A model generated the notes under the pieces. That model saw only the letters and a list, made by a program, of their open reading frames with translations. It was not told the origin of the DNA and did no database searches. The position numbers and the translations under genes were made by a program. A stretch of 64,000 nt of DNA from Pseudovibrio axinellae (GTDB taxonomy: Bacteria > Pseudomonadota > Alphaproteobacteria > Rhizobiales > Stappiaceae). Below, piece by piece: positions 1 to 64,000 of the stretch. The first letter of the stretch is position 1, and each line of letters opens with the position of its first letter. The stretch covers positions 186,001 through 250,000 of the forward strand of contig NZ_FOFM01000003.1 of assembly GCF_900110875.1 (NCBI RefSeq), read 5' to 3'.

Positions 1-459
1 TTTTTTGATCTCTTCACCATGACAATCCCAAACAAGCTCAACTTGGTTTTGATACTCTCGTTTTTCGCGATGGCGTTTTTACTCCATATGCCAATTGAGC
101 AGGTCGCTATGAGCTTTGCTCTTGGCCTAGGTGTCATGATTGTTGGCTTTGGCCTCTTCGCCCTTGGCTTAATGGGAGGGGGAGATGTCAAATTCCTGGC
201 TGCAATCTCTCTTTGGTTTGGCCACTCCGTGAATATGTTGGAGTTTATCTTGCTCATGAGCATTTATGGGGGCGTATTAACGCTTATCATTTTGGCTTTA
301 AGAAAGGTTCCGTATTTCCCGCAATTCATGCAAGGGCAGGCTTGGCTCCTAAAACTGCATGACAAGCAATCGGGTGTTCCCTACGGAATTGCAATCGCAA
401 TTGCGGGTATCCAAGTCTATCCAAATACGAGTTGGTTCCTACAAATTCCGGCCTTGTAA
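1..459 (+). CDS. cpaA: Prepilin peptidase CpaA/TadV (5' end cut by window)
   Basis: The reading frame is open from base 1, so the true start lies upstream; the first ATG at 19 is internal. The frame reads F-F-D-L-F-T-M-T-I-P-N, which is the first conserved aspartate region of A24 prepilin peptidases (Asp at bases 7-9). The second catalytic motif GGGD has its Asp at 184-186, so both catalytic aspartates are present. Several hydrophobic helices follow. The family processes Flp pilins and TadE/F pseudopilins at the inner membrane. It stands at the head of the cpaBCDEF-tadBC series on the same strand, as usual for Tad loci. The pilin gene itself is not in the window. Confidence 0.9.
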   Translation, partial: FFDLFTMTIPNKLNLVLILSFFAMAFLLHMPIEQVAMSFALGLGVMIVGFGLFALGLMGGGDVKFLAAISLWFGHSVNMLEFILLMSIYGGVLTLIILALRKVPYFPQFMQGQAWLLKLHDKQSGVPYGIAIAIAGIQVYPNTSWFLQIPAL

Positions 460-689
460 GCGGGCTGCAACCAAACAATCTAAATAAAGTATTAATCGTC
501 CAGTATGGCGCTGTTGTTCTGAGCTAACATGCTATTATTTAAGCTGGTTTGCTGTTTACACATTGCCGTCTAAGTAAAATATGCAGATATAATTATCATT
601 ACGCTAAATTAACTATGTATTGATATTTTTTGTTCAAATTAGATTTAACAAATGCTGCCAAAACAAATCTCTTAGAGGGTGGGTGCCAC

Positions 690-1469
690 ATGAAGGCCTC
701 CAGAATTTTAGTTTTAATTATTGCTTTAAGCGCGGGTGGGTTAGCTGCTTGGCTTAACTTATCTTCTGGCTCGCGTGAGCAACCCCCAACAATTGTTGTT
801 CAAGAGCAGTCCATCCCATCATTGGAAATTCTGGTTGCAGGTCAAGATCTTAAAGTAGGAACATCCCTTACTGATGGTGACTTGAACTGGGTAAATTGGC
901 CAGAGGACTCCGTCTCCGATGGCGCAATTTTGCGTAATTCAAACCCCAAAGCTGATCAGGAATTCTTAGGCCAGATCGTAAAGTCTGCCATGTTCAGCGG
1001 GGAGCCAATTCGTGCAGAGCGTTTGATCAATACTGATAAGGGCTTCCTTGCAGCGATACTTCCAAGAGGTAAACGCGCAGTCGCTGTTTCAGTTGACGCA
1101 GTCACCACGGCAGGCGGTTTTATTCTTCCTGGCGATAAAGTGGATATTTTGCTCAGCATGCGGGCTCAAAAGCGCGACGAAGGTTACGTCAGCGACACAA
1201 TCCTTGAAAATATCAAAGTGCTCGCAATTGATACAACGACAGCTTCTGAAAACACTGAAAAAGCGATGTCACCGGATCAAACTGCCACATTGGAGCTGCT
1301 CCCTCATGAGGCCGAGGTGGTCGCGCGTGCAACTCAGATGGGGACCTTGTCGCTTTCATTGCGTAGTGCCGCTGATTCAAAGGATGGCCTCAAGCAACCT
1401 CCTCGGGTCAAAGGCGGCGTTAAGTTTGTGAAATTCGGGATTGCCTCCCAGTCTGTGAACGGAAATTAG
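690..1469 (+). CDS. cpaB: Flp pilus assembly protein CpaB (RcpC-like)
   Basis: The 259 aa product has one N-terminal membrane segment (about residues 5-22), a SAF-type domain (about 45-110, with a V-A-x-x-D-L-x-x-G-x pattern) and an RcpC-type C-terminal region. I chose ATG 690 because a G-rich Shine-Dalgarno (gagggtggg) lies just upstream and the residues after it form a membrane anchor; an in-frame start at 630 would add an unlikely tail. CpaB is a periplasmic Tad component thought to work with the secretin. The next gene, cpaC, begins 10 bases after its stop, which indicates one transcript. Confidence 0.9.
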   Translation: MKASRILVLIIALSAGGLAAWLNLSSGSREQPPTIVVQEQSIPSLEILVAGQDLKVGTSLTDGDLNWVNWPEDSVSDGAILRNSNPKADQEFLGQIVKSAMFSGEPIRAERLINTDKGFLAAILPRGKRAVAVSVDAVTTAGGFILPGDKVDILLSMRAQKRDEGYVSDTILENIKVLAIDTTTASENTEKAMSPDQTATLELLPHEAEVVARATQMGTLSLSLRSAADSKDGLKQPPRVKGGVKFVKFGIASQSVNGN

Positions 1470-1479
1470 TAGGTAAGCC

Positions 1480-2931
1480 ATGGTTTTTCTTCAACATATT
1501 GGCCTGGCAAAAGGCTTAGTGAAGAGCTTTAGTTATTTCAAAAAGCTCCTGCGCCTCACATTTGCCGTTGGTTTAGTGTTATCTGCACCACACAGCGCCA
1601 GCGCGCAAACGCACTTTGAGGCGACCGTAGAAGTCACCTCCCAATACAACGGAAAAGTGCGCCAGTTAAACGTTGGCAAAGGGCGTTCGATTGTTTTGAA
1701 CACGAACGAAGAAGTACGCGACGTCCTCGTTTCAAATCCAGACATAGCTGATGCCGTGGTTCGAACCAGAAACCGTGTGTTTGTATTTGGCAACGAAATT
1801 GGCCAAGCCTCCCTGGTGCTGTTCGGCAATGGTGGCAGGCAACTAGCGTCCTTTAATCTAAACGTTCAGCCAGACCCTTCCGGCCTTGTTGAAATCCTTG
1901 GAAGGTTGCTTCCAAATTCGGCAATCAATGCCGACATCATCAATGAGAGTATCGTTCTATCTGGTACCGCAGTTTCCCCACTCGAAGCGCAACAAGCCTA
2001 CGATATTGCACTGAAATTTGTCGGTAATGATGACAAGAAGATCGTGAACACAATTGGTGTTGCCGAAAAAGACCAAGTGCAGCTCAAAGTAACTGTTGCA
2101 GAAGTTGAGCGGACAACAATTAAACAGCTTGGGATGAGCCTCGAGGGTTCCATAAAAATCGGAGCGCTTGATCTCGGGTTCAATACCTCACCTGCATACA
2201 ACGTCAACTCATCAGTTGTAAATGCTGCGAGCCTGGCCGGTGACCTTGCTTTTGGTGGGAATTCAATTTCACCGACAATCAAGGCCCTTGAGCGTGATGG
2301 TGTCATGAGGACACTTGCTGAACCGACGCTTGTTGCCGTATCAGGCGAAAATGCAAGCTTCCTTGCTGGTGGTGAGTTCCCAATTCCTGTTGCTTACGAG
2401 GACAATAAGGTCAGTTTGGAGTTCAAACCCTTCGGTGTCGGGCTGGACTTTACCCCTGTGGTTCTATCAGGTGGGCGCATCAAGCTGAGAGTTAAAACGG
2501 AAGTGAGTGAACTGAGTTCTGAAGGCGCAGTCAGCATTGCTGGGGCCGCCACTGTTTCTGCGCTTAAGGTTCGCCGGGCCGAATCTACTCTTGAACTCCC
2601 CTCTGGAGGGACCTTGGTGATGGCAGGGCTTCTTAAGGAAAATTATGGTCAGGAAGTTGATGGGGTCCCGGGATTAAAGGATCTTCCAATCTTGGGCAAC
2701 ATGTTTAAGAGCCGGGATTATATTAACCGCCAGACTGAGCTCGTGATCTTCGTAACGCCTTATGTTGTAAGGCCGATTGCTCGATCTCAAGTTGCTCGCC
2801 CAGATGACAATTTCGCCGCGCCAAGTGACCAGTCCGCCATTTTTCTCAACCAGTTGAGCAGCATATACAGAGCAACAGATGCGCCGGTCAAGGGAACATA
2901 CCACGGCAGCGTCGGTTACATTTATGAGTGA
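1480..2931 (+). CDS. cpaC: Tad pilus secretin CpaC (RcpA)
   Basis: The product is 483 aa. A long signal peptide ends near residue 42 (S-A-S-A before Q-T). It is followed by a pilus N-terminal domain with the L-N-x-G-K-G-R-S motif and a V-S-N-P-D-I-A-D-A motif (about 55-130). A secretin core occupies about 240-430, with V-P-G-L-K-D-L-P-I-L-G near its end. The protein forms the outer-membrane ring through which the Flp pilus passes. Length and domain order match the family. Its stop overlaps the GTG that could start the next frame, so cpaC and cpaD are tightly coupled. Confidence 0.93.
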   Translation: MVFLQHIGLAKGLVKSFSYFKKLLRLTFAVGLVLSAPHSASAQTHFEATVEVTSQYNGKVRQLNVGKGRSIVLNTNEEVRDVLVSNPDIADAVVRTRNRVFVFGNEIGQASLVLFGNGGRQLASFNLNVQPDPSGLVEILGRLLPNSAINADIINESIVLSGTAVSPLEAQQAYDIALKFVGNDDKKIVNTIGVAEKDQVQLKVTVAEVERTTIKQLGMSLEGSIKIGALDLGFNTSPAYNVNSSVVNAASLAGDLAFGGNSISPTIKALERDGVMRTLAEPTLVAVSGENASFLAGGEFPIPVAYEDNKVSLEFKPFGVGLDFTPVVLSGGRIKLRVKTEVSELSSEGAVSIAGAATVSALKVRRAESTLELPSGGTLVMAGLLKENYGQEVDGVPGLKDLPILGNMFKSRDYINRQTELVIFVTPYVVRPIARSQVARPDDNFAAPSDQSAIFLNQLSSIYRATDAPVKGTYHGSVGYIYE

Positions 2932-2942
2932 GGACACGTGAA

Positions 2943-3677
2943 ATGAACATCCGATTGTCACCCACTTTGAAATGTGGAATCTGGCTAAAAGCATCTGTTG
3001 CAGTGTTAGGCGCGTTGTTTTTGCTCGCCGCGTGTAAAGCTCAACCATCTTATGTTGAGCAACACTCGCTTGCTGATTTTGATTATCGAAAGCGACACCC
3101 GATTGTCATTTCTGAAGTGCCAGAGAATTTCGACATTCCAGTTGGCGGAGAAATGAGAAATTTGAATGGGTCGCTGAAAATTGCAGTTGCTGCGTTCGCA
3201 CAGCAATCCGAGCAAGATGGGAATGGGTTTGTCGAAGTCCTTGTTCCCTCAGGTTCAGCAAACGAAACAGCAGTAAGGGCTGTTTCTCCTCAGATAAGAA
3301 CTGCATTGAAAAATGGTGGTCTTGATCATGACCGCATCATCATGCGCACCTATCCGGTAGGTGACATGGCAGCCTCAGCACCCGTACGGCTATCCTTTAT
3401 GCGCGTTAAAGGAGTTGTTCGTGACTGCGGAAACTGGCCTGATGCTATGCGCAGCAACACCCAAAATACGGACTATTATAATTTTGGATGTGCCAGCCAG
3501 GCGAATTTGGCGGCCATGGTAGATAATCCAGCTGATTTGTTGGGGCCGCGCCCAATGGGGCCAAACGATCCGGCTAGAACAAATGTGATCCTTACAAAGA
3601 ATCGCGCCGGTGAAGTAACGGCAGGTGAGTATGCCACTGGCGTTGGAACGAGCGTTTCAGGTGTAGCGCAGAACTAG
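2943..3677 (+). CDS. cpaD: Tad pilus lipoprotein CpaD
   Basis: A 244 aa lipoprotein with a hydrophobic leader and lipobox L-A-A-C (Cys31). The mature part ends with a typical CpaD region (G-C-A-S-Q-A-N-L-A-A-M-V-D-N-P-A-D-L, about 177-194). In the family it helps the CpaC secretin assemble in the outer membrane. I chose ATG 2943, preceded by gagg at nine bases; a GTG at 2928 inside the cpaC stop is the alternative and would add five residues. It lies between cpaC and cpaE on the same strand. Confidence 0.9.
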   Translation: MNIRLSPTLKCGIWLKASVAVLGALFLLAACKAQPSYVEQHSLADFDYRKRHPIVISEVPENFDIPVGGEMRNLNGSLKIAVAAFAQQSEQDGNGFVEVLVPSGSANETAVRAVSPQIRTALKNGGLDHDRIIMRTYPVGDMAASAPVRLSFMRVKGVVRDCGNWPDAMRSNTQNTDYYNFGCASQANLAAMVDNPADLLGPRPMGPNDPARTNVILTKNRAGEVTAGEYATGVGTSVSGVAQN

Positions 3678-3688
3678 TGGGATAAACT

Positions 3689-4969
3689 ATGAGTAATTTG
3701 GCATATTCCGGTTCAGATATCGCGCAGGAGCATGATACGTCCGGCCAGTTTTCGACATCAGATTTTCAGTTTGTAAATATTCCTCGTATCTCTGTGCAAG
3801 CGTTCTGTCTGGACGAAATAACTACCGAAACGATCCAAAATGCAAGCCTTGACCGTCGTATGGCGAAAACACACACGATGGTGCGTCAGGGCGGTATTCC
3901 GGCTGCAGTTGAAACCTTTCAAAACGCTTCCACACCTAATTTCCTGATTGTTGAAACACGCTCTGATGCAAAAGGCGTCGTCGATGAACTCGATCAGCTT
4001 GCAGAGTTTTGTGATGCCGGAACCAAGGTGTTGGTTATTGGTCATGTCAATGACGTCAATTTGTACCGTACGCTCATGCAGCGAGGAGTTGGCGAGTATG
4101 TTGTTGGCCCAATAAACATTGCGCAGCTGATCAATACAATAGGCCAATTCTATTCAGACACTGAGGCCGCCCCGTTTGGCCGTTCAGTTGCTGTAATAGG
4201 CGCAAAAGGCGGGTGCGGGGCTTCGTCGGTCGCTCATAACCTTTCATGGTCAATTGCAAAGACGATAGAAAGCGATGTGGCAATTGCAGACCTCGACCTT
4301 GCTTTCGGCACTGCTGGTTTGGACTTTAATCAAGACCCACTTCAAGGTGTGATGGAAGCTATTGCCTCTCCAGAACGTCTTGATGACACGCTTCTCGATC
4401 GGCTGCTTTCAAAATGTAATGACCGCTTAAGCTTATTAGCAGCGCCTGCAGCGCTGGAGCAAACCTATGACCTGGAGGAGGATAAGTTTGATCAGGTTAT
4501 TGAGGTTTTGAAAAAAGGCACGCCAACAGTTGTTCTCGACCTTCCTCATAGCTGGAATGGTTGGGTAAGGCGTATACTGGCCAACGTTGATGAGGTGATT
4601 ATTGTCGCCGAGCCTGATCTGGCCAACCTTCGAAACGCGAAAAACCTGATCGATAACGTCGCTCAGATGAGACCAAACGATTCAAAACCTTACCTCTTAT
4701 TGAACAAGGTGGGGATACCAAAGCGCCCGGAAATTAAACCTGATGAATTTAGTGATGCGCTTGATGTGGTTTCGCTGGGAGCCCTCCCGTTTGAACCGGC
4801 ATTGTTTGGGACAGCATCCAACAATGGGCAGATGATTGCAGAGTTTGATAGCCGGCATGCTGTCGCAGGTTTGTTTGAGGAATTTGCAGCAAAGGTTACC
4901 GGCAAGGCTGATATGCATGCAAAGAGCAAGTCGTTCTTCGCTTCTCTTATGAAACGGGTCCGCAAATAG
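3689..4969 (+). CDS. cpaE: Pilus localisation ATPase CpaE (TadZ)
   Basis: The product is 426 aa. The first 150 or so residues look like an atypical receiver domain. A ParA/MinD-type ATPase domain follows, with a deviant P-loop G-A-K-G-G-C-G-A-S-S near residue 171; the signature lysine is present and the usual second P-loop lysine is replaced, as is common in TadZ/CpaE. The A-D-L-D-L-A-F-G motif and N-K-V in the C-terminal part fit the MinD fold. The family positions the Tad machinery at the cell pole. It starts 11 bases after cpaD. Confidence 0.92.
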   Translation: MSNLAYSGSDIAQEHDTSGQFSTSDFQFVNIPRISVQAFCLDEITTETIQNASLDRRMAKTHTMVRQGGIPAAVETFQNASTPNFLIVETRSDAKGVVDELDQLAEFCDAGTKVLVIGHVNDVNLYRTLMQRGVGEYVVGPINIAQLINTIGQFYSDTEAAPFGRSVAVIGAKGGCGASSVAHNLSWSIAKTIESDVAIADLDLAFGTAGLDFNQDPLQGVMEAIASPERLDDTLLDRLLSKCNDRLSLLAAPAALEQTYDLEEDKFDQVIEVLKKGTPTVVLDLPHSWNGWVRRILANVDEVIIVAEPDLANLRNAKNLIDNVAQMRPNDSKPYLLLNKVGIPKRPEIKPDEFSDALDVVSLGALPFEPALFGTASNNGQMIAEFDSRHAVAGLFEEFAAKVTGKADMHAKSKSFFASLMKRVRK

Positions 4970-5009
4970 CCCTCGGGCTAAATTTGTGCTGAAGTAAAGG
5001 CGGAACGAT

Positions 5010-6491
5010 ATGTTTGGTAGACGTGGTAACGTTGAGCTGGGAAACAATAAACCTAAGCCTGCTCCTGTGAGTTCTGCGATACAGGCACAAACGGCAACAC
5101 CTGCCACACCCGACCCAAGACCCAAAACTGAGGTGCACCCCTCGAGCAGCAACACGCGCCCAGATACGCCCAAAGAGAGTGTTCTGGAAACAAAGAAAAC
5201 GCAGGAGTACTATGCAACTAAGGCGTCGATTTTTAACGCTTTAGTCGAGGCTATCGATCTTTCTCAATTGTCTCGCCTTGAGGCTGATGACGCTCGAGAT
5301 GAGATCCGCGATGTGGTCAACGACATCATTGCCCTTAAGAATCTCGTTATGTCGATCGCTGAGCAAGAAGACTTGCTCGAAGATATTTGTAACGATGTTC
5401 TGGGATACGGGCCTTTAGAGCCATTGCTCGCACGCGATGATATTTCCGATATTCTGGTCAATGGTGCCGAGACTGTCTACATTGAGACAGCTGGTATGGT
5501 GGAACAAACCAACATCCAGTTTCGCGATAACCGTCAACTGATGAACATCTGTCAACGCATAGTTTCTCAGGTTGGCCGACGCGTCGATGAGTCCAGTCCG
5601 ATATGTGATGCCCGTCTCCCGGATGGCTCCCGCGTAAACGTGATCGCCCCACCGCTCGCGCTGGATGGTCCAGCCCTCACCATTCGTAAGTTTAAGAAAG
5701 ACAAACTGACGCTGGACCAATTGGTGAATTTCAATTCGATCTCACCAGAAGGCGCGGCAATTCTGGAAATTATCGGTCGCGTTCGCTGCAATACAGTCAT
5801 CTCCGGCGGTACCGGCTCAGGGAAGACAACGCTCCTGAACTGTTTAACGCGGTATATTGACAGTACTGAACGCATTATCACCTGTGAAGACAGCGCGGAA
5901 TTGCAATTGCAACAGCCCCATGTCGTCCGATTGGAAACCAGGCCACCCAACCTTGAAGGGGAAGGGGAGGTCACAATGCGTGATCTGGTAAAGAACTGTC
6001 TGCGCATGCGGCCTGAGCGGATCATCGTAGGTGAGGTGCGTGGTCCAGAGGTATTCGATTTGCTTCAGGCAATGAATACAGGTCACGATGGCTCTATGGG
6101 CACAATCCACTCCAACTCTCCAAGAGAGTGCTTGAAGCGTATGGAATCAATGATTGCTCTTGGTGGTTTCTCGCTTCCCTCCAGAACTGTGCGGGAAATT
6201 ATCGTTGGATCTGTAGATGTCATTGTTCAGGCCGCCCGCCTGAGAGACGGCTCCAGACGTATCACGCACATTACCGAAGTTGTTGGGATGGAAGGCGATG
6301 TGATCACAACGCAAGATCTATTCGTCTATGACATTACGGGTGAGGATGCCAATGGCAAGATCGTTGGTCAGCATCGCTCAACCGGCATCGGTCGCCCTCT
6401 ATTTTGGGAGCGGGCAAGGTACTTCAATGAGGAGGAAAGGTTAGCCCAAGCTCTGGACGCATCAGACACATCCGGAGGCTTACATGGCTGA
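5010..6491 (+). CDS. cpaF: Tad pilus motor ATPase CpaF (TadA)
   Basis: The product is 493 aa. It has a variable, proline-rich N-terminus (about 1-65), then a type II/IV secretion ATPase domain with Walker A G-G-T-G-S-G-K-T-T (about 266-274), an Asp-box-like E-D-S-A-E-L and a Walker B region ending I-I-V-G-E-V-R-G-P-E (about 335-346). It powers Flp pilus assembly at the cytoplasmic face of the inner membrane. Its end overlaps tadB by eight bases. An aaaggcgg Shine-Dalgarno precedes ATG 5010. Confidence 0.95.
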   Translation: MFGRRGNVELGNNKPKPAPVSSAIQAQTATPATPDPRPKTEVHPSSSNTRPDTPKESVLETKKTQEYYATKASIFNALVEAIDLSQLSRLEADDARDEIRDVVNDIIALKNLVMSIAEQEDLLEDICNDVLGYGPLEPLLARDDISDILVNGAETVYIETAGMVEQTNIQFRDNRQLMNICQRIVSQVGRRVDESSPICDARLPDGSRVNVIAPPLALDGPALTIRKFKKDKLTLDQLVNFNSISPEGAAILEIIGRVRCNTVISGGTGSGKTTLLNCLTRYIDSTERIITCEDSAELQLQQPHVVRLETRPPNLEGEGEVTMRDLVKNCLRMRPERIIVGEVRGPEVFDLLQAMNTGHDGSMGTIHSNSPRECLKRMESMIALGGFSLPSRTVREIIVGSVDVIVQAARLRDGSRRITHITEVVGMEGDVITTQDLFVYDITGEDANGKIVGQHRSTGIGRPLFWERARYFNEEERLAQALDASDTSGGLHG

Positions 6492-7503
6492 CCCTAATGC
6501 TTTTCTGGCCTCCCCCCTCGCAGATTATCTGATTACTTTCCTGATCCTCATCAGCGTGGTCGGTGTAACCTTCATTGTTTTAACGCCGCTGTTTTCCAAA
6601 AATAAACTTGGAGAGCGAAAAGACGATCTGATCCAGAAGAAAATCGGATCAAGTGCTGGAAGTGTCAAAAAAGTTGATATCAATGCGCGCCGTAAATCTG
6701 TTCAAGATCAACTCAAGGCAATAGAGACAGCACAAGCTAGCAAAAAGAAGAATGCAGAAAAACCAGTCTTCGCCGACTGGATTGGACAAGCCGGTCTGAC
6801 TTGGTCAAAGCCGAAATACTACTTAATTTCAGTTGTTTGTGGTCTTACGATGCTCGCGCTTAGCATGGCGTTTGGACAACCTCTTTGGATCTCTCTGGCT
6901 TTGCTTTTCGTCGGGACACTTGGAGCTCCGCGTTTTTACGTCTCAAGGCGGCGTAAGAAACGATTTGAAAAGTTCCTGAATGAGTTTCCAAATGCTGTTG
7001 ATCTGATCGTACGCGGCGTAAAATCTGGGATGCCACTTGGAGACTGTTTGCAAATTGCTGCTACAGAAGCAAAGGATCCTGTTGGCATTGAATTCTCTTA
7101 TGTCTTGGACAAAATGCAGATGGGCGTGCCATTGGCGGAAGCGATCCATAATATCCCCAAGCGTGTCCCTCTTCAGGAAACTAACTTTCTCGCTATTGTG
7201 ATTACAATCCAGTCCCAGGCCGGTGGTAGCCTTTCTGAGGCGCTCGGGAACCTGTCTAAAACACTTCGTCAGCGCAAAGAGATGAAGGGCAAAATCAGGG
7301 CCGTTAGCCAAGAAGCAAAGTCCTCTGCGGCGATCATTGGTTCGCTTCCTTTCATTGTTACCCTGATGTTGTCAGCCGTGGCGCCTGATTATATTCGCCT
7401 GCTGATTGATACCGATATTGGCCTTGTTCTCATTGGGATTGGCCTGTTTTGGATGTCGCTCGGTGTCCTGGTCATGCGCAAAATGATCGATTTCAAAATA
7501 TAA
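6484..7503 (+). CDS. tadB: Tad inner-membrane protein TadB (CpaG)
   Basis: A 339 aa membrane protein with an N-terminal helix (about 15-38), a helix pair near 115-150, a T2SF (GspF-type) domain (about 160-290, with G-V-K-S-G-M-P-L-G-D and a second Q-A-G-G-S-L-S-E-A-L motif) and C-terminal helices. It forms the inner-membrane platform with TadC and interacts with the CpaF motor. Translation starts inside the end of cpaF (overlap of eight bases), which suggests coupling. Confidence 0.93.
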   Translation: MADPNAFLASPLADYLITFLILISVVGVTFIVLTPLFSKNKLGERKDDLIQKKIGSSAGSVKKVDINARRKSVQDQLKAIETAQASKKKNAEKPVFADWIGQAGLTWSKPKYYLISVVCGLTMLALSMAFGQPLWISLALLFVGTLGAPRFYVSRRRKKRFEKFLNEFPNAVDLIVRGVKSGMPLGDCLQIAATEAKDPVGIEFSYVLDKMQMGVPLAEAIHNIPKRVPLQETNFLAIVITIQSQAGGSLSEALGNLSKTLRQRKEMKGKIRAVSQEAKSSAAIIGSLPFIVTLMLSAVAPDYIRLLIDTDIGLVLIGIGLFWMSLGVLVMRKMIDFKI

Positions 7504-7513
7504 GGTGGCTGCA

Positions 7514-8488
7514 ATGGGTTTGGAAGCTCTTGGCAATAGCAACATGTTTGTCGTTATCCTAACGTTGCTTGCCGTATCGGGAACGGTCTATGCATTGCTT
7601 ATGCCTTTATTTGACCGTGACGAGCTTAAAAGCAGGATGAAGTCCGTTGCATTGGAACGTGAGGAGATCCGCTCAAGAGAACGAGCGCGCCTAGCAATGC
7701 AAAAAGAAAATGCACGTGTTGTTCTGCGCAGTAATCCAAAAGAAAGTATCCGTGACTTCGTCGACAAATATGACCTAAAAAGACGACTATCAAGTGACGG
7801 TGTCGCTAGTAAGCTTAAAATGGCAGGGTATCGAGGTGCCTCTCCTTTGTATACCTATCTTCTGTTTCAGGTAATTCTTCCAATTGGCTTCTTCGCCGTA
7901 TCTTTTTTTTACATGGTGGTCATAATTAAAGTTGATATGCCGGTGTTGAGCGTATTCTTAATTTCGCTCCTGATTGCGGCCATTGGCTTTTATGCACCTA
8001 GTATCTTCATACAAAACCAGATCGCAAAGCGCCAAGAGTCCATCAGGTTAGCGTGGCCTGATGCGATGGACCTTATGCTCATTTGCGTTGAGTCTGGCAT
8101 GTCAATTGAAGCTGCTTTCAAGAAGGTTTCTGAGGAGGTCGGCGCGCAATCAGCCCCACTTGCAGAAGAGTTGATCTTGGCGAATGCGGAATTGTCATTT
8201 TTGGACGAACGCCGAGTTGCCTACCAGAATTTGGCTGAAAGAACCGGCCTTGATGGCGTTAAAAATGTGATTGTTGCTCTCACGCAGGCGGAAAAGTATG
8301 GCACACCGATTGGTTCTGCTCTGCGGGTACTGTCTGATGAAAACCGTAAGGAGCGCATGCAGGAAGCTGAGAGAAAAGCTGCAGCACTACCGCCAAAGCT
8401 CACAGTGCCCATGATGCTGTTTTTCCTGCCGGTTTTGTTTATTGTTATTATTGGCCCGGCAGCCATACAGGTCATGCGCACATTTTAG
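7514..8488 (+). CDS. tadC: Tad inner-membrane protein TadC (CpaH)
   Basis: A 324 aa membrane protein with a helix at the N-terminus, a helix pair in the middle, a T2SF domain (W-P-D-A-M-D-L-M-L-I-C-V-E-S-G-M-S pattern) and a final hydrophobic helix. It is the usual partner of TadB. I prefer ATG 7514, with aagg eight bases upstream; GTG 7505, right after the tadB stop, is possible. It is the last gene of this + strand series and faces the tadD-like gene, with only six bases between the two stops. Confidence 0.92.
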   Translation: MGLEALGNSNMFVVILTLLAVSGTVYALLMPLFDRDELKSRMKSVALEREEIRSRERARLAMQKENARVVLRSNPKESIRDFVDKYDLKRRLSSDGVASKLKMAGYRGASPLYTYLLFQVILPIGFFAVSFFYMVVIIKVDMPVLSVFLISLLIAAIGFYAPSIFIQNQIAKRQESIRLAWPDAMDLMLICVESGMSIEAAFKKVSEEVGAQSAPLAEELILANAELSFLDERRVAYQNLAERTGLDGVKNVIVALTQAEKYGTPIGSALRVLSDENRKERMQEAERKAAALPPKLTVPMMLFFLPVLFIVIIGPAAIQVMRTF

Positions 8489-8494
8489 GGTGAA

Positions 8495-9277
8495 TTATGC
8501 CTTGCCCAGCATGGTCTTCAGGTAAGCAACATTTTCAGCAGCCTGGTTCGGGTCCATATCTGATTGAGCCACTTCGACAGCTTCATCAAACCGTCCCTGA
8601 AGCCCCAAAGTCAGCGCAAGGTTCTGCCGGACCTGGCTTCCTGCTCTGCCAGTGTTCAGGGCTGTTTTGAGAACTACCTCAGCCTTTTTGAGATCCCCAG
8701 CCAGAAGGTAGGACATTCCCAGGTTATTGAGAACTGAGGGTTCATCCGGGGAGATTTTCAGGGCTTGCTCATAGGTAGCGCGGGCCAATTGCGTCTTACC
8801 AAGCTGATCCAAAATCGCGGCTTTTGCAGAGAGCATCTTCCAGTTTGGTTGCGCAGGGTCGAGCGCATTGTCAATCACGTTGAGTGCTTCCTGCAACTTC
8901 CCATTTTCAGCAAGCACTTTACCGTAGCTAGCTGCAATTGTGATGTTCGAAGCGTTTGCAATTACGCCGCGTCGTAAGATGGCTTCAGCTTGCTGCCCTT
9001 GACCGTCAATCCTCAATGCTGCTGCATAGTTAAGGATCGTTCGCGGCTCTTTTTGATCCTTGGCATAAGCTCCACCCCAGTACGCCAGCGCTTTTTGCAT
9101 TTGCGGCGACCCAGCGGTGAGTTGCTGTGTTTGGGAAACTGAGGCTCGAGCGCGTTGCTTTTGTGTCGCGCAACCGGAGATCGCGAGTCCGCATACCAAG
9201 AGCAAGGCTATGGCTGTCGCACGCCTAAGAATACCAGAGGCCAATAGTTTTTTTTCTGTGCGGTCAAAAGCAGTCAT
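8495..9277 (-). CDS. tadD: TPR lipoprotein, TadD-like
   Basis: A 260 aa lipoprotein: hydrophobic leader with lipobox I-S-G-C (Cys36), then tetratricopeptide repeats (for example the A-x-x-x-Y-x-x-A-L-x-x-x-P spacing and N-N-L-G-M-S-Y-L-L-A-G-D). TadD is a TPR lipoprotein needed for Flp pilus assembly. ATG 9277 is chosen because gagggtgcc lies just before it. The gene is convergent with tadC, so it has its own promoter. Placement at the Tad locus supports the name; TPR sequence alone would not. Confidence 0.8.
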   Translation of the reverse strand: MTAFDRTEKKLLASGILRRATAIALLLVCGLAISGCATQKQRARASVSQTQQLTAGSPQMQKALAYWGGAYAKDQKEPRTILNYAAALRIDGQGQQAEAILRRGVIANASNITIAASYGKVLAENGKLQEALNVIDNALDPAQPNWKMLSAKAAILDQLGKTQLARATYEQALKISPDEPSVLNNLGMSYLLAGDLKKAEVVLKTALNTGRAGSQVRQNLALTLGLQGRFDEAVEVAQSDMDPNQAAENVAYLKTMLGKA

Positions 9278-9477
9278 GGCACCCTCAGCAATCAAGAGAT
9301 TCAAATATTGTTTGAAAATGAAATATTAACCCTAATTTCTGGTTAATTCTTGCGCGCGCTGCCTGTTGTAAGCTGGGGGACCTGCATGCTGAATGCCTTG
9401 CTAAGACACGGTAACGCCGTTAGTTTGCCAGAACACTGCTCGTACTGGGCAGATTATAGATTTTGCAAATTTCAAGA

Positions 9478-10872
9478 ATGGAGCACCCGGTGCACGGTCC
9501 GTTAATTTCTGCCAGCGAAAAAGTCAATCCAACCCCAGTTGTGGCAATCCTAGCCAGCGAGTTGGAGGTTTACCTTAATACCGCTGGCGCTTTGGCCAAA
9601 GCGTGGGTAAGTGCGCAGGGGTTTGAGGCGTCTTTTGGCGAAACACTGTCTATCCCGAGTGCTTCAGGAGAGATTGAAACTGTCCTTTTCGGCTGTGGGC
9701 ATAAACAGAGCGAAGCGCTGGAAACTGGTGCTGCTTTGAGCAAAAGTCTCCCTGCTGGGGCTTTTGAGCTTTCAACAGGCTTTGACGAAATTGCTGGCAT
9801 TGCCTTGGGCTTTGCATTGGCCTCCTATCGCTTTGATGCTTACAAGGATGTTGCCGCCGCCAAGTCTCAACTTGTGATCGCTGATGAGAGTATTTTGGAG
9901 GAGCTTGCCCCGATAGTGGCAGGCACGCGTCTGGCAAAAGACTTGATTAATACGCCAGCCAATGACATGGGGCCTGAAGAACTGACTGCTGCTGCTACCC
10001 AGCTTTTTGATGAGCATGGTGGAACCTCAAAGGTAATCATTGGCAGTCGTCTGGAAACTGAGTTCCCGCTTGTTCATGCCGTGGGCAATGGCAGTGATAG
10101 AGCACCTCGCCTTGTCGATGCGATTTGGGGAAAGGACACCGACACAAAGATCACTCTCGTCGGAAAAGGCGTGATCTTCGATAGTGGCGGTTTGGATGTT
10201 AAGCCAGCAGCTGGCATGATCCTTATGAAGAAAGACATGGGCGGCGCCGCCAACGTGTTGGGTCTGGCCGCTATGATCATGAAGGCCAAACTGCCTGTTA
10301 GGTTGCGGGTCATCATCCCAGCGGTAGAAAATGCAATCTCTGGGCGTTCGTTCCGGCCCTCCGATATTTTCAAGAGCCGCAAAGGGCTTACGGTTGAGAT
10401 CGGTAATACAGATGCAGAAGGGCGCCTTGTCTTAGCAGATGCACTGGCTCTTGCTGATGAGGAAAGCCCAGAGCTTATTATCGACATGGCAACGCTCACT
10501 GGCGCTGCACGTGTTGCACTGGGACCTGATCTGCCGCCGTACTATACAGATGATGAAGAACTGGCAGAAACAATCGCAGTTCATAGTGAAGCAGTAAATG
10601 ACCCACTGTGGCGCTTGCCGCTTTGGAAGCCATACAAGAAATACATCACCTCAAAGACCGCAGATCTGGCAAATATCAATACAAGTGGTGCAGGCTTTGC
10701 TGGCTCCATCACAGCTGCTCTCTTCTTGCAAAGGTTTGTCGAAAACGCTGGCAGCTGGGCACACTTTGATATCTACGGTTGGACTCCAATCGAGAAAGAT
10801 TTCCGCACACATGGTGGGGAAGCTCAGGCAATTAGGGCCCTATTTGATACGCTGAAAACGCGGTTTGGTTAA
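9478..10872 (+). CDS. Leucyl aminopeptidase family protein (M17)
   Basis: A 464 aa cytosolic metallo-aminopeptidase of family M17. The C-terminal catalytic domain carries G-K-G-V-I-F-D-S-G-G with K-P-A-A-G-M-x-L-M-K-K-D-M-G-G (metal and catalytic Lys) and the family signature N-T-D-A-E-G-R-L-V-L-A-D. The N-terminal domain is shorter and more divergent than in PepA. It removes N-terminal residues from peptides. ATG 9478 is preferred over a TTG at 9463. An NlpC/P60 hydrolase lies two genes downstream, a pairing often seen in alphaproteobacteria, suggesting a role in peptide or murein-peptide turnover (inference). Confidence 0.9.
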   Translation: MEHPVHGPLISASEKVNPTPVVAILASELEVYLNTAGALAKAWVSAQGFEASFGETLSIPSASGEIETVLFGCGHKQSEALETGAALSKSLPAGAFELSTGFDEIAGIALGFALASYRFDAYKDVAAAKSQLVIADESILEELAPIVAGTRLAKDLINTPANDMGPEELTAAATQLFDEHGGTSKVIIGSRLETEFPLVHAVGNGSDRAPRLVDAIWGKDTDTKITLVGKGVIFDSGGLDVKPAAGMILMKKDMGGAANVLGLAAMIMKAKLPVRLRVIIPAVENAISGRSFRPSDIFKSRKGLTVEIGNTDAEGRLVLADALALADEESPELIIDMATLTGAARVALGPDLPPYYTDDEELAETIAVHSEAVNDPLWRLPLWKPYKKYITSKTADLANINTSGAGFAGSITAALFLQRFVENAGSWAHFDIYGWTPIEKDFRTHGGEAQAIRALFDTLKTRFG

Positions 10873-10936
10873 ACCAGCGCCAAGTATACTGTCAAATGTG
10901 CTTAATACCTCGATCTGGTAAGGCTCTCGAAATGAT

Positions 10937-10961
10937 TTGCAGGCTAGGTTTCAGCCTGCAA
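10937..10961. repeat. Perfect inverted repeat upstream of the MarR-type gene
   Basis: TTGCAGGCT at 10937-10945 is the reverse complement of AGCCTGCAA at 10953-10961, with a seven-base loop. It lies between the aminopeptidase stop and the ATG at 10983. No T-run follows, so a simple intrinsic terminator is unlikely. An operator for the regulator, or a processing hairpin, fits the position. Confidence 0.55.
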
Positions 10962-10982
10962 TAAGGATTAGGACGAAGAAAT

Positions 10983-11333
10983 ATGCCCGTAGAGATCCGC
11001 CCGTCGCAGGCGCTTAAGCTATGGCATGATGTAGTGTTGGAATTGGTGCGCGCAGCAGATCAGGATTTGACCGCTCGGCAAATGTCTATTCTTTTAACTG
11101 TATATCTTGAGCCGCCCCCCCATACAGTTCGCGGTTTAGCGCTTAAACTAGGGGTAACTAAGCCTGCAATCACGCGAGCGCTCGATACTCTTGGTGCAAA
11201 TAAATTGTTATCTAGAAAGCGTGATGAAGCCGACCGGCGCAATGTCGTCATCACGCGCACCGTTGCAGGCGCGCTCTACCTGGAACACCTTGGGGATCTG
11301 GTGTCAAATAAAGCGCAGGATCTCTCGCGCTAA
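10983..11333 (+). CDS. Small MarR-family winged-helix regulator
   Basis: A 116 aa protein with a winged helix-turn-helix: the recognition region is L-G-V-T-K-P-A-I-T-R-A-L-D-T-L and the wing carries R-K-R-D-E-A-D-R-R-N-V-V, both typical of MarR. It is shorter than most MarR proteins (about 140 aa) and has little of the C-terminal dimer helix. It sits between the aminopeptidase and the NlpC/P60 gene on the same strand. A perfect inverted repeat lies 22 bases before its start and is a candidate operator. The ligand is unknown. Confidence 0.8.
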   Translation: MPVEIRPSQALKLWHDVVLELVRAADQDLTARQMSILLTVYLEPPPHTVRGLALKLGVTKPAITRALDTLGANKLLSRKRDEADRRNVVITRTVAGALYLEHLGDLVSNKAQDLSR

Positions 11334-11378
11334 CCCTCATTAGCAATGGTGTCGCAATTTTCTTGGAAGGGCTCTGTC

Positions 11379-12269
11379 ATGACCGCTCAACTCGACCGCC
11401 GACTACATCCAGTAAGGCCAGACCTCGCCTCTGTAGACTATCGCGATCAGGTTCAATCTGAAAGGTTTGTAGAGGGAACAGACCTTTGCGTTGTTGCTGA
11501 TAAAGTTGCTTTGAGAGCGTGCCCCGACCTTGCAAAGGGCATTGATACCGAGCTGAATTTTGGTGAGATCTTCCGCGTTTTTGAAACGACGGCTGAAGGA
11601 TGGTCGTGGGGACAGCTCCAGACAGACGGATATGTAGGCTGGTTACCTTCTCAAGCACTGGGTCCATTTGAACAACCCACACACAGGGTAGCTGCGCTGC
11701 GCACCTATAGATATCCAGCAGCAGAGATGAAGAGCCCTGTATGCAGTCAGGTTTCCATTGGAGCGCTGGTCCGTGTAATCGGATATGAAACCACGCGCGG
11801 TTTGGAATATGCAAAGCTCTGCGATGGATCGTTCATCGTCGCTAAACACTTGGTTGAGTGCAATCATAAGATAAGTGATTGGGTCACAATAGCACAATCC
11901 TTCGTAGGCACGCCCTATTTATGGGGCGGCCGGTCGTCATTAGGGCTGGATTGCTCTGCATTGATCCAGCTCTCGCTCCAAGCTGGTGGCCTGAACGCCC
12001 CTCGTGATACCGACATGCAAGAAACGATGCTTGCAGAGACGCTAGACCTTTCAACTGGACTTCCTGATCTAAGGCGAGGGGACTTGATGTTCTGGAAAGG
12101 ACACGTCGGCGTGATGGTTGATCCAACCACCCTGTTGCATGCAAATGGCTATTCAATGACAGTAGCCTATGAGGACCTGCAAGAAGCACTCAAACGCATC
12201 GGAGACAATGAGTTTGGTCAGCTAACCAGTCTTAAGAGACTAAGCAGTACGTCGTTTACTGAAGTTTAA
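11379..12269 (+). CDS. NlpC/P60 family cell-wall endopeptidase with SH3-like domain
   Basis: A 296 aa protein. The N-terminal part holds SH3-like repeats (about 25-150, with E-G-W-S-W-G-Q-L and D-G-Y-V-G-W-L). The C-terminal NlpC/P60 domain starts at G-T-P-Y-L-W-G-G-R-S, with catalytic Cys in G-L-D-C-S-A-L and the His in K-G-H-V-G-V-M-V. Such enzymes cut D-Glu/DAP or related peptide bonds in murein. No signal peptide is visible, which suggests action on cytoplasmic murein peptides. ATG 11379 has a ggaaggg Shine-Dalgarno; an upstream ATG at 11346 does not. Confidence 0.88.
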   Translation: MTAQLDRRLHPVRPDLASVDYRDQVQSERFVEGTDLCVVADKVALRACPDLAKGIDTELNFGEIFRVFETTAEGWSWGQLQTDGYVGWLPSQALGPFEQPTHRVAALRTYRYPAAEMKSPVCSQVSIGALVRVIGYETTRGLEYAKLCDGSFIVAKHLVECNHKISDWVTIAQSFVGTPYLWGGRSSLGLDCSALIQLSLQAGGLNAPRDTDMQETMLAETLDLSTGLPDLRRGDLMFWKGHVGVMVDPTTLLHANGYSMTVAYEDLQEALKRIGDNEFGQLTSLKRLSSTSFTEV

Positions 12270-12387
12270 CCATAACAAGATGTATCGGCACATCGTTCCC
12301 GGTATTGCTCGCAAATTAGGTATTCATTCACTAAAATTATCGCACAAATAGCTGGTAATATTTAACAGTTATTCGGTGGGGTAAGTC

Positions 12388-12897
12388 GTGGTTTGGACGC
12401 TGCAAAAACAGTTCTGGGGTCGTTTGCCGGCGTTTGCGTCTCAGGCGGCATTTATTGCTATGATGGCGGGCATTTGCGCAGTGGTAAGTGCTCCAGCGCG
12501 CGCAGATGTCGAGGTCATAACAGATCAGGCTAAGGTTTTCCGCTTGGATGAACCAGCAGAAACCATAATCCTTGGCAACCCAAGCATTGCTGATGTGACC
12601 GTACATGACCGCCTAACCATCGTAATCACGGGCAAGTCCTACGGAAGGACGAACCTGGTTATTTTTAACGATGCCTCAGAGCTTGTCGTTGAAGAGACGA
12701 TTACCGTCACGGCCGATATGGCTGACTATGTTGCTGTACAGCGAAACAACAGCCGTTTTTCATACTCTTGTAACCCGGATTGTCACGAAGCGCTGCGTTT
12801 AGGTGATGATGTGGGTAAGCTGGATGAAATTGCGTCTTCCATAAGTCTACGAAATGAACTGGCCGAAAACGGTATCGTAGCAAGCAAAGATGATTGA
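12388..12897 (+). CDS. Orphan pilus/secretin N-terminal domain protein
   Basis: A 169 aa exported protein (GTG start with ggtgggg before it; signal peptide to A-R-A39). The mature part matches only the N-terminal pilus domain of CpaC: F-R-L-D-E-P-A-E-T-I-I-L-G-N-P-S-I-A-D-V-T, then a G-K-S-Y-G-R-T-N-L turn. It has no secretin core. A C-terminal Cys pair (C-N-P-D-C) follows. It starts a second pilus-related group with two TadE-like genes, so it probably acts with the Tad secretin or the pseudopilins. The exact role is unknown. Confidence 0.82.
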   Translation: MVWTLQKQFWGRLPAFASQAAFIAMMAGICAVVSAPARADVEVITDQAKVFRLDEPAETIILGNPSIADVTVHDRLTIVITGKSYGRTNLVIFNDASELVVEETITVTADMADYVAVQRNNSRFSYSCNPDCHEALRLGDDVGKLDEIASSISLRNELAENGIVASKDD

Positions 12898-12911
12898 AGT
12901 GGTGGAGATCG

Positions 12912-13496
12912 ATGTATCGTTTGAAGGCTGCTGACAAACCGTCGAAACCAAAGCGTTCGTGGCGGTGCCTAACGAACGCCCGTCGCTTGTCCAAAGATGC
13001 CCGCGGCGTGACCGCTATTGAGTTCGCCTTTATTGCACCCGTCTTGTTTTTAGTGGTTTTTGCCATCTTGGAACTTGGTTTATCGTTCCTCGTTGAAGTC
13101 ATATTAGACAATGCGGTCTCTGAGGCGGCAAGAAAGATCAGGACAGGGCAGGTTTTCAATGCTGAAGCAGCAGGGGAATACGATCAATCTGACTTTCGGG
13201 CAGATGTTCTTGATCTTGGCGGCGGCCTCCTGAAATCCGTCGAAGATGGCGTCTACATCAGTGTGACATCGGTCCCTGACTTTGGCAGAATTCCAGACCC
13301 CGAACCTCTTATTGAAGACGGTGAAGTCATTATGGATGAGCCATGGAGTCCTGGCGTTAGGAATGAAGTGGTCATGGTCCGTGTCATTGTTGAGTGGCCG
13401 TTGATTACATCCAAGATGGTTGAAGTGTTCGGGCAAACCTCAAATGGAAGCCGGATTCTTGTTGCGACTGAAATCTTTAGAAACGAGCCATTTTAA
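12912..13496 (+). CDS. TadE-family pseudopilin
   Basis: A 194 aa protein with the class hallmark near residue 30: G-V-T-A-I-E-F-A-F-I-A-P followed by a long hydrophobic helix. The Glu five residues into the mature end and the preceding Gly fit processing by CpaA-type prepilin peptidase. The rest would be periplasmic. ATG 12912 has ggtggaga just before it; a TTG at 12894 overlapping the previous stop is less likely. It is one of two minor pseudopilins encoded back to back here. Confidence 0.85.
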   Translation: MYRLKAADKPSKPKRSWRCLTNARRLSKDARGVTAIEFAFIAPVLFLVVFAILELGLSFLVEVILDNAVSEAARKIRTGQVFNAEAAGEYDQSDFRADVLDLGGGLLKSVEDGVYISVTSVPDFGRIPDPEPLIEDGEVIMDEPWSPGVRNEVVMVRVIVEWPLITSKMVEVFGQTSNGSRILVATEIFRNEPF

Positions 13497-13517
13497 GAGA
13501 CCAAGAGCGAACTGTTG

Positions 13518-14126
13518 ATGAAACTGCATCCCAAACATACAAAAAGAGTTGGCTGCTTCCTTAGGAATGCCGCAGGTGCAGCTGCTATTGAGTTTGCTTT
13601 TGTTTTGCCAGTGCTGTTGTTTCTATTTATTGGAATGGTCGAGATGACTAGCGCACTTTCTCATGATCGTCGTGTAAGTAAAACGGCATTTTCCATCGCA
13701 GACCTTGTCGCCCGTTCGGATAATGTAACGGGTGAGATGGCTGATATTGAAGCAGCGATTGCACATTTGATGACGCCATATGAAGATGCTCAGGTTGAAG
13801 TCAGCGTTGGAATGGTAGTGATCAGGAGTAATGTGCCAGAAGTTGTATGGAGCTGGGGAAACGAAACTGATGAACCCTGGGCGCAGGGAACTGAACCAGA
13901 AGGCGTCGCCTTCGCAAATACCATGCGAATCAATGATCAATACTATGTCGTTTCCACTGTAAATTTTGATTACACCTTCATGCTCGGGCAGCTTATGTCA
14001 AATTTCAGTGAGTTGCTTACAGACAATGCAGGCGATTTCACTTCAATTTCGTTGAGTGACAGTTTTATTCTCCTGCCACGCAGAGTGTCCTGCGTCGAGT
14101 TTGGCAATACTTGCGCGACCTACTAA
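13518..14126 (+). CDS. TadE/TadG-like pseudopilin
   Basis: A 202 aa protein with A-A-A-I-E-F-A-F-V-L-P and a hydrophobic helix near residues 20-45, the TadE/F/G processing and membrane motif. The remainder (about 155 aa) is predicted periplasmic and ends with a Cys pair (R-V-S-C and N-T-C). It follows the previous TadE-like gene by 21 bases, so the two are likely co-transcribed. Members of this family are minor structural or assembly parts of Flp pili. Confidence 0.83.
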   Translation: MKLHPKHTKRVGCFLRNAAGAAAIEFAFVLPVLLFLFIGMVEMTSALSHDRRVSKTAFSIADLVARSDNVTGEMADIEAAIAHLMTPYEDAQVEVSVGMVVIRSNVPEVVWSWGNETDEPWAQGTEPEGVAFANTMRINDQYYVVSTVNFDYTFMLGQLMSNFSELLTDNAGDFTSISLSDSFILLPRRVSCVEFGNTCATY

Positions 14127-14404
14127 TACTACGGACATCTACGTAATTTGTGACGCTGTAACCTAAAGTTTGATGTGTCATAACTTCGCAGATCGCTAAA
14201 ATCTGCAGTTTTTTAGTCTTTACCGATAGATTTGTTAGCTCAAATGTTGAATAAGCGCCCCAAGATTTGCGAAGAATTTAACACATATACCGTTAAACAG
14301 TCACAGAGCTGCGATAGTATGGCTGAGACCTCCCCTCACTAGCCCTGTCGCGAATATCTTGAGCTTGGGTGACATACGGTATTTGGCAAAAGAAGAGGCT
14401 CTCA

Positions 14405-15826
14405 ATGGCTACTAATCGGACTTATGACCAAATTCAGGTCGGAGATACCGTCACGCGCGCCCGCATTTGTACTGCAAACGACCTTTACGTATTTGCGCAC
14501 GCATCTGGCAACATCAATCCACTGCACCTGCCAAATGCGCAGTGGGAAGGCGTTGAAAAAAAAGACGGTCCATCAGCTCCATTTATGTGGGGAGCGTCCC
14601 TTATTTCTGCTGTGGTTGGCAACTATCTTCCAGGTCCTGGCTGTGTTTACCGCGACCAGACACTTTCCTTCCATAACAAAGTGAAGGTAGATCAGGTTCT
14701 CGACGTAACAGTTACTGTTCTTGAGAAGCTACCAAACAACATCATCCGTCTTTCAACCACTGTTAAAGTGGATGACGGCACATTGGTTGCAGAAGGTGAA
14801 GCCCGCGTCGAAGCGCCGAGCCAATCCATCTCCTACGATGCTGAAGAACTTCCAAGCTTGCTGATGAAGCGTCACCAGCACTTTGATCGCCTGGTTGCAA
14901 GGGCCTCACAGTTACCTGCTATTCCAACCTCCGTTGTTTGCCCGGATGATTCAAACTCACTCGGTGGTGCCGTCATGGCAGCGCAGGCGGGTCTGATTAT
15001 TCCGATCCTGTGTGGTCCAGTAAAACGCATCCAAGCGGCTGCAGAGAAAATCGGCGTAGACATCTCCTCCTACGAGCTGATTGATACACCTGATGAAGAC
15101 ACCGCAGCTGAAAAAGCTGTTGCACTGGTTCACGAAGGTCGTGTGCGTTCTGTGATGAAGGGCCACCTTCACACTGATGACTTGCTGCGTCACGTTGTTA
15201 AGCGTGAAGGCGGTTTGCGCACCAAGCGTCGCCTTTCCCACGCATTCGTTATGGACGTTCCAGGCCGCGAAACACCGCTGATTGTCTCTGATGCTGCGAT
15301 CAACATCGCGCCAGACCTCACAGCGAAAGTCGACATCACTCAAAACGCAATTGATGTTGCACGTTCCATTGGTATTGAGCCGCCAAAGGTTGGTATTCTG
15401 TCTGCTCTGGAAACCGTGAACCCTGCTATTCCATCCACGATTGATGCAGCAGTGCTTTCTAAAATGGCAGAGCGCGGCCAAATTAAGGGCGGTATCGTTG
15501 ACGGGCCACTGGCAATGGACAACGCAATCGATCTTGAAGCTGCACGGACCAAGGGCATCGATTCTGTTGTTGCAGGCCGTGCAGAAGTGCTGATCGTTCC
15601 TAACCTTGAAGCTGGTAACATGGTTGTGAAAGAACTCACGTTCCTTGCCCATGCAGAAACAGCTGGTTTGGTGACAGGCGCACGCGTTCCAATTATCCTC
15701 ACCAGCCGTGCCGACAATGATCGCGCTCGTCTTGTTTCTTGTGCCCTTGCATCCATGTACGATTACTACCTGCGCAATGGCGCTGCGTATGCAGGGAACG
15801 AGGAACTGGCGGCAGCTGCAGAATAA
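14405..15826 (+). CDS. Bifunctional MaoC enoyl-CoA hydratase-like / phosphate acyltransferase
   Basis: A 473 aa fusion. Residues 1-150 form a MaoC hot-dog domain (F-A-H-A-S-G-N-I-N-P-L-H hydratase motif). From about 165 to the end it is a PTA/PTB phosphate acyltransferase domain. The protein would convert an acyl-CoA and phosphate to an acyl phosphate and CoA. Acetate kinase follows 24 bases later, completing a Pta-AckA route that makes ATP and acetate, or activates acetate in reverse. ATG 14405 has an agaagagg Shine-Dalgarno. The fused form is known in alphaproteobacteria; whether the MaoC part is catalytic cannot be told from sequence. Confidence 0.88.
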   Translation: MATNRTYDQIQVGDTVTRARICTANDLYVFAHASGNINPLHLPNAQWEGVEKKDGPSAPFMWGASLISAVVGNYLPGPGCVYRDQTLSFHNKVKVDQVLDVTVTVLEKLPNNIIRLSTTVKVDDGTLVAEGEARVEAPSQSISYDAEELPSLLMKRHQHFDRLVARASQLPAIPTSVVCPDDSNSLGGAVMAAQAGLIIPILCGPVKRIQAAAEKIGVDISSYELIDTPDEDTAAEKAVALVHEGRVRSVMKGHLHTDDLLRHVVKREGGLRTKRRLSHAFVMDVPGRETPLIVSDAAINIAPDLTAKVDITQNAIDVARSIGIEPPKVGILSALETVNPAIPSTIDAAVLSKMAERGQIKGGIVDGPLAMDNAIDLEAARTKGIDSVVAGRAEVLIVPNLEAGNMVVKELTFLAHAETAGLVTGARVPIILTSRADNDRARLVSCALASMYDYYLRNGAAYAGNEELAAAAE

Positions 15827-15850
15827 TTTCGAGATAACAGAGAAATAAAA

Positions 15851-17032
15851 ATGAAAATCGAAACAATTCTTGTTCTCAACGCTGGGTCTTCCTCCATCAA
15901 GTTCCAGCTGTTCAAAGGCGAAGAAAGCGTCCTTTCCGGCCAAATTGACGGTCTGGGCGCGTCTGCCTGGATTAAAGGAAAGTCCGCCGAAGGCGATGTG
16001 GTCATGGACCGCGCCCTGACAGCTGATGAAGCGAAAAACCACGATTCTGCTTTGCAGGTTATTTTGGAGCTTCTCAAGAAGTTTGACCCTGAACTGGAAG
16101 TGGACGCAATTGGCCACCGTGTGGTTCATGGTTCCTCCAAATACTCAGCTCCAGTACTGGTGACTGAGGACGTTGCAACAGAGTTAGAGAGCTTTAACTC
16201 ACTGGCACCGTTACATAACCCGCATAACCTTGCAGGTATTTTGGGCGCAAAGGCAGCGTTTCCTGGCAAGCCGAATGTTGCGTGTTTTGATACCGCGTTC
16301 CACCGCACCCAGGAGTTTAAAAACGAAGCCTACGCGTTGCCGACAAAGTACTACGATGAGGGTATTCGTCGCTACGGCATGCACGGCCAGTCTTTCCACT
16401 ACATCTCCGAGGAAATGCACAACGTTGCGCCGGAAGTTGCCGATGGCAAGATCATTGTTGCCCATCTGGGCAATGGTGCTTCCATGTGTGCGATCGAACA
16501 CGGCAAATGCGTCACAACCACCATGGGCTTTACGCCGCTTGATGGTTTGGCAATGGGCACACGCTCTGGTTTGATCGATCCAGGTGTCATCTTCTACTTG
16601 ATGGAAGAAAAGGGAATGTCCAGCAAGGAAGTTGCTCATTTGCTGAACAAAGAATCTGGAATGAAAGGCCTCTCTGGCATCTCGCAGGATATGCGCGATC
16701 TTGAAGAGTCTGACAGCCCTGATGCTGCCCGTGCGCTGGACTACTACGACAACCGTGTAAAGCGTGAGCTTGGTGCCCTTGCAGCTGTTATGGGCGGCGT
16801 TGACGCGATCGTCTTCACAGGTGGTATCGGCGAAAACTCCTCCAAAACACGTGCTGGTATCTGTAAAGGCCTTGAATTCCTCGGCGTAGAAATTGATGCA
16901 GATGCAAACAAGGCCCGCGCCAAGGAAGCAATCACAATTTCAAAGCAATCCTCCAAGGTTAAGGTGATGGCAATCCCAACCAATGAAGAAGCGATGATTG
17001 CACGTCAGACCCGCGTGATCTGCGAAGCCTGA
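15851..17032 (+). CDS. ackA: Acetate kinase
   Basis: A 393 aa enzyme of the acetate/propionate kinase family. It opens with L-V-L-N-A-G-S-S-S-I-K-F, has the second signature V-V-H-G-S-S-K-Y-S-A-P and the ATP-binding G-N-G-A-S and F-T-G-G-I-G-E-N motifs. It transfers phosphate between acetyl phosphate and ADP in the cytoplasm. It follows the MaoC-Pta gene and is closed by a strong intrinsic terminator, so the two form a short operon. Confidence 0.96.
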   Translation: MKIETILVLNAGSSSIKFQLFKGEESVLSGQIDGLGASAWIKGKSAEGDVVMDRALTADEAKNHDSALQVILELLKKFDPELEVDAIGHRVVHGSSKYSAPVLVTEDVATELESFNSLAPLHNPHNLAGILGAKAAFPGKPNVACFDTAFHRTQEFKNEAYALPTKYYDEGIRRYGMHGQSFHYISEEMHNVAPEVADGKIIVAHLGNGASMCAIEHGKCVTTTMGFTPLDGLAMGTRSGLIDPGVIFYLMEEKGMSSKEVAHLLNKESGMKGLSGISQDMRDLEESDSPDAARALDYYDNRVKRELGALAAVMGGVDAIVFTGGIGENSSKTRAGICKGLEFLGVEIDADANKARAKEAITISKQSSKVKVMAIPTNEEAMIARQTRVICEA

Positions 17033-17057
17033 TAACCGCTTGACAACTTAAAAAACC

Positions 17058-17092
17058 AAGCCGCGCCCTTAACCCAAAGGCGCGGCTTTCTT
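17058..17092 (+). terminator. Intrinsic terminator after ackA
   Basis: AAGCCGCGCC (17058-17067) pairs with GGCGCGGCTT (17079-17088) around an 11-base loop, and a T-rich end follows. It starts 25 bases after the ackA stop. Confidence 0.85.
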
Positions 17093-17284
17093 GTAAAAGC
17101 TTACATGCCTCGCAGTACTAGTTAGATGAACCATCGCCCATAGTGCTATCTTGCCTCTTCAGGTTGTGTTAATTGAATGTTGGGAGGGCAGGTCAATGTC
17201 CAACTAAGCAGCATTTTGTTGATTGAACACTTTTAAATATATGGATAAAAATTACTATCTCATTTTGAGAGGCGAGGAATATTT

Positions 17285-17656
17285 ATGAAATTGAAGCTTA
17301 TCTCGACTGTTTTAATATTGGTAGCTATCACAGGTTGCACGAGTCCTAAGGGAGAATTGATAACACCGTCTGCCAACGGCTATGATAAAATAGTTTTCCA
17401 AAAAACCGCCCGCTTTAAGATAGTACCTGCTGTAGAGTATACTATTGTTGCTGGAAGTGAATTCATTCAAGATCGAGTTATGAAAGGTGTACCAGTTTAT
17501 TGCGGGCAGGTGACGCACAGCAGAACTATTGTAGCTTCCGATTGTTTTATTTATGAAGGTCGCGACATGATAACAGTTAATCCGATGCGACTTTATCACG
17601 GTACGCGAAAACTCCCGCAAGGTACGATTAAGCACGTGAAGGCCAAGCTGTCGTAA
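17285..17656 (+). CDS. Small lipoprotein of unknown function
   Basis: A 123 aa protein with a lipoprotein signal: hydrophobic residues 5-15 and lipobox I-T-G-C (Cys18). The mature 105 residues contain two Cys (C-G-Q and D-C-F, probably a disulfide) and many beta-prone stretches. A gaggcgagg Shine-Dalgarno lies before the ATG, which supports a real gene. I do not recognise the family. It stands alone between the ackA terminator and a convergent methyltransferase, in AT-rich surroundings. Confidence 0.65.
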   Translation: MKLKLISTVLILVAITGCTSPKGELITPSANGYDKIVFQKTARFKIVPAVEYTIVAGSEFIQDRVMKGVPVYCGQVTHSRTIVASDCFIYEGRDMITVNPMRLYHGTRKLPQGTIKHVKAKLS

Positions 17657-17764
17657 GCCAAGGGCTGTGGCCTTGCGAGAAGTGTGGGTGGGTTTGGATT
17701 GAAGCAAGTCTCGACGCTGCAAACGGGCATGCTTCTTATTGACCCTACGCTGCCATTTGGAAGC

Positions 17765-18538
17765 TCATTTAATCGTAGCGATTGTCAAATGGGTTTTGAC
17801 TTGAAATGTCAGTTGCCCCTCCAGATTAGCATGAGGCTGCAAAAGGGACTTAAGCTCATTGTGAAATTCATGGCGGCGCGACCCCAGCTTTGCTATCGCG
17901 AAAGTATCACGCGAATGCTGGCATAAAATAAAGTCCTCAACGGTTTGCCGGAAAGGCTGCGAAATATACTCATTTGTTTCAAGGACATTGATATAGTCTA
18001 AATGTTTGGTTTGGCTCGCCCGCCATTTATTGGAATCTAGCTCTTCACCTGTGATTTGCGGCACCCATTTTGCCAAAAATTGTTGCCACTCATCTTGCCA
18101 CGGCGGTTGAAACGCGCCATCGCCCAAAATGCTTGCAAGAATATGATTTTCGCTTAAGTGATTTGCAAGTTTAGGGAACAGCTTGCTTGGTTCCATCCAG
18201 TGGATGCTTGATGCAAAGGTGACTGTGTCAAACTTCCCAGTAAATGGTGCCTCTTCTGCAGTCACCTCCATCCACTCAAGGTTGTCTGCCCTACCGTTTT
18301 CCAAGGACCGACCTAATTTGATCATGTTAGCGGATGGGTCGACGGCGCAAACCTGATCGAAGACTTTCGTCATTGGTCTGGCAATTTTGCCCTCGCCGCA
18401 ACCCAAATCCAATAAACGGTGTGTTGCGGGAGATCGATCAATGATGCACTGGTAAATTTGGTGAGCGTAAGGAGGGCGGTGCGGGTAAAAACCCGCAACT
18501 TCAGGTGCTTTGAATGTGGTACCGGCAATGTAAGGCAA
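17765..18538 (-). CDS. Class I SAM-dependent methyltransferase
   Basis: A 257 aa protein with the SAM-binding motif L-D-L-G-C-G-E-G-K-I (about 43-52), an acidic end to strand 2 (A-V-D-P-S) and F-D-T-V-T-F-A-S-S-I-H-W-M as motif IV/post-IV. This pattern is that of small-molecule methyltransferases of the UbiE/trans-aconitate type; the substrate is unknown. The start is a TTG, with cggaga eight bases upstream, and no nearby in-frame ATG fits better. It has no partner genes. Confidence 0.82.
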   Translation of the reverse strand: MPYIAGTTFKAPEVAGFYPHRPPYAHQIYQCIIDRSPATHRLLDLGCGEGKIARPMTKVFDQVCAVDPSANMIKLGRSLENGRADNLEWMEVTAEEAPFTGKFDTVTFASSIHWMEPSKLFPKLANHLSENHILASILGDGAFQPPWQDEWQQFLAKWVPQITGEELDSNKWRASQTKHLDYINVLETNEYISQPFRQTVEDFILCQHSRDTFAIAKLGSRRHEFHNELKSLLQPHANLEGQLTFQVKTHLTIATIK

Positions 18539-19062
18539 TGAATTTTCTCCGAAAAAGGAACATCATTCCTAGGCTCGTTATCAAGAGCGGCGTGATATGC
18601 TTAAGTAAATGACTATACTCAATATAAGTGCTGAAATAGTTCAATCCCATGATAGGCGTATATCAATTTTGATTCTGGTTTATGTTATTGGGTGTGTCAT
18701 CTATTTGATCAGCTCACCGAATGCGCCCATTATGAATTTTAGCTCAACATGGCCGCAGAGATGTACATAGATATGCTGATTTGTGAACTAAGGTCCCCCA
18801 GGAAACGACAGCTAAGGGCTCGATGCAACTTCATTATTTTATGAGGCATATAAGCAGCTGATTTTTGTCGATTTGGCGGCCTTTCACTATGCGAGCTTAT
18901 TATTTTCTGTGATCTCTGGTTTGCCTGCTGCAAGCAGCAACTGGGTGCGGTTTTGAAGCAGGGATACTCGGAAATTCAACATATTTCGAAGCTAGGGGTA
19001 TTCGCGAGAATTGAGTGCTGTAAAAAAGATGCGCACTGACTGTGTTTTTTAAGGAGTGGACT
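18539..19062. other. Intergenic region, no gene supported
   Basis: About 520 AT-rich bases between the divergent methyltransferase and HAD genes. Short open frames are present on both strands, but none has a convincing ribosome site, motif or composition. Promoters for both flanking genes must lie here; I could not fix them. Confidence 0.6.
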
Positions 19063-19683
19063 ATGTCAAAGCCAATCTCTGGCGTTGTTTTTGATATCGG
19101 TAATGTTCTGATCGCGTGGGACCCACAAAATCTGTACAAGGATCTCATTCCAGATGAAGACGAGCGCAACTACTTTTTAAGTGAAGTTTGCCCGCCTGAG
19201 TGGAACGTGGAACAAGATAGAGGCCGCCCTTGGCAGGACGCAATCAATGAACGCCTCGCCAAATTCCCGCAGTATGAAGAATGGATCACAGCCTATTACG
19301 AGCGCTGGGAAGAGATGCTGGGCGGCGCCATTGAAGATAATGTTGCATTGCTGAGCGAGCTTAAAGACAGCGGCGTCTCGCTGTATGCCATCACAAACTT
19401 TTCAAGCGAGAAGTTTGAAGAGGCAAAGCGCATCTTTACGTTTTTGGGAGACAGCTTTATTGATACAGTGGTTTCCGGCGATGAGAAGCTCTTAAAGCCG
19501 GATCTGGAAATCTACAAGGTCTTGTTAGAGCGCAACCAGCTGGAACCCTCTGCACTCTTGTTTATTGATGATACCCTTGAAAATGTAGAGGCTGCGCAGA
19601 GCATTGGTATGAACGCCTTGCACTTTTCAACCAAGTCCAGGCTGCGCACTGAGCTGCAACAATTGGGCTTGCCGGTTCAATAA
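19063..19683 (+). CDS. HAD-family hydrolase (YihX/haloacid dehalogenase-like)
   Basis: A 206 aa HAD protein. Motif I is V-V-F-D-I-G-N-V-L, motif II is A-I-T-N-F-S, motif III uses the Lys in K-L-L-K-P-D and motif IV is L-F-I-D-D-T. The second Asp of motif I is replaced by Gly, which is common in the YihX/epoxide-hydrolase-N-like branch. The natural substrate is not predictable. ATG 19063 has a perfect aaggag before it. It appears to be a single-gene unit. Confidence 0.85.
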   Translation: MSKPISGVVFDIGNVLIAWDPQNLYKDLIPDEDERNYFLSEVCPPEWNVEQDRGRPWQDAINERLAKFPQYEEWITAYYERWEEMLGGAIEDNVALLSELKDSGVSLYAITNFSSEKFEEAKRIFTFLGDSFIDTVVSGDEKLLKPDLEIYKVLLERNQLEPSALLFIDDTLENVEAAQSIGMNALHFSTKSRLRTELQQLGLPVQ

Positions 19684-20187
19684 ACTTATCCCCCTAGCCA
19701 AACCGTGCCCTATGCTTAACCCTGTGCTCACGTAAACGGGCAGCTGGCGGACCGTCCGTCAGTGCGGCGTGAGCTGGGCGGAGCTACTGGAAGAAGTAAC
19801 GTATCTTTCGGCGGGTTCGTTGAAACACCCCTTGAAAGCCAACAGTGCAGAGGCCAAGCGGAAGCTGGTCAACCTGATGGGTGTCGGCACTGGTAGGGCG
19901 CTATCTTAGATGGTTCCCCGCTCACAATGCCTGTTGGGGATGACCTTGTTTCATACAAAAACGCCCAGGCAAGGTGTTCAGCCAATGCCGAAGAATTATA
20001 TTTAACAAGTAGCGCAGGTATTGCCTGCTCACCTTGCCACTCCCGCCCTCGCGGCAAACTCTAACTACCACACTGCATGGCCCACCATGCGGTGCATTTG
20101 GTCGTTGCCCCCAGTCCCAACAAAAAACAAAAAAAATGAGCTGGGTGCCGCAAGGCCGCTCACACAGGCATTTGGCGCTATCAGCAG
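19684..20187. other. Unexplained stretch, possible gene remnant
   Basis: About 500 bases between convergent genes. On the + strand a frame that closes at a TAG near 19908 reads like the end of a protein (it includes S-W-A-E-L-L-E-E-V and K-L-V-N-L-M-G-V-G) but lacks an acceptable start after an in-frame TAA near 19733. On the - strand an open frame of 94 codons (19922-20206) overlaps the end of the DUF4265 gene and is Cys/Arg/Trp-rich, more like an antisense artefact. I see no transposase motif or terminal repeats. A decayed gene or dispersed intergenic repeat is possible. Confidence 0.4.
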
Positions 20188-20646
20188 CTAGACTTGGTGC
20201 CCGCAATGCCCTTCTTCAAAGGCCCAGATGCCAAGGCCTTCGCCTTCCTCTAAAATGGCATAGGCGCTGTGAATATCCGTTGTTGCAGGAATATCTACGC
20301 TAAAGAGTGGCGGGTCTGCGTCAATGTCTTCACAGGTACAGCCAAGCTTCTCCAGCTTCGCCCAATACTTGGCAAAGTCCTGAGGCTGTGTGCTCTCTTC
20401 CACCATGATCCGGTAGGTGGAGTGCCCCGACGCCTTGACGATCTTGTCAAAGACAAGACGGCCCTTTTCGCGTGTTGCAAGCAACTCATCACCATTGGCA
20501 ACGCCCGTTGCAAAAAAGGGCGTATTTTCCAGCTGATAGCGATTGCCGCCAAGGGAACGCACCCACACGGTTTCACTGCCGATCCCGTGCCAGTCGTGCG
20601 GGTCAAGCGGAAAGATGAGTTTGTGCAAATCGCTGTTCTTATTCAT
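20188..20646 (-). CDS. DUF4265 domain protein
   Basis: A 152 aa cytosolic protein. The pattern S-E-T-V-W-V, then Y-Q-L-E-N-T-P-F-F-A-T-G-V-A-N-G-D-E-L, is that of DUF4265 proteins. Their function is not established; some are linked to immunity or toxin loci, but no such gene is adjacent. ATG 20646 is chosen over a TTG at 20658. It faces the HAD gene across the unexplained 500-base stretch and is divergent from the 95 aa gene that follows. Confidence 0.72.
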   Translation of the reverse strand: MNKNSDLHKLIFPLDPHDWHGIGSETVWVRSLGGNRYQLENTPFFATGVANGDELLATREKGRLVFDKIVKASGHSTYRIMVEESTQPQDFAKYWAKLEKLGCTCEDIDADPPLFSVDIPATTDIHSAYAILEEGEGLGIWAFEEGHCGHQV

Positions 20647-20819
20647 GGAGCCTCGCAAATTCTAAGCGCAATATACTCATGCATTCCTGCGAAGCAATAA
20701 GCAGCACATGGGAAAATCACATTAAGCCCATTAAGGTTGTTTTAAGCTTGGCTTTCGTTGCAAATCACAGCCGCTTGGTTTCTCCGTCCCCATCAATGCA
20801 TTCGAAAAAGGAGATAGAG

Positions 20820-21107
20820 ATGCCGAACTTCATTTTGACAAGAGGGTCAGATGTAGACTTGCCTGATGTGCCTCAGATGACTATTCGAAACAACTACGAT
20901 ATGGATGCACAGGTGCGGATTACCCGGTCAGACGGTGCTCAGATCCCAACTTTGGTTCAGAGTAACTTTGATGTAGAGGCTCAAAGCGAGAGACAATACA
21001 CACCGCCAGCGGGATACTCAGTGACAAATGTGGGGCTTCCAGATCAGTATGATGGCGGATTGAATAATCCGCAAGGTGTTGTTGTGGTCACACCGGGTGA
21101 TCAGTGA
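20820..21107 (+). CDS. Small protein of unknown function (95 aa)
   Basis: A 95 aa acidic, Pro/Gln-rich soluble protein without signal peptide or membrane segment. The start is well supported: aaaaaggag lies seven bases before ATG 20820. The body has I-R-N-N-Y-D-M-D-A-Q-V-R-I-T-R and ends Q-G-V-V-V-V-T-P-G-D-Q, beta-rich in appearance. I do not recognise it. Possible longer starts near 20679 have no Shine-Dalgarno. It is convergent with dapD. Confidence 0.6.
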   Translation: MPNFILTRGSDVDLPDVPQMTIRNNYDMDAQVRITRSDGAQIPTLVQSNFDVEAQSERQYTPPAGYSVTNVGLPDQYDGGLNNPQGVVVVTPGDQ

Positions 21108-21166
21108 TCGTCGCCTAAGTCTCTAATTTATAACTGGTTCGGGAAGAGCCAGGTTGTCTTGGAGCA

Positions 21167-21193
21167 TGCAAGCCGGTCTGGTTCCGGCTTGCA
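21167..21193. terminator. Strong hairpin between convergent genes
   Basis: TGCAAGCCGG (21167-21176) pairs perfectly with CCGGCTTGCA (21184-21193) around a seven-base loop. It lies between the 95 aa gene and the end of dapD. Neither side has a real T-run, so termination would be weak or factor-assisted. Confidence 0.5.
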
Positions 21194-21218
21194 GGTTCTA
21201 AAAGGGCCGTTTGCGGCT

Positions 21219-22070
21219 TTAGTGGCGTAGCAGATCGTTTACGGAAGTTTTGGAGCGGGTTTGAGCATCTACACGCTTTACGATAACCGCACAGTTCAGG
21301 TTTGGACCAGGCGTGCCATCTGGGAGCGGTTTGCCTGGCATGGAGCCTGGAACAACAACAGAGTATGCAGGAACTTCTCCTAAGAAGATTTCACCTGTGT
21401 TACGATCAATGATCTTAGTGGTTGCAGAAATGAACACGCCCATTGCAAGCACAGCACCTTCACGGATGATAACGCCTTCAACAACCTCAGAACGAGCGCC
21501 AATGAAGCAATTGTCTTCAATGATAACCGGATTAGCCTGTAGAGGTTCAAGAACGCCGCCAATGCCAACGCCGCCAGAAAGGTGAACGTTTTTACCAATT
21601 TGCGCACAAGAACCAACGGTCACCCATGTATCAACCATTGTGCCTTCGTCAACGAACGCACCAAGGTTCACAAAGCTAGGCAACAAAACTGCGGACTTAC
21701 CAATGAAGGCAGAACGACGCACGATAGAGCCTGGTACGGCACGGAAACCAGCTTCTTCAAAGTCGATTGCGCCCCAGCCGTCGAATTTGGATGGAACCTT
21801 ATCCCACCATGGAGCATTATCCGGGCCACCCTGAATGATTTTCATTGAGTTCAGACGGAATGTGAGTAGCACTGCTTTCTTGACCCACTGGTTTACAGCC
21901 CAATCACCAGAAGCTTTGTCTGCAACACGAAGTTTGCCGTGGTCCATCAGTTTTAGAGTGGTATCAACTGCATCACGTACGTCACCTTGGGTGTCAGTAC
22001 GAATGTTTTCACGGTCATCAAATGCAGCGTTAATAGTGGCCTCTAGGGCCGCAAGATCAATCTGATTCAT
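21219..22070 (-). CDS. dapD: 2,3,4,5-tetrahydropyridine-2,6-dicarboxylate N-succinyltransferase
   Basis: A 283 aa acyltransferase of the DapD family. The N-terminal helical domain is followed by a left-handed beta-helix with hexapeptide repeats ([24 protein letters not shown]). It succinylates tetrahydrodipicolinate on the way to diaminopimelate and lysine. Length and motifs are full. A LysR-type regulator lies 109 bases upstream on the same strand. The other dap genes are not in the window. Confidence 0.95.
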
Positions 22071-22179
22071 TGGCGGCAGACTCTCACAAATTATGGGTTA
22101 CGAATTAAAGCTACCGAGGCGTACGTAAGCACCAGCCATAAGTCAATAGCCTCTGAGCTTCGAAATTTGCGTGAAAAGA

Positions 22180-23073
22180 TCAAGCGTCCTGTCGTGCTTT
22201 GAACGGCTGCTGGGATTGCTCCATAAGCCATTTTTGGAAGGAGGCAACTGGACGAGTTAGCGGACGATTTGAATTTCTGACAAACCAGTACCCACTTTCA
22301 AGAGACAGACGCGGCCAGTCCGGCACAACAAGATGGCCAGCAGCCACTTCCTGCTCCACAAAACGGGTGTCGATGGCAACGGCACCCATGCCTGCAACCG
22401 CAGCTTGAATTGCCATGTTACGGCTTTCAAACATTGCACCAGAGGTTTGGTCAGGATGAGGCAAGCCCGTGCCCTTCAGCCAATGTGGCCAGTCTTCTCG
22501 CCGGGAGGAAGTATGAAGCAGCTTAAGCTTATCAAGCAGTTTGATATCCGGGTTAGGATCGCCATTGCTTAGCTGAGGCGCAAATGCGACCACCAGATCC
22601 TCTTGCCAGAGCATATGCCGCTCTACATGAGGCCATGCGCCATCCCCAAGCCGGATCGCGCAGTCATAAGACTCCCGGTCCAGATCGACCATGCGCATAC
22701 TCGTCGAAATAAGGAGCTCAATATCTGGATGTTTTTCCTGAAAATCAGGCAGCCGCGGAATAAGCCAACGTGTAGCAACAGTAGACAGTGTTGAAATGCG
22801 CAACTCGGTCCGGCTTCGCCGCCGGAAGGCCTCCACAGCGTGCTCGATTTGGTCAAAGGAGTTCCCAAGATTGGAGGAGAGACGCTGCCCTTCTTCCGTC
22901 AGCGCAAGACCGCGGCCATCACGAATAACCAGTGCAGCACCCAGCTCATTTTCCAAGGATCGCAGCAAATGAGTCAGGGCTGACGGTGTAACACCTAGAT
23001 CTTCTGCGGCACGAGCTGCCCGGCCATGTTTAGCCAGCAATGAAAATGCATGTAGTGCGCGCAGTGAAACCAT
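22180..23073 (-). CDS. LysR-type regulator (GcvA-like)
   Basis: A 297 aa protein with an N-terminal winged helix-turn-helix (residues 1-60; A-A-R-A-A-E-D-L-G-V-T-P-S-A-L-T-H-L-L-R) and a LysR substrate-binding domain (from about 90). The style, with a G-D-G-x-W-P motif near the middle, resembles the GcvA/AmpR branch. LysR proteins usually control a divergent neighbour; here the next gene (dapD) is in the same direction, so the target is uncertain. Confidence 0.85.
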   Translation of the reverse strand: MVSLRALHAFSLLAKHGRAARAAEDLGVTPSALTHLLRSLENELGAALVIRDGRGLALTEEGQRLSSNLGNSFDQIEHAVEAFRRRSRTELRISTLSTVATRWLIPRLPDFQEKHPDIELLISTSMRMVDLDRESYDCAIRLGDGAWPHVERHMLWQEDLVVAFAPQLSNGDPNPDIKLLDKLKLLHTSSRREDWPHWLKGTGLPHPDQTSGAMFESRNMAIQAAVAGMGAVAIDTRFVEQEVAAGHLVVPDWPRLSLESGYWFVRNSNRPLTRPVASFQKWLMEQSQQPFKARQDA

Positions 23074-23264
23074 GACGTATGCCCTTACTTATGAGTTCTT
23101 GAACTAAACTCAATAAATGGAAACAAGCCGTTCGTCTAGGAGATAGTGATATTTTTTCCGTTTACGCTCAATTGCGCGCAAAGATCGCAATTTTTCACCG
23201 AAACTGCCCTTACAGGAGTTTGAGATGCAAAGCGGAGCAATCGTTTTAAATTAACAAAAAATCT

Positions 23265-23963
23265 CTAACTCTTGAGTTCCCCTAGGATATCGTGCAAAAA
23301 ACCATCCAGATGGTCAGTCACGAAGTCGACATGGGGCTCAGTACCATTTGAAAGCTCCCAATCTTCACGAAATACCTCGCGTGTACCATCAGGCACAACC
23401 AGAACGGTGCGCATGCCAAGAGAGTTAGGTACAACCAGATTGCGGGAAAGATCTTCAAACATAGCGGCCTTCTGGGGATGAATTCCGTTCTTCTCCAGAA
23501 AAAGGCGATAGGTTTCTTCAGCAGGTTTTGGAATCAATCCAGCTTCCATAATGCCGAAGATGTCTTCAAAATGATGCGTGATACCTAAACGATTGGCGAC
23601 CGATACGGCATGTTTTCGCGTACCGTTTGTCATGATGTAGCATTTGCCAGGGAGTTGATTGATCGCATCAGCTAGCTTTGGGTTTGGTGCAAGAACTGAG
23701 TGATCGATGTTATGTACATACTCGAGAAACTCGTCTGGCTCGATGTCGTGCTCCAGCATCAAACCACGCAGCGTTGTGCCATATTCTTTGTAATAAGTAA
23801 CCTGAAGTTCTCTGGCTTGTTCAGCCGGCTTTCCAGTGAGTTTTTGGACGAACTCAGACATCTTCTGATCAATCTGATCGAACAGATTAGAATGATGAGG
23901 GTAAAGGGTGTTGTCTAGGTCAAAAACCCAGCTTTCAATGCTGGCGAATGGGGATTGGGTCAT
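23265..23963 (-). CDS. Pyrimidine 5'-nucleotidase-type HAD hydrolase
   Basis: A 232 aa HAD protein. Motif I is V-F-D-L-D-N-T-L-Y-P-H, then I-M-T-N-G-T (II), K-P-A-E-E (III) and M-F-E-D-L-S-R-N (IV). The D-L-D-N-T-L-Y-P motif and length match the SDT1/pyrimidine 5'-nucleotidase group, which dephosphorylates UMP/CMP-like nucleotides. ATG 23963 is chosen over a TTG at 23987. It follows argB on the same strand but is separated from it by a hairpin terminator. Confidence 0.87.
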   Translation of the reverse strand: MTQSPFASIESWVFDLDNTLYPHHSNLFDQIDQKMSEFVQKLTGKPAEQARELQVTYYKEYGTTLRGLMLEHDIEPDEFLEYVHNIDHSVLAPNPKLADAINQLPGKCYIMTNGTRKHAVSVANRLGITHHFEDIFGIMEAGLIPKPAEETYRLFLEKNGIHPQKAAMFEDLSRNLVVPNSLGMRTVLVVPDGTREVFREDWELSNGTEPHVDFVTDHLDGFLHDILGELKS

Positions 23964-24039
23964 GCTTATCCGTTTTGTTATCGGCAATGCCGATAATGGG
24001 TGTGGGCACCAAGCAAATCAGGAAAGCAGAAGAATGGCA

Positions 24040-24066
24040 AGAGAGGCGAACGTCTTTCGCCTCTCT
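24040..24066 (-). terminator. Hairpin after argB
   Basis: AGAGAGGCGAA (24040-24050) and TTCGCCTCTCT (24056-24066) form an 11 bp stem with a five-base loop, directly after the argB stop. The downstream T-run on the - strand is interrupted. Confidence 0.65.
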
Positions 24067-24076
24067 ATGATGAACA

Positions 24077-24964
24077 TTATGGTACGATCAATGTACCAGC
24101 ACCGTGATCGGTGAAAAGCTCTAGTAAAACAGCATGTGTGACTTTGCCGTCAACAATGACGACGCCTTCAACGCCCTGATCAAGGGCCTCAAGGCAGGTT
24201 TCAACTTTAGGGATCATGCCGCCGGAAATGGTGCCATCTTCGATAAGAGCACGGGCACCAGCTCGGGTCAGCTGCTTGATCAGTTTCCCGTCGCGGTCTA
24301 GCACACCCGGCACGTCAGTAAGGAATAACAGCCGCTTGGCGTCAAGGGCACCTGCGATGGCGCCAGCAAACGTATCTGCGTTAATATTATAGGTGGCCCC
24401 ATCTCTTCCAGGAGCGACAGGAGCAACAACAGGAATGAGGTCCTTTTCAAGGATCAGCTCAAGAACTCTGGCGTTGACCGTTTCTGGTTCGCCAACGAAA
24501 CCTAGGTCCAAAATCTCTTCGATCTTGGAATCTGGGTCACGGTGTTTGCGATGAAGCTTTCGGGCGGTGACCATGTCGCCATCTTTACCGCAAAGGCCAA
24601 TGGCACGACCACCCTCTCTGTTGATGTGGGCAACGATGCTCTTGTTGATAGAGCCAGCAAGCACCATCTCGACCACTTCCACCGTGGCTTTGTCGGTGAC
24701 ACGTAACCCACCTTTGAACTCACTCTTGATATTGAGACGTTCAAGCATCGACCCGATTTGAGGCCCGCCACCGTGCACAACCACAGGGTGAACTCCAGAT
24801 TGGCGCAGCAAGGTAATATCTCGGGCAAACGCACGGGCGAGGGCATCATCCCCCATCGCATTTCCACCATATTTTACAACAACACGGCGGTTATCATAGC
24901 GCTGCATATAAGGAAGAGCTTGGGCAATAACGTGGGCGCGATTACTGGATTCCGAGAAACTCAT
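24077..24964 (-). CDS. argB: Acetylglutamate kinase
   Basis: A 295 aa amino-acid kinase. It shows V-V-K-Y-G-G-N-A-M (phosphate loop), V-V-H-G-G-G-P-Q-I (substrate loop) and a C-terminal region with [10 protein letters not shown]. It phosphorylates N-acetylglutamate in arginine synthesis. Full length for the long, arginine-sensitive type. It lies downstream of engB on the same strand with a 480-base gap, so it is probably a separate unit. Confidence 0.96.
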
Positions 24965-25444
24965 AGCGTTTTTTACACCTGCAGACGTATAGGGTTAACA
25001 TGCAGACCAAATGGACTGGGCGTAAAGTTTATAGCCGCATTATCGAGGTCTCACAAATGTTCAATCTTGTCTACTTGTATGGTTTTACTCAAGTTAAAGT
25101 GGAAATAGTCTAATGTCTGGCACGCAGGTACGTCAGCATCATGCAAATGAGCCAGCGCAATCAGCTTCGATGAAGAGAAAAAATATGGCGGGAAGAAAGC
25201 AGCAGGTCTTTCGCAATCATCCGAAGATCTCCCCCTCGATGACAGTACTGCTATATTCAAAGGCTGGGGGCCCCAAGGGGTAAGTAGGTTTGATGCGGAT
25301 TGTGGAACGGCAGTTTTGCGCGAGAATAAGAGAGAATATTTAAAGAACGCGGATTGGGCACCAGCTAGAGGCCATGCCCAACAGGGTTGCTATCCATGGG
25401 AAGGGTAGGAGCGCAGGTTTTGTTGAGCCTGCGCTGGTATCGCA
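24965..25444. other. Intergenic region, no gene supported
   Basis: About 480 bases between engB and argB. Short frames exist, but none has motif, ribosome site or typical composition. The region must contain the argB promoter. An imperfect terminator-like hairpin after engB lies at 25410-25435. Confidence 0.55.
25410..25435 (-). terminator. Hairpin after engB
   Basis: AGCGCAGG (25410-25417) pairs with CCTGCGCT (25428-25435), ten bases after the engB stop. No T-run follows on the - strand, so it is only a weak candidate. Confidence 0.4.
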
Positions 25445-26095
25445 TTAGCCGTAGCTGACAAGAAGTGCAATTTCTGCACGCAGCTCGTCCATACCGGTCC
25501 CTTTTTCAGAGGATGTAGCAAGAACTTCCGGGTGGGCGGCGGGGCGTTTTGCAAGAATCTTAAGTGCATCTTCCTTCACGCGCTCAAGCTGGCCAGGTTT
25601 CAGCTTATCAGCTTTGGTGAGGACGACCTGATAGGGGACTGCTGCCTTGTCCAAAATGCCCATGGCGTCAAGATCGTTCTTCTTGATTCCATGGCGAGCA
25701 TCGATCAGGGAGAAGACGCGCCGCAAAGTACTTCTGCCGCGTAGGTACTTGAAAATCAGAGTGGTCCAGGCGTCGACCATTCCTTTTGGAGCCTCTGCGT
25801 AACCATATCCAGGCATGTCCACAATGCGCAATTGCGTGTGCTCAGCTCCAAAGAAGTTGAGCATCTGTGTGCGGCCTGGAGTGTTGGACGTCCGTGCCAG
25901 AGCCTTGCGTTCTGTGAGTTTGTTGATCAGACTGGATTTGCCGACATTGGAGCGACCAGCAAACGCAATCTCAACACCGCCCAAATCTGGTAGCTGATGC
26001 ATCTCTTTTACACTGGTGATGAAGTCCCAATGGCGAGCAAATAAAAGGCGTCCCGCCTCCAGTTGTTCTGCTGAATATTCTTTTTCTGAGCTCAT
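25445..26095 (-). CDS. engB: Ribosome biogenesis GTPase EngB/YihA
   Basis: A 216 aa TRAFAC GTPase. It has G1 G-R-S-N-V-G-K-S-S (about 50-58), T-P-G-R-T (G2), D-M-P-G-Y-G-Y (G3) and T-K-A-D (G4). EngB is needed for large-subunit ribosome assembly. ATG 26095 has aaaagg before it; an in-frame upstream start at 26146 would only add a basic tail. It follows yidC, as in many alphaproteobacteria, after the yidC terminator. Confidence 0.93.
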
Positions 26096-26202
26096 GGTGT
26101 GCCTTTTAACCTGCAATCCGGATTTGGTCGAGTGCTGTTTTTCCAAGCTTCATCATTATATTTGTGGCAGCAAAGCTGCACTGAAAAAAGGCACCTACCC
26201 AT

Positions 26203-26232
26203 ACAAAAAACGCGACCATCAGGTCGCGTTTC
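26203..26232 (-). terminator. Intrinsic terminator after yidC
   Basis: On the - strand AACGCGACC pairs with GGTCGCGTT (26209-26217 with 26222-26230, four-base loop), followed by a T-run (26203-26208 region). It lies 25 bases after the yidC stop. Confidence 0.85.
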
Positions 26233-26256
26233 TTTGATTTTATTGAAGGAGAGAGC

Positions 26257-28068
26257 TTATTTGCCTTCTTCCTTCGGCTTGCGCTTGAACGTGTCTTTTA
26301 CGTTCGAGAACAGCTCAAGCTTTACACCTTGACGATGCATGATGATGGCTTGCTGTGCAACTGACAGAGAGTTGTTCCATGCCCAGTAGATCACGAGGCC
26401 TGCTGGGAAGGTTGCCAGCATGAAGGTGAATAGCACAGGCATCCAGTTGAAGATCATCTGCTGTGCAGGCTCTGCAGGTGCCGGGTTCATCTTCATCTGC
26501 AAGAACATGGTGAAACCCATGATCAATGGCCAGATGCCGATCATCAAGAAGCTCGGTGGATCCCAAGGGATCAGGCCAAACAGGTTGAAGATGGTGGTTG
26601 GGTCTGGGGCAGAAAGATCCTGAATCCATCCAAAGAATGGCGCATGGCGCATTTCAATGGTTACGAACAATACCTTGTAGAGAGAGAAGAAGACCGGGAT
26701 CTGAATAACCATTGGCAAACACCCTGCCAGTGGATTGATCTTTTCCTTCTTGTACAGCTCCATCATGGCTTGCTGTTGCTTTTGCTTGTCGTCCTTGAAT
26801 TTTTCGCGGATTTCAGTCATCTGCGGCTGCACGAGTTTCATCTTACTCATGGAAACGTAGGACTTGTTTGCAAGCGGGAAGAACAGGGCCTTCACGATTA
26901 CGGTCACAAGCAGGATAGCAATACCGAAGTTGCCAACCAGAGAGTACAGCCAATCAATCGCGTAGAACATTGGCTTGGTCAGGAAGTAGAACCAGCCCCA
27001 GTCAATCATCAGGTCGAAATTGTGGATGTTGTCGGATTCTTGATAGCCTTCAATCAGGCTTGTGACCTTCGCACCTGCATAAAGCAGGGAAGCACTGGTG
27101 ATTTTTGCACCGTTAGCAACCTGAGTTGCGTCACCAAGATAGTCGGTCTGAAAGTTCTGAGAGCGGGCGTTGTAAGAGAAGTTTGGCTGGAATTCGGTGC
27201 CTGGATCAGGAATCAGTGTTGCCGCCCAGTACTTATCAGTGAAGCCAAGCCAGCCCTTGTTGGTACGCCCTGGACGAACACTGCCGTCTTCGATCAGATC
27301 GGAGTACTTAATCTCCTGAAGGCCTTCATCGCCAATAACACCGATAAGGCCTTCATGAAGCACGAAGAAGCCGGCTGTTTCAGGCTCGCCGTTTCGGGCA
27401 ATCAAACCGTATGGGTACAGTTGAACATTTTGGCCAGAATTATTCTGAACTTCCTGGTCGACGGTGAACATATAGTTTTCGTCGACAGAGAAGGAACGCT
27501 TGAATACCAAGCCTTCGCCGTTGTCCCAACTAAGAATGATCGGGGAATACGGTGTCAGGTTGCCTGAGGTTTCTGCTGTCCAGACTGTGTCTGCAGATGG
27601 AAGCTTCAGATTAACACCTGGGTCTGCAACCCAGCCATGCTCCGCGTAGTAGGGGGCAGGGCTGCCTTTAGGCGAGAACAGAACAACTGTTGGGCTGTCC
27701 TCAGCAAGTGTCTGACGATAATCCTTCAAGCGAAGGTCATCGAGCTTCGCACCTTTGAGGTTGACTGAACCTGAAAGGCTAGGGGTATCAATGGTTAGGC
27801 GAGGAGATGCAGCCAGTGCCTGATCGCGACTGACGAAAGACTGTGCAGCGGTCCCGCTTTCTGTACCAGGGGCAGCCACTTGACCAGAGGCACCTTGAGG
27901 CTGTGCGACGGGTGAGCTGGAGCCAGCTTGTTGTGCGTCGTCTGCCAGCTGCGCCTGTTGCGCCTCACGCTGAGCTTCTAACTGTGGTCCGGCAATAAAA
28001 AACTGCCAGCCCAATAGCACAACCAGCGACATGACGATCGCTACGATCATATTGCGATTATCGTTCAT
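26257..28068 (-). CDS. yidC: Membrane protein insertase YidC
   Basis: A 603 aa inner-membrane insertase. It opens with M-N-D-N-R-N-M and a first helix, then has a large periplasmic domain (about 60-360) and the conserved membrane core with four more helices (for example F-F-P-L-A-N-K-S-Y, M-M-E-L-Y-K-K-E-K-I-N-P-L-A-G-C-L-P). It inserts membrane proteins alone or with SecYEG. I prefer ATG 28068, the conserved start; a GTG at 28080 is possible. rnpA lies 49 bases upstream; the yidD gene often found between them is absent. Confidence 0.97.
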   Translation of the reverse strand: MNDNRNMIVAIVMSLVVLLGWQFFIAGPQLEAQREAQQAQLADDAQQAGSSSPVAQPQGASGQVAAPGTESGTAAQSFVSRDQALAASPRLTIDTPSLSGSVNLKGAKLDDLRLKDYRQTLAEDSPTVVLFSPKGSPAPYYAEHGWVADPGVNLKLPSADTVWTAETSGNLTPYSPIILSWDNGEGLVFKRSFSVDENYMFTVDQEVQNNSGQNVQLYPYGLIARNGEPETAGFFVLHEGLIGVIGDEGLQEIKYSDLIEDGSVRPGRTNKGWLGFTDKYWAATLIPDPGTEFQPNFSYNARSQNFQTDYLGDATQVANGAKITSASLLYAGAKVTSLIEGYQESDNIHNFDLMIDWGWFYFLTKPMFYAIDWLYSLVGNFGIAILLVTVIVKALFFPLANKSYVSMSKMKLVQPQMTEIREKFKDDKQKQQQAMMELYKKEKINPLAGCLPMVIQIPVFFSLYKVLFVTIEMRHAPFFGWIQDLSAPDPTTIFNLFGLIPWDPPSFLMIGIWPLIMGFTMFLQMKMNPAPAEPAQQMIFNWMPVLFTFMLATFPAGLVIYWAWNNSLSVAQQAIIMHRQGVKLELFSNVKDTFKRKPKEEGK

Positions 28069-28117
28069 CGACTGGATCACTCATTTTCATAAGGGTGGAA
28101 TAAACATTCATCACTGG

Positions 28118-28522
28118 TCAGTTCTCCTTCACGTTATCATGTGGAGGTTTAGAATTTGCCAGTGAATTCGGTTTGGGTTGGATAGGGCGAGATTTGCGCG
28201 GTTTGAACGCATTTCTCAAGCTACCCTTGAGATCTTTAAGAAGGTCCTCGAAGGGCTGAGAAAGCGCAGCTCTGCGACCAACCAAAACATAGTCGGCGCC
28301 AATCTGTGCAATATCCATATCGAGGGAGGCAACAGCAGCTCGAAGTCGACGCTTTATTCGGCTTCGTTCAACAGAGTTACCGGTCTTTTTGGTAACCGTA
28401 TAACCCATCCGAGGGTCGCCATCACTACGGGTTTTAGCCGATTGAAGCACAAAAGCACGCCGAGCTATCCTGCCGCCTTTTGCAACGGAAAGAAACTCGG
28501 AGCGCTTTTTAAGTGTTTTCAT
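28118..28522 (-). CDS. rnpA: Ribonuclease P protein component
   Basis: A 134 aa basic protein with the RNR motif N-S-V-E-R-S-R-I-K-R-R-L-R (about 47-59) and the usual N-terminus L-K-K-R-S-E-F. It assists the RNase P RNA in tRNA 5' processing. It follows rpmH by 63 bases and precedes yidC, the common rpmH-rnpA-yidC order. The lysine/proline-rich tail after about residue 105 is species-specific. Confidence 0.95.
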   Translation of the reverse strand: MKTLKKRSEFLSVAKGGRIARRAFVLQSAKTRSDGDPRMGYTVTKKTGNSVERSRIKRRLRAAVASLDMDIAQIGADYVLVGRRAALSQPFEDLLKDLKGSLRNAFKPRKSRPIQPKPNSLANSKPPHDNVKEN

Positions 28523-28585
28523 GTCTTTGCGGCGGAACTTTTGTTCAATGGAAATGAAATGAAGACCGCCGCGAAGCGTCGCGGA

Positions 28586-28720
28586 TTAAGCGCTAAGGCT
28601 CTTACGACCTTTAGCCCGACGACGCGCCAGAATCTGACGACCATTTTTAGTTGCCATACGTGCCCGGAAGCCGTGGCGACGCTTGCGAACAAGGTTGCTC
28701 GGTTGGAAAGTACGCTTCAT
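28586..28720 (-). CDS. rpmH: 50S ribosomal protein L34
   Basis: A 44 aa, strongly basic protein: it begins [10 protein letters not shown] and ends K-G-R-K-S-L-S-A, with the typical [11 protein letters not shown] core. This is the full L34 sequence. It is the first gene of the rpmH-rnpA-yidC series and has a good promoter about 135 bases upstream. Confidence 0.98.
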
Positions 28721-28854
28721 TTTATTACCCTAGCAGAGCCACAGGCTCCAACTTCAACATTAATTTGGATTGTGCGTCATATCCCCGAAATCTCCGCGAC
28801 TTTCTTCAAGTTGCAGGACTTTGCGCATGGGATCCGCACTCCTATTCGTGGGCG

Positions 28855-28883
28855 CTTATATTAGTGTGCGTGCTTTAAGTCAA
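28855..28883 (-). promoter_or_regulatory. Sigma70-like promoter for rpmH
   Basis: On the - strand TTGACT (28883-28878) and TATAAG (28860-28855) are 17 bases apart, close to consensus. The expected start of transcription is about 130 bases before the rpmH ATG. Confidence 0.7.
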
Positions 28884-28995
28884 TAATTGCTGTGCTGGAA
28901 TCCTCGATATCCTGACACTTTATTACCTCTCATGTGCGTGTTCAGGTGTTACCACCCGTTCAAAACAGAGTGAAATGACGGGTAATGCACGAACC

Positions 28996-29089
28996 TGTGA
29001 TCACACCGGAGGTGATTATGAATGTATGAAAACTGTAATACGCCAATTCGTTTAGCGATCTAAACCGCTAAAACAAAGTAACGAATTGG
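28996..29089 (+). promoter_or_regulatory. Structured leader with perfect Shine-Dalgarno and tiny frames
   Basis: In order: palindrome TGTGATCACA (28996-29005), GGAGGTGAT complementary to the 16S tail (29008-29016), then ATG 29018 with a three-codon frame (M-N-V-stop). Overlapping frames of 13 codons (ATG 29022) and nine codons (ATG 29026) follow. A hairpin then pairs 29043-29057 with 29066-29072 and 29080-29089. The longer tiny frames run into the 5' arm of the hairpin. This arrangement resembles a translated leader, but no regulation is proven. Confidence 0.4.
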
Positions 29090-29162
29090 GTTTAGAGTGT
29101 GTAACAACAACGAAGTGTCAGTCTTTTACGTCTGAGCGTTGAAGCGAGCTAAGGGAGCGCGC

Positions 29163-29948
29163 ATGGGAATCAAGGAACACAACGAAAATAAGACTTCGGC
29201 TGAGGGCGTGTTGCGCTTCGTAAAACGCTGGGGAGTGTTGGTTGTTATCCTTGCTGTCTCCGCCTACGGCATTGCGCATGGATGGCATCAAGAGTTCACG
29301 CTCAGCAATTTGATAAAGAATCAGCACTTGCTCGCCGATTATCTCGCTCGGCACCCTGTCTTAACCCCGCTCTTCTACTTCGTTGTGTATGTACTTGCTG
29401 TGGCCTTGTCTTTTCCCGGAGCCTCCCTGCTGACGATCGCTGGTGGTTTCCTTTTTGGCTGGTTTTTCGGGGGGGTGCTGACCGTAATTGCAGCAACTAT
29501 CGGCGCTACGCTGTTGTTCATAGCTGCAAAAGTTTCCGTTGGTGCTACGCTTAAAGAAAGGGCAGGGCCGTTTCTTGATAAAATGGCCTCAGGCTTTCGA
29601 AAAAATGCCTTCAGCTACCTTCTCTTCTTGCGCTTGACCCCAGTGTTTCCTTTCTGGCTTGTTAATATCGCGCCGGCACTGTTCCATGTTCCTCTTCCAA
29701 CGTATCTGATCGCAACGTCTATTGGCATTATTCCGGGCACGTTCGCCTATGCATTTGTTGGGGCAGGTCTCGACAGCGTGATCGAAGCGCAAGAACAGGC
29801 TAACTTGGGATGCGCAGCGGCTGGTACGTGTGAGGTTCAAATTTCCGCTTTAATCACACCCGAACTGATTTGGGCATTTGCAGCACTGGGTCTAGTTGCG
29901 CTGATTCCACCGGTGATACAGCGTTTTCGTGCGAACAGCCCAAAGTAA
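29163..29948 (+). CDS. TVP38/TMEM64 (VTT-domain) membrane protein
   Basis: A 261 aa membrane protein with about six helices. The central VTT/SNARE-assoc domain has F-P-G-A-S-L-L-T-I-A-G-G-F-L-F-G near residues 83-98 and L-L-F-L-R-L-T-P-V-F-P-F-W-L-V-N (about 152-167). Such DedA-relatives are thought to be lipid scramblases or transporters. ATG 29163 has aagggagcg before it. A flavoprotein gene follows by 29 bases; this pair recurs in bacteria, often annotated with mercuric-reductase-like enzymes. Confidence 0.87.
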   Translation: MGIKEHNENKTSAEGVLRFVKRWGVLVVILAVSAYGIAHGWHQEFTLSNLIKNQHLLADYLARHPVLTPLFYFVVYVLAVALSFPGASLLTIAGGFLFGWFFGGVLTVIAATIGATLLFIAAKVSVGATLKERAGPFLDKMASGFRKNAFSYLLFLRLTPVFPFWLVNIAPALFHVPLPTYLIATSIGIIPGTFAYAFVGAGLDSVIEAQEQANLGCAAAGTCEVQISALITPELIWAFAALGLVALIPPVIQRFRANSPK

Positions 29949-29977
29949 AGATCAGTTTTAAAAATACGGACTTCTCA

Positions 29978-31423
29978 ATGACCAACAACAGAACTTCAAA
30001 AATATTAACTCCAGACATTTGCGTGATCGGCGCCGGCTCAGGCGGTCTTTCAGTTGCGGCTGCAGCGGCTGCCTTTGGGGTTGAGGTTGTGTTGATTGAG
30101 AAAGGGAAGATGGGAGGAGATTGCCTGAATTATGGGTGCGTCCCTTCAAAAGCGCTCATAGCAGCTGGAAAGGCGGCTCAAACCTTCCGGTCCTCAGATA
30201 AATTTGGTATCGCGGAACATGAACCTCAGGTCGACTTCTCCAAGGTGTCTGATCACGTCCATGATGTCATCGCAACCATCGCTCCTCATGATTCTGTAGA
30301 GCGCTTCGAAGGCTTGGGCGTGCATGTCATCCAGAGTGCTGGCGAGTTCGTTTCACCCGACACCGTAAAGGCTGATGAGCAACTCATTAAAGCACGTCGT
30401 TTTGTTGTAGCAACGGGCTCCCGTGCGGCCGTTCCGCCAATCCCAGGCCTTGCGCAGACACCGTATCTGACAAACGAAACCCTGTTTGAGCTGAAACAAC
30501 GCCCAGATCACCTAGTTATTATTGGGGCAGGGCCAATCGGCTTGGAAATGGCGCAGGCCCACCGTCGTCTTGGAAGCTGCGTGACAGTGATTGAGGCGAT
30601 GCGACCACTCTCGATGGCTGATCCAGAGCATGCTGATCTGGTTATTCAGAAACTAAAGACTGAGGGCGTTGTAATTCACGCAAATACGAATGTGAGTCAC
30701 GTCGAGAAATCAGAAACAGGTATCAAGGTTTCTATTAGTGTTGATGGACAAGGCGAAAGTGCGATTGAAGGCACGCATCTTTTAATCGCTGCTGGGCGTA
30801 CAGCAAATGTCGCTTCACTTGGCCTGGAGGCTGCGAAGATAGAATATTCAGGACGTGGCATCAAAACGGATCAGGGGCTGCGTACCACAAATAAAAGAGT
30901 GTATGCGATCGGCGACGTCACTGGTGGGCCTCAGTTCACGCATGCAGCCGGTGCTCAGGCTGCGCTTGTAATTCGCTCAATCCTATTTCGCATGCCAATT
31001 AATCAAAACAGCATTGTGATGCCGGCTGTTACTTATACCGAACCTGAAATAGGTCAGATCGGCCTTTCCGAGGAGCAGGCACGCGAGCAGCTAGGTGATA
31101 AATTAAAGGTCCTAACTGCTGATTATTCTGGGAACGATAGAGCGCTCACTGAAGGCAAAGGGCAAGGCCAAGTCAAGCTGCTGTCAAATCCCAAAGGTCA
31201 ACTTATCGGTGCGTCGATCGTAGGCCCCGGTGCAGGCGAGCAGATTGGCTTGCTCACAGTTATGATCTCGAAGAAAATGAAGCTTGGGGCTCTATTAGGT
31301 GTTGTGTTTCCGTACCCCACATTAAATGAAGTAATTCGCAAAGCTGCGCTTGCGTATTATGCAGATGCCCCTAAAAATCCTTGGGTTCGCAGAATTCTTG
31401 CGTTTCTCAGAAAATTAGGCTGA
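29978..31423 (+). CDS. Dihydrolipoamide dehydrogenase/mercuric reductase-like flavoprotein
   Basis: A 481 aa class I pyridine nucleotide-disulfide oxidoreductase. It has G-A-G-S-G-G (18-23) for FAD, redox Cys49/Cys54 in C-L-N-Y-G-C, G-A-G-P-I-G for NAD(P) and A-I-G-D-V-T for FAD. Near the C-terminus the usual His-Pro-Thr of lipoamide dehydrogenase is Y-P-T, as in MerA-type enzymes, but the MerA C-terminal Cys pair and N-terminal metal domain are missing. It is therefore neither a standard Lpd nor a complete MerA. It follows the VTT protein gene and probably works with it. Confidence 0.85.
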   Translation: MTNNRTSKILTPDICVIGAGSGGLSVAAAAAAFGVEVVLIEKGKMGGDCLNYGCVPSKALIAAGKAAQTFRSSDKFGIAEHEPQVDFSKVSDHVHDVIATIAPHDSVERFEGLGVHVIQSAGEFVSPDTVKADEQLIKARRFVVATGSRAAVPPIPGLAQTPYLTNETLFELKQRPDHLVIIGAGPIGLEMAQAHRRLGSCVTVIEAMRPLSMADPEHADLVIQKLKTEGVVIHANTNVSHVEKSETGIKVSISVDGQGESAIEGTHLLIAAGRTANVASLGLEAAKIEYSGRGIKTDQGLRTTNKRVYAIGDVTGGPQFTHAAGAQAALVIRSILFRMPINQNSIVMPAVTYTEPEIGQIGLSEEQAREQLGDKLKVLTADYSGNDRALTEGKGQGQVKLLSNPKGQLIGASIVGPGAGEQIGLLTVMISKKMKLGALLGVVFPYPTLNEVIRKAALAYYADAPKNPWVRRILAFLRKLG

Positions 31424-31553
31424 AGCATTCATGATGCTTTGTGAGAGAAGCGTATTGCTTGAAATATTTCATCTGGTAGAAATGAACAAAGCATAGCGCA
31501 TATCAACTATTTGCATTGCAAGATCATTATGTACCAATTCATCAGGTAGGTGG

Positions 31554-33101
31554 ATGGCTCAAAAAAATGGGAGAGCGGCCTCTGAGGCAGAGGTCGTAAC
31601 GGAAAAGCGGAAGCAGGACAGCTCGCCGCCAGACAGCCACCCTAAGCTATTTCGCAGCGGGATGGGGCTTTCTGGTAAGCTTCTTATGCTGACAGTCCTT
31701 TTTGTCATGCTCAGCGAAGTGCTTATCTTTGTTCCTTCAATTGCTAATTTTCGGAATAACTGGCTGCAGGATCGTTTGGCCGTTGGCGGCGTCGCTGCTA
31801 CCTTGCTTTCAGAGAGTGAAACTCTCTCGCCCAAAGTGCAGCACCAACTATTAGATGCAACGGGAGCTCAGGCTATTTCCCTTGTTGTGGGTGAACGGCG
31901 CAAGTTGATCGCAATGGATAGTTCTGAAATGAACATAACAAAGATGATCGATATCACACGCGACTCTCCTTGGGGGGGCGTGAGCTGTAGTCTCCAGTTC
32001 CTCACAGGTTTGCGTAAAGGCCAGATTCGCGTCATTGGCGATGTCGACATGCGGGCAGGAGGTCGAGTAGATATGGTTTTCCCTGCATCTTTACTGCGAG
32101 ATGACCTGCGAGCATATGCGCTTAACATTTTGCAGCTATCGCTCATCATTTCCTGCCTGACTGCTGCGCTAGTTTATTTGTCTATTCGCTCTTTGCTGCT
32201 TCGCCCGCTACAGCGGCTCACGGGGTCCATGATGCGATTTGCAGAATCTCCAGAAAATGCCCGGGAAATTATAAAACTGAGTGGGCGATCCGATGAGTTG
32301 GGCGAAGCCGAAATCCAGTTGCAATCAATGCAGCGATCACTGAACCAGACGTTAAGCCAGCAAAGACGTATGGCCGCGTTGGGGTTGGCTGTGTCCAAGA
32401 TCAATCACGACATGCGCAACCTGCTGGCATCTGCTCAGCTGTTCCTTGAACGCTTGGAGTTGCTCCCAGACCCGACTGTCCAGCGGATAGCCCCTAAAAT
32501 TCTTGCAACACTTGATAGAGCTGCCAGCTATACAAGCGCTGTGTTGTCCTACGGTAAAGCACAGGAGGCCGCTCCAGAGCTACGTGTGATCCGCCTTGCT
32601 GCAGTCCTGCGAGATGTAGAAGAGGTTCTTGGACTTTCCAGAAACCCGGATGGCATAAGGATGTATATCAATGTGCCTGAATCTCAGGAGCTGGAAGCAG
32701 ATCCGGAGCAAATCTTCCGTGTATTACTCAACCTGTGCCGCAACTCGGTGCAGGCAATGGAAACATCCAAGCCAGCATCTGGCATTGTGTGTCGTATCGA
32801 GGTCCATTCACAGGTAGAGGGCGAAATGTTGTCCATCTACGTTTCGGATACCGGGCCTGGAATTCCTGAGAAGGCTCAGAACGGCCTGTTCAAGGCATTC
32901 CAAACCTCAGGCAAAGTGGGTGGGATTGGATTGGGTCTGGCAATCGCTACAGAAATCGTTGTTGCGCATGGTGGTAAGATCACGTTGGAGAAAGAAATCA
33001 CGAGCGGGGCCTGCTTCAAGATCCAACTTCCCTATAAACAGGAGGGGGTAAGCCATGGAAAAGTTGCAAGGTTATTCACCGCAGACGGCAACAAAAGCTG
33101 A
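31554..33101 (+). CDS. Membrane sensor histidine kinase
   Basis: A 515 aa kinase. There are membrane segments near 40-60 and 185-210, a periplasmic region between them, a HAMP-like linker (L-L-R-P-L-Q-R-L) and the phosphoacceptor His285 in K-I-N-H-D-M-R-N. The ATPase domain has N-L-C-R-N-S-V-Q-A (N box), D-T-G-P-G-I-P (G1) and G-I-G-L-G-L-A-I (G2). No response regulator gene is adjacent, so the partner is elsewhere. aggtagg precedes ATG 31554. The signal is unknown. Confidence 0.88.
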   Translation: MAQKNGRAASEAEVVTEKRKQDSSPPDSHPKLFRSGMGLSGKLLMLTVLFVMLSEVLIFVPSIANFRNNWLQDRLAVGGVAATLLSESETLSPKVQHQLLDATGAQAISLVVGERRKLIAMDSSEMNITKMIDITRDSPWGGVSCSLQFLTGLRKGQIRVIGDVDMRAGGRVDMVFPASLLRDDLRAYALNILQLSLIISCLTAALVYLSIRSLLLRPLQRLTGSMMRFAESPENAREIIKLSGRSDELGEAEIQLQSMQRSLNQTLSQQRRMAALGLAVSKINHDMRNLLASAQLFLERLELLPDPTVQRIAPKILATLDRAASYTSAVLSYGKAQEAAPELRVIRLAAVLRDVEEVLGLSRNPDGIRMYINVPESQELEADPEQIFRVLLNLCRNSVQAMETSKPASGIVCRIEVHSQVEGEMLSIYVSDTGPGIPEKAQNGLFKAFQTSGKVGGIGLGLAIATEIVVAHGGKITLEKEITSGACFKIQLPYKQEGVSHGKVARLFTADGNKS

Positions 33102-33235
33102 ACTCTGAAAAACTGCGGCTATGGATTTGTCGCTTTTCTCGCGTTTTGGCTGCAATGTCCTACCTCTTTGATCTGGCAAATAGAAATTGTTATCCCCAAA
33201 ACGCAAATTACATTCAAAAAACTTCTCTAAAGCGC

Positions 33236-33264
33236 TTGCCAAGGTCCGGGAAGGCAGCTAAATA
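33236..33264 (+). promoter_or_regulatory. Promoter for tandem tRNA-Arg genes
   Basis: TTGCCA (33236-33241) and TAAATA (33259-33264) are spaced by 17 bases, 28 bases before the first tRNA. A similar element was not seen between the two tRNAs, so they may be one transcript. Confidence 0.55.
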
Positions 33265-33292
33265 GACCCCCGTTCCGCAGGGAACACGGCCT

Positions 33293-33369
33293 GCACCGGT
33301 AGCTCAGCTGGATAGAGCACCAGACTACGAATCTGGGGGTCGGGGGTTCGAATCCTCCCCGGTGCACCA
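33293..33369 (+). tRNA. tRNA-Arg(ACG), copy 1
   Basis: A 77-base cloverleaf with encoded CCA. The acceptor stem is GCACCGG/CCGGTGC and the anticodon arm CCAGA-CTACGAA-TCTGG gives anticodon ACG (arginine, CGN codons after A-to-I editing). The T arm has GGTTCGAATCC. Confidence 0.95.
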
Positions 33370-33440
33370 TTTCTCCTTTAACAGGAGTAGATGGAGTTAA
33401 AGCACTTGGCCGACACATAATCTTGTTCGCAAGACACAAC

Positions 33441-33517
33441 GCACCGGTAGCTCAGCTGGATAGAGCACCAGACTACGAATCTGGGGGTCGGGGGTTCGAA
33501 TCCTCCCCGGTGCACCA
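33441..33517 (+). tRNA. tRNA-Arg(ACG), copy 2 (identical to copy 1)
   Basis: All 77 bases are identical to the copy at 33293-33369; the two are 71 bases apart and the spacer is not repeated. Anticodon ACG, encoded CCA. Confidence 0.95.
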
Positions 33518-33583
33518 ATTACCCCTCTTAAAATTTAAACGTCTAGGGTCGCAGATAACCGCGATCCCGAATACGTTGTACAG

Positions 33584-34804
33584 TTAATTGCTTGAGGCAA
33601 CTGTTTCTTCCGCAGTTTTCCCTTGTGGAAGGTTTTCCAGCAAGAAGCGGATAATATTTTCACCCATCACTGCTGCAATCTGCTCCTGGGTGAAACCCTT
33701 TTTCATGAGTTCTTGCGCCAAAACTGCGTATTCAGAGGTGTCAAACGCGGTCGTAACAGCCCCATCAAAGTCTGAACCGAGCGCCACATGGTCAATGCCA
33801 GCAATTGAAACAGCGTAGTCAATTGAATTGGCCACACCTTTCGGACTGATATCGCACGCCGCGGCATCCCAGAAACCAATCCCGATCAACCCACCTTTCG
33901 CGGAAATTTCTCTGACCTGTGTATCTGTGAGATTACGCGGGGTATTACAGATGCCTCTTACACCTGTATGAGAGACCACAACTGGCCTAGATGACATAGC
34001 CAGCACATCTTTAATTACTGCTGGAGAAGAATGAGCAAGATCGACGATCATCTCTTTTTCCTCCATGAGCCGGACAACCTCTTTTCCAAAGTCAGTCAGG
34101 CCAGCTTTGGACTGCCCGTGGAGGGAGCCGCCTAGTTTGTTATCAAAAAAGTGTTGCAAGCCCATCATCCGCAGGCCGCCGTCATACAGACGATCCACAT
34201 TCTTAATATCGCCGTCCAGTGCATGGCCACCTTCAGTGCCAAGAACACCGGCGATGATATCCGAGCCGCTTGCCCGAGCGGTGAGGGTTGCTTCCAATTC
34301 CCCTCTGTTGTGAACCACTTTGACGCTCTCGGGATGATCTCGCTCTAAATCGTAGAGGCGTTGGGCTTGTAGGAGCGCACGTTCTGAAAGGCTGTTAAGA
34401 GCGCTGGAAGGCCAGCTCTGTGCCCACCCTAGTAGTGTTATGTTATCGAAGGCTTCGGTCGAGTTCTGCTCGTAGTTTTGACCGCGTGGTGACTTGGTGA
34501 CACTGCTAAATATCTGTACGCCGACATTTCCCTGCTTAAAGCGGGGAAGGTCAGAATGGCCGATCGAACTTTGGCTGGAAAGGTTCCGACCCCATAATAA
34601 AACGTCATTATGTAAATCGGCTATGCGAAGCTGATCATGCACTTTTTGGGCATCTGGTGTGATTGCATAAGGCTCATGTTCAACCACTACATTTTGTGCG
34701 TTATCGACATATTGAGCAAGATACCCGGCCCGTACCGAACCATAACCAACAGCGGCAATAACCACGATGGTACCTAATCCAAACTTTAAATAAGAAAAAC
34801 TCAT
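33584..34804 (-). CDS. Membrane dipeptidase (M19)
   Basis: A 406 aa zinc peptidase of family M19. Metal motifs: H-N-D near residue 65, the Glu in T-E-G-G-H, D-L-A-H and V-V-S-H-T-G-V-R-G, then G-S-D-F-D-G. The family cleaves dipeptides, some including D-amino acids. An N-terminal hydrophobic segment (about 5-28) suggests a membrane anchor or uncleaved signal and a periplasmic enzyme. It is a single gene. Confidence 0.92.
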   Translation of the reverse strand: MSFSYLKFGLGTIVVIAAVGYGSVRAGYLAQYVDNAQNVVVEHEPYAITPDAQKVHDQLRIADLHNDVLLWGRNLSSQSSIGHSDLPRFKQGNVGVQIFSSVTKSPRGQNYEQNSTEAFDNITLLGWAQSWPSSALNSLSERALLQAQRLYDLERDHPESVKVVHNRGELEATLTARASGSDIIAGVLGTEGGHALDGDIKNVDRLYDGGLRMMGLQHFFDNKLGGSLHGQSKAGLTDFGKEVVRLMEEKEMIVDLAHSSPAVIKDVLAMSSRPVVVSHTGVRGICNTPRNLTDTQVREISAKGGLIGIGFWDAAACDISPKGVANSIDYAVSIAGIDHVALGSDFDGAVTTAFDTSEYAVLAQELMKKGFTQEQIAAVMGENIIRFLLENLPQGKTAEETVASSN

Positions 34805-35014
34805 AGGGTGCTTCCAATGTGTTTGTAAATATCGAATGAAAAAGCCTCTTTTACCTTAGGGCAGATTGTCAGTTTGTCCAGTAATTTCAATCATTAGATG
34901 TGTTCGCAGCACAGCTTGAGCTTTACGTGTCTCTCTGCAATCAGCATAATCGGGTACGCAGGATGCTCGCAAAGTTATCGGTTCTATCGGTAGTTAATGA
35001 GAAAAGGTGTCGTC

Positions 35015-35599
35015 ATGAATGCACAGCAGTTGGTCGAGATTATTCGCACACGCACATCGGCGCCTCTTAGGCACATGAGCCCGCCCGGACCAAATGCTGA
35101 CGAGTTGAAGCTGATAGTTGAAGCGGCCGCCGCAGCGCCAGATCATGGCCGCCTTCATCCGTTTAGAATCATGGAAATTCCCGCTGATGCACGAAACGCT
35201 CTAGGGGCACTCTTTGAAGAGGGAGTGAAAGCGGCACACGAAGCGCCAACCGAAGAGGCATTGTCGCGCGCAAGAGAAAAGGCACAAAGAGGGCCTGTGC
35301 TCTTGGTGTTAGTTGGATGTTTTCATGGTGCAGATGAAACGAGCATTCCAAAATACGAGCAGATGATCTCTGCCGGAACCGCTTTGCAGAATATGGTGCT
35401 TGTCGCCCATACGCTCGGCTATGCCTCTCGCATAACAAGCGGAACAACAGCGCGCTCTGCGATCTTCCATAAAGGTTTAGGCCTAAGCGAAAATGAAGAA
35501 TTCCTCTGCTTCATTTCCCTTGGCAAGGTTGACGAAGCAAGGCCAGCCAAGGGAAGGCAAGAAGTCCAGGAAATTTTTTCCGTCTGGTCGCCAGAGTAG
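35015..35599 (+). CDS. Nitroreductase family protein (YdjA-like)
   Basis: A 194 aa FMN protein of the small nitroreductase group. It has I-x-x-R-T-S near the start, A-A-A-A-P-D-H-G-R-L-H-P-F-R for FMN binding, and the second region G-T-A-L-Q-N-M-V-L-V-A-H. Such proteins reduce nitro or enal groups with NAD(P)H. ATG 35015 has aaaaggtg near it; an ATG at 34997 is possible. It is convergent with the mogA/moaB-like gene, with four bases between stops. Confidence 0.85.
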   Translation: MNAQQLVEIIRTRTSAPLRHMSPPGPNADELKLIVEAAAAAPDHGRLHPFRIMEIPADARNALGALFEEGVKAAHEAPTEEALSRAREKAQRGPVLLVLVGCFHGADETSIPKYEQMISAGTALQNMVLVAHTLGYASRITSGTTARSAIFHKGLGLSENEEFLCFISLGKVDEARPAKGRQEVQEIFSVWSPE

Positions 35600-35603
35600 G
35601 CGC

Positions 35604-36128
35604 CTATTTCGCCTTCGGGCGGAACGCGACGATTGCGTTTGGGTCAGTTTCGATGCGCCCGGCGCCGATGAGGTCCAGACAATATGGAACAGCTTGAAAT
35701 ACAGCGTCGAGGCAAGTTTTGATGCTGGCTGGCTTTCCCGGTAGGTTGATAATCAAGCTCTTGTCGCGAATGCCAGCAGTTTGGCGCGACAATATTGCTG
35801 TCGGAACCTCTTTTAGGGAAAGCTGACGCATCAACTCACCAAACCCGAGCAGTTCTTTTTCCATAACCAGCTCCATTGCCTCAGGAGTAAGGTCGCGAGG
35901 CGAAGGGCCGGTTCCGCCGGTTGTGAGGATAAGGTCAACGCCTTCCTCATCCGCGAGCTGCTTAAGAGTCGCACTGACACTCTCAATACCATCAGGAATA
36001 ATCTTATGGATCGGTTCCCATGGGCTTGTCACAGCGTTTTCTAGGTACGCTAGAATAGCTGGGCCACTTTTGTCTTCGTAGGTTCCATCACTGGCGCGAT
36101 CGGAGATGGTAACAGCTGCAATCTTCAT
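35604..36128 (-). CDS. Molybdopterin adenylyltransferase-like (MogA/MoaB)
   Basis: A 174 aa MPT-binding domain protein. It shows I-S-D-R-A-S-D-G near the N-terminus and T-T-G-G-T-G-P-S-P-R-D-L-T-P-E-A (about 72-87), which is the molybdopterin/ATP-binding motif. It adenylates molybdopterin before metal insertion. ATG 36128 begins the conserved strand I-A-A-V-T-I. I do not choose between MogA and MoaB names. No other molybdenum genes are in the window. Confidence 0.9.
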   Translation of the reverse strand: MKIAAVTISDRASDGTYEDKSGPAILAYLENAVTSPWEPIHKIIPDGIESVSATLKQLADEEGVDLILTTGGTGPSPRDLTPEAMELVMEKELLGFGELMRQLSLKEVPTAILSRQTAGIRDKSLIINLPGKPASIKTCLDAVFQAVPYCLDLIGAGRIETDPNAIVAFRPKAK

Positions 36129-36624
36129 GGATGTCTCACATAGATACATACGATTTCGCAAGAGTAAGGGGTGAAGTGTTTGGGTTCAAACATTTATTTA
36201 CTGCTACATTCCTTGTCCTCTTTTTCTTTTGTGGTTTGTAGCTATGCGCTGTATCGCTGGTAGCTCGCGCGCCTGCCCCTTGTGTTTCTCTCTGTGTATT
36301 TTAATAGACTGACGCTTCGTTGTTTAAACGTTATTATCCGGTCATCGCTCAACGTTTTGCAGTTCTCTCTACGTCTTGGGAACGTTTGTCGCGTTATGCT
36401 CAGGTCAATAAAGACAAGAGCTTTTAAAACCCTAGGTGAGCTGAATTCTGGTTTCTCTTGAACCTCCCCATTTGCCGTCCATGGCACATGGAAATGTTTC
36501 GATGTCGTGTGTTGTTACTGAGAGAAGCGCAAAGGCTGGAGCAGTGCGTGGATTAATTTTAAAATCAATACTTAGAAATGCATTCCAACAGCTTATGGGC
36601 TGCAAAGCGTAAGGAAGCCGCTTA
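36129..36624. other. Intergenic region, no gene supported
   Basis: About 500 AT-rich bases between divergent genes. A - strand frame at 36242-36487 has no supporting motif or ribosome site. The region must carry the promoter of the redox operon that starts at 36625. A small inverted repeat, TGTTTG/CAAACA, lies near 36178-36193. Confidence 0.5.
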
Positions 36625-38259
36625 ATGCGTAAGGTGCAAGTTGCTGCATTAGATGAATTAGAAGATCGGAAACCCGCTCATGCGTTAGTTGGTGAGGTTG
36701 ATCTTGTCATTGTTAAGTACGACGAGGAAATCTCCGTTCTGTTTGGTCGCTGTCTTCACCGAGGCGCGTTGCTATCTGATGGATTTGTCAGGGGCAAAAA
36801 TCTAATTTGTGGGCTGCATCAGTGGGATTACCGTCTGAGTTCTGGTGTGAGCGCCTACGACAATAAAGAGTGCCTTCAAAAATTCACTCATTTCATCGAG
36901 GAGGACAAAATCTATGTCGACGAAGATGAAGTCAGGTCTTGGGCTAAAGATAATCCGCAGCCGTATTTCCGAAAGGCATATCTTGGTGAATATGCAGACC
37001 TGCATGGCACTGATTTAGAACCGAATAACAAATTGATCCAAAGCTATGCCCGTTCTGGCCTTAAACAAACCGGACATCATGGAGCAATCGAGGCTATGGG
37101 AGTGCCAGGCCCGGAGCTGCCCCGGTGGGACGATATTCAGATTCTGACAGCGCAGTTACATAAACCGCCAAGGCTGGATGCCGAACCAGTTGGAACAGAT
37201 ATTGTGATCGGCCCGAAAGCACAAAAACCTTTACATCTAAAGATTCCGCTTTTTGTATCAGACATGAGCTTTGGTGCTTTATCACAACCGGCCAAGGTTG
37301 CCCTTGCCCGCGGAGCCGAACGTGCTGGAACAGGTATTTGCTCGGGTGAAGGCGGGATGCTGCCAGAAGAGCAAGCTGAAAACTCCAGATATTTTTATGA
37401 ATTGGCCTCGGCTCGTTTCGGGTTCTCCTGGGCACAGCTGGAAAAGGTTCAAGCCTTCCATCTCAAGGGAGGACAGGCAGCCAAAACCGGAACAGGCGGG
37501 CACCTTCCTGCAGCGAAAGTGACAGAGAAGATCGCCTCTGTACGAGGGCTGGAGCCTGGAGAAAGTGCTATCTCTCCAGCCAGATTTCCCGAGTGGATGA
37601 AGCCCGCTGATTTTCGCAATTTTGCAAATGAGGTCAGAGATAGGACGGGCGGAATTCCTATCGGCTTCAAACTGTCGGCGCAACATATTGAAAAAGATAT
37701 CGATGCAGCGCTAGAAGTTGGTGTTGACTACATAATTTTGGATGGGCGAGGCGGGGGGACAGGAGCATCTCCGTTAATCTTTAGGGATAATATCTCGGTG
37801 CCAACCATCCCTGCGTTGGCGCGTGCTCGCCGACATCTGGATCGCTCCGGTCAACGCGATGTGACGCTCGTCATCACGGGAGGCCTCCGCAAGCCTGAGG
37901 ATTTTGTGAAGGCTATGGCTTTGGGCGCTGATGCGATCGCACTGGCGAATGCGCCAATGCAAGCAATTGGCTGCATTGCGATGAGGGCGTGCCACACCAA
38001 TAACTGCCCTGTCGGTATTGCCACCCAGAAAGATCATCTCATTGCTCGGTTGGAAGTCGAAAAATCCGCAAAACGCCTTGAGAAATTCTTCTCTGCTTCG
38101 ATTGAATTGATGAAAGTACTCGCAAGAGCATGCGGACATGCGCACCTTTCGGATTTCGCACTTCAAGACATCACAAGCTGGAAAAAGGAAATGGCAGAAC
38201 TCGCTGGGATCCATTGGGCAGGATACAGCCCTCATAAATATACAGCTGAAAATGATTAG
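36625..38259 (+). CDS. Rieske domain fused to glutamate-synthase-type FMN/[3Fe-4S] domain
   Basis: A 544 aa soluble fusion. Residues 1-100 are a Rieske domain with C43-x-H45 and C62-x-x-H65. From about 150 to the end it matches the FMN-binding central domain of glutamate synthase (S-D-M-S-F-G-A-L-S; G-E-G-G-M-L-P-E-E; D-G-R-G-G-G-T-G-A-S-P), with the [3Fe-4S] ligands Cys450, Cys456 and Cys461 and C-P-V-G-I-A-T-Q. The glutaminase domain is absent, so it is not a normal GltB. It is the first gene of a five-gene redox operon and probably passes electrons between the two iron-sulfur centres and FMN. The substrate is unknown. Confidence 0.87.
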   Translation: MRKVQVAALDELEDRKPAHALVGEVDLVIVKYDEEISVLFGRCLHRGALLSDGFVRGKNLICGLHQWDYRLSSGVSAYDNKECLQKFTHFIEEDKIYVDEDEVRSWAKDNPQPYFRKAYLGEYADLHGTDLEPNNKLIQSYARSGLKQTGHHGAIEAMGVPGPELPRWDDIQILTAQLHKPPRLDAEPVGTDIVIGPKAQKPLHLKIPLFVSDMSFGALSQPAKVALARGAERAGTGICSGEGGMLPEEQAENSRYFYELASARFGFSWAQLEKVQAFHLKGGQAAKTGTGGHLPAAKVTEKIASVRGLEPGESAISPARFPEWMKPADFRNFANEVRDRTGGIPIGFKLSAQHIEKDIDAALEVGVDYIILDGRGGGTGASPLIFRDNISVPTIPALARARRHLDRSGQRDVTLVITGGLRKPEDFVKAMALGADAIALANAPMQAIGCIAMRACHTNNCPVGIATQKDHLIARLEVEKSAKRLEKFFSASIELMKVLARACGHAHLSDFALQDITSWKKEMAELAGIHWAGYSPHKYTAEND

Positions 38260-38271
38260 TGGGTTACAGAT

Positions 38272-38541
38272 ATGATTGTCGGTGAGAGTATAATCTTGAT
38301 CGCCCAAATTTATGGTCTGGTTGGGCTGGGTGTTGCGCTCGTTTTTGTCACAATTGGACTGGGCAGAGTAGAGCTTGCTGCGCGCGGGGCATTCCTTTTT
38401 CGCCTGCAAATTATTCCAGGCATAGTCTTACTTTGGCCAATCGTGATCGTGCGCTGGGTTTCGCTTGAACGATCAGGCGAGAAAGTCATGCTCGATAAAG
38501 AGGAAAAGGAAGTGGCCCAAGAGCAGGAGAATAAGAGTTAA
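38272..38541 (+). CDS. Small two-helix membrane protein of redox operon
   Basis: An 89 aa protein with two predicted membrane helices (about 8-30 and 43-62) and a charged, Glu/Lys-rich tail. It starts 12 bases after the Rieske-FMN gene and its stop overlaps the next ATG (TAATG), so translation is likely coupled. I do not recognise the family; it has no metal-binding residues. A subunit or assembly role for the membrane part of the system is the simplest reading. Confidence 0.72.
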   Translation: MIVGESIILIAQIYGLVGLGVALVFVTIGLGRVELAARGAFLFRLQIIPGIVLLWPIVIVRWVSLERSGEKVMLDKEEKEVAQEQENKS

Positions 38542-38708
38542 TGCAGCGGAACTTTCGAAAAGCTCATCGTGCAATTTGGTTTACTCTTGCGTTTCTCACT
38601 CCGATCATTCTTGGGCTTGCGCTCATGATGCGCCCGACGGGTACCCATGAGCAGCAGCCCATTCCTCTTGATGACACCGCAAAATCGGTTTTGGAGGCAA
38701 ACCAGTGA
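38541..38708 (+). CDS. 55 aa single-helix membrane protein of redox operon
   Basis: A 55 aa frame beginning M-Q-R-N-F-R-K-A-H-R, with one hydrophobic helix (about 12-30) and an acidic tail. Its ATG overlaps the previous stop (TAATG) and its TGA overlaps the next GTG start (GTGA). Both junctions are coupled and leave no untranslated gap, which is the main evidence that it is a gene. The basic start before the helix predicts an N-in topology. It may be a small subunit of the membrane complex. No known family recognised. Confidence 0.7.
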   Translation: MQRNFRKAHRAIWFTLAFLTPIILGLALMMRPTGTHEQQPIPLDDTAKSVLEANQ

Positions 38709-39772
38709 GTGTTAAGTATGTGCCGGTAATATGGAACCGAACAAAACTGTTTTATGATGTAATCGTACTGGCGGTGGTCGGTGCCTACCTAGGAGTTTAC
38801 ATCTATGTTGCACCTATGTTCCAGACGGTTACCAGACCGATAGACTGGGATATTTACAAGGCGCAGGCATTTGGAACCTGTGTATTTTATTTACTCACTT
38901 TTATTCTTTGTATCGGGCCAATTGCGCGATTGGATAAACGCTTCTTGCCGCTCTTATATAATCGTCGTCATCTGGGCGTGATTACCTGTGTTCTTGCCTA
39001 TTTCCATGTCGACTTTATACTTGGCTGGTACAATGCTTTTTCACCAATAAATCGCTATGTATCGGTCTTTGTCGTCAATACGAGTTTTGACCGCTTTCTT
39101 GGATTCCCCTTTGAGATCCTTGGCGTTCTTGCACTCTTAATCCTGACAGTTCTTGCAGTTACCAGCCATGATTTCTGGCTACATTTCCTTAAACCCACCC
39201 TTTGGAAAATTCTCCATATGGGTATCTATCTGGCCTATGCTTTGATTGTTGCCCACGTGGCACTTGGTGCTTTGCAGAGCGCAGCAGGACCGTTCTTGAC
39301 AGGTGTCGTTGGTGCTTCGCTCGCTCTTGTTACAACGCTGCATTTACTTGCCGCAAGACGAGAGCATGTCATCGACACACAGATCAACTTGATGGACGAC
39401 ACGAGAACCTGGCTAGATGCTGGAGACCCCATGGAGGTCCCTGATAAACGCGCAAAGATCATCTCCCTCACAGAGGATGAGCGAGTTGCTATTTTCAGAA
39501 ATGGAACAAAACTCTCTGCAATATCAAACGTATGTGCCCACCAAAACGGACCTCTTGGAGAAGGTAAAATCGTTTATGGGTGTGTCACATGCCCGTGGCA
39601 TGGCTATCAATATCGATTGGAAGATGGAACGTCGCCACCACCGTTTACCGAGAAGATCTCGACATACCGACTTAAGCTGGAGAATGGACGTCTCTGGCTC
39701 AATGTAAAGGCATTGCCACCGGGGACCTATGTTGAACCCGTAATATCTCCGATGTTGGCGGGGGGGAGCTAA
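38705..39772 (+). CDS. Ferric-reductase-like membrane protein with C-terminal Rieske domain
   Basis: A 355 aa protein. Residues 1-220 have about six helices in a ferric-reductase-like arrangement, with candidate heme His pairs H89/H101 and H171/H184. The C-terminal 110 residues are a Rieske domain with C277-x-H279 and C296-x-x-H299. With an even number of helices both ends would be cytoplasmic, next to the Rieske-FMN protein. It starts with GTG inside the preceding stop; its stop overlaps the next ATG. It likely moves electrons across the membrane. Heme content is inferred. Confidence 0.82.
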   Translation: MSVKYVPVIWNRTKLFYDVIVLAVVGAYLGVYIYVAPMFQTVTRPIDWDIYKAQAFGTCVFYLLTFILCIGPIARLDKRFLPLLYNRRHLGVITCVLAYFHVDFILGWYNAFSPINRYVSVFVVNTSFDRFLGFPFEILGVLALLILTVLAVTSHDFWLHFLKPTLWKILHMGIYLAYALIVAHVALGALQSAAGPFLTGVVGASLALVTTLHLLAARREHVIDTQINLMDDTRTWLDAGDPMEVPDKRAKIISLTEDERVAIFRNGTKLSAISNVCAHQNGPLGEGKIVYGCVTCPWHGYQYRLEDGTSPPPFTEKISTYRLKLENGRLWLNVKALPPGTYVEPVISPMLAGGS

Positions 39773-40542
39773 TGGCCAAGAAGAAACCAGATCCCTTTTT
39801 CATCGGTTGGGCAAAAAAGCCACCGAAGAGCTTACACGGCTTTCTTTTCTTCATTTCTGCTGCCTTGGTTGGTGCGGCAGCCGGTGTTGCATTCGGCATC
39901 GGATCATCACTGCCTGATCCCGGGGACGCGCGGTTTGCTTGGGGCGCAGGATATCAGACCTTCACAGGTTATGTGGATGCAAAGCCCTATCCACTTCTCA
40001 GGTTACCAGCTGGTGAAGGGGGGCGTAGCAAACCGCATGCGATGCTAATTTCCGGAATTGGTAAGCGCGGTATGCAGCAATTGGCAGGCCCATTGAGTGG
40101 AATGCCTGTCGACGCCGGCGGAATTTTGCTTAAACGCGGTAATCTCGATATGTTGCAAGTCGGTGGCCGCGTCTCGCTTCGAGCTGCAGAAACCCCGGTA
40201 CCGAACTTTACACCAGCTCAGGCCGAACAGTTAGGTAAATGGCGTTTAACTGGCGAGATCTGTGATGGCAAATGTTATAATGGTGCAATGCGTCCAGGCA
40301 CTGGCCTTGCCCACAAAGCCTGCGCAAACTTGTGCATCATTGGTGGGATCCCACCCGTATTTGTGACTGTAACGCCGCTGTTAGGCCAGACGTTTTTCTT
40401 GCTCGCAGATGAGAACGGAGAACCATTGTCTTCTGACGTCGAAGACTGGGTTGCCTTGTTGATTTCTTTGGAGGGAGAGGTTGAGCGCCGTGATGATTTG
40501 ATGATCTTCAAGGTGAAGTTGGATAGCGCCAAACAGTTATAA
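39772..40542 (+). CDS. Membrane-anchored protein with CxxxC/HxxCxxxC cluster, unknown family
   Basis: A 256 aa protein with one N-terminal helix (about 22-44) and the rest predicted outside the cytoplasm. The C-terminal part has C164-x-x-x-C168 and H181-x-x-C184-x-x-x-C188, followed by I-G-G-I-P-P. This could bind a metal, heme or iron-sulfur centre, or form disulfides. I recall similar motifs in uncharacterised proteins but cannot name a family. As the last gene of the coupled operon it is the likely external partner of the ferric-reductase-like protein. Confidence 0.75.
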   Translation: MAKKKPDPFFIGWAKKPPKSLHGFLFFISAALVGAAAGVAFGIGSSLPDPGDARFAWGAGYQTFTGYVDAKPYPLLRLPAGEGGRSKPHAMLISGIGKRGMQQLAGPLSGMPVDAGGILLKRGNLDMLQVGGRVSLRAAETPVPNFTPAQAEQLGKWRLTGEICDGKCYNGAMRPGTGLAHKACANLCIIGGIPPVFVTVTPLLGQTFFLLADENGEPLSSDVEDWVALLISLEGEVERRDDLMIFKVKLDSAKQL

Positions 40543-40762
40543 ATAGGGGAGTATCCCCGCTTCGTTGGAAGGAGGGCTCCCTGATATCCATAGCGTATCC
40601 GAAGGTTGAAGTGGCTAAAATATCCATAAATTGTTAAGAGTGTCAGGTTTGCAGTGCAACACAAATTGTATTGCCTCCACCTTCCAAGGTGCATTTGTTT
40701 CCTGCGTGGTCCCAAGCGTGTGAGCGAAGCAGCGCCGTCGCTAAGCACAATCTGGTGATCCT

Positions 40763-41422
40763 ATGATACAGTTTTTTGCCTACCCAGAATCCGTATTCTG
40801 CGCGAAAGTTCGCATTGCTTTGGACATGAAAGGTCTGGAATACGTTGAAGTTCCTCCTCCAGACGGATATGGGTCCGCAACTTATAAAGAGGTTATACCC
40901 GCAGGTTCGATTCCAGGTCTGAAAGATGACAATGCAGCATTGTCTGACTCAAATGCTATTCTTGAGTACCTGGAGGAGATTGCGCCTTCCCCAGCATTGC
41001 TGCCAGAACATCCTGTAGCACGCGCTGAAGTCCGCGCGTTGATGGGGCTTCATGATACTCGTATTGAGCCGTCAGTTCGTGCTTTTTACGAGTCAATCAA
41101 GAGCGGCACGCCACCACGAGATGAAATCTATTCCCAGCTGATAGAAGAGATGAGTGCGGCCTTCGAGCGCTTGGAAGACGTGATTGAGGCGGCGCCATAT
41201 GCTGTTGGACCCCATGTCACGTTGGTCGAATGCGCCTACGCAACAACCTTTTCGCAAGCACAGCAACTTGCTTCACTGTTTGGTGGAGAGCTAAGGCTAA
41301 AGCCAAAGTGCCTGCGTTGGTGGCAGGAAATGCAATCTCTGTCTCATGCTGCAGCATCAATTGATATGAACCGCAAAGCCATGCAAGACTGGGTTGCTAA
41401 GTTTATCCAGATGGATGCGTAA
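40763..41422 (+). CDS. Glutathione S-transferase family protein
   Basis: A 219 aa GST. The N-terminal thioredoxin-like domain has Y-P-E-S-V-F-C-A-K-V-R-I-A-L (Ser/Cys near the active site) and the glutathione-binding S-I-P-G-L and S-D-S-N-A-I turns; a helical C-terminal domain follows. Substrate unknown. It starts 220 bases after the redox operon and could be separate. A bidirectional hairpin separates it from the next, convergent gene. Confidence 0.88.
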   Translation: MIQFFAYPESVFCAKVRIALDMKGLEYVEVPPPDGYGSATYKEVIPAGSIPGLKDDNAALSDSNAILEYLEEIAPSPALLPEHPVARAEVRALMGLHDTRIEPSVRAFYESIKSGTPPRDEIYSQLIEEMSAAFERLEDVIEAAPYAVGPHVTLVECAYATTFSQAQQLASLFGGELRLKPKCLRWWQEMQSLSHAAASIDMNRKAMQDWVAKFIQMDA

Positions 41423-41442
41423 CTAGAGAATATATGTATTTG

Positions 41443-41471
41443 AAAAGACGCTACAATGCGCAGCGCCTTTT
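41443..41471 (-). terminator. Hairpin terminator between convergent genes
   Basis: On the - strand AAAAGGCGCT and AGCGTCTTTT pair (one G-U) around a nine-base loop, ending in T's, just after the binding-protein stop. It may also serve the GST gene on the + strand. Confidence 0.6.
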
Positions 41472-41491
41472 ATTAGCTTCCGACAAATGTT

Positions 41492-42271
41492 CTACTGGGT
41501 CAGGCCCCATTTTTTGGCTGTCGTGTCAAGAAAACCATTCATCTTCTTGATTTTGACCCAGTTGTTTACGTAGTTGATCCAGACCTGATCATTCTGCGGC
41601 ATCAGCATCGCAATTGGTGTTGGGTTACGGCTTACACCCACAGGCACATTCACTAGTTGTTTGAATTTCGCTTTGAGTGTCGCACCTTCAATATTGGAGG
41701 TGATGAAAACATCCGCCCTGCCAGACAAAACTTCTTGGTACCCGCGGGCAGGTGCTTCAACAACCTTGATGGTGGCGTTTGGGAACCACTCTTTGCTCAT
41801 CTTTTCAAAAGTTGTTCCAAGTGTCGTCGCGACGGTCACGTCTTCCTGATTGATACTGGCCCAGCTGGTGAACTTCTCAGCTTTTTGACTGGTGGTAAAC
41901 GGCAGGATCTCAACTGAGATGTAGCTTTCAGAATAACCAGCAACTTTCATACGGCTTGGAGAAATTGATGCAGATCCAGTCAGATCATATTTGCCAGCAA
42001 CTATTCCGTTGACCAGCGTTTTCCAGTCCGTTGGAACGAATTGGAGCTTGACGCCCAAATCTTTGGCAAGCTCGTTCATTATGTCGATGTCATACCCTTT
42101 GTACCCATTGCTAGCAGGGTCGCGCACAGACATTGGATTCCAGTCACCTGTGGTTCCAACCTTTAACTCACCAGTTTCCAAAATGTCGTTTAGCGCTGAT
42201 TGGGCGAAAGCAGAGTCCGAAAACAATAAGCCCGCAGTTGAAATTATAGTAAGTAGTGATCGCAGCTTCAT
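41492..42271 (-). CDS. Amino-acid-type ABC transporter substrate-binding protein
   Basis: A 259 aa periplasmic protein with a signal peptide (ends near A-F-A-Q, residue 23) and the family-3 solute-binding fold: L-K-V-G-T-T-G-D-W-N-P, G-Y-D-I-D-I-M-N-E-L-A, and D-L-T-G-S-A-S-I-S-P. This is the polar amino acid / opine type. The start M-K-L-R-S at 42271 is taken for the signal peptide. It is divergent from a permease gene; no ATPase gene is nearby. Confidence 0.88.
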   Translation of the reverse strand: MKLRSLLTIISTAGLLFSDSAFAQSALNDILETGELKVGTTGDWNPMSVRDPASNGYKGYDIDIMNELAKDLGVKLQFVPTDWKTLVNGIVAGKYDLTGSASISPSRMKVAGYSESYISVEILPFTTSQKAEKFTSWASINQEDVTVATTLGTTFEKMSKEWFPNATIKVVEAPARGYQEVLSGRADVFITSNIEGATLKAKFKQLVNVPVGVSRNPTPIAMLMPQNDQVWINYVNNWVKIKKMNGFLDTTAKKWGLTQ

Positions 42272-42527
42272 TATAGGTGTTTCCCGAAAAACGATTTGTA
42301 TTTTAGCCCGATGCAAAACTAATGATTTTATCAGGAACTACAATGACTTTTCTGGATACGGCAACCTTCAAATTATTGTGTGAGGTAACCTCCTATAAGA
42401 TTTGTATAAGTGCTTATGACACTCTAGTTTCCGTCTTCGGCACAACTAATGGTACGCGGGCGAACACCAAAGCTACATAAGTCGCGACGGGCTAGTTCAG
42501 CTAAGACTCTCTTGGAAGGCAAATACC

Positions 42528-43274
42528 TTGAAAATTCGAAATCTAGCGGTTCTTGTCGCTTTATCATTCCTATTAGCAGGGTGTGCTGGACATAACTGGG
42601 GTTGGTATGTTGTTTCGCCTGAGACTGAGGCGGGCCGGGTTAACCTCGCCTTTATGATCGCAGGCCTCAAGGAAACAGTTGGTGTCTCGTTGAGCGCGAT
42701 AATGATCTCCATGTTTGTGGGTCTTCTGGTTGCCTTGCCGGGTCTTTCCGAAAACAGATATGGGCGCGCTCTCAATCGAACCTATGTTGAAATCGTACGC
42801 TCAGTGCCGAGCCTGGTTTTGATTTTCTGGGTTTACTATGGCCTGCCTGTTGTCGCAGATATTTCGATAAATGTGTTTTGGGCAGGGGTTTTAGCCTTGG
42901 CCCTTTCAGACAGCGCATTTCAGGCAGAAATTTTCAGAGCAGGGATCCAGTCTGTCGACAAAGGTCAGATTGAGGCAGGTCGCTCTCTTGGTCTGAGTTA
43001 TGTCCAGCGCCTGAGGTTTATTATCCTTCCGCAAGCCATACGCCGCATGTTGCCGCCGCTAGGTAACCAGTTGGTCTATATGTTGAAAATGTCGAGCTTG
43101 GTTTCTGTGATAGGTTTGCAGGATCTAACGCGGCGTGCAAATGAACTCGTGGTTACAGAGTACCGCCCTCTGGAAATTTACAGTGTCCTCGTTTTGGAAT
43201 ACCTAGTACTTATCCTGATCGTTTCACAAGGCGTGCGTTGGTTGGAGCGGCGATTCAATGCCGAACGCGCCTAA
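42528..43274 (+). CDS. Amino-acid ABC transporter permease
   Basis: A 248 aa permease of the HisM/GlnP type. The N-terminus has a lipobox-like segment (L-L-A-G-C-A, residues 16-21) before a periplasmic loop and the first membrane core helix. The EAA loop is E-A-G-R-S-L-G-L-S-Y-V-Q-R-L-R-F-I-I-L-P-Q-A. Start is TTG 42528 with ggaagg eight bases upstream. It is divergent from the binding-protein gene, and together they would need an ATPase encoded elsewhere. Confidence 0.87.
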   Translation: MKIRNLAVLVALSFLLAGCAGHNWGWYVVSPETEAGRVNLAFMIAGLKETVGVSLSAIMISMFVGLLVALPGLSENRYGRALNRTYVEIVRSVPSLVLIFWVYYGLPVVADISINVFWAGVLALALSDSAFQAEIFRAGIQSVDKGQIEAGRSLGLSYVQRLRFIILPQAIRRMLPPLGNQLVYMLKMSSLVSVIGLQDLTRRANELVVTEYRPLEIYSVLVLEYLVLILIVSQGVRWLERRFNAERA

Positions 43275-43287
43275 CCATATTTGTTGG

Positions 43288-43746
43288 TTAGGTCTCAGGC
43301 GGTTTCCAATTGGCAAGTAAGGCTTTTAGTTCCGGCTCATCAACAGCCAGAACTGCATTTCCGACCGAAAACCATTGCCGTGTACGCTCGTCATGCTCTG
43401 GCCACTCATCCAGCATCTCTTTGACTTCCAAAGGATACACTTTAACGCTGCATGGAATTGGTTGCTTGGTCACTCTAAGTTTGGGGTAATGGTAAACTCC
43501 CGCAACCTGAGCAATCAACTTGCCTCGTATGCCAGCTTCTTCAAAGGCTTCCTGTTCGGCTGTCTCTCCGCCACTAAGGTCCTTCATTGGCCACCCTTTT
43601 GGGAGCACCCAACGCTTCGTCTCGCGAGAGGTGATCAAGAGAATTTGTAGTTTGCCTTTTTTGTTTTTTTTGAAAGGCAGAGCAGCATACTGGCGTTTTG
43701 GTTCAACCCAGCGTTGCGCCTCCGTCTTGCTAAGGGCGCTCTTCAT
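43288..43746 (-). CDS. Nudix hydrolase (DIPP-like)
   Basis: A 152 aa Nudix protein. The Nudix box reads P-K-G-W-P-M-K-D-L-S-G-G-E-T-A-E-Q-E-A-F followed by E-E-A-G-I. The usual Arg before the first Glu is Gln, as is often seen in alphaproteobacterial members of this group. Such enzymes hydrolyse nucleoside diphosphate-X or inositol polyphosphate substrates. It faces the permease gene with 13 bases between stops. Confidence 0.88.
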   Translation of the reverse strand: MKSALSKTEAQRWVEPKRQYAALPFKKNKKGKLQILLITSRETKRWVLPKGWPMKDLSGGETAEQEAFEEAGIRGKLIAQVAGVYHYPKLRVTKQPIPCSVKVYPLEVKEMLDEWPEHDERTRQWFSVGNAVLAVDEPELKALLANWKPPET

Positions 43747-44124
43747 GGTTTCTTCCTTACTTGTGACCTGGTCTCATTCGATTTTTATTCAATGCAGAGA
43801 TCCGGCCATGAGCATGACTTTCCCTAATCAGTGTTGGAAAGAAATTTGAACTGCCCCTCATCGTCGAAACTACGACTTATTCGTTCTTAACGCCATTGTT
43901 AAATATGGCGCCATGCCAACTATAGCTGAATAGCCTCGTTTCACATACCCCAAGCGTGGAGTAGTTGCTCTGAGTTTTCCATATAATACTTTTTACTTAG
44001 ATTCCAAAGCGAGACTATAGCGAAAAATACTTTAAACTTGAAATATTATAAGTGAATCACTGCAAGAGCGGGGTTCAATGCCAAAAGACGCGGTAAAAAA
44101 TTAAAACAAACAGAGGACCTGATC
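43747..44124. other. Intergenic region before kynU
   Basis: About 380 AT-rich bases between the divergent Nudix and kynU genes. No gene is supported. It must hold the promoter of the kynU-kynA operon, but I could not single out a convincing one. A palindrome GGCGCC is inside ATGGCGCCAT near 43907. Confidence 0.5.
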
Positions 44125-45357
44125 GTGGAATTGGATGCAGTAAGCATTGAGCAGAAAGATCAGCAGGATCAACTTGCACATCTTCGGCAGCATTTTTCTC
44201 TTCCAGAAGGTGTCATCTATCTGGATGGAAACTCTCTCGGTGCCTTACCGAGCAATGTCTCTGCAGTGCTGCAAAATGCAGTTGAAGAGCAATGGGGCCA
44301 AAGTCTCATTAAAGGATGGAATTGCCACAACTGGATTGACCTTCCAAGCAGAGTTGGGAACCGCATCGCGAAGCTCGTTGGGGCTGATGAAGGAACCCTA
44401 ATTTGCGCAGACAGTACCTCCCTAAATGTTTTCAAGGTTCTAGCTACAGCGATTAAATTGCGTCCTGATCGAAAAGTGATCTTGTCCGATACCGGAAACT
44501 TTCCAACAGACCTTTACATGGCACAGGGGCTTAAAGAGCTTGTATCGGACGAAATTGAACTACGTCTGGTCGCGCCGGAAGATGTCGAAGATGCGTTGGA
44601 TGAAACTGTCGCAGTGATGATGATCACTGAGGTGGATTATCGAACAGGCCGCAAGCATGATATGAAGGCGCTTACACAAAAAGCACATTCTGTTGGCGCT
44701 CTTGCGTTGTGGGACCTGTGCCATTCCGCCGGTGCCTTCCCTGTACATCTGAAAGAGGCAAAAGCTGACTTCGCGGTTGGGTGTTCCTACAAGTACTTAA
44801 ATGGTGGCCCGGGCGCTCCTGCATTTGTGTATGTCGCTCCAAAGCATCAAGGCTCCTCTGGCAATCCGCTGACAGGTTGGATGGGGCACAACGCACCGTT
44901 TGCGTTTGATCTGGGATACGCACCTTCGGTCAAAACGGATCAGATGCGAGTGGGTACCCCACAAGTGCTGGCAATGACTGCGTTGAACGCGGCGTTAGAT
45001 GTGTTTGATCACACGACGCTGGAGGCATTGCAGGCAAAGTCTATCGAATTGAGTGAGCTCTTTATCTCAGAAATACAGCGTCGCTGCCCAGGTCTGGAGC
45101 TTGCCTCACCGACTGATCCATTGAAGCGCGGCTCCCAAGTCTCTTTCAGTCATGAGCATGGGTACCCCATTATGCAAGCTCTAATCGATCGCGGTGTCAT
45201 TGGTGACTTCCGTGCACCAAATATCATCCGTTTTGGGTTTGCACCGCTTTACCTTTCATTTGCAGATGTTCTCAAAGCAGCTGAAATTATTGAAGAAGTT
45301 ATTGCCGGAAACCTCTGGGACAAGCCGCAATACCACCAAAAAAGCAAGGTTACTTGA
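44125..45357 (+). CDS. kynU: Kynureninase
   Basis: A 410 aa PLP enzyme. The PLP lysine is K223 in C-S-Y-K-Y-L-N-G-G-P-G. The N-terminal Y-L-D-G-N-S-L-G-A-L-P is typical. It splits kynurenine (or 3-hydroxykynurenine) into anthranilate and alanine. The start is GTG 44125 with a cagagga before it. kynA begins within three bases after its stop. The kynurenine formamidase gene that would complete the route is not in the window. Confidence 0.95.
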   Translation: MELDAVSIEQKDQQDQLAHLRQHFSLPEGVIYLDGNSLGALPSNVSAVLQNAVEEQWGQSLIKGWNCHNWIDLPSRVGNRIAKLVGADEGTLICADSTSLNVFKVLATAIKLRPDRKVILSDTGNFPTDLYMAQGLKELVSDEIELRLVAPEDVEDALDETVAVMMITEVDYRTGRKHDMKALTQKAHSVGALALWDLCHSAGAFPVHLKEAKADFAVGCSYKYLNGGPGAPAFVYVAPKHQGSSGNPLTGWMGHNAPFAFDLGYAPSVKTDQMRVGTPQVLAMTALNAALDVFDHTTLEALQAKSIELSELFISEIQRRCPGLELASPTDPLKRGSQVSFSHEHGYPIMQALIDRGVIGDFRAPNIIRFGFAPLYLSFADVLKAAEIIEEVIAGNLWDKPQYHQKSKVT

Positions 45358-45359
45358 AT

Positions 45360-46202
45360 ATGGACAAGAGCATAGATCGCGAAATGGAGCATCATGGGGC
45401 AGAGCTCTCTTTCAAAGATAATATGTCCTATGGTGATTACCTTAAACTCTCAGATGTGTTGGGGGCCCAAGCTCCTTTAACGGACGCGCATGATGAGTTG
45501 CTGTTTATCATCCAGCACCAAACTGCTGAGCTTTGGATGAAACTTGCAATTCGTGAGATGTCGGAGGCGTGTGATGCTTTGGCACAAGATGAATTCGCAC
45601 AAGCTTCCAAGCTCATGGCTCGCGTTAATAAAATTTTCTATCAGCTGAACAGCGCGTGGGACATTTTACGCACCATGACGCCAAGTGATTACACCACTTT
45701 TCGTGATAGTCTTGGCAAATCATCAGGCTTCCAAAGCTACCAGTATCGGGCTATCGAATTTGTGGTTGGCAACAAAAATCCAGCCTTGATGAAGCCACAT
45801 GACCATTTACCAGAAGTATCCAAATGGCTCCGCGAGATTTATGAGGCGCCGGGTATCTATGACCAGATGGTGCGGGCTGTCGCACGCGCAGGGTTCGATA
45901 TTTCCAAGGATGTTTTGAACAGAGATGTGACACGGCCTTATACAACTGATGCGTCAGTTCAAAAGGCCTGGGCAATTATCTACCGTAACCCTCGCGATAA
46001 TTGGCACTTTTATGACCTTGCAGAAAAGCTCATCGATTTTGAAGATTTTTTCCGCAGGTGGCGCTTCAATCACCTTACGACCGTAGAGCGGATTATCGGC
46101 AGTAAAATGGGAACTGGCGGTACTTCTGGCGCACCGTACCTGAAAAAAATGTTGGATACTGTGTTGTTTCCAGAGCTTTGGCAGGTGCGTAGTGATTTGT
46201 AA
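45360..46202 (+). CDS. kynA: Tryptophan 2,3-dioxygenase
   Basis: A 280 aa heme dioxygenase. It shows M-S-Y-G-D-Y-L-K-L near the start and F-I-I-Q-H-Q-T-A-E-L-W-M-K, a typical catalytic region with its His. The C-terminus has the T-G-G-T-S-G-A-P-Y-L active-site segment. It opens tryptophan to N-formylkynurenine. It is co-transcribed with kynU. ATG 45360 is preferred; a TTG at 45354 overlapping the kynU stop is possible. Confidence 0.95.
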   Translation: MDKSIDREMEHHGAELSFKDNMSYGDYLKLSDVLGAQAPLTDAHDELLFIIQHQTAELWMKLAIREMSEACDALAQDEFAQASKLMARVNKIFYQLNSAWDILRTMTPSDYTTFRDSLGKSSGFQSYQYRAIEFVVGNKNPALMKPHDHLPEVSKWLREIYEAPGIYDQMVRAVARAGFDISKDVLNRDVTRPYTTDASVQKAWAIIYRNPRDNWHFYDLAEKLIDFEDFFRRWRFNHLTTVERIIGSKMGTGGTSGAPYLKKMLDTVLFPELWQVRSDL

Positions 46203-46520
46203 AATTGCTGTGCCAAATACCTAAATTCTGAGATTATTTTGTTCTAAAAACCGCCCAATTCGCGCATGTAAGTGAAATTGTGTATATATTTCAGGCAATA
46301 TGTGCTTAGTTGAGGACGGTTTCTTGCAATTTATGGGAAGGTTGCAGGGGTTCGACGTTTAGATAATTTCACTCAATTTGTTCGTATAAATCTACAATAA
46401 TTGGGTATTTGGGTCGTGAGAGATGCCGACTTCTGCCTTGAAATAAAATGCTGCTAAGGGCATTAGGTGGGAGCTTGGCAACAATAAAACACCAGTCATT
46501 CGCAGTCTGGGGGGATAATA
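46203..46520. other. Intergenic region before the Liv-type transporter
   Basis: About 320 AT-rich bases between kynA and the first ABC gene. No open frame or strong hairpin is supported. It probably contains the end of the kyn transcript and the transporter promoter. Confidence 0.5.
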
Positions 46521-47294
46521 ATGCTGGAAATTGAACAGCTGTCGAAGCAGTTCGGTGGCTTTAGGGCCGTCAATAATTGCTCGTTTTCGGTTCGCAAAGG
46601 CACAATTACTGGTTTAGTGGGCCCGAACGGCGCCGGCAAAACAACGACGTTCAACCTTATCGCTGGGGCCTTACAACCAACTTCGGGAAAAATCCGATTT
46701 TTGGGAGAAGATGTTACAGGTCTCAGTTCTGACCAGCTGTTCCATAGAGGTTTGGTGCGCACGTTTCAGATTCCTCACGAATTTGACCGCCTGTCCGCTT
46801 TAGAGAACCTAATGTTGGTTCCGCCCTCTCAAAAAGGGGAGAGCCTGTTTAAGAACTGGCTCAGCTATGGCAGCGTTAAGAAACAAGAGGAAGAAGTCCG
46901 CCAGAAAGCTTTAGAGACTCTGGAATTCCTGGAACTTTCTCACGTGGCAAATGAGCGAGCGGGCAATCTGTCAGGTGGCCAGAAAAAGCTTCTTGAGCTC
47001 GGGCGCACCATGATGACAGACGCCAAGCTGGTGCTGCTGGATGAGCCTGCCGCTGGGGTTAACCGGACCCTATTGCGTCGTCTGGAAGACAAAATACAGG
47101 TCCTGAATCAGGAGCGTGGGTACACATTTATCTTGATCGAACACGACATGGAAATGATCGAGAAGCTATGCGCCCCGGTGATTTGTATGGCCGAAGGCTC
47201 TGTCCTGATCGAAGGCGACTTCCAAACAGTTCGTTCAGATGCCCGCGTGCTCGAAGCCTACCTTGGTGAAACGGTTGGGGAGGCTGCACTTTGA
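46521..47294 (+). CDS. Branched-chain-type ABC transporter ATPase (LivG-like)
   Basis: A 257 aa ABC ATPase. Walker A is G-P-N-G-A-G-K-T-T, the signature is L-S-G-G-Q-K-K and Walker B is V-L-L-D-E-P-A-A-G-V-N. The length and A-G-V-N turn are LivG-like. It is the first gene of a five-gene importer unit (ATPase, ATPase, permease, permease, binding protein). Its stop overlaps the start of the next ATPase. The substrate class is hydrophobic amino acid or similar. Confidence 0.93.
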   Translation: MLEIEQLSKQFGGFRAVNNCSFSVRKGTITGLVGPNGAGKTTTFNLIAGALQPTSGKIRFLGEDVTGLSSDQLFHRGLVRTFQIPHEFDRLSALENLMLVPPSQKGESLFKNWLSYGSVKKQEEEVRQKALETLEFLELSHVANERAGNLSGGQKKLLELGRTMMTDAKLVLLDEPAAGVNRTLLRRLEDKIQVLNQERGYTFILIEHDMEMIEKLCAPVICMAEGSVLIEGDFQTVRSDARVLEAYLGETVGEAAL

Positions 47295-48064
47295 TGACTT
47301 CTCAAGCAATTGCAGAGCGATCAATGCCAAAGAACACCGCACCACAGAAATACTCCGGAAAGCCGATCCTTACCATGACGGATGTCCGTGGCGGATATGG
47401 TGATGCAGACATCTTGCACGGCGTGAATATGCAGGTAACGGAGCAGCAAATTGTTGTGATTGTCGGGCCCAATGGGGCTGGTAAATCGACAGCAATGAAG
47501 GCGATTTTCGGCCTGCTGAAGGTGCGAGGCGGCTCTATTTTAGTGAATGGAACCGATATTGCAGGGTGGAAACCAAACCGTATTGTTCAACACGGTGTGT
47601 GCTATGTCCCGCAGGTCAATAACATCTTTCGTGAGATGACCATTCACGAGAATTTGGAAATGGGTGCCTTTTTGCGGAAAGGCGATATTTCCGCAAGTCT
47701 GGAGAGGGTTTACACTCTATTCCCCGATCTCAAAGAGCGTAGGAACGCGCTAGCTGGCAACTTGTCTGGCGGTCAACGCCAGATGGTTGCGATGGGCCGT
47801 GCGCTGATGCTGGACCCATCCCTGCTGCTACTGGATGAGCCAACTGCTGGTCTTTCTCCAAAGTATATGGAACAGATTTTTGAGATCACCCGCAACCTGC
47901 GTGATGCAGGCCTTTCGATCTTGCTAGTAGAGCAGCATGCCAAGCAAGCGCTTGCGTTTGCTGACAAGGGCTACGTTCTGGCAGCTGGTAGCAACCGGCA
48001 CGAAGGAACGGGGCAAGAGTTGCTCGCGGATCGCGAAGTCGCAGAAATGTTCCTCGGCGGGTAA
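47294..48064 (+). CDS. Branched-chain-type ABC transporter ATPase (LivF-like)
   Basis: A 256 aa ABC ATPase with Walker A G-P-N-G-A-G-K-S-T, signature L-S-G-G-Q-R-Q-M and Walker B L-L-L-D-E-P-T-A-G-L-S-P, the LivF pattern. The first 25 residues extend the family N-terminus. The ATG at 47294 overlaps the last base of the preceding stop, giving translational coupling. It partners the LivG-like ATPase to drive the two permeases. Confidence 0.92.
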   Translation: MTSQAIAERSMPKNTAPQKYSGKPILTMTDVRGGYGDADILHGVNMQVTEQQIVVIVGPNGAGKSTAMKAIFGLLKVRGGSILVNGTDIAGWKPNRIVQHGVCYVPQVNNIFREMTIHENLEMGAFLRKGDISASLERVYTLFPDLKERRNALAGNLSGGQRQMVAMGRALMLDPSLLLLDEPTAGLSPKYMEQIFEITRNLRDAGLSILLVEQHAKQALAFADKGYVLAAGSNRHEGTGQELLADREVAEMFLGG

Positions 48065-48078
48065 TAAGGGAAAATCCA

Positions 48079-48951
48079 ATGCCATTCATGGAATTCGTCA
48101 ATTTTTACCTCATGCCGGGGATCGTGCTGGGCTCTATCTATGCTCTGGGTGCAGTCGGCATCACACTGGTTTTTGGTATTTTGAGATTTGCGCATTTGGC
48201 GCACGGTGACCTTGCAACCCTCGGCGCATTTGCAGCCTTGGGTGTAGTGACCATTTTTGGAGTGAGCCCTTGGGTCGCGCTCCCAGTTGCAATGGTTGCC
48301 TGCGCTTTTATGGCAATCGGCATCGACAAACTGTTTTACGATTACCTCTCAGAGCGCCCAAAGATCATCGTCGTGATGTCTTCGCTGGGTATTGCTTTGA
48401 TGTTGCGAGCGGTCGTGCAAGTGGTGTGGGGCGTTGATACAGAAACCTACACCCGTGGCATCGTCAGACCAGACGACTACTGGGGCATCCGTATCCGGGA
48501 CCGTGAGATCTATACCATCATTGCTATGTTCTTAATTGTTGGTGTCCTCTGGGCCTTCCTGCAAAAAACCAAGTGGGGCAAAGCCATGCGCGCTATGTCC
48601 GACAACCCGGACCTTGCACTGCTGTCAGGTGTCGACAACCGCAAAATCACCATGCTGACATGGGGAATTGTGGGTGTGCTTTGCGCAGCCTCCGGCTTCT
48701 TCCTCGGCATCAACACAGAGCTGAAACCGCTCATGGGCTGGACAATGCTTCTACCAATGTTTGCCGCTGCAATCCTTGGCGGTGTGGGGCGAGTTGAAGG
48801 CGCTGTCATTGGCGGTCTCATCGTTGGGATTGCTGAAGAAACATCCGTTCTGTTTATTCCAGGAGAGTACAAGGCCGCGATGGCATTCGCGATCCTCTTG
48901 CTCATTCTGCTTGTACGACCAACAGGTTTGCTCAAGGGCAAAGTTCTGTAG
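48079..48951 (+). CDS. Branched-chain-type ABC permease (LivH-like)
   Basis: A 290 aa membrane protein with about eight helices. It opens with G-I-V-L-G-S-I-Y-A-L-G-A-V-G-I-T-L-V-F-G, typical LivH, and has the L-G-G-V-G-R-V-E-G-A-V-I-G-G end region. It is 14 bases from the preceding ATPase and the same distance from the LivM-like gene, so all are one transcript. Confidence 0.93.
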   Translation: MPFMEFVNFYLMPGIVLGSIYALGAVGITLVFGILRFAHLAHGDLATLGAFAALGVVTIFGVSPWVALPVAMVACAFMAIGIDKLFYDYLSERPKIIVVMSSLGIALMLRAVVQVVWGVDTETYTRGIVRPDDYWGIRIRDREIYTIIAMFLIVGVLWAFLQKTKWGKAMRAMSDNPDLALLSGVDNRKITMLTWGIVGVLCAASGFFLGINTELKPLMGWTMLLPMFAAAILGGVGRVEGAVIGGLIVGIAEETSVLFIPGEYKAAMAFAILLLILLVRPTGLLKGKVL

Positions 48952-48965
48952 GAGGGAGAGAAACT

Positions 48966-49946
48966 ATGGAACTCATCGGTCTGCTAAACTATGCGGTGTT
49001 TATGGCGATCTTTATCGGCATTTACTCCCTTCTTGCTCTTGGTCTTAATATTCAATGGGGCTTTTCAGGGCTCTTTAACGCCGGTATTGCGGGTTTCTTT
49101 GCTGTTGGTGCTTACACTTCTGCGCTGTTGACGACACCAGAATCCTCTGTTCACCTAGGTGGCTATCAGCTTCCGGTGGTGGTGGGTTGGATTGGGGCCA
49201 TGATTGCCGCTGGCTTGATCGCATGGCCAATCGGCAAAGTATGCTTACGCTTTCGTTCTGATTATCTGGCGATCGCAACCATTGGTGTTGCAGAGATCAT
49301 CCGTTTGGTCGTTAAGTCAGAAGGCTGGATGACTGGTGGTGCGCGCGGCGTGAATAAGGTTCCGCGCCCGTTTGGAGATCTGTCCTACCTGTATTCGCAG
49401 TTGGCATACCTTGCGTTGGTCATCGGGATTGTTCTTATCGTTTATTGGGCAATTGAACGACAGATCTCTGCGCCATGGGGGCGTATGATGCGTGGTATCC
49501 GCGACAATGAAGATGCCGCAACCGCCATGGGTAAGGATATCAAGGCTCGTCGTCTGGAGGCGTTTATTTTTGGTGCTGCAGTCATGGGGTTGGGCGGCGC
49601 TTTATTTGCCCACTTTAACCGCTCCATCACGCCAGAAGCGATTGACCCAATGATCGCAACATTTCTGATTTGGATCATGCTGATTTTGGGGGGCTCGGGC
49701 AATAACCGCGGTGCACTCCTTGGAGTTGCTGTTGTCTGGATTATTTGGTCTGCATCTGAATTTGTCACTGACCAGCTGCCAACAGAATACGCGATTAAAG
49801 CAAAGTACATGCGTGTCTTCATCATTGGTTTGCTTTTGCAGATTGTCCTTCGCTTCAGACCAGAAGGCATACTGCCCGAGCCTCAGGGAACGGCTGACAA
49901 TCCAGAATTGAAAACCTTTCAAAAGCAAGAAGGTGCAGCAAAATAA
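48966..49946 (+). CDS. Branched-chain-type ABC permease (LivM-like)
   Basis: A 326 aa membrane protein with about nine helices. It has L-L-A-L-G-L-N-I-Q-W-G-F-S-G-L-F-N-A-G near the start and G-G-S-G-N-N-R-G-A-L-L-G later, both LivM hallmarks. A ggagggagag site precedes ATG 48966. It forms the channel with the LivH-like protein. Confidence 0.93.
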   Translation: MELIGLLNYAVFMAIFIGIYSLLALGLNIQWGFSGLFNAGIAGFFAVGAYTSALLTTPESSVHLGGYQLPVVVGWIGAMIAAGLIAWPIGKVCLRFRSDYLAIATIGVAEIIRLVVKSEGWMTGGARGVNKVPRPFGDLSYLYSQLAYLALVIGIVLIVYWAIERQISAPWGRMMRGIRDNEDAATAMGKDIKARRLEAFIFGAAVMGLGGALFAHFNRSITPEAIDPMIATFLIWIMLILGGSGNNRGALLGVAVVWIIWSASEFVTDQLPTEYAIKAKYMRVFIIGLLLQIVLRFRPEGILPEPQGTADNPELKTFQKQEGAAK

Positions 49947-50030
49947 CGCCAGCACTCACGGAATAGTCAATTTTAACGCCCTGACCAATTCGGATATCGT
50001 TTATAACAGGGCTTCTTTGGAGGTGAACTG

Positions 50031-51230
50031 ATGCTTAAGAAAATCGCATTGGCAGCAAGCTTGTTCAGCGCTACTGCACTTGCATCCAACGCTGTTCAGG
50101 CAGATGTGAAAATCGGTCTTCTTGGAGGTATTTCTGGCCCGATCGCGGCTATGGCTCCACCGATGCTGGATGCTGCACAACTGGCATTCCAACAGGTGAA
50201 TGAGCAAGGCGGCATTTTGGGCGGACAAAAGATCGAGGCTGTTGTCGGTGATAGTGCTTGTAACCCACAGAACGGCGTAGATTCTGCCACGAAACTTGTG
50301 AACATTGAACAGGTCGTTGGTCTTGTAGGCCCACATTGCTCTGGCTCTGTTTTGGCGGTTGCTAACTCTGTGACCGTGCCAGCTGGCATTACGTTGATTA
50401 CACCATCAGGTACGTCCCCTGAGATCACAAGCCTTGAAGACAAAGGCCAAGTGTTCCGCACAGTGCCTTCTGATGATTTCCAGGGACGCTCTCTGGCTCG
50501 GACATTGCTTGACCTTGGCACCAAGAAAGTCGCTGTTGCTTATTTGAATAACGATTACGGCAGTGGCCTTGCAAACGCGTTCAAAGTTGAGTTTGAGGCA
50601 AACGGCGGCGAGCTTGCCGGATATGCAGCGCACGAAGAAGGTAAAGCGTCCTACCGCTCTAACCTTGCAGAACTCTCTCGTGGTGGTGCAGAAACATTAG
50701 TGATCTTTGATTATGGCGATGGAACTGGCCTAACCATACTTCGTCAGGCGCTTGAAAATGGCTTCTTCACCAACTTCTTAGGTGGTGACGGCATGAAGTC
50801 GGATGCGATCATCCGTGAACTTGGTGCAGAAAACCTGACAACCTTCACCGCATCTTCTCCAGTAGGCGAAAAGTCCGACAGCCTAGAGAGCTTCAACGAA
50901 GCTTACAAAGCAGCTGGTGGAAACCCGGATGCGATCTTTGTTTCCAATTCCTACGATGCAGCATTCTTGATGGCGCTTGCTTTAGAAAAAGCTGGTGGCG
51001 ATGCAGCTAAAGTATCGGCAGCTATGACTGCAGTTTCGAATGGCGAGGGCGAATCTGTTGGCCCGGGTGAGTGGACTAAAGCCGCTGAATTGATCGCAGC
51101 GGGTAAGGACATTGACTACAAAGGTGCTTCTGGAGACCTGAACTTCAACAAGGCAGGTGATGTTCCTGGTTCTTACGGTCTATTCAAGGTTGAAGGCGAT
51201 GCCTTTGCACTGCAGCAAGCGCTGAACTAG
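50031..51230 (+). CDS. Branched-chain-type ABC substrate-binding protein
   Basis: A 399 aa periplasmic protein with a signal peptide (ends near V-Q-A, residue 23) and the Leu/Ile/Val-binding fold: I-G-L-L-G-G-I-S-G-P-I-A and V-G-L-V-G-P-H-C-S-G-S-V-L. Ligand residues cannot be assigned confidently. It closes the importer operon, has a good gaggtgaa site and is followed by a strong terminator. Next to the kyn genes, an aromatic substrate is possible (inference). Confidence 0.9.
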   Translation: MLKKIALAASLFSATALASNAVQADVKIGLLGGISGPIAAMAPPMLDAAQLAFQQVNEQGGILGGQKIEAVVGDSACNPQNGVDSATKLVNIEQVVGLVGPHCSGSVLAVANSVTVPAGITLITPSGTSPEITSLEDKGQVFRTVPSDDFQGRSLARTLLDLGTKKVAVAYLNNDYGSGLANAFKVEFEANGGELAGYAAHEEGKASYRSNLAELSRGGAETLVIFDYGDGTGLTILRQALENGFFTNFLGGDGMKSDAIIRELGAENLTTFTASSPVGEKSDSLESFNEAYKAAGGNPDAIFVSNSYDAAFLMALALEKAGGDAAKVSAAMTAVSNGEGESVGPGEWTKAAELIAAGKDIDYKGASGDLNFNKAGDVPGSYGLFKVEGDAFALQQALN

Positions 51231-51256
51231 GCAATAGAAAAACGTAAATAAGAAAA

Positions 51257-51288
51257 GAGCCGATCTAAAATCAGATCGGCTCTTTTTT
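51257..51288 (+). terminator. Strong intrinsic terminator after the ABC operon
   Basis: GAGCCGATCT (51257-51266) pairs perfectly with AGATCGGCTC (51273-51282), six-base loop, followed by TTTTTT (51283-51288). Confidence 0.95.
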
Positions 51289-51298
51289 GTCAAAGCGG

Positions 51299-51466
51299 CT
51301 ACTTGGTGAGAATAAGTTTGCCAAGCTTTGTGATTGTCAAACGGTATAAACTTTCACGATGAGAGATTGTGATCTCCCGCTCGCTTCCAAATAGCACCTT
51401 GCTATCAATAGTGCGTTCAAGTGGCTGACTTTGTGTGCTTCCCTGGGCTTTTTCCATATCAGTCAT
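51299..51466 (-). CDS. hemP: Hemin uptake protein HemP
   Basis: A 55 aa small protein. The C-terminus L-F-G-S-E-R-E-I-T-I-S-H, then Y-R-L-T-I-T-K-L-G-K-L-I-L-T-K, is the HemP/HmuP signature. HmuP acts as a co-activator of heme-uptake genes in rhizobia. ATG 51466 has gagg just upstream; ATG 51457 is an alternative. It is divergent from the exbB-exbD-tonB group and close to rirA, which fits an iron/heme role. A hairpin lies in its leader (51507-51542). Confidence 0.83.
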   Translation of the reverse strand: MTDMEKAQGSTQSQPLERTIDSKVLFGSEREITISHRESLYRLTITKLGKLILTK

Positions 51467-51506
51467 TCGCCTCAGTCTTTCCCTAATTTTGGCTTGAGTG
51501 GACGCT

Positions 51507-51542
51507 CGCGATACCCTCAAGAGCTAGGGGGGCTCTATCGCG
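51507..51542 (-). promoter_or_regulatory. Hairpin in hemP leader/divergent promoter region
   Basis: CGCGATA (51507-51513) pairs with TATCGCG (51536-51542), with an inner GAGC/GCTC stem. It lies about 40 bases before the hemP start, in the space between divergent iron-linked genes. It could be RNA structure or a protein site. Confidence 0.45.
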
Positions 51543-51550
51543 TTTATTTC

Positions 51551-51580
51551 TTGACTTTATTACTCATGTTTTATTACAAG
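51551..51580 (+). promoter_or_regulatory. Possible promoter for the secreted unknown and exbB group
   Basis: TTGACT (51551-51556) and TACAAG (51575-51580) are 18 bases apart. The -10 is poor. I found no clear Fur, RirA or Irr box here. Confidence 0.35.
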
Positions 51581-51761
51581 TGCAATGCCTGCTTGTGAAA
51601 TGCTGGAGATCGCGTCTTACAGTGTTGTGTTCCACGACAGGTTTTAATCGATGTGCAAGCCAGCTGTTGCCACTTCCTCATCAGTCAGCCAGCCTACGAT
51701 AAGCGTTGTTTTTGCTTTTGATTTGCATTTGCAACTAGGTCTGGGTCTATTAGGTTTGAAT

Positions 51762-52208
51762 ATGATGAATAAGTTCGTTGCGCTGCTTTTTCTTGTTTTC
51801 GTTTCTTTGTGGATAACGCCAAGCAGCGCAGATACCGCAGTCAACAACCTAAAAGTTCCTGAGATCGCTCTCCAGTTGAGTAAGGCAGCAATTACGCAGC
51901 CAGCCCGCAGTGTCCGTTTTGGGGTGGGAAGTCACCTGGAAAGTGGGATGAAACAAAACTCCCGAAACTCTGTAATGGTTGATAGCAGCTATGAATTCTC
52001 TGATTTTTCGAGCGAACACGAAGGAGAGTCACAGCAAAATACAGTTTGTGTTCTGCAATCCGACCTTCCACCTATGAGTTGTGCTGCTACCTTTTCAGGA
52101 CAGGCCAGAACTGACAGTCAGTGTGCAGGCGTAGCCACTCAAACACGAGAGCGGTGCAACCGCCCATTGAAACTATCACTGAGCACTGCAATAGATCCAA
52201 TTGTGTAG
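51762..52208 (+). CDS. Secreted protein of unknown function
   Basis: A 148 aa protein with a clear signal peptide (M-M-N-K-F-V-A-L-L-F-L-V-F, cleavage near P-S-S-A-D). The mature part has four Cys (C-V-L-Q, S-C-A, Q-C-A, R-C-N), which may form two disulfides, and many Ser/Gln. I do not recognise it. It lies directly before exbB in the same direction, 40 bases from the exbB start, so it is probably co-regulated with the TonB system. The start at 51762 is chosen for the signal peptide; 51651 would hide it. Confidence 0.6.
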   Translation: MMNKFVALLFLVFVSLWITPSSADTAVNNLKVPEIALQLSKAAITQPARSVRFGVGSHLESGMKQNSRNSVMVDSSYEFSDFSSEHEGESQQNTVCVLQSDLPPMSCAATFSGQARTDSQCAGVATQTRERCNRPLKLSLSTAIDPIV

Positions 52209-52248
52209 ACAGCATCAGACCAACCAAGAGAACTGCGAGACTCCCCAG

Positions 52249-52983
52249 ATGGATGCAATGTTTGAAACCTTGAACTTAACAGCTGCGATTAACCCGCTTT
52301 TCGAGCTGATTTCAAAAGGCGGTGTCGTCGTCGGTTTGTTGTTGGTTGTGAGTATTATTGCGCTGACGATCATTTTTGCAAAGTTCTGGCAATTCTGGAT
52401 TGCCGGTGTAGGGCGACACCGTAAAGCTTCGCAGGCAGTTGCTTACTGGCGTGTCGGCAAGCGGGATCAGGCTTACCAAATTGTCGTTGCAGATCGATCC
52501 CCTGTTTCAGATGTTCTGGCACACGCTATGCGGGGCCTTATGAAGCCTCAGGTCCCACAGGCGTTGGTGAGGGAGGACGTCGAGCGTGTTTGCTTCACAC
52601 ACCTTGGAGATTTGCGTAGTTACCTGCGGGCTTTGGATATGATTGCTCAGACTGCACCACTTATGGGCTTGTTCGGGACAGTTTTAGGGATGATCAATGC
52701 ATTTCAGTCAATGGCTGATGCAGGGGCTCAGGTCGACCCATCCGCATTAGCAGGCGGAATTTGGATCGCCCTGCTTACAACAGCAGTTGGGCTAGCTGTT
52801 GCTATTCCTGCATCGGTAACGCTGTCTTTTTTCGAAGGACGCATTGAAAGAGAACAAGGTGCGATGGAGAAGGTCGTCACAGAACTATTCACTGGCGCAG
52901 TGACTTCGAGTTCTGAAAATACAAAGGAAGCTGAGGCTCTCAATTCGTCTCCGCGACTAGAGGTGATTCAGGATGCGCCTTAG
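52249..52983 (+). CDS. exbB: TonB-system proton channel ExbB
   Basis: A 244 aa MotA/TolQ/ExbB family membrane protein with three helices (near 25-48, 135-160 and 175-200). The signature D-M-I-A-Q-T-A-P-L-M-G-L-F-G-T-V-L-G-M-I is present. With ExbD it uses the proton gradient to energise TonB. ATG 52249 is used; the next ATG (52258) is possible. Its end overlaps the exbD start by 11 bases. Confidence 0.93.
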   Translation: MDAMFETLNLTAAINPLFELISKGGVVVGLLLVVSIIALTIIFAKFWQFWIAGVGRHRKASQAVAYWRVGKRDQAYQIVVADRSPVSDVLAHAMRGLMKPQVPQALVREDVERVCFTHLGDLRSYLRALDMIAQTAPLMGLFGTVLGMINAFQSMADAGAQVDPSALAGGIWIALLTTAVGLAVAIPASVTLSFFEGRIEREQGAMEKVVTELFTGAVTSSSENTKEAEALNSSPRLEVIQDAP

Positions 52984-53356
52984 CGAGGTCCCAAAGCGCA
53001 ATCGGGCACCGGGCCTTACCTCCCTGATTGACGTGATTTTTTTGCTCCTCATGTTCTTTATGCTCGCTTCCACATTCTCAGTGTACCAGAGGTTGGACGT
53101 TACATCGGGCAGTGAAGGCGCATCTGAATTAGATCATGCTCCAGTTCTCCTGCAAGTTTTTGCGCAAGGGCAACTGTTCATGAACGGAAAGTCCATGCGG
53201 GTTGAAGCGCTTGATGCTCGGTTAGGTGAGGCTGGAATTGCAAAGCAACAGCCTATTGCCGTTATTCCGGCCAAAGACTCAACAGTGCAAGACCTTGTAC
53301 ACGCACTTGAAACCCTCAAGTTCGCTGGTTGGTCAGCGACCGTCGTTGGCAATTGA
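52973..53356 (+). CDS. exbD: ExbD/TolR family protein (first copy)
   Basis: A 127 aa protein with one helix near residues 15-38 (T-S-L-I-D-V-I-F-L-L-L-M-F-F-M-L), where the conserved Asp is the proton-carrying residue, and a periplasmic domain. It starts inside the end of exbB. A second ExbD-like gene follows; the two are only distantly alike, so they may form a hetero-oligomer in one motor. Confidence 0.9.
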   Translation: MRLSEVPKRNRAPGLTSLIDVIFLLLMFFMLASTFSVYQRLDVTSGSEGASELDHAPVLLQVFAQGQLFMNGKSMRVEALDARLGEAGIAKQQPIAVIPAKDSTVQDLVHALETLKFAGWSATVVGN

Positions 53357-53389
53357 AAACAAGATATTATTATTTAAGAAGTTCAAAGA

Positions 53390-53776
53390 ATGCGCCTGAA
53401 GACAAATCCAAAAAGAAGAAATCTGGAGAACACGATCCCATTGATCAATATCGTGTTCTTGATGCTCATCTTCTTCCTCTTTGCAGGCACGATCGATCGC
53501 GATGATGCTAAGAATATAAACCCAGCGCATACGCAGGAAACCTCCCAACCTGCCCGAATTGCTGGTGCGCTGATCATCGCAGCTGACGGTACGATGAAGC
53601 AAAATGAGAAGCCAATTGTTGCTCAGGCCATACTGCCCGGGGAAGAAAATGCAGAGGCATTGACGGTTGTTGCTGACAAAACCCTCTCCGCCACAAAGCT
53701 GGCTGGTATTCTGGCGGTGCTTAAGAAAAATGGTTTCTCTGAAATCACTCTCATGACTATCAGGAACTCTAAATGA
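53390..53776 (+). CDS. ExbD/TolR family protein (second copy)
   Basis: A 128 aa protein with helix N-I-V-F-L-M-L-I-F-F-L-F-A-G (about 20-36). The Asp normally found at the start of the helix is Asn here (I-N-I-V-F), so the proton-carrying residue may be missing. A periplasmic domain follows. Its stop overlaps the tonB ATG (ATGA). A structural partner of the first ExbD is a reasonable guess. Confidence 0.85.
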   Translation: MRLKTNPKRRNLENTIPLINIVFLMLIFFLFAGTIDRDDAKNINPAHTQETSQPARIAGALIIAADGTMKQNEKPIVAQAILPGEENAEALTVVADKTLSATKLAGILAVLKKNGFSEITLMTIRNSK

Positions 53777-54849
53777 AGGGGCGCGGGAGTGGGCATATCA
53801 GTGGCTTTGCGCTCGCTGCGGCCTTATTGGCTGCTGTTAGTGTGCATGCTGTTGGCTTTGCTTGGTTTCATGAACGTACCCCTGAGGTGCAGATTGTGTC
53901 TACGCGTTCGATTTCCTTATCTGTTGTCGGCTCTATCGACGACTTGATATCCGGGTCTTTGCCAGCGGATACGCCTGATGAAATCGCTGAAATCGAGGAG
54001 CAAGAACCTGAGCAACTGGCTGCACCGATAAAAGATAACAAGCCCGTTGAACCGGTTCGTCATGAGGCATCAAAGCCAAGCCTCACACCACTTATGAATG
54101 GCGTGACCGCAAAGGCGGAGAAAAGTCTGGAACGCCTCATAGAAGGTGTTGAGCCTGAGGTCGTCACGCCTAAAGAGGTGAAGCTAACAGAGCCAAAAGA
54201 GATCCAACCACCAAAACAGGACGACTTTAAAGAATTAAAGCCTGCTGAAAAGGCGGCAGTTGAACCTGCTGAAAAAAGACAGGAACAGCCCGAAAACCCA
54301 CCGGAACCGGTTGTAGCAACGCCAACCATGCCGGTCCCGCGCGCCAGACCACCGCGCCCAACGCAACCGGCAAAATCTCAACCCGTCAGAAAGGCCAAAG
54401 CGGCCCCTGTGAAAACAAAACGGGAAACAGCCCAAAAAGTCGGTAATGCAAAAACTGATACCGTTAAAGGCTCACGAGCTATCCGGAAGGGAACTGAGAC
54501 AGCAAAGCAGGGAAACGCTATCGCTGGGTCTGGAGACAGTGCTGGAAATGCAGCCAAGAGCAGTTACTGGGGCAAGGTACAAAGAAAGATTCAAAGAGCG
54601 GCTGAGAGACGGTACCCAAAGCGCGAGAAAAATCGCAAGAAAACGGGCGTTGTTCGTGTGAGCTTTGTCATAAATAGAAATGGCTCTGTGACAGCAATTA
54701 AACTGTCTCGCTCAAGTGGAAATAAACGACTTGATCAGGCTGCATTAAAGGCCATTAGCGCAGCTGCGCCTTTCCCCCCGTTCCCATCATCAATGAGGGC
54801 TAAATCGATACAAAAGGTTGCGCCAATCATCTTTCGTTTAAGCAAATAA
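53773..54849 (+). CDS. tonB: TonB family energy-transducing protein
   Basis: A 358 aa protein with an N-terminal membrane anchor (about 8-27), a long Pro/Glu/Lys-rich linker (about 60-240) and a C-terminal TonB domain with Y-P-K-R-E and S-S-G-N-K-R-L-D-Q-A-A-L (about 290-350). It spans the periplasm to energise outer-membrane receptors. Its start overlaps the second exbD. No TonB-dependent receptor gene lies in the window. Confidence 0.92.
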   Translation: MKGRGSGHISGFALAAALLAAVSVHAVGFAWFHERTPEVQIVSTRSISLSVVGSIDDLISGSLPADTPDEIAEIEEQEPEQLAAPIKDNKPVEPVRHEASKPSLTPLMNGVTAKAEKSLERLIEGVEPEVVTPKEVKLTEPKEIQPPKQDDFKELKPAEKAAVEPAEKRQEQPENPPEPVVATPTMPVPRARPPRPTQPAKSQPVRKAKAAPVKTKRETAQKVGNAKTDTVKGSRAIRKGTETAKQGNAIAGSGDSAGNAAKSSYWGKVQRKIQRAAERRYPKREKNRKKTGVVRVSFVINRNGSVTAIKLSRSSGNKRLDQAALKAISAAAPFPPFPSSMRAKSIQKVAPIIFRLSK

Positions 54850-54874
54850 AAAAGGCAGCATGTTACTGCTGCCT
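54847..54874 (-). terminator. Intrinsic terminator after rirA
   Basis: AGGCAGCA (54853-54860) pairs with TGCTGCCT (54867-54874), six-base loop. On the - strand it is followed by a T-run (54847-54852). It lies between the convergent tonB and rirA stops. Confidence 0.82.
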
Positions 54875-54898
54875 AATCATCGAGCGGGTACAGCGTGC

Positions 54899-55369
54899 TT
54901 ATTCGGCTGCGGCCATGTTCTTTGGCGAAAGAGGGTCTGCAATCTGTAGCAAATGACGAATGCTTGAACGGTTATTTGCAAGATCCGCAATGGTGCATTT
55001 ATCGAGCACTCCAAGGAATGCTTCTAATGCTTCATGCAAAACAGAATTGAAACCACAATGGTTGACGAGTGGACAGTCCTGACGGTTACTATCGAAACAC
55101 TCAGCCAGAAGGAATGACTCTTCGGTAGCGCGCACCACTTGACCCACGCTGATTTGTTCAGCAGGACGTGGCAAAACAATACCCCCGTTGCGACCTCGAA
55201 TAGTCTTCATCAAGTCAGCATCAACGAGCACCTTCATGATTTTGAAAAGGTGAGTTTCCGACATGGAAAACGAAGCGGCGATTTCCGCAACTTTGCTTGG
55301 CTTGTCAGGATTTGCCGCACAATACATTAGGGCACGTACAGCGTAGTTGGTTTGTTGAGTGAGTCTCAT
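54899..55369 (-). CDS. rirA: Rrf2-family iron regulator RirA
   Basis: A 156 aa Rrf2 protein. The winged helix spans 1-70 (M-R-L-T-Q-Q-T-N-Y-A-V-R-A-L start), and the Fe-S ligands C91, C99 and C105 match RirA exactly in spacing. RirA represses iron-uptake genes when iron is sufficient in rhizobia and relatives. Its place beside exbB-exbD-tonB and hemP supports the name. ATG 55369 is the family start; an upstream in-frame start at 55423 is rejected. Confidence 0.93.
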   Translation of the reverse strand: MRLTQQTNYAVRALMYCAANPDKPSKVAEIAASFSMSETHLFKIMKVLVDADLMKTIRGRNGGIVLPRPAEQISVGQVVRATEESFLLAECFDSNRQDCPLVNHCGFNSVLHEALEAFLGVLDKCTIADLANNRSSIRHLLQIADPLSPKNMAAAE

Positions 55370-55679
55370 AGTAGTAGCTATGCGTCTTCCGGGTCTGTCG
55401 TCAACCAAAATATGTATCTTCAACTCAAGAATAAACCATAGCTAGTTTAGAGTCATTAAAAACTTTAGCGGAAATGCAAGAAAATGAGCACGCTCGCCAT
55501 GTGCTTCCCGGGAGTCTGACAATCCCGAACTGGAGAGACAAAAGCAGGGCCGGAACGCAAAATGCATAAGAAAAACCCCCGACAAGTTACCTTGCCGAGG
55601 GTGGGGCTTCATCAAATGATCTGCTCCGCGAGATGCCGGGACGGTTTAACATTCCACGAGCTCAATGACGAAGCTACTG
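55370..55679. other. Region between rirA and the 103 aa gene
   Basis: About 310 bases; it holds the rirA promoter and a terminator for the next gene at 55571-55602. I could not identify a definite iron-responsive operator, and no gene is supported. Confidence 0.5.
55571..55602 (-). terminator. Intrinsic terminator of the 103 aa gene
   Basis: On the - strand CCCTCGGCAAG pairs with CTTGTCGGGGG (two G-U pairs), four-base loop, and is followed by TTTTT (55575-55571). Confidence 0.82.
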
Positions 55680-55991
55680 TTACTTATTGACTACCACGTA
55701 TACTGTTTTTCCATCTTCAACCACGGCTCTGTAATAGACGCCAGCGCAGTCGTAGTAACCGTTGTATGGTGAACAGTCTGCAATGTTTTGTCGACGGTTC
55801 ACACGCCGTGATGTTCTGCGGGTCACGCGGCGTGTTTGGTTCAACTCAGCAGTTTGAGCGTTGGCATCACCTACCTTGAAAGAAACCGGTGAGACATTTT
55901 TCGAACCAGACTGGAAGGCTTCTGGATTAATTTGAGCTGTGTAGCCAACTGAGAGTGCGACGGCTGCGACTGTGAGGGCTCTGAGTTTCAT
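55680..55991 (-). CDS. Small exported Arg-rich protein, unknown
   Basis: A 103 aa protein with a likely signal peptide (M-K-L-R-A-L-T-V-A-A-V-A-L-S, cleavage near residue 20). The middle is very basic (T-R-R-V-T-R-R-T-S-R-R-V-N-R-R), and the end has two Cys and several Tyr (Y-N-G-Y-Y-D-C-A-G-V-Y-Y). It has its own terminator, so it is expressed as a unit. I do not recognise the family. Confidence 0.65.
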   Translation of the reverse strand: MKLRALTVAAVALSVGYTAQINPEAFQSGSKNVSPVSFKVGDANAQTAELNQTRRVTRRTSRRVNRRQNIADCSPYNGYYDCAGVYYRAVVEDGKTVYVVVNK

Positions 55992-56061
55992 TTTCTTCTT
56001 CTTTTCTTTGTTAATTGGTTCAGTTTTTCGTCACCGGGAGAAACTTGATGTGTTCGTGTTT

Positions 56062-57276
56062 TTAGTGAGAGGATCCGGCAATCCCAATTCCTGATGCCAG
56101 GCCAAGCCACGCTTTGATCCGAAGTCCAACTGCTTTGATCACGCCAAGTGCTGCGATGACATGAGCGGTGAAACTTCCTTCCATCGAACCTTTGAGGTCA
56201 GTCGTATAGGCTTGCACAATGCATCCGCTTCCTGGGACCAGTAATTCTTGGTGTTCAGGGTGAATAAGATCCAGGTGGGCAACAACCTGACCTCTTTTTA
56301 CGCGTTCACCCGGTTCCATCAGCCGGCCAGATGGTGCCATTTGGCCGGAGGAGATCATGTCTTGGATCCGTGTGATCCGTGCTGGGAGAACCGTGTTCGC
56401 CATCGAGATATTGAAGTTACTTTCACAAGCGATTTCTGCTGCCATACCTTCATAGAGCTCTGTGTGGGAGACCTGTGAGAAGCCGGCGACAATTCTTGAG
56501 CTTTCTGCGAGGCTTCTGTCGGGAATGATAACCATTGCGGGGCTCATAGCAGCCTGTGCTGCACGGGAACCTTTGTGCAGTGTAACTTGCTCAACCGTTC
56601 CATTTACGAAGCTTCGGACCTCGGTTTTGTCTAAGTCGATCTCAGCCTGGTTTAGGGCGGACTGTGCACTCGCCAACTGGGCAGGTAATATCGAGTGTGC
56701 CTGGACCTTTGCAGCAGCCAATTGAGCCTTAGCGGACTTGACTTCAGCGATGCTGGTGTCCCTTTGGGTGGTTGCACGTTCCAGTTTGCTTGGCTGATAG
56801 GCCGCAGAAGCTCTGGATTTTAATTCCTCATGATCGTCAAGTGTCATTCGTGCCTGTTTCAGGCCGGAGTTGGCTGCATCCAGTTTTGCTTCAGCGGTTT
56901 CTACGTCGAGCAGAGCCGCTTCCATAGCGCTGTGAACTTCGTCAATTTTGCGCTTAGCCTGATCTACTTTTGCCAGCTCAGTCGAGTTCTCAATGTTAAA
57001 CAGTGGGTCTCCAACCTTGACGTGGTCTCCACCTTCAACAAAGACTTCGGTAACCGTACCGCCGTTTTCGGCAACGACCGGTACGGAACGGAAGGGCACA
57101 ATTCCAGTGAATGACTTCGGGTAGTAGTAGAACACCGCGAAGAAGACGATTAACGCCAGGATGACCCACAGGACCAAGGCATAGTGTACATTGTATAGCG
57201 TGATCGGCATTCCCTTCCAACGAAGGTAAAACACACGCAGAACAAACGGAAACGACGTTACAACAAGCTCAATCAT
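56062..57276 (-). CDS. HlyD-family membrane fusion protein
   Basis: A 404 aa inner-membrane-anchored adaptor. One helix near residues 35-55; then V-V-A-E-N-G-G-T-V-T-E-V-F-V-E-G-G-D-H-V (biotinyl-lipoyl-like half), a long coiled coil (about 110-220), and the second half with N-G-T-V. It belongs to the YibH/EmrA-type adaptors. The ATG overlaps the preceding stop by ATGA, and aggaggc lies seven bases upstream. A pump protein is not encoded next to it. Confidence 0.87.
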   Translation of the reverse strand: MIELVVTSFPFVLRVFYLRWKGMPITLYNVHYALVLWVILALIVFFAVFYYYPKSFTGIVPFRSVPVVAENGGTVTEVFVEGGDHVKVGDPLFNIENSTELAKVDQAKRKIDEVHSAMEAALLDVETAEAKLDAANSGLKQARMTLDDHEELKSRASAAYQPSKLERATTQRDTSIAEVKSAKAQLAAAKVQAHSILPAQLASAQSALNQAEIDLDKTEVRSFVNGTVEQVTLHKGSRAAQAAMSPAMVIIPDRSLAESSRIVAGFSQVSHTELYEGMAAEIACESNFNISMANTVLPARITRIQDMISSGQMAPSGRLMEPGERVKRGQVVAHLDLIHPEHQELLVPGSGCIVQAYTTDLKGSMEGSFTAHVIAALGVIKAVGLRIKAWLGLASGIGIAGSSH

Positions 57277-57653
57277 TTTGCAGCCTCCTGCATTCTTGGT
57301 GTCCACCACAGCATGAAGTCACGAGCGATTGCAGTGAGGATTAATGCAGTTGGGAGCAAGATACTGAAGTGGTCCAATGCAGGCATTATTTCGTAAGCCA
57401 GTGCAACTGTGAGCATCACCGGTATCGTGGTGCGAAGAGGTGTACTCTTTGCCTTGTGCTCGGCATACCGGTCAAAGCGAGAGTACAAATGAACAATCAA
57501 AAGAAAGGCCAGAAAGAAGACTGCGAGGCCGACGAGGGAGTAACTGTCGGATTCTCCCGGAGGCACCCACCAGCTTGGATCCCCATTTGACGCAGAAGCC
57601 TCTGTGCTCAATGCGCCAACGAGAATGCACGTTGACAAAAAGATCGATTTCAC
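57273..57653 (-). CDS. Small membrane protein paired with HlyD-type adaptor
   Basis: A 126 aa protein with a signal-like N-terminus (residues 1-21) and membrane segments near 40-60 and 77-110. Start is GTG with aaagga before it. Its stop overlaps the start of the HlyD gene, so the two are coupled. This small-protein plus HlyD order recalls the YiaW/YiaV (YibI/YibH) pairs. Function unknown. Confidence 0.72.
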   Translation of the reverse strand: MKSIFLSTCILVGALSTEASASNGDPSWWVPPGESDSYSLVGLAVFFLAFLLIVHLYSRFDRYAEHKAKSTPLRTTIPVMLTVALAYEIMPALDHFSILLPTALILTAIARDFMLWWTPRMQEAAK

Positions 57654-57842
57654 GGTGAATTTCCTTTGCTTTATTAGAAAGCTACCGTCCCTGGCAGCAC
57701 CGTTTTGATGGCTTTAAGTTAAGGGAAGAGCAAAGGATGTTCTTTAGAGTTCTGGCCATCAATTTTTGATTTCTGGACATTCTAGAGGCGGTAAAGGAAC
57801 GAAGAACGCCCAAATGCCTCTCCAGGTGAAGTGGAGGTCAAT

Positions 57843-58850
57843 ATGACAAGAATAAGCGCTAACAGATTACGCCATGTCGCTCGGGTATATGAACAAGAGC
57901 GACAAGATGCTCTGCACTTCAAACTGATCTTGCAAGCGGTTGGTGTCTCTGCAGATACTCTTCTTGATCAAAATGCGAAGATAGACCTTCAGCGAGAAGC
58001 CGCCGCTTTAGAGACCGCATGTGATGCTTTGGCAGACCCAACGTTTGCCGCCCGTGCAGGGCTGGCAGCACCGGGCGCAAAAACACTGCTCGCTTATTTG
58101 GCACAAGCAAGCGATACGGTTGGGCAGGTGTTTCGGTTTGCGCAAAGGTACTATGCTCTAGAGGACCCAGACCTACGTTTTGAGTTGGATGGGGATGAGC
58201 AAAAACCTAAGATATGCCTTGTCAGCGATATTATTAGCGCCCACCAGTTCCCAAGGCACCGAGAGTTTCTGGTGTTCGGGCTCTATCGGCGCACGCAACA
58301 AATTGCAGGTGCAGACTTTGGTGAAATGTCAGTGATGTTAGAGTGTGATGCTTTAACTCACTGTCGCAAACTTGGTGAGTTGGCAGGTTGTGAAGTAGTT
58401 GGTGCTTATACAAGTAGCGGTATTCAACTGCCTGACGGTGGTTTCAATTTTGAAATTCCGACTTCGGACCCTGCTTTGCGTGAGCATCTTGTGAAGCATG
58501 GTGACGAGCGCTTGGGCCAATTGCCTAAGAACCGGCAAGGAATTTCGGCGAAAGTGATCCGGCTGGTTCGCGCCCGGCTACCGGGAAACCTTCCAAGTGG
58601 AGATGAAGTCGCCAAAGAACTTTGTTTGACGCGCCGCACCCTCACTCGGAAACTCTCAGAGGAGGGAACCAACTTTAAGTCGCTTGTGGAGGCTGCAAGA
58701 TGCGACTTAGCAAAGCGCTTACTGGTGGGCACAGACAGTATCGCGCAGGTAGCCTTCCTGCTCGACTTCGCAGATCAGGCTGCCTTCTCAGTTGCCTTTA
58801 AACGCTGGACCGGTGCAACACCTGCTGTCTTTCGTAAGGCGAAATCTTAA
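57843..58850 (+). CDS. AraC-family regulator
   Basis: A 335 aa protein. The N-terminal two-thirds is an arabinose-binding-like ligand domain (A-A-A-L-E-T-A-C-D-A-L-A-D near 48-60) and the C-terminal 100 residues form two helix-turn-helices (V-A-K-E-L-C-L-T-R-R-T-L-T-R-K-L and S-I-A-Q-V-A-F-L-L-D-F-A-D-Q-A-A-F). ggaggtcaat precedes ATG 57843. It is divergent from the small-membrane/HlyD operon, the most likely target. Confidence 0.88.
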   Translation: MTRISANRLRHVARVYEQERQDALHFKLILQAVGVSADTLLDQNAKIDLQREAAALETACDALADPTFAARAGLAAPGAKTLLAYLAQASDTVGQVFRFAQRYYALEDPDLRFELDGDEQKPKICLVSDIISAHQFPRHREFLVFGLYRRTQQIAGADFGEMSVMLECDALTHCRKLGELAGCEVVGAYTSSGIQLPDGGFNFEIPTSDPALREHLVKHGDERLGQLPKNRQGISAKVIRLVRARLPGNLPSGDEVAKELCLTRRTLTRKLSEEGTNFKSLVEAARCDLAKRLLVGTDSIAQVAFLLDFADQAAFSVAFKRWTGATPAVFRKAKS

Positions 58851-58871
58851 GCAAGATACGCCGTATCTTGC
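58851..58871. terminator. Perfect inverted repeat after the AraC gene
   Basis: GCAAGATAC (58851-58859) pairs with GTATCTTGC (58863-58871), three-base loop, immediately after the stop codon. No T-run, so termination is uncertain. Confidence 0.5.
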
Positions 58872-58913
58872 AAACGTTCTGCTGACCGGCCCTGATCCAA
58901 CGCTATGTGTTGC

Positions 58914-59894
58914 TTACTCAAGACATGCACGATTGTGGGGAAGCCAAAAATCGATCTGCGGGCCAACCGGCGTAATCCGTGTTGGGTTGATAGAGTTATG
59001 GCTGGTATAATAGTGGTCTTTAATATGCTTCATATTGACCGTTTCAGCGACGCCCGGCTCTTGGTAAAGGTCTCGCAGGTACCCCCACAGGTTCGGATAA
59101 TCCGCAATGCGGCGCAGGTTGCATTTGAAGTGACCAACATAAACAGGATCAAAACGCACCAGCGTGGTAAAGAGACGCCAGTCAGCCTCTGTGATGGTAT
59201 TGCCTGTCAGGTATCGCTGTTTTTCCAGCCGCTGTTCAAGCCAGTCTAATGTGTCGAACAATGGCGCCACGGCTTCTTCATAGGCTGTTTGTTTGGTCGC
59301 AAATCCGGCTTTATAGACACCGTTATTAACGCTCGTGTAGATGCGCTCATTCAGTCTATCAATTTCACCCCGCAGGGCTTCAGGGTAGTAATCACCCGGC
59401 TTAGCGCCAACCTCATCAAACGCAGAGTTAAACATCCGAATAATCTCGGAGGACTCATTTGAAACGATCGTGTTGTTCTTCTTGTCCCACAGAACAGGCA
59501 CTGTGACACGGCCCGAATAGTCCGGCATTGCCGTAAGATACACTTGATAGAGGTACTGCGCGTGGTTAATGACGTCCGGTTCAACACCTTCGCCATCTTC
59601 AAAGGTCCATCCGTTTTCTGCCATGTACCAATGAACGACAGAAAGAGGGATCATCTCTTCCAAGCCTTTTAACCTGCGAAAAATAAGCGTCCTATGAGCC
59701 CATGGGCAGGCGAGCGAAACATAAAGGTGATATCTGCCAGCTTCGGCCTTGAAGCCGTCTGTTCCACTTGGCCCTGGAGTTCCGTCTTTTGTGATCCAGT
59801 TTCTAAACTGAGACGCCTTGCGCAAGAAGCGCCCACCAGTGGCAGAGGTTTCATACCACTGATCTACCCAGCGACCATTCTGAAGTAATCCCAT
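58914..59894 (-). CDS. Glutathionyl-hydroquinone reductase-like (omega GST)
   Basis: A 326 aa protein with active-site Cys63 in A-C-P-W-A-H-R, the hallmark of Xi/omega GSTs such as YqjG. The N-terminal thioredoxin fold is followed by a helical domain (W-L-E-Q-R-L-x-x-Q-R-Y-L). Such enzymes reduce glutathionyl-hydroquinones. A gaggttgaggtc site precedes ATG 59894. It is convergent with the AraC gene. Confidence 0.9.
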   Translation of the reverse strand: MGLLQNGRWVDQWYETSATGGRFLRKASQFRNWITKDGTPGPSGTDGFKAEAGRYHLYVSLACPWAHRTLIFRRLKGLEEMIPLSVVHWYMAENGWTFEDGEGVEPDVINHAQYLYQVYLTAMPDYSGRVTVPVLWDKKNNTIVSNESSEIIRMFNSAFDEVGAKPGDYYPEALRGEIDRLNERIYTSVNNGVYKAGFATKQTAYEEAVAPLFDTLDWLEQRLEKQRYLTGNTITEADWRLFTTLVRFDPVYVGHFKCNLRRIADYPNLWGYLRDLYQEPGVAETVNMKHIKDHYYTSHNSINPTRITPVGPQIDFWLPHNRACLE

Positions 59895-60056
59895 GACCTC
59901 AACCTCAACCTAATCAATCAAACGGCTCAAACATTTCTGCTACAGCTAAGAGTTTCCGCGCATATTGAACTGCACCTCTTATTCTTAACGGGTATTGGCC
60001 GAAAATACAGGAATGAAAACAGAAATATGCGGACCTTGCCCAACATTGCGGTGGGC

Positions 60057-60764
60057 TTAATGTGTTTGATTGGTACCCAAATATGCACTCAAAGCAGGTG
60101 GTGGGTTATTCAAAAGCTGAGTGGTATCAGCAAGTGGATGAGCGGTCCCATCAGCAACCAGAAGGGCTTTTCTGGTGATGCGGCGGGCATCCTGAGGATC
60201 ATGACTGACCATTAGGAGTGTTGTGCCTGTCTCAGCAACAAGCTCTGCCACCAGATCTAACATCTCAGCTTTCAGTGCCGGCCCTAATGCGGCAAAGGGT
60301 TCATCCAGTAAAAGTAAATCGCGATGCTGCAGCAACACTCGCGCAAGCGCGACGCGATTTTGCTGCCCGCCTGAAAGATGGGCGGGTTTCCGTGCTTCCA
60401 TGCCAGCCAGGCCAACACGTTCGAGCGCTGCTTTCACTTGCAAATGTTCCGCTCTTGAGAGCTTGCCGCTGGGCCGAAGGCCAAGAGCAGCGTTCTGTTC
60501 AGCAGTGAGGTGAGGGAAGAGATTGCCATCTTGAAAGAGCATCGCTATTGGCCGCTTACCAGGAGCCAAGTTTGTGAGGTCGTGACCATTCCATGAAACA
60601 CGCCCATCAGTGATGTCACGGAAACCAGCGATTGCTTCCAGCAACGTGGACTTGCCTGCGCCGGAGGGGCCAATGACTGCAACACTACTTGCTGCTTCAA
60701 TGTCTAAATCAGCATGTAGTTTAAAGGCTCCGTTCGTGATCATGCAGGATCTAATCTTCAACAT
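60057..60764 (-). CDS. thiQ: Thiamine ABC transporter ATPase ThiQ
   Basis: A 235 aa ABC ATPase. Walker A G-P-S-G-A-G-K-S-T, signature L-S-G-G-Q-Q-N-R-V, Walker B L-L-L-L-D-E-P-F-A-A-L-G-P. It drives thiamine import with ThiB and ThiP. It starts inside the end of thiP (overlap of 14 bases), in the order thiB-thiP-thiQ after a TPP riboswitch. Confidence 0.94.
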   Translation of the reverse strand: MLKIRSCMITNGAFKLHADLDIEAASSVAVIGPSGAGKSTLLEAIAGFRDITDGRVSWNGHDLTNLAPGKRPIAMLFQDGNLFPHLTAEQNAALGLRPSGKLSRAEHLQVKAALERVGLAGMEARKPAHLSGGQQNRVALARVLLQHRDLLLLDEPFAALGPALKAEMLDLVAELVAETGTTLLMVSHDPQDARRITRKALLVADGTAHPLADTTQLLNNPPPALSAYLGTNQTH

Positions 60765-62298
60765 GCCAGCGTCCTCCGCGATCTAAAATCCAAAATACTG
60801 TCATTGAAAGCACGAGCAGAAGCAGCGCACCACCAGCTGCTGCTTGCATTTTGTAAGCTCCCATCAGGCGGTAAATCTGTAAGGGCAGTGTTGCGAACTC
60901 AGGGTCCGCAAAAAGAGCAATAACCCCCAGGTCCCCCATTGAAAGGGCCGCTGAAAGGCCAGCAGCAAACCCAATTTGCGCTCGCATACGGGGAATGAGA
61001 ATACGCGTGAAAAACACTCGTCCTTTCATGTTTAAAGAAAGAGCAAGTCGTCCATGTCGTAAAACGGTGTCCTGAGCAGCGGGCACCAGAATGCGAAGCG
61101 CAAAAGGCAACGCCATCGTTGCGTTGACCAGTGCTGTCACGGGAAGCGCTAATGAGGTTGGATCAGCAACAGGACGTATAATGATAAACAGGCCAGTCCC
61201 AATGACCAAAGGTGAGGCAGCAAGGCCTAGTATGCCGCTCAGTTCAACCAGGCCATGCCGCCGCACTGCAATGGTTGCCGCCATTGGCAACGCAAGCATG
61301 AGTAAGATGGCAGTGCTGGCTGCTGCAACGGCAACTGAAATGAGTGCAGCCTTAAAAACAACAGGGGGCATTGTGAAGAGCCCTTCAAGGCCTGACATGA
61401 CAACGGCGCTCAAAGGTAACAGCAGGAAAACTGCGGCAAGAATGATCCAGATGGCATCGACAATTGGTGCTCCTCCATCCCAGCGATGGATGGTCCGGTC
61501 AAGCCCCGCTCCAAATCCACCCTCACGCGACAGCTTCAGCGCTGTAAAGGCAGCAGCGGCTGTAAGCACCAGTTGCAAACCAGAAAGCAATGCTGCTCGC
61601 CCGAGGTCAAAATCATAAGTGAAGGCCTGATAGATCGCCAGTTCAACCGTTGTCGCCCTAGGGCCTCCGCCCAATGTGAGCGCTACGGCAAAACTGGTTA
61701 GGCAAATGGCGAAGATGACAGCCGCAACCCCAGGGACAATACGAGCCAGCATCGGCAGCTCAATTAAGCGAAAGAGAGAGCGCCCCTCACATCCCAACTG
61801 AGCAGCAAGTCGAAAGCGTTCTGAGGGGACTTCCTGCCAACCTTGTAAGATTAAGCGAGTAGCGAGCGGCAGGTTGAAGAAAACATGAGCTAATACAACG
61901 CCATGCATACCATAGATGCGAATAGGAGGTGCACCAAACTGGGCGAGTAACTCAGAAATCCAGCCTGAGCGACCAAACACCTGCAATAGCCCAAGGATAG
62001 CAACAATCACCGGAAGGATAAAAGGAGCGCCTAAGAGAGCGATTAACACACGCCGCCCTGCAAACCGTCTGCGTGATAACGCTCGGGCAACGGGAACAGC
62101 AAGAACAACACTGATAATTGAAGAGAGAATGGCCTGCGTGAGCGTGAACCGAAGGGCGGCCCAATCCGCAAACAAAAAGCCATGCCCAGCCTCAGCTCGA
62201 AATGCAACAGCAGCCAAAGTGCCTAAGATAAGTGCCGCGACAACGCATGCCGCGGCAAGGCCAGGAACAGTGCTTACTGGCTGAGTGCTTCTAGCCAT
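60751..62298 (-). CDS. thiP: Thiamine ABC transporter permease ThiP
   Basis: A 515 aa membrane protein built of two homologous halves, each with about six helices. The first EAA loop reads S-E-R-F-R-L-A-A-Q-L-G-C-E-G. This double permease is typical of ThiP. It overlaps thiB by 25 bases and thiQ by 14, forming one operon. Confidence 0.94.
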   Translation of the reverse strand: MARSTQPVSTVPGLAAACVVAALILGTLAAVAFRAEAGHGFLFADWAALRFTLTQAILSSIISVVLAVPVARALSRRRFAGRRVLIALLGAPFILPVIVAILGLLQVFGRSGWISELLAQFGAPPIRIYGMHGVVLAHVFFNLPLATRLILQGWQEVPSERFRLAAQLGCEGRSLFRLIELPMLARIVPGVAAVIFAICLTSFAVALTLGGGPRATTVELAIYQAFTYDFDLGRAALLSGLQLVLTAAAAFTALKLSREGGFGAGLDRTIHRWDGGAPIVDAIWIILAAVFLLLPLSAVVMSGLEGLFTMPPVVFKAALISVAVAAASTAILLMLALPMAATIAVRRHGLVELSGILGLAASPLVIGTGLFIIIRPVADPTSLALPVTALVNATMALPFALRILVPAAQDTVLRHGRLALSLNMKGRVFFTRILIPRMRAQIGFAAGLSAALSMGDLGVIALFADPEFATLPLQIYRLMGAYKMQAAAGGALLLLVLSMTVFWILDRGGRWHVED

Positions 62299-63254
62299 TC
62301 TGGCAGAGCCTCACTTCTCGCAGATACGGCTTCTTCAGGCGAAAAGAACAATGCCTTGGCTGGAACCTTCAGTGAGTTAAAGCCTTCAGGCAGTCCACCT
62401 ACTGGTGTTACGGAAGGGTACATCCAGTTGGTTGTTGGAATGATCGTTTGGAATGCATCGGACACCATGAAGTTCAGGAACTGGTCTGCAAGTTCAGATT
62501 GGTTGGTTCCAGCGAGTTTGGCGGCCACCTCAATTTGCATATAGTGACCTTCGTCAAACGTTGCCGTCGTTTTGCTATCATCTTCCTCTGCAATCAGGTG
62601 GTAGGCAGGGGAGGTGGTATAGCTAAGCACCATGTCTGCCTCGCCATCAAGGAACAGACCATAGGCCTCCGACCAGCCCTTCGTAACAGTTACAATATTG
62701 TCTGAAAGGTCAGCCCAGATATCATTGGCCTCGTCGCCATAAGCAGACTTGATCCAGAGCAGAAGGCCAAGGCCTGGCGTTGAGGAGCGCGGATCTTGAA
62801 TGAGAATTTTACGGTCACTGTCTGCAAGCTCACGGAAGCTGGATGGAGCATCAACACCAGCTTTGTGTACAAAAGCAAAGTAACCCCAGTCGTAAGGCAC
62901 GAATGTATCGTCAGCCCATTCAATTGGCAGCGTGTAGTCGGCCTCTACTGCGTGCGGGGTGAACAAGCCCGTCTTCTTCGCCGTTTCAATAAGGTTGGTA
63001 TCCAGACCCAGAACGATATCTGCCTCTGAGTTTTCGCCTTCTAACCTAATTCTGGAAAGCAGCGCAGCGCCGTCTTCAACACCCACAAGCTTCAGATCAC
63101 AATTACATACAGCCTCAAACGCTTCTTCCGCCTTCGGGCCTGGGCCCCAGTCGGAAACGAAGCTGTCATAGGTGTAGACTGTCAGTTGAGGCTTTTCGGC
63201 AGCCATCGCCGATGTTGCAGTGAGTAGTCCCGCAGCAATTAACAGATGTTTCAT
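62274..63254 (-). CDS. thiB: Thiamine-binding periplasmic protein ThiB
   Basis: A 326 aa protein with a signal peptide (cleavage near A-M-A-A-E, residue 18). The mature part begins L-T-V-Y-T-Y-D-S-F and has D-I-V-L-G-L-D-T-N-L and the W-M-Y-P-S-V region typical of ThiB. It binds thiamine and its phosphates. ATG 63254 has gaggatgac before it; the preceding ATG at 63266 is possible. Regulation is by the TPP riboswitch just upstream. Confidence 0.95.
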   Translation of the reverse strand: MKHLLIAAGLLTATSAMAAEKPQLTVYTYDSFVSDWGPGPKAEEAFEAVCNCDLKLVGVEDGAALLSRIRLEGENSEADIVLGLDTNLIETAKKTGLFTPHAVEADYTLPIEWADDTFVPYDWGYFAFVHKAGVDAPSSFRELADSDRKILIQDPRSSTPGLGLLLWIKSAYGDEANDIWADLSDNIVTVTKGWSEAYGLFLDGEADMVLSYTTSPAYHLIAEEDDSKTTATFDEGHYMQIEVAAKLAGTNQSELADQFLNFMVSDAFQTIIPTTNWMYPSVTPVGGLPEGFNSLKVPAKALFFSPEEAVSARSEALPEWLEALSQ

Positions 63255-63298
63255 GTCATCCTCCATTGCGGCGAGAGGGCAGGATGGACGAAACCGGT

Positions 63299-63385
63299 AC
63301 CCTTCCCTCCGCCGGTTTTAGCCGGTTCAGGTTCAACGAGTTCGCCATTTGGCATCTCAGCACGAAAAAATTGTGCACCCCGAGG
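63299..63385 (-). promoter_or_regulatory. TPP riboswitch (thi box)
   Basis: The - strand holds, in order, GGGGTGC, CTGAGATGCC, GAACCTGAACCGGCTAAAACCGGC and GGAGGGAAG, the conserved thi-box elements (CTGAGA and the second half of the fold). It lies 45 bases before the thiB start. Binding of TPP should reduce thiBPQ expression. Confidence 0.9.
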
Positions 63386-63466
63386 TCATGCGGTTCTTAA
63401 CTGGAAAAGAAGGTCAGTGCAACTGTATACACCGAGGGTATATGCAGTACCCCTATGAAGTTGCGG

Positions 63467-63496
63467 GAAAAGCCCGGGCAGGAATACGCCCGGGCA
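63467..63496 (-). terminator. Intrinsic terminator after katG
   Basis: GCCCGGGC (63472-63479) pairs with GCCCGGGC (63488-63495), with four A's to the left that become a T-run on the - strand. It starts 12 bases after the katG stop. Confidence 0.85.
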
Positions 63497-63507
63497 AAAT
63501 GCTGTTT

Positions 63508-64000
<493 letters not shown>

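Follow-up and report, generated by a model that had tools for sequence, protein, structure and literature searches.

What five tightly packed redox and membrane genes do together is the question raised by positions 36625-40542 of the window, the 64,000-nucleotide stretch of Pseudovibrio axinellae DNA that we analysed. The sequence-only reading had seen here a five-gene electron chain crossing the membrane, and all five open reading frames, P1 to P5, were found where it had placed them:

36625..38259, + strand: P1, 544 aa, identified from the ORF list, Pfam and PDB matches
38272..38541, + strand: P2, 89 aa, membrane protein
38541..38708, + strand: P3, 55 aa, membrane protein
38705..39772, + strand: P4, 355 aa, MsrQ/YedZ-type ferric-reductase domain with a C-terminal Rieske domain
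39772..40542, + strand: P5, 256 aa, N-terminally anchored, with two OB-like domains

A gap of 12 bases separates P1 from P2, and direct reading of the remaining junctions gives TAATG (P2/P3), GTGA (P3/P4) and TAATG (P4/P5), as that reading had reported. Our best answer, which we consider to have about an even chance of being right, is that P2-P5 wires Rieske-tagged cytosolic enzymes to the periplasmic P5, with the net flow of electrons more likely outward. A membrane-crossing chain fits the anatomy, conservation and co-occurrence of the genes best, and what has to be restated is its make-up, as P2-P5 plus a client rather than five equal genes.

That the genes stay together elsewhere was borne out in several alphaproteobacterial orders. 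Of the 398 genomes in our phylum sample, the same 7 have P4 and full-length P5. In a sample of 289 genomes, full-length P4 was found in 14 further Alphaproteobacteria, and 13 of these encode P5 beside it; the stop and start of the pair overlap by 4 or 1 bases at 59 of 76 loci, with starts placed by script, and two loci (L141 and L148, both metagenome assemblies) hold in-frame P4-P5 fusions. A P2 homologue is clustered at 75 of 80 P5 loci. P3, in which R-x-A-H-x3-W precedes the helix, is a separate gene at 32 of the 80, and in many genomes P2 has a tail of 58-69 aa in its place; scored by length, a tail of at least 55 aa is present on at least 31 of 75 P2 proteins. Neither these two small proteins nor P5 matched a family in the Pfam scan. 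Three clusters of a further small membrane gene lie 3' of P2-P5, at 30 of 80 loci. P1 depends on P4 in its distribution, in that P4 is present in seven of the eight genomes that encode full-length P1 (Fisher 1.6e-9, kinship ignored), in two of them on another contig, and the converse does not hold; the P4/P5, P1 and P5C (below) co-occurrence statistics all ignore phylogeny. Within the genus Pseudovibrio, P4 is found in 10/10 genomes with P1 and full-length P1 is missing in 2/12 genomes with P4, P. exalbescens retaining a remnant of it ahead of an intact P2-P5. P1 shares the locus at 38 of 80 P5 loci (in the same orientation at 36, and 3' of P5 at three) and is unlinked or absent at the others. 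The five coupled frames are real in this genome, and across genomes P2-P3-P4-P5 is the conserved core and P1 its optional client. That unrelated redox genes have become neighbours by chance is very improbable: the histories of P1 and P2-P5 are indeed separable, P1 having been lost or moved in several genomes, but the proteins are co-inherited even when unlinked, the frames overlap and fusions occur.

The centre of the conserved core is P4, in which two domains can be placed:

38738..39382, + strand: P4 membrane domain, residues 12-226, with R87, H101, H171 and H184 and, in addition, H89, H155 and H213
39410..39703, + strand: P4 Rieske domain, residues 236-333, ligands C277, H279, C296 and H299

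Pfam assigns the former to Ferric_reduct (PF01794; 40.6 bits against a cut-off of 28), and an AF2 model shows six long helices (mean pLDDT 82.1). The Rieske domain scores 46.3 bits and that of P1 46.9, so the two Rieske centres noticed in separate proteins are there, both with the C-x-H ... C-x2-H ligand pattern. A ferric-reductase-like core with His pairs had also been proposed; the core is confirmed, whereas the pattern is the Arg plus three His of MsrQ and not four canonical His. R87, H101, H171 and H184 align with R77, H91, H151 and H164 of E. coli MsrQ (hhalign E 5.6e-6). In YedZ-type ferric-reductase domains (FRD), an Arg replaces the first heme His and equivalents of His-115/209/222 are kept, according to the survey passages on this type (PMC3591440), and P4 agrees with R87 in the Arg position and H101, H171 and H184 matched. 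H89, H101, H155, H171 and H184 and the four Rieske ligands are invariant in 71/71 aligned rows and H213 is kept in 69/71, 6 of 76 P4 proteins having been omitted for want of the start motif. The core may, judging from its residues, carry one or more hemes, and by topology the Rieske domain, closest to the ferredoxins of dioxygenases, is predicted to face the cytosol.

P4 is the genome's sole match to the MsrQ NCBIfam model at E<=0.001. Among the nearest known systems is MsrPQ (YedYZ), the periplasmic methionine sulfoxide reductase, with which the locus shares the MsrQ-homologous core and its Arg and three His, and a gene for a periplasmic partner next door, as P5 adjoins P4. A true MsrPQ was rejected: MsrP is absent from the five operon proteins and the seven flanking proteins scanned, P4 reaches 28.5 bits against an equivalog cut-off of 130, and it carries, in addition, a Rieske domain on the predicted cytosolic side and three more His that are conserved. 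The Rieske extension of this membrane family is itself already known from the part of a 2013 survey that presents, as model M4, bacterial FRD proteins with such an electron-transfer extension (Zhang et al. 2013, PMC3591440). The legend to M4 lists an FMN domain too, which P4 lacks, and the survey's passages on M4 give no function or operon and contain no P1, P2, P3, P5 or Rieske-TPP enzyme. Flavinylated MsrQ-like systems, as outlined in PMC8238504, also set an MsrQ-type membrane protein between cytosolic donors and an exported redox protein; here the Pfam scan found no FMN_bind domain in the five proteins, the donor side is Rieske and the exported protein is a Cys/His OB protein. We also rejected a cytochrome bc1/b6f-like complex, because the five proteins include no cytochrome b of the bc type and the Rieske domain of P4 is ferredoxin-type, and a NOX/FRE-like oxidase, as Rieske alone follows the FRD in P4, with no FAD/NADPH domain.

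P5 has a basic N-terminus, one anchor helix (19-46) and two OB-like domains (AF2 model, mean pLDDT 89.2), and by the positive-inside rule it would lie in the periplasm. The C-x3-C and H-x2-C-x3-C motifs noticed in this last protein correspond to C164/C168 and H181/C184/C188, and form part of a conserved signature:

40252..40353, + strand: P5 signature, a candidate metal or redox-thiol site

Its consensus is G-E-x2-D-x-K-C-x2-G-x-M-x-P-G-x-G-x2-H-x2-C-x3-C-x2-G-G-x-P. In 63 aligned rows, 62 picked from 78 clustered P5 proteins plus the window, G161, D165, K167, C168, G171, M173, P175, G176, H181, C184, C188 and P194 are invariant and C164 is nearly, not fully, so; on this alignment, the conservation of the motif appears to exceed chance. 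A known fold was sought and rejected, the best PDB match by sequence profile having E 1.1 and the best Foldseek match, NlpE, E 0.23, followed mostly by OB proteins.

In the mechanism that we propose, P2-P5 would form a transmembrane electron-transfer unit in which Rieske-tagged soluble enzymes, P1 here and P1 and/or a PoxB-like TPP enzyme elsewhere, would trade electrons with P4 through its Rieske domain on the cytosolic side. The heme(s) of the MsrQ-type core of P4 would carry them across the membrane, either as far as the conserved Cys/His site of P5 in the periplasm or to a quinone en route, and P2 and P3 would be small subunits in an accessory role; the outward order would be FMN or TPP enzyme, Rieske, Rieske, heme b, P5. 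MsrQ passes electrons to its periplasmic partner (PMC5676040, in the portion dealing with this transfer), which, given the MsrQ-type core of P4, speaks for this mechanism.

What P5 would do with the electrons is addressed by its relatives. Its C-terminal domain also occurs as a short secreted protein (P5C), next to a SCO1/SenC gene in 8/8 such loci. SCO1/SenC is a copper chaperone/thiol family. Of the 7 genomes with full-length P5, 5 have P5C, against 3 of 391 without full-length P5 (Fisher 1.4e-8, which ignores kinship), and in Filomicrobium a single locus (L136) holds P5C and its partner as well as P1, P2-P5 and the TPP enzyme. Since those 5 of 7 genomes have both, the SCO1 triad and P2-P5 are not, as a rule, substitutes for one another. 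These associations, along with the reduction of Fe and Cu by the FRD relative STEAP described in part of the survey (PMC3591440), would suit a periplasmic metal or thiol reductase, in which a Cu/Fe ion or a disulfide of the P5 motif is kept reduced and the cytosolic enzymes are merely convenient donors. We regard this as possible, on balance rather unlikely, given that no metal transporter or other periplasmic enzyme recurs beside P5 among the 37 largest neighbour clusters; it is a narrower form of our best explanation and not its opposite.

On the cytosolic side, P1 consists of an N-terminal Rieske domain, a linker and a GltS-type FMN/[3Fe-4S] core (Glu_synthase, 303.3 bits), and is presumably soluble and cytosolic:

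36634..36879, + strand: P1 Rieske domain, residues 4-85, ligands C43, H45, C62 and H65
37210..38136, + strand: P1 glutamate-synthase core, residues 196-504, with C450-x5-C456-x4-C461 for [3Fe-4S]

With the large subunit of glutamate synthase it shares the FMN core and C-x5-C-x4-C. Its PDB matches cover the synthase part of GltS chains alone, including the [3Fe-4S] cysteines, and neither Pfam nor the PDB comparison gave a glutaminase domain, so the GltS-type core without glutaminase was read correctly. C43, H45, C450 and C461 are invariant in 39/39 aligned rows and C62, H65 and C456 are kept in 38/39. Elsewhere, the same core bears two CDGSH motifs where P1 has Rieske (two zf-CDGSH stretches by Pfam in L176, and by eye in four further relatives). 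P1 shares the GltS FMN core, at 66-68% identity, with CDGSH2-GltS proteins from four sampled genomes, the type 5 CISD as characterised in the relevant section of PMC3174974; it amounts to a 'type 5 CDGSH' enzyme in which a Rieske domain occupies the position of the CDGSH pair. It also differs in going with P4, which none (0/4) of the genomes with only the CDGSH form has. In a tree of P1 cores, the Rieske and CDGSH forms are set apart by two changes in total. Since support is weak, with the CDGSH forms on one side of a branch at 73/100, the Rieske forms grouped together in 38% of bootstrap trees and the outgroups on very long branches, a single swap in the history of the core is only likely. 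From this tree, 3 P1 rows dropped out because they lack the trimming motif, and 6 others (near-copies and L141, which is incomplete) were deliberately omitted.

P1 also provides the case for the reverse direction, in which a quinol or periplasmic donor would feed P4, its cytosolic Rieske domain and then P1 for a reductive, glutamate-synthase-like reaction. GltS enzymes consume electrons, and were P1 a synthase, so would it, contrary to outward flow; Pfam finds no nucleotide-binding reductase domain in any of the five proteins, so P1 would need an external donor; and the cation/H+ antiporter gene directly 5' of P1 in 12 of 38 P1 loci is compatible with an ion-driven process. P1, however, lacks the PPPHHD stretch of GltS, so that the normal GltS reaction is in doubt, quinol is a poor reductant for the flavin of GltS, and the PoxB-like client can act as donor only. 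We consider inward flow quite improbable. The antiporter gene was also seen, by eye, 5' of unlinked P1 in L172 and L173.

That second client is a PoxB-like TPP enzyme with an N-terminal Rieske domain, encoded near P1 in 21 of 38 P1 loci. Its closest solved relative is the pyruvate:ubiquinone oxidoreductase PoxB (3EYA, E 3e-67), of whose 572 residues it aligns with 3-528, and as the match stops there it lacks PoxB's C-terminal end. The last 44 residues of PoxB serve membrane binding. The enzyme occurs in 6/7 genomes with P1 and P4 and in 0/8 with P4 alone, a distribution which suggests that it belongs to the wider P2-P5 system; none was found in the window's genome or in 16 Pseudovibrio genomes searched. 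This absence goes against our best explanation, and so do two counts: 6 of 12 genomes with the enzyme lack P4, and in 8 of the 15 P4-containing genomes of the 289-genome sample both P1 and the enzyme are missing. The lack of PoxB's C-terminal end would suit an adaptor for quinone-linked dehydrogenases, in which P4 oxidises the Rieske-tagged enzymes and reduces ubiquinone, P5 being structural or a sensor. MsrQ is termed quinone-binding in a passage of PMC8238504, and H89, H155 and H213 of P4 are conserved outside the MsrQ pattern, but the strictly conserved C3H motif of P5 and the joint occurrence of P4 and full-length P5 in the phylum sample make this adaptor unlikely.

Where these clients have Rieske, relatives of P1 carry a CDGSH plug and PoxB a C-terminal membrane tail, and Rieske may be a swappable connector. 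The fuller picture, a modular electron-export complex of Alphaproteobacteria in which P2-P3-P4-P5 is fed by interchangeable cytosolic enzymes through a shared 'Rieske plug' and delivers to a new periplasmic OB-fold Cys3-His family, we put forward tentatively, at well under an even chance. If true, fused Rieske connectors would extend what is known of MsrQ-type electron transfer across membranes by a principle on the donor side, with the Rieske domain routing metabolic enzymes onto a single membrane wire; the orphan GltS core of type 5 CDGSH proteins would gain its first physiological partner, and P5 would define a new family of periplasmic redox or metal proteins. A literature search, which took in few subscription papers and no bioRxiv preprints, found neither a description of the operon or a pathway with this set, as the sequence-only reading had supposed, nor a homologue with a defined substrate. 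PADLOC matches none of the five proteins, and anti-phage defence was rejected. As the system is found in cultured genera (Pseudovibrio, Roseibium, Rhizobium and roseobacters), it is directly testable.

On a Rhizobium plasmid, the neighbours of the P2-P5 module include a TPP enzyme that lacks Rieske, together with a CoA transferase, OpgC and an SDR, which also counts against our best explanation. On the same plasmid, genes for an ECF sigma factor, DUF1109/NrsF and a chlorite dismutase family protein lie 3' of the module. A link to chlorite stress was rejected, and we did not build on it because these three recur as a complete set at 1 of 80 loci (L124) and the dismutase-like gene at 3.

The forward-strand operon encodes a real and conserved system, read from sequence as a putative transmembrane electron unit of MsrQ type, joined by Rieske-type connectors and a new, presumably periplasmic partner.

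36625-40542, forward strand: five-gene operon, P1 to P5

The five ORFs, overlapping junctions and domain content described in the sequence-only reading are borne out by ORF reading and Pfam: P1 is a Rieske domain followed by a GltS synthase core, the glutaminase being absent, P4 is a ferric-reductase domain followed by a Rieske domain, and no Pfam family matched the tiny membrane proteins P2 and P3 or the N-anchored P5. The surroundings look ordinary: upstream lie a nitroreductase gene and, on the opposite strand, a MoaB-like one, and downstream a GST; the host genome is 5.1 Mb, and the nearest P5 relatives, up to 92% identical, are from Pseudovibrio. Farther along the window, at 44125-46202, we noticed by eye adjacent kynureninase-like and tryptophan 2,3-dioxygenase-like ORFs, followed by an ABC transporter of the branched-chain amino-acid type.

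P2, P4 and P5 are inherited together. Full-length P4 is present in 14 genomes besides the window's own in a sample of 289 alphaproteobacterial genomes (identity 46-54%), with P2 as a neighbour in all 14 and P5 in 13; at the sole locus without P5 (L063), a Rieske protein follows P4 and the contig ends about 2 kb past it. A sample of 398 genomes from across the phylum gave seven with P4 (E<=1e-30); these seven, which all belong to the class of the window, are also the ones with full-length P5 (E<=1e-89). Named genomes were also scanned with a P5 alignment, and the best 80 of at least 573 relatives formed a locus set; by their titles these 80 are all alphaproteobacterial, so rarer or more remote carriers may exist. 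In these best 80 loci, homologues of P2 (75), P4 (76) and P5 (78) stay together, P1 being present in 38 and a separate P3 in 32; having been picked by P5 similarity, the set overstates the linkage, which the genome samples do not. The two loci outside the P5 cluster (L141 and L148, both metagenome assemblies) are in-frame P4-P5 fusions, and P4 is fragmentary in two others (L113, which lies at the start of its contig, and L118). With script-placed starts, the P4 and P5 frames share 4 bases or 1 base in 59 of 76 loci, and in at least 31 of 75 P2 proteins a tail 55 aa or longer replaces the separate P3. Of 16 Pseudovibrio genomes, 12 carry P4, and the 10 with full-length P1 are all among these; of the two remaining P4 carriers, G010 is without full-length P1, and G007 has P1 as three short pieces directly upstream of P4 (C11:878759-879232), a remnant with a large internal loss whose downstream genes are intact. 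In P. exalbescens (L075, 7042-7425), a large internal loss has cut P1 to residues 1-54 and 325-404, with an intact P2-P5 behind it.

P4 aligns with Escherichia coli MsrQ (hhalign E 5.6e-6, 25% identity), its R87, H101, H171 and H184 pairing with MsrQ R77, H91, H151 and H164; this pattern of an arginine and three histidines is the YedZ/STEAP1 signature of PMC3591440. Conserved in P4 but missing from MsrQ are H89, H155 (71/71 rows) and H213 (69/71). The basic loops suggest that both ends of the membrane domain are cytosolic, and thus that the P4 Rieske domain, of the dioxygenase-ferredoxin kind, would be cytosolic too. PMC3591440 also names Rieske among the extensions of bacterial ferric-reductase-domain proteins (model M4), the legend adding an FMN domain; the idea of such a fusion is therefore already on record there, though not clearly in the layout of P4.

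For P5, an AF2 model (63 rows; mean pLDDT 89.2) predicts a single anchor helix and a pair of OB-like domains, and the top Foldseek match in the PDB has an E of 0.23. The second domain carries invariant D165, K167, C168, M173, H181, C184 and C188. Short secreted relatives of this domain, 140-190 aa with Cys/His, occur in 8 of 398 genomes and in 8/8 loci (L158-L165, L206-L213) adjoin SCO1/SenC and a second secreted, uncharacterised protein with no Pfam family; opgG/opgH-like genes (mdoG-like, glucosyltransferase) neighbour three of these eight triads. The short form is found in five of the seven genomes with full-length P5 and in 3 of 391 others (Fisher 1.4e-8, with no correction for kinship). 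Triad and P2-P5 module thus tend to share genomes, though the window's own genome is without the short form. One locus, L136, unites the triad's first two genes with P1, P2-P5 and an enzyme with Rieske and TPP domains. A stand-alone ferric-reductase-domain protein lies near the triad in L163 (188-790).

Two soluble enzymes with their own Rieske domain are candidate clients of the module. The Rieske form of P1 (E<=1e-100) is present in 8 of 289 genomes, seven of which have P4 (Fisher 1.6e-9, kinship not corrected); the eighth, G114, is 67% complete. Of these seven genomes, three have P1 adjacent to P4, two have the genes about 17 kb apart within a single contig, and two carry them on separate contigs. 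The Rieske-TPP enzyme occurs in 24 of the 80 loci, 21 of them also with P1, and in nine, mostly Roseibium/Labrenzia, its gene sits between P1 and P2 in one gene run. In the 289-genome sample, six of the seven genomes that combine P1 with P4 have it, as do none of the eight with P4 alone and six that lack P4; in Pseudovibrio, it was found in 0 of 16 genomes. Among solved structures, E. coli PoxB is the closest, the match covering residues 3-528 of 572, and pyruvate oxidase is the top NCBIfam model among 25 matches listed, all under cut-off. In P4-less genomes, the enzyme may add CDGSH and Fer4_19 (L168 by Pfam; L166, L169 and L171 by eye); in these four loci, CDGSH, Rieske and PoxB-like TPP domains are fused into a single polypeptide of about 800-930 aa. 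A cation/H+ antiporter gene lies immediately upstream of P1 in L085 (Pfam), L087, L092, L127, L172, L173 and others, including cases in which P1 and P4 are not linked.

In four sampled genomes, the sole form of P1 has two CDGSH motifs where the Rieske domain would be (core identity 66-68%), and P4 is in none of these four, a small number; G014 has such a copy alongside the Rieske form. In the tree, the two forms split, with two changes overall, the split being weakly supported. The CDGSH form corresponds to the type 5 CISD of PMC3174974, which describes the function of CISDs as still to be understood.

In the simplest scheme, electrons would pass between a Rieske-tagged enzyme, the P4 Rieske domain, the predicted P4 heme(s) and P5 or quinone. 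We favour net outward flow because a PoxB-like client can only donate and because MsrQ passes electrons to a periplasmic protein (PMC5676040). Against the scheme count the 8 of 15 P4 genomes without either client, the half of Rieske-TPP genomes without P4 and the different neighbours at Rhizobium loci; P1 by itself could also be reductive. The sequence-only reading knew of no described pathway, and no description of this system was found in the literature searched.

The module has other neighbours as well. A set of TPP enzyme, TPR protein and OpgC adjoins P2-P5 in 9 of the 80 loci (L094, L095, L098, L103, L122, L124, L135, L079 and L081) and the SCO1 triad in L212, with class III CoA transferase and secreted esterase genes often present as well. 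On a Rhizobium plasmid (L184, 11191-14385), P2-P5 is followed downstream by TetR, an ECF sigma factor, DUF1109, NrsF and a chlorite-dismutase-family protein.
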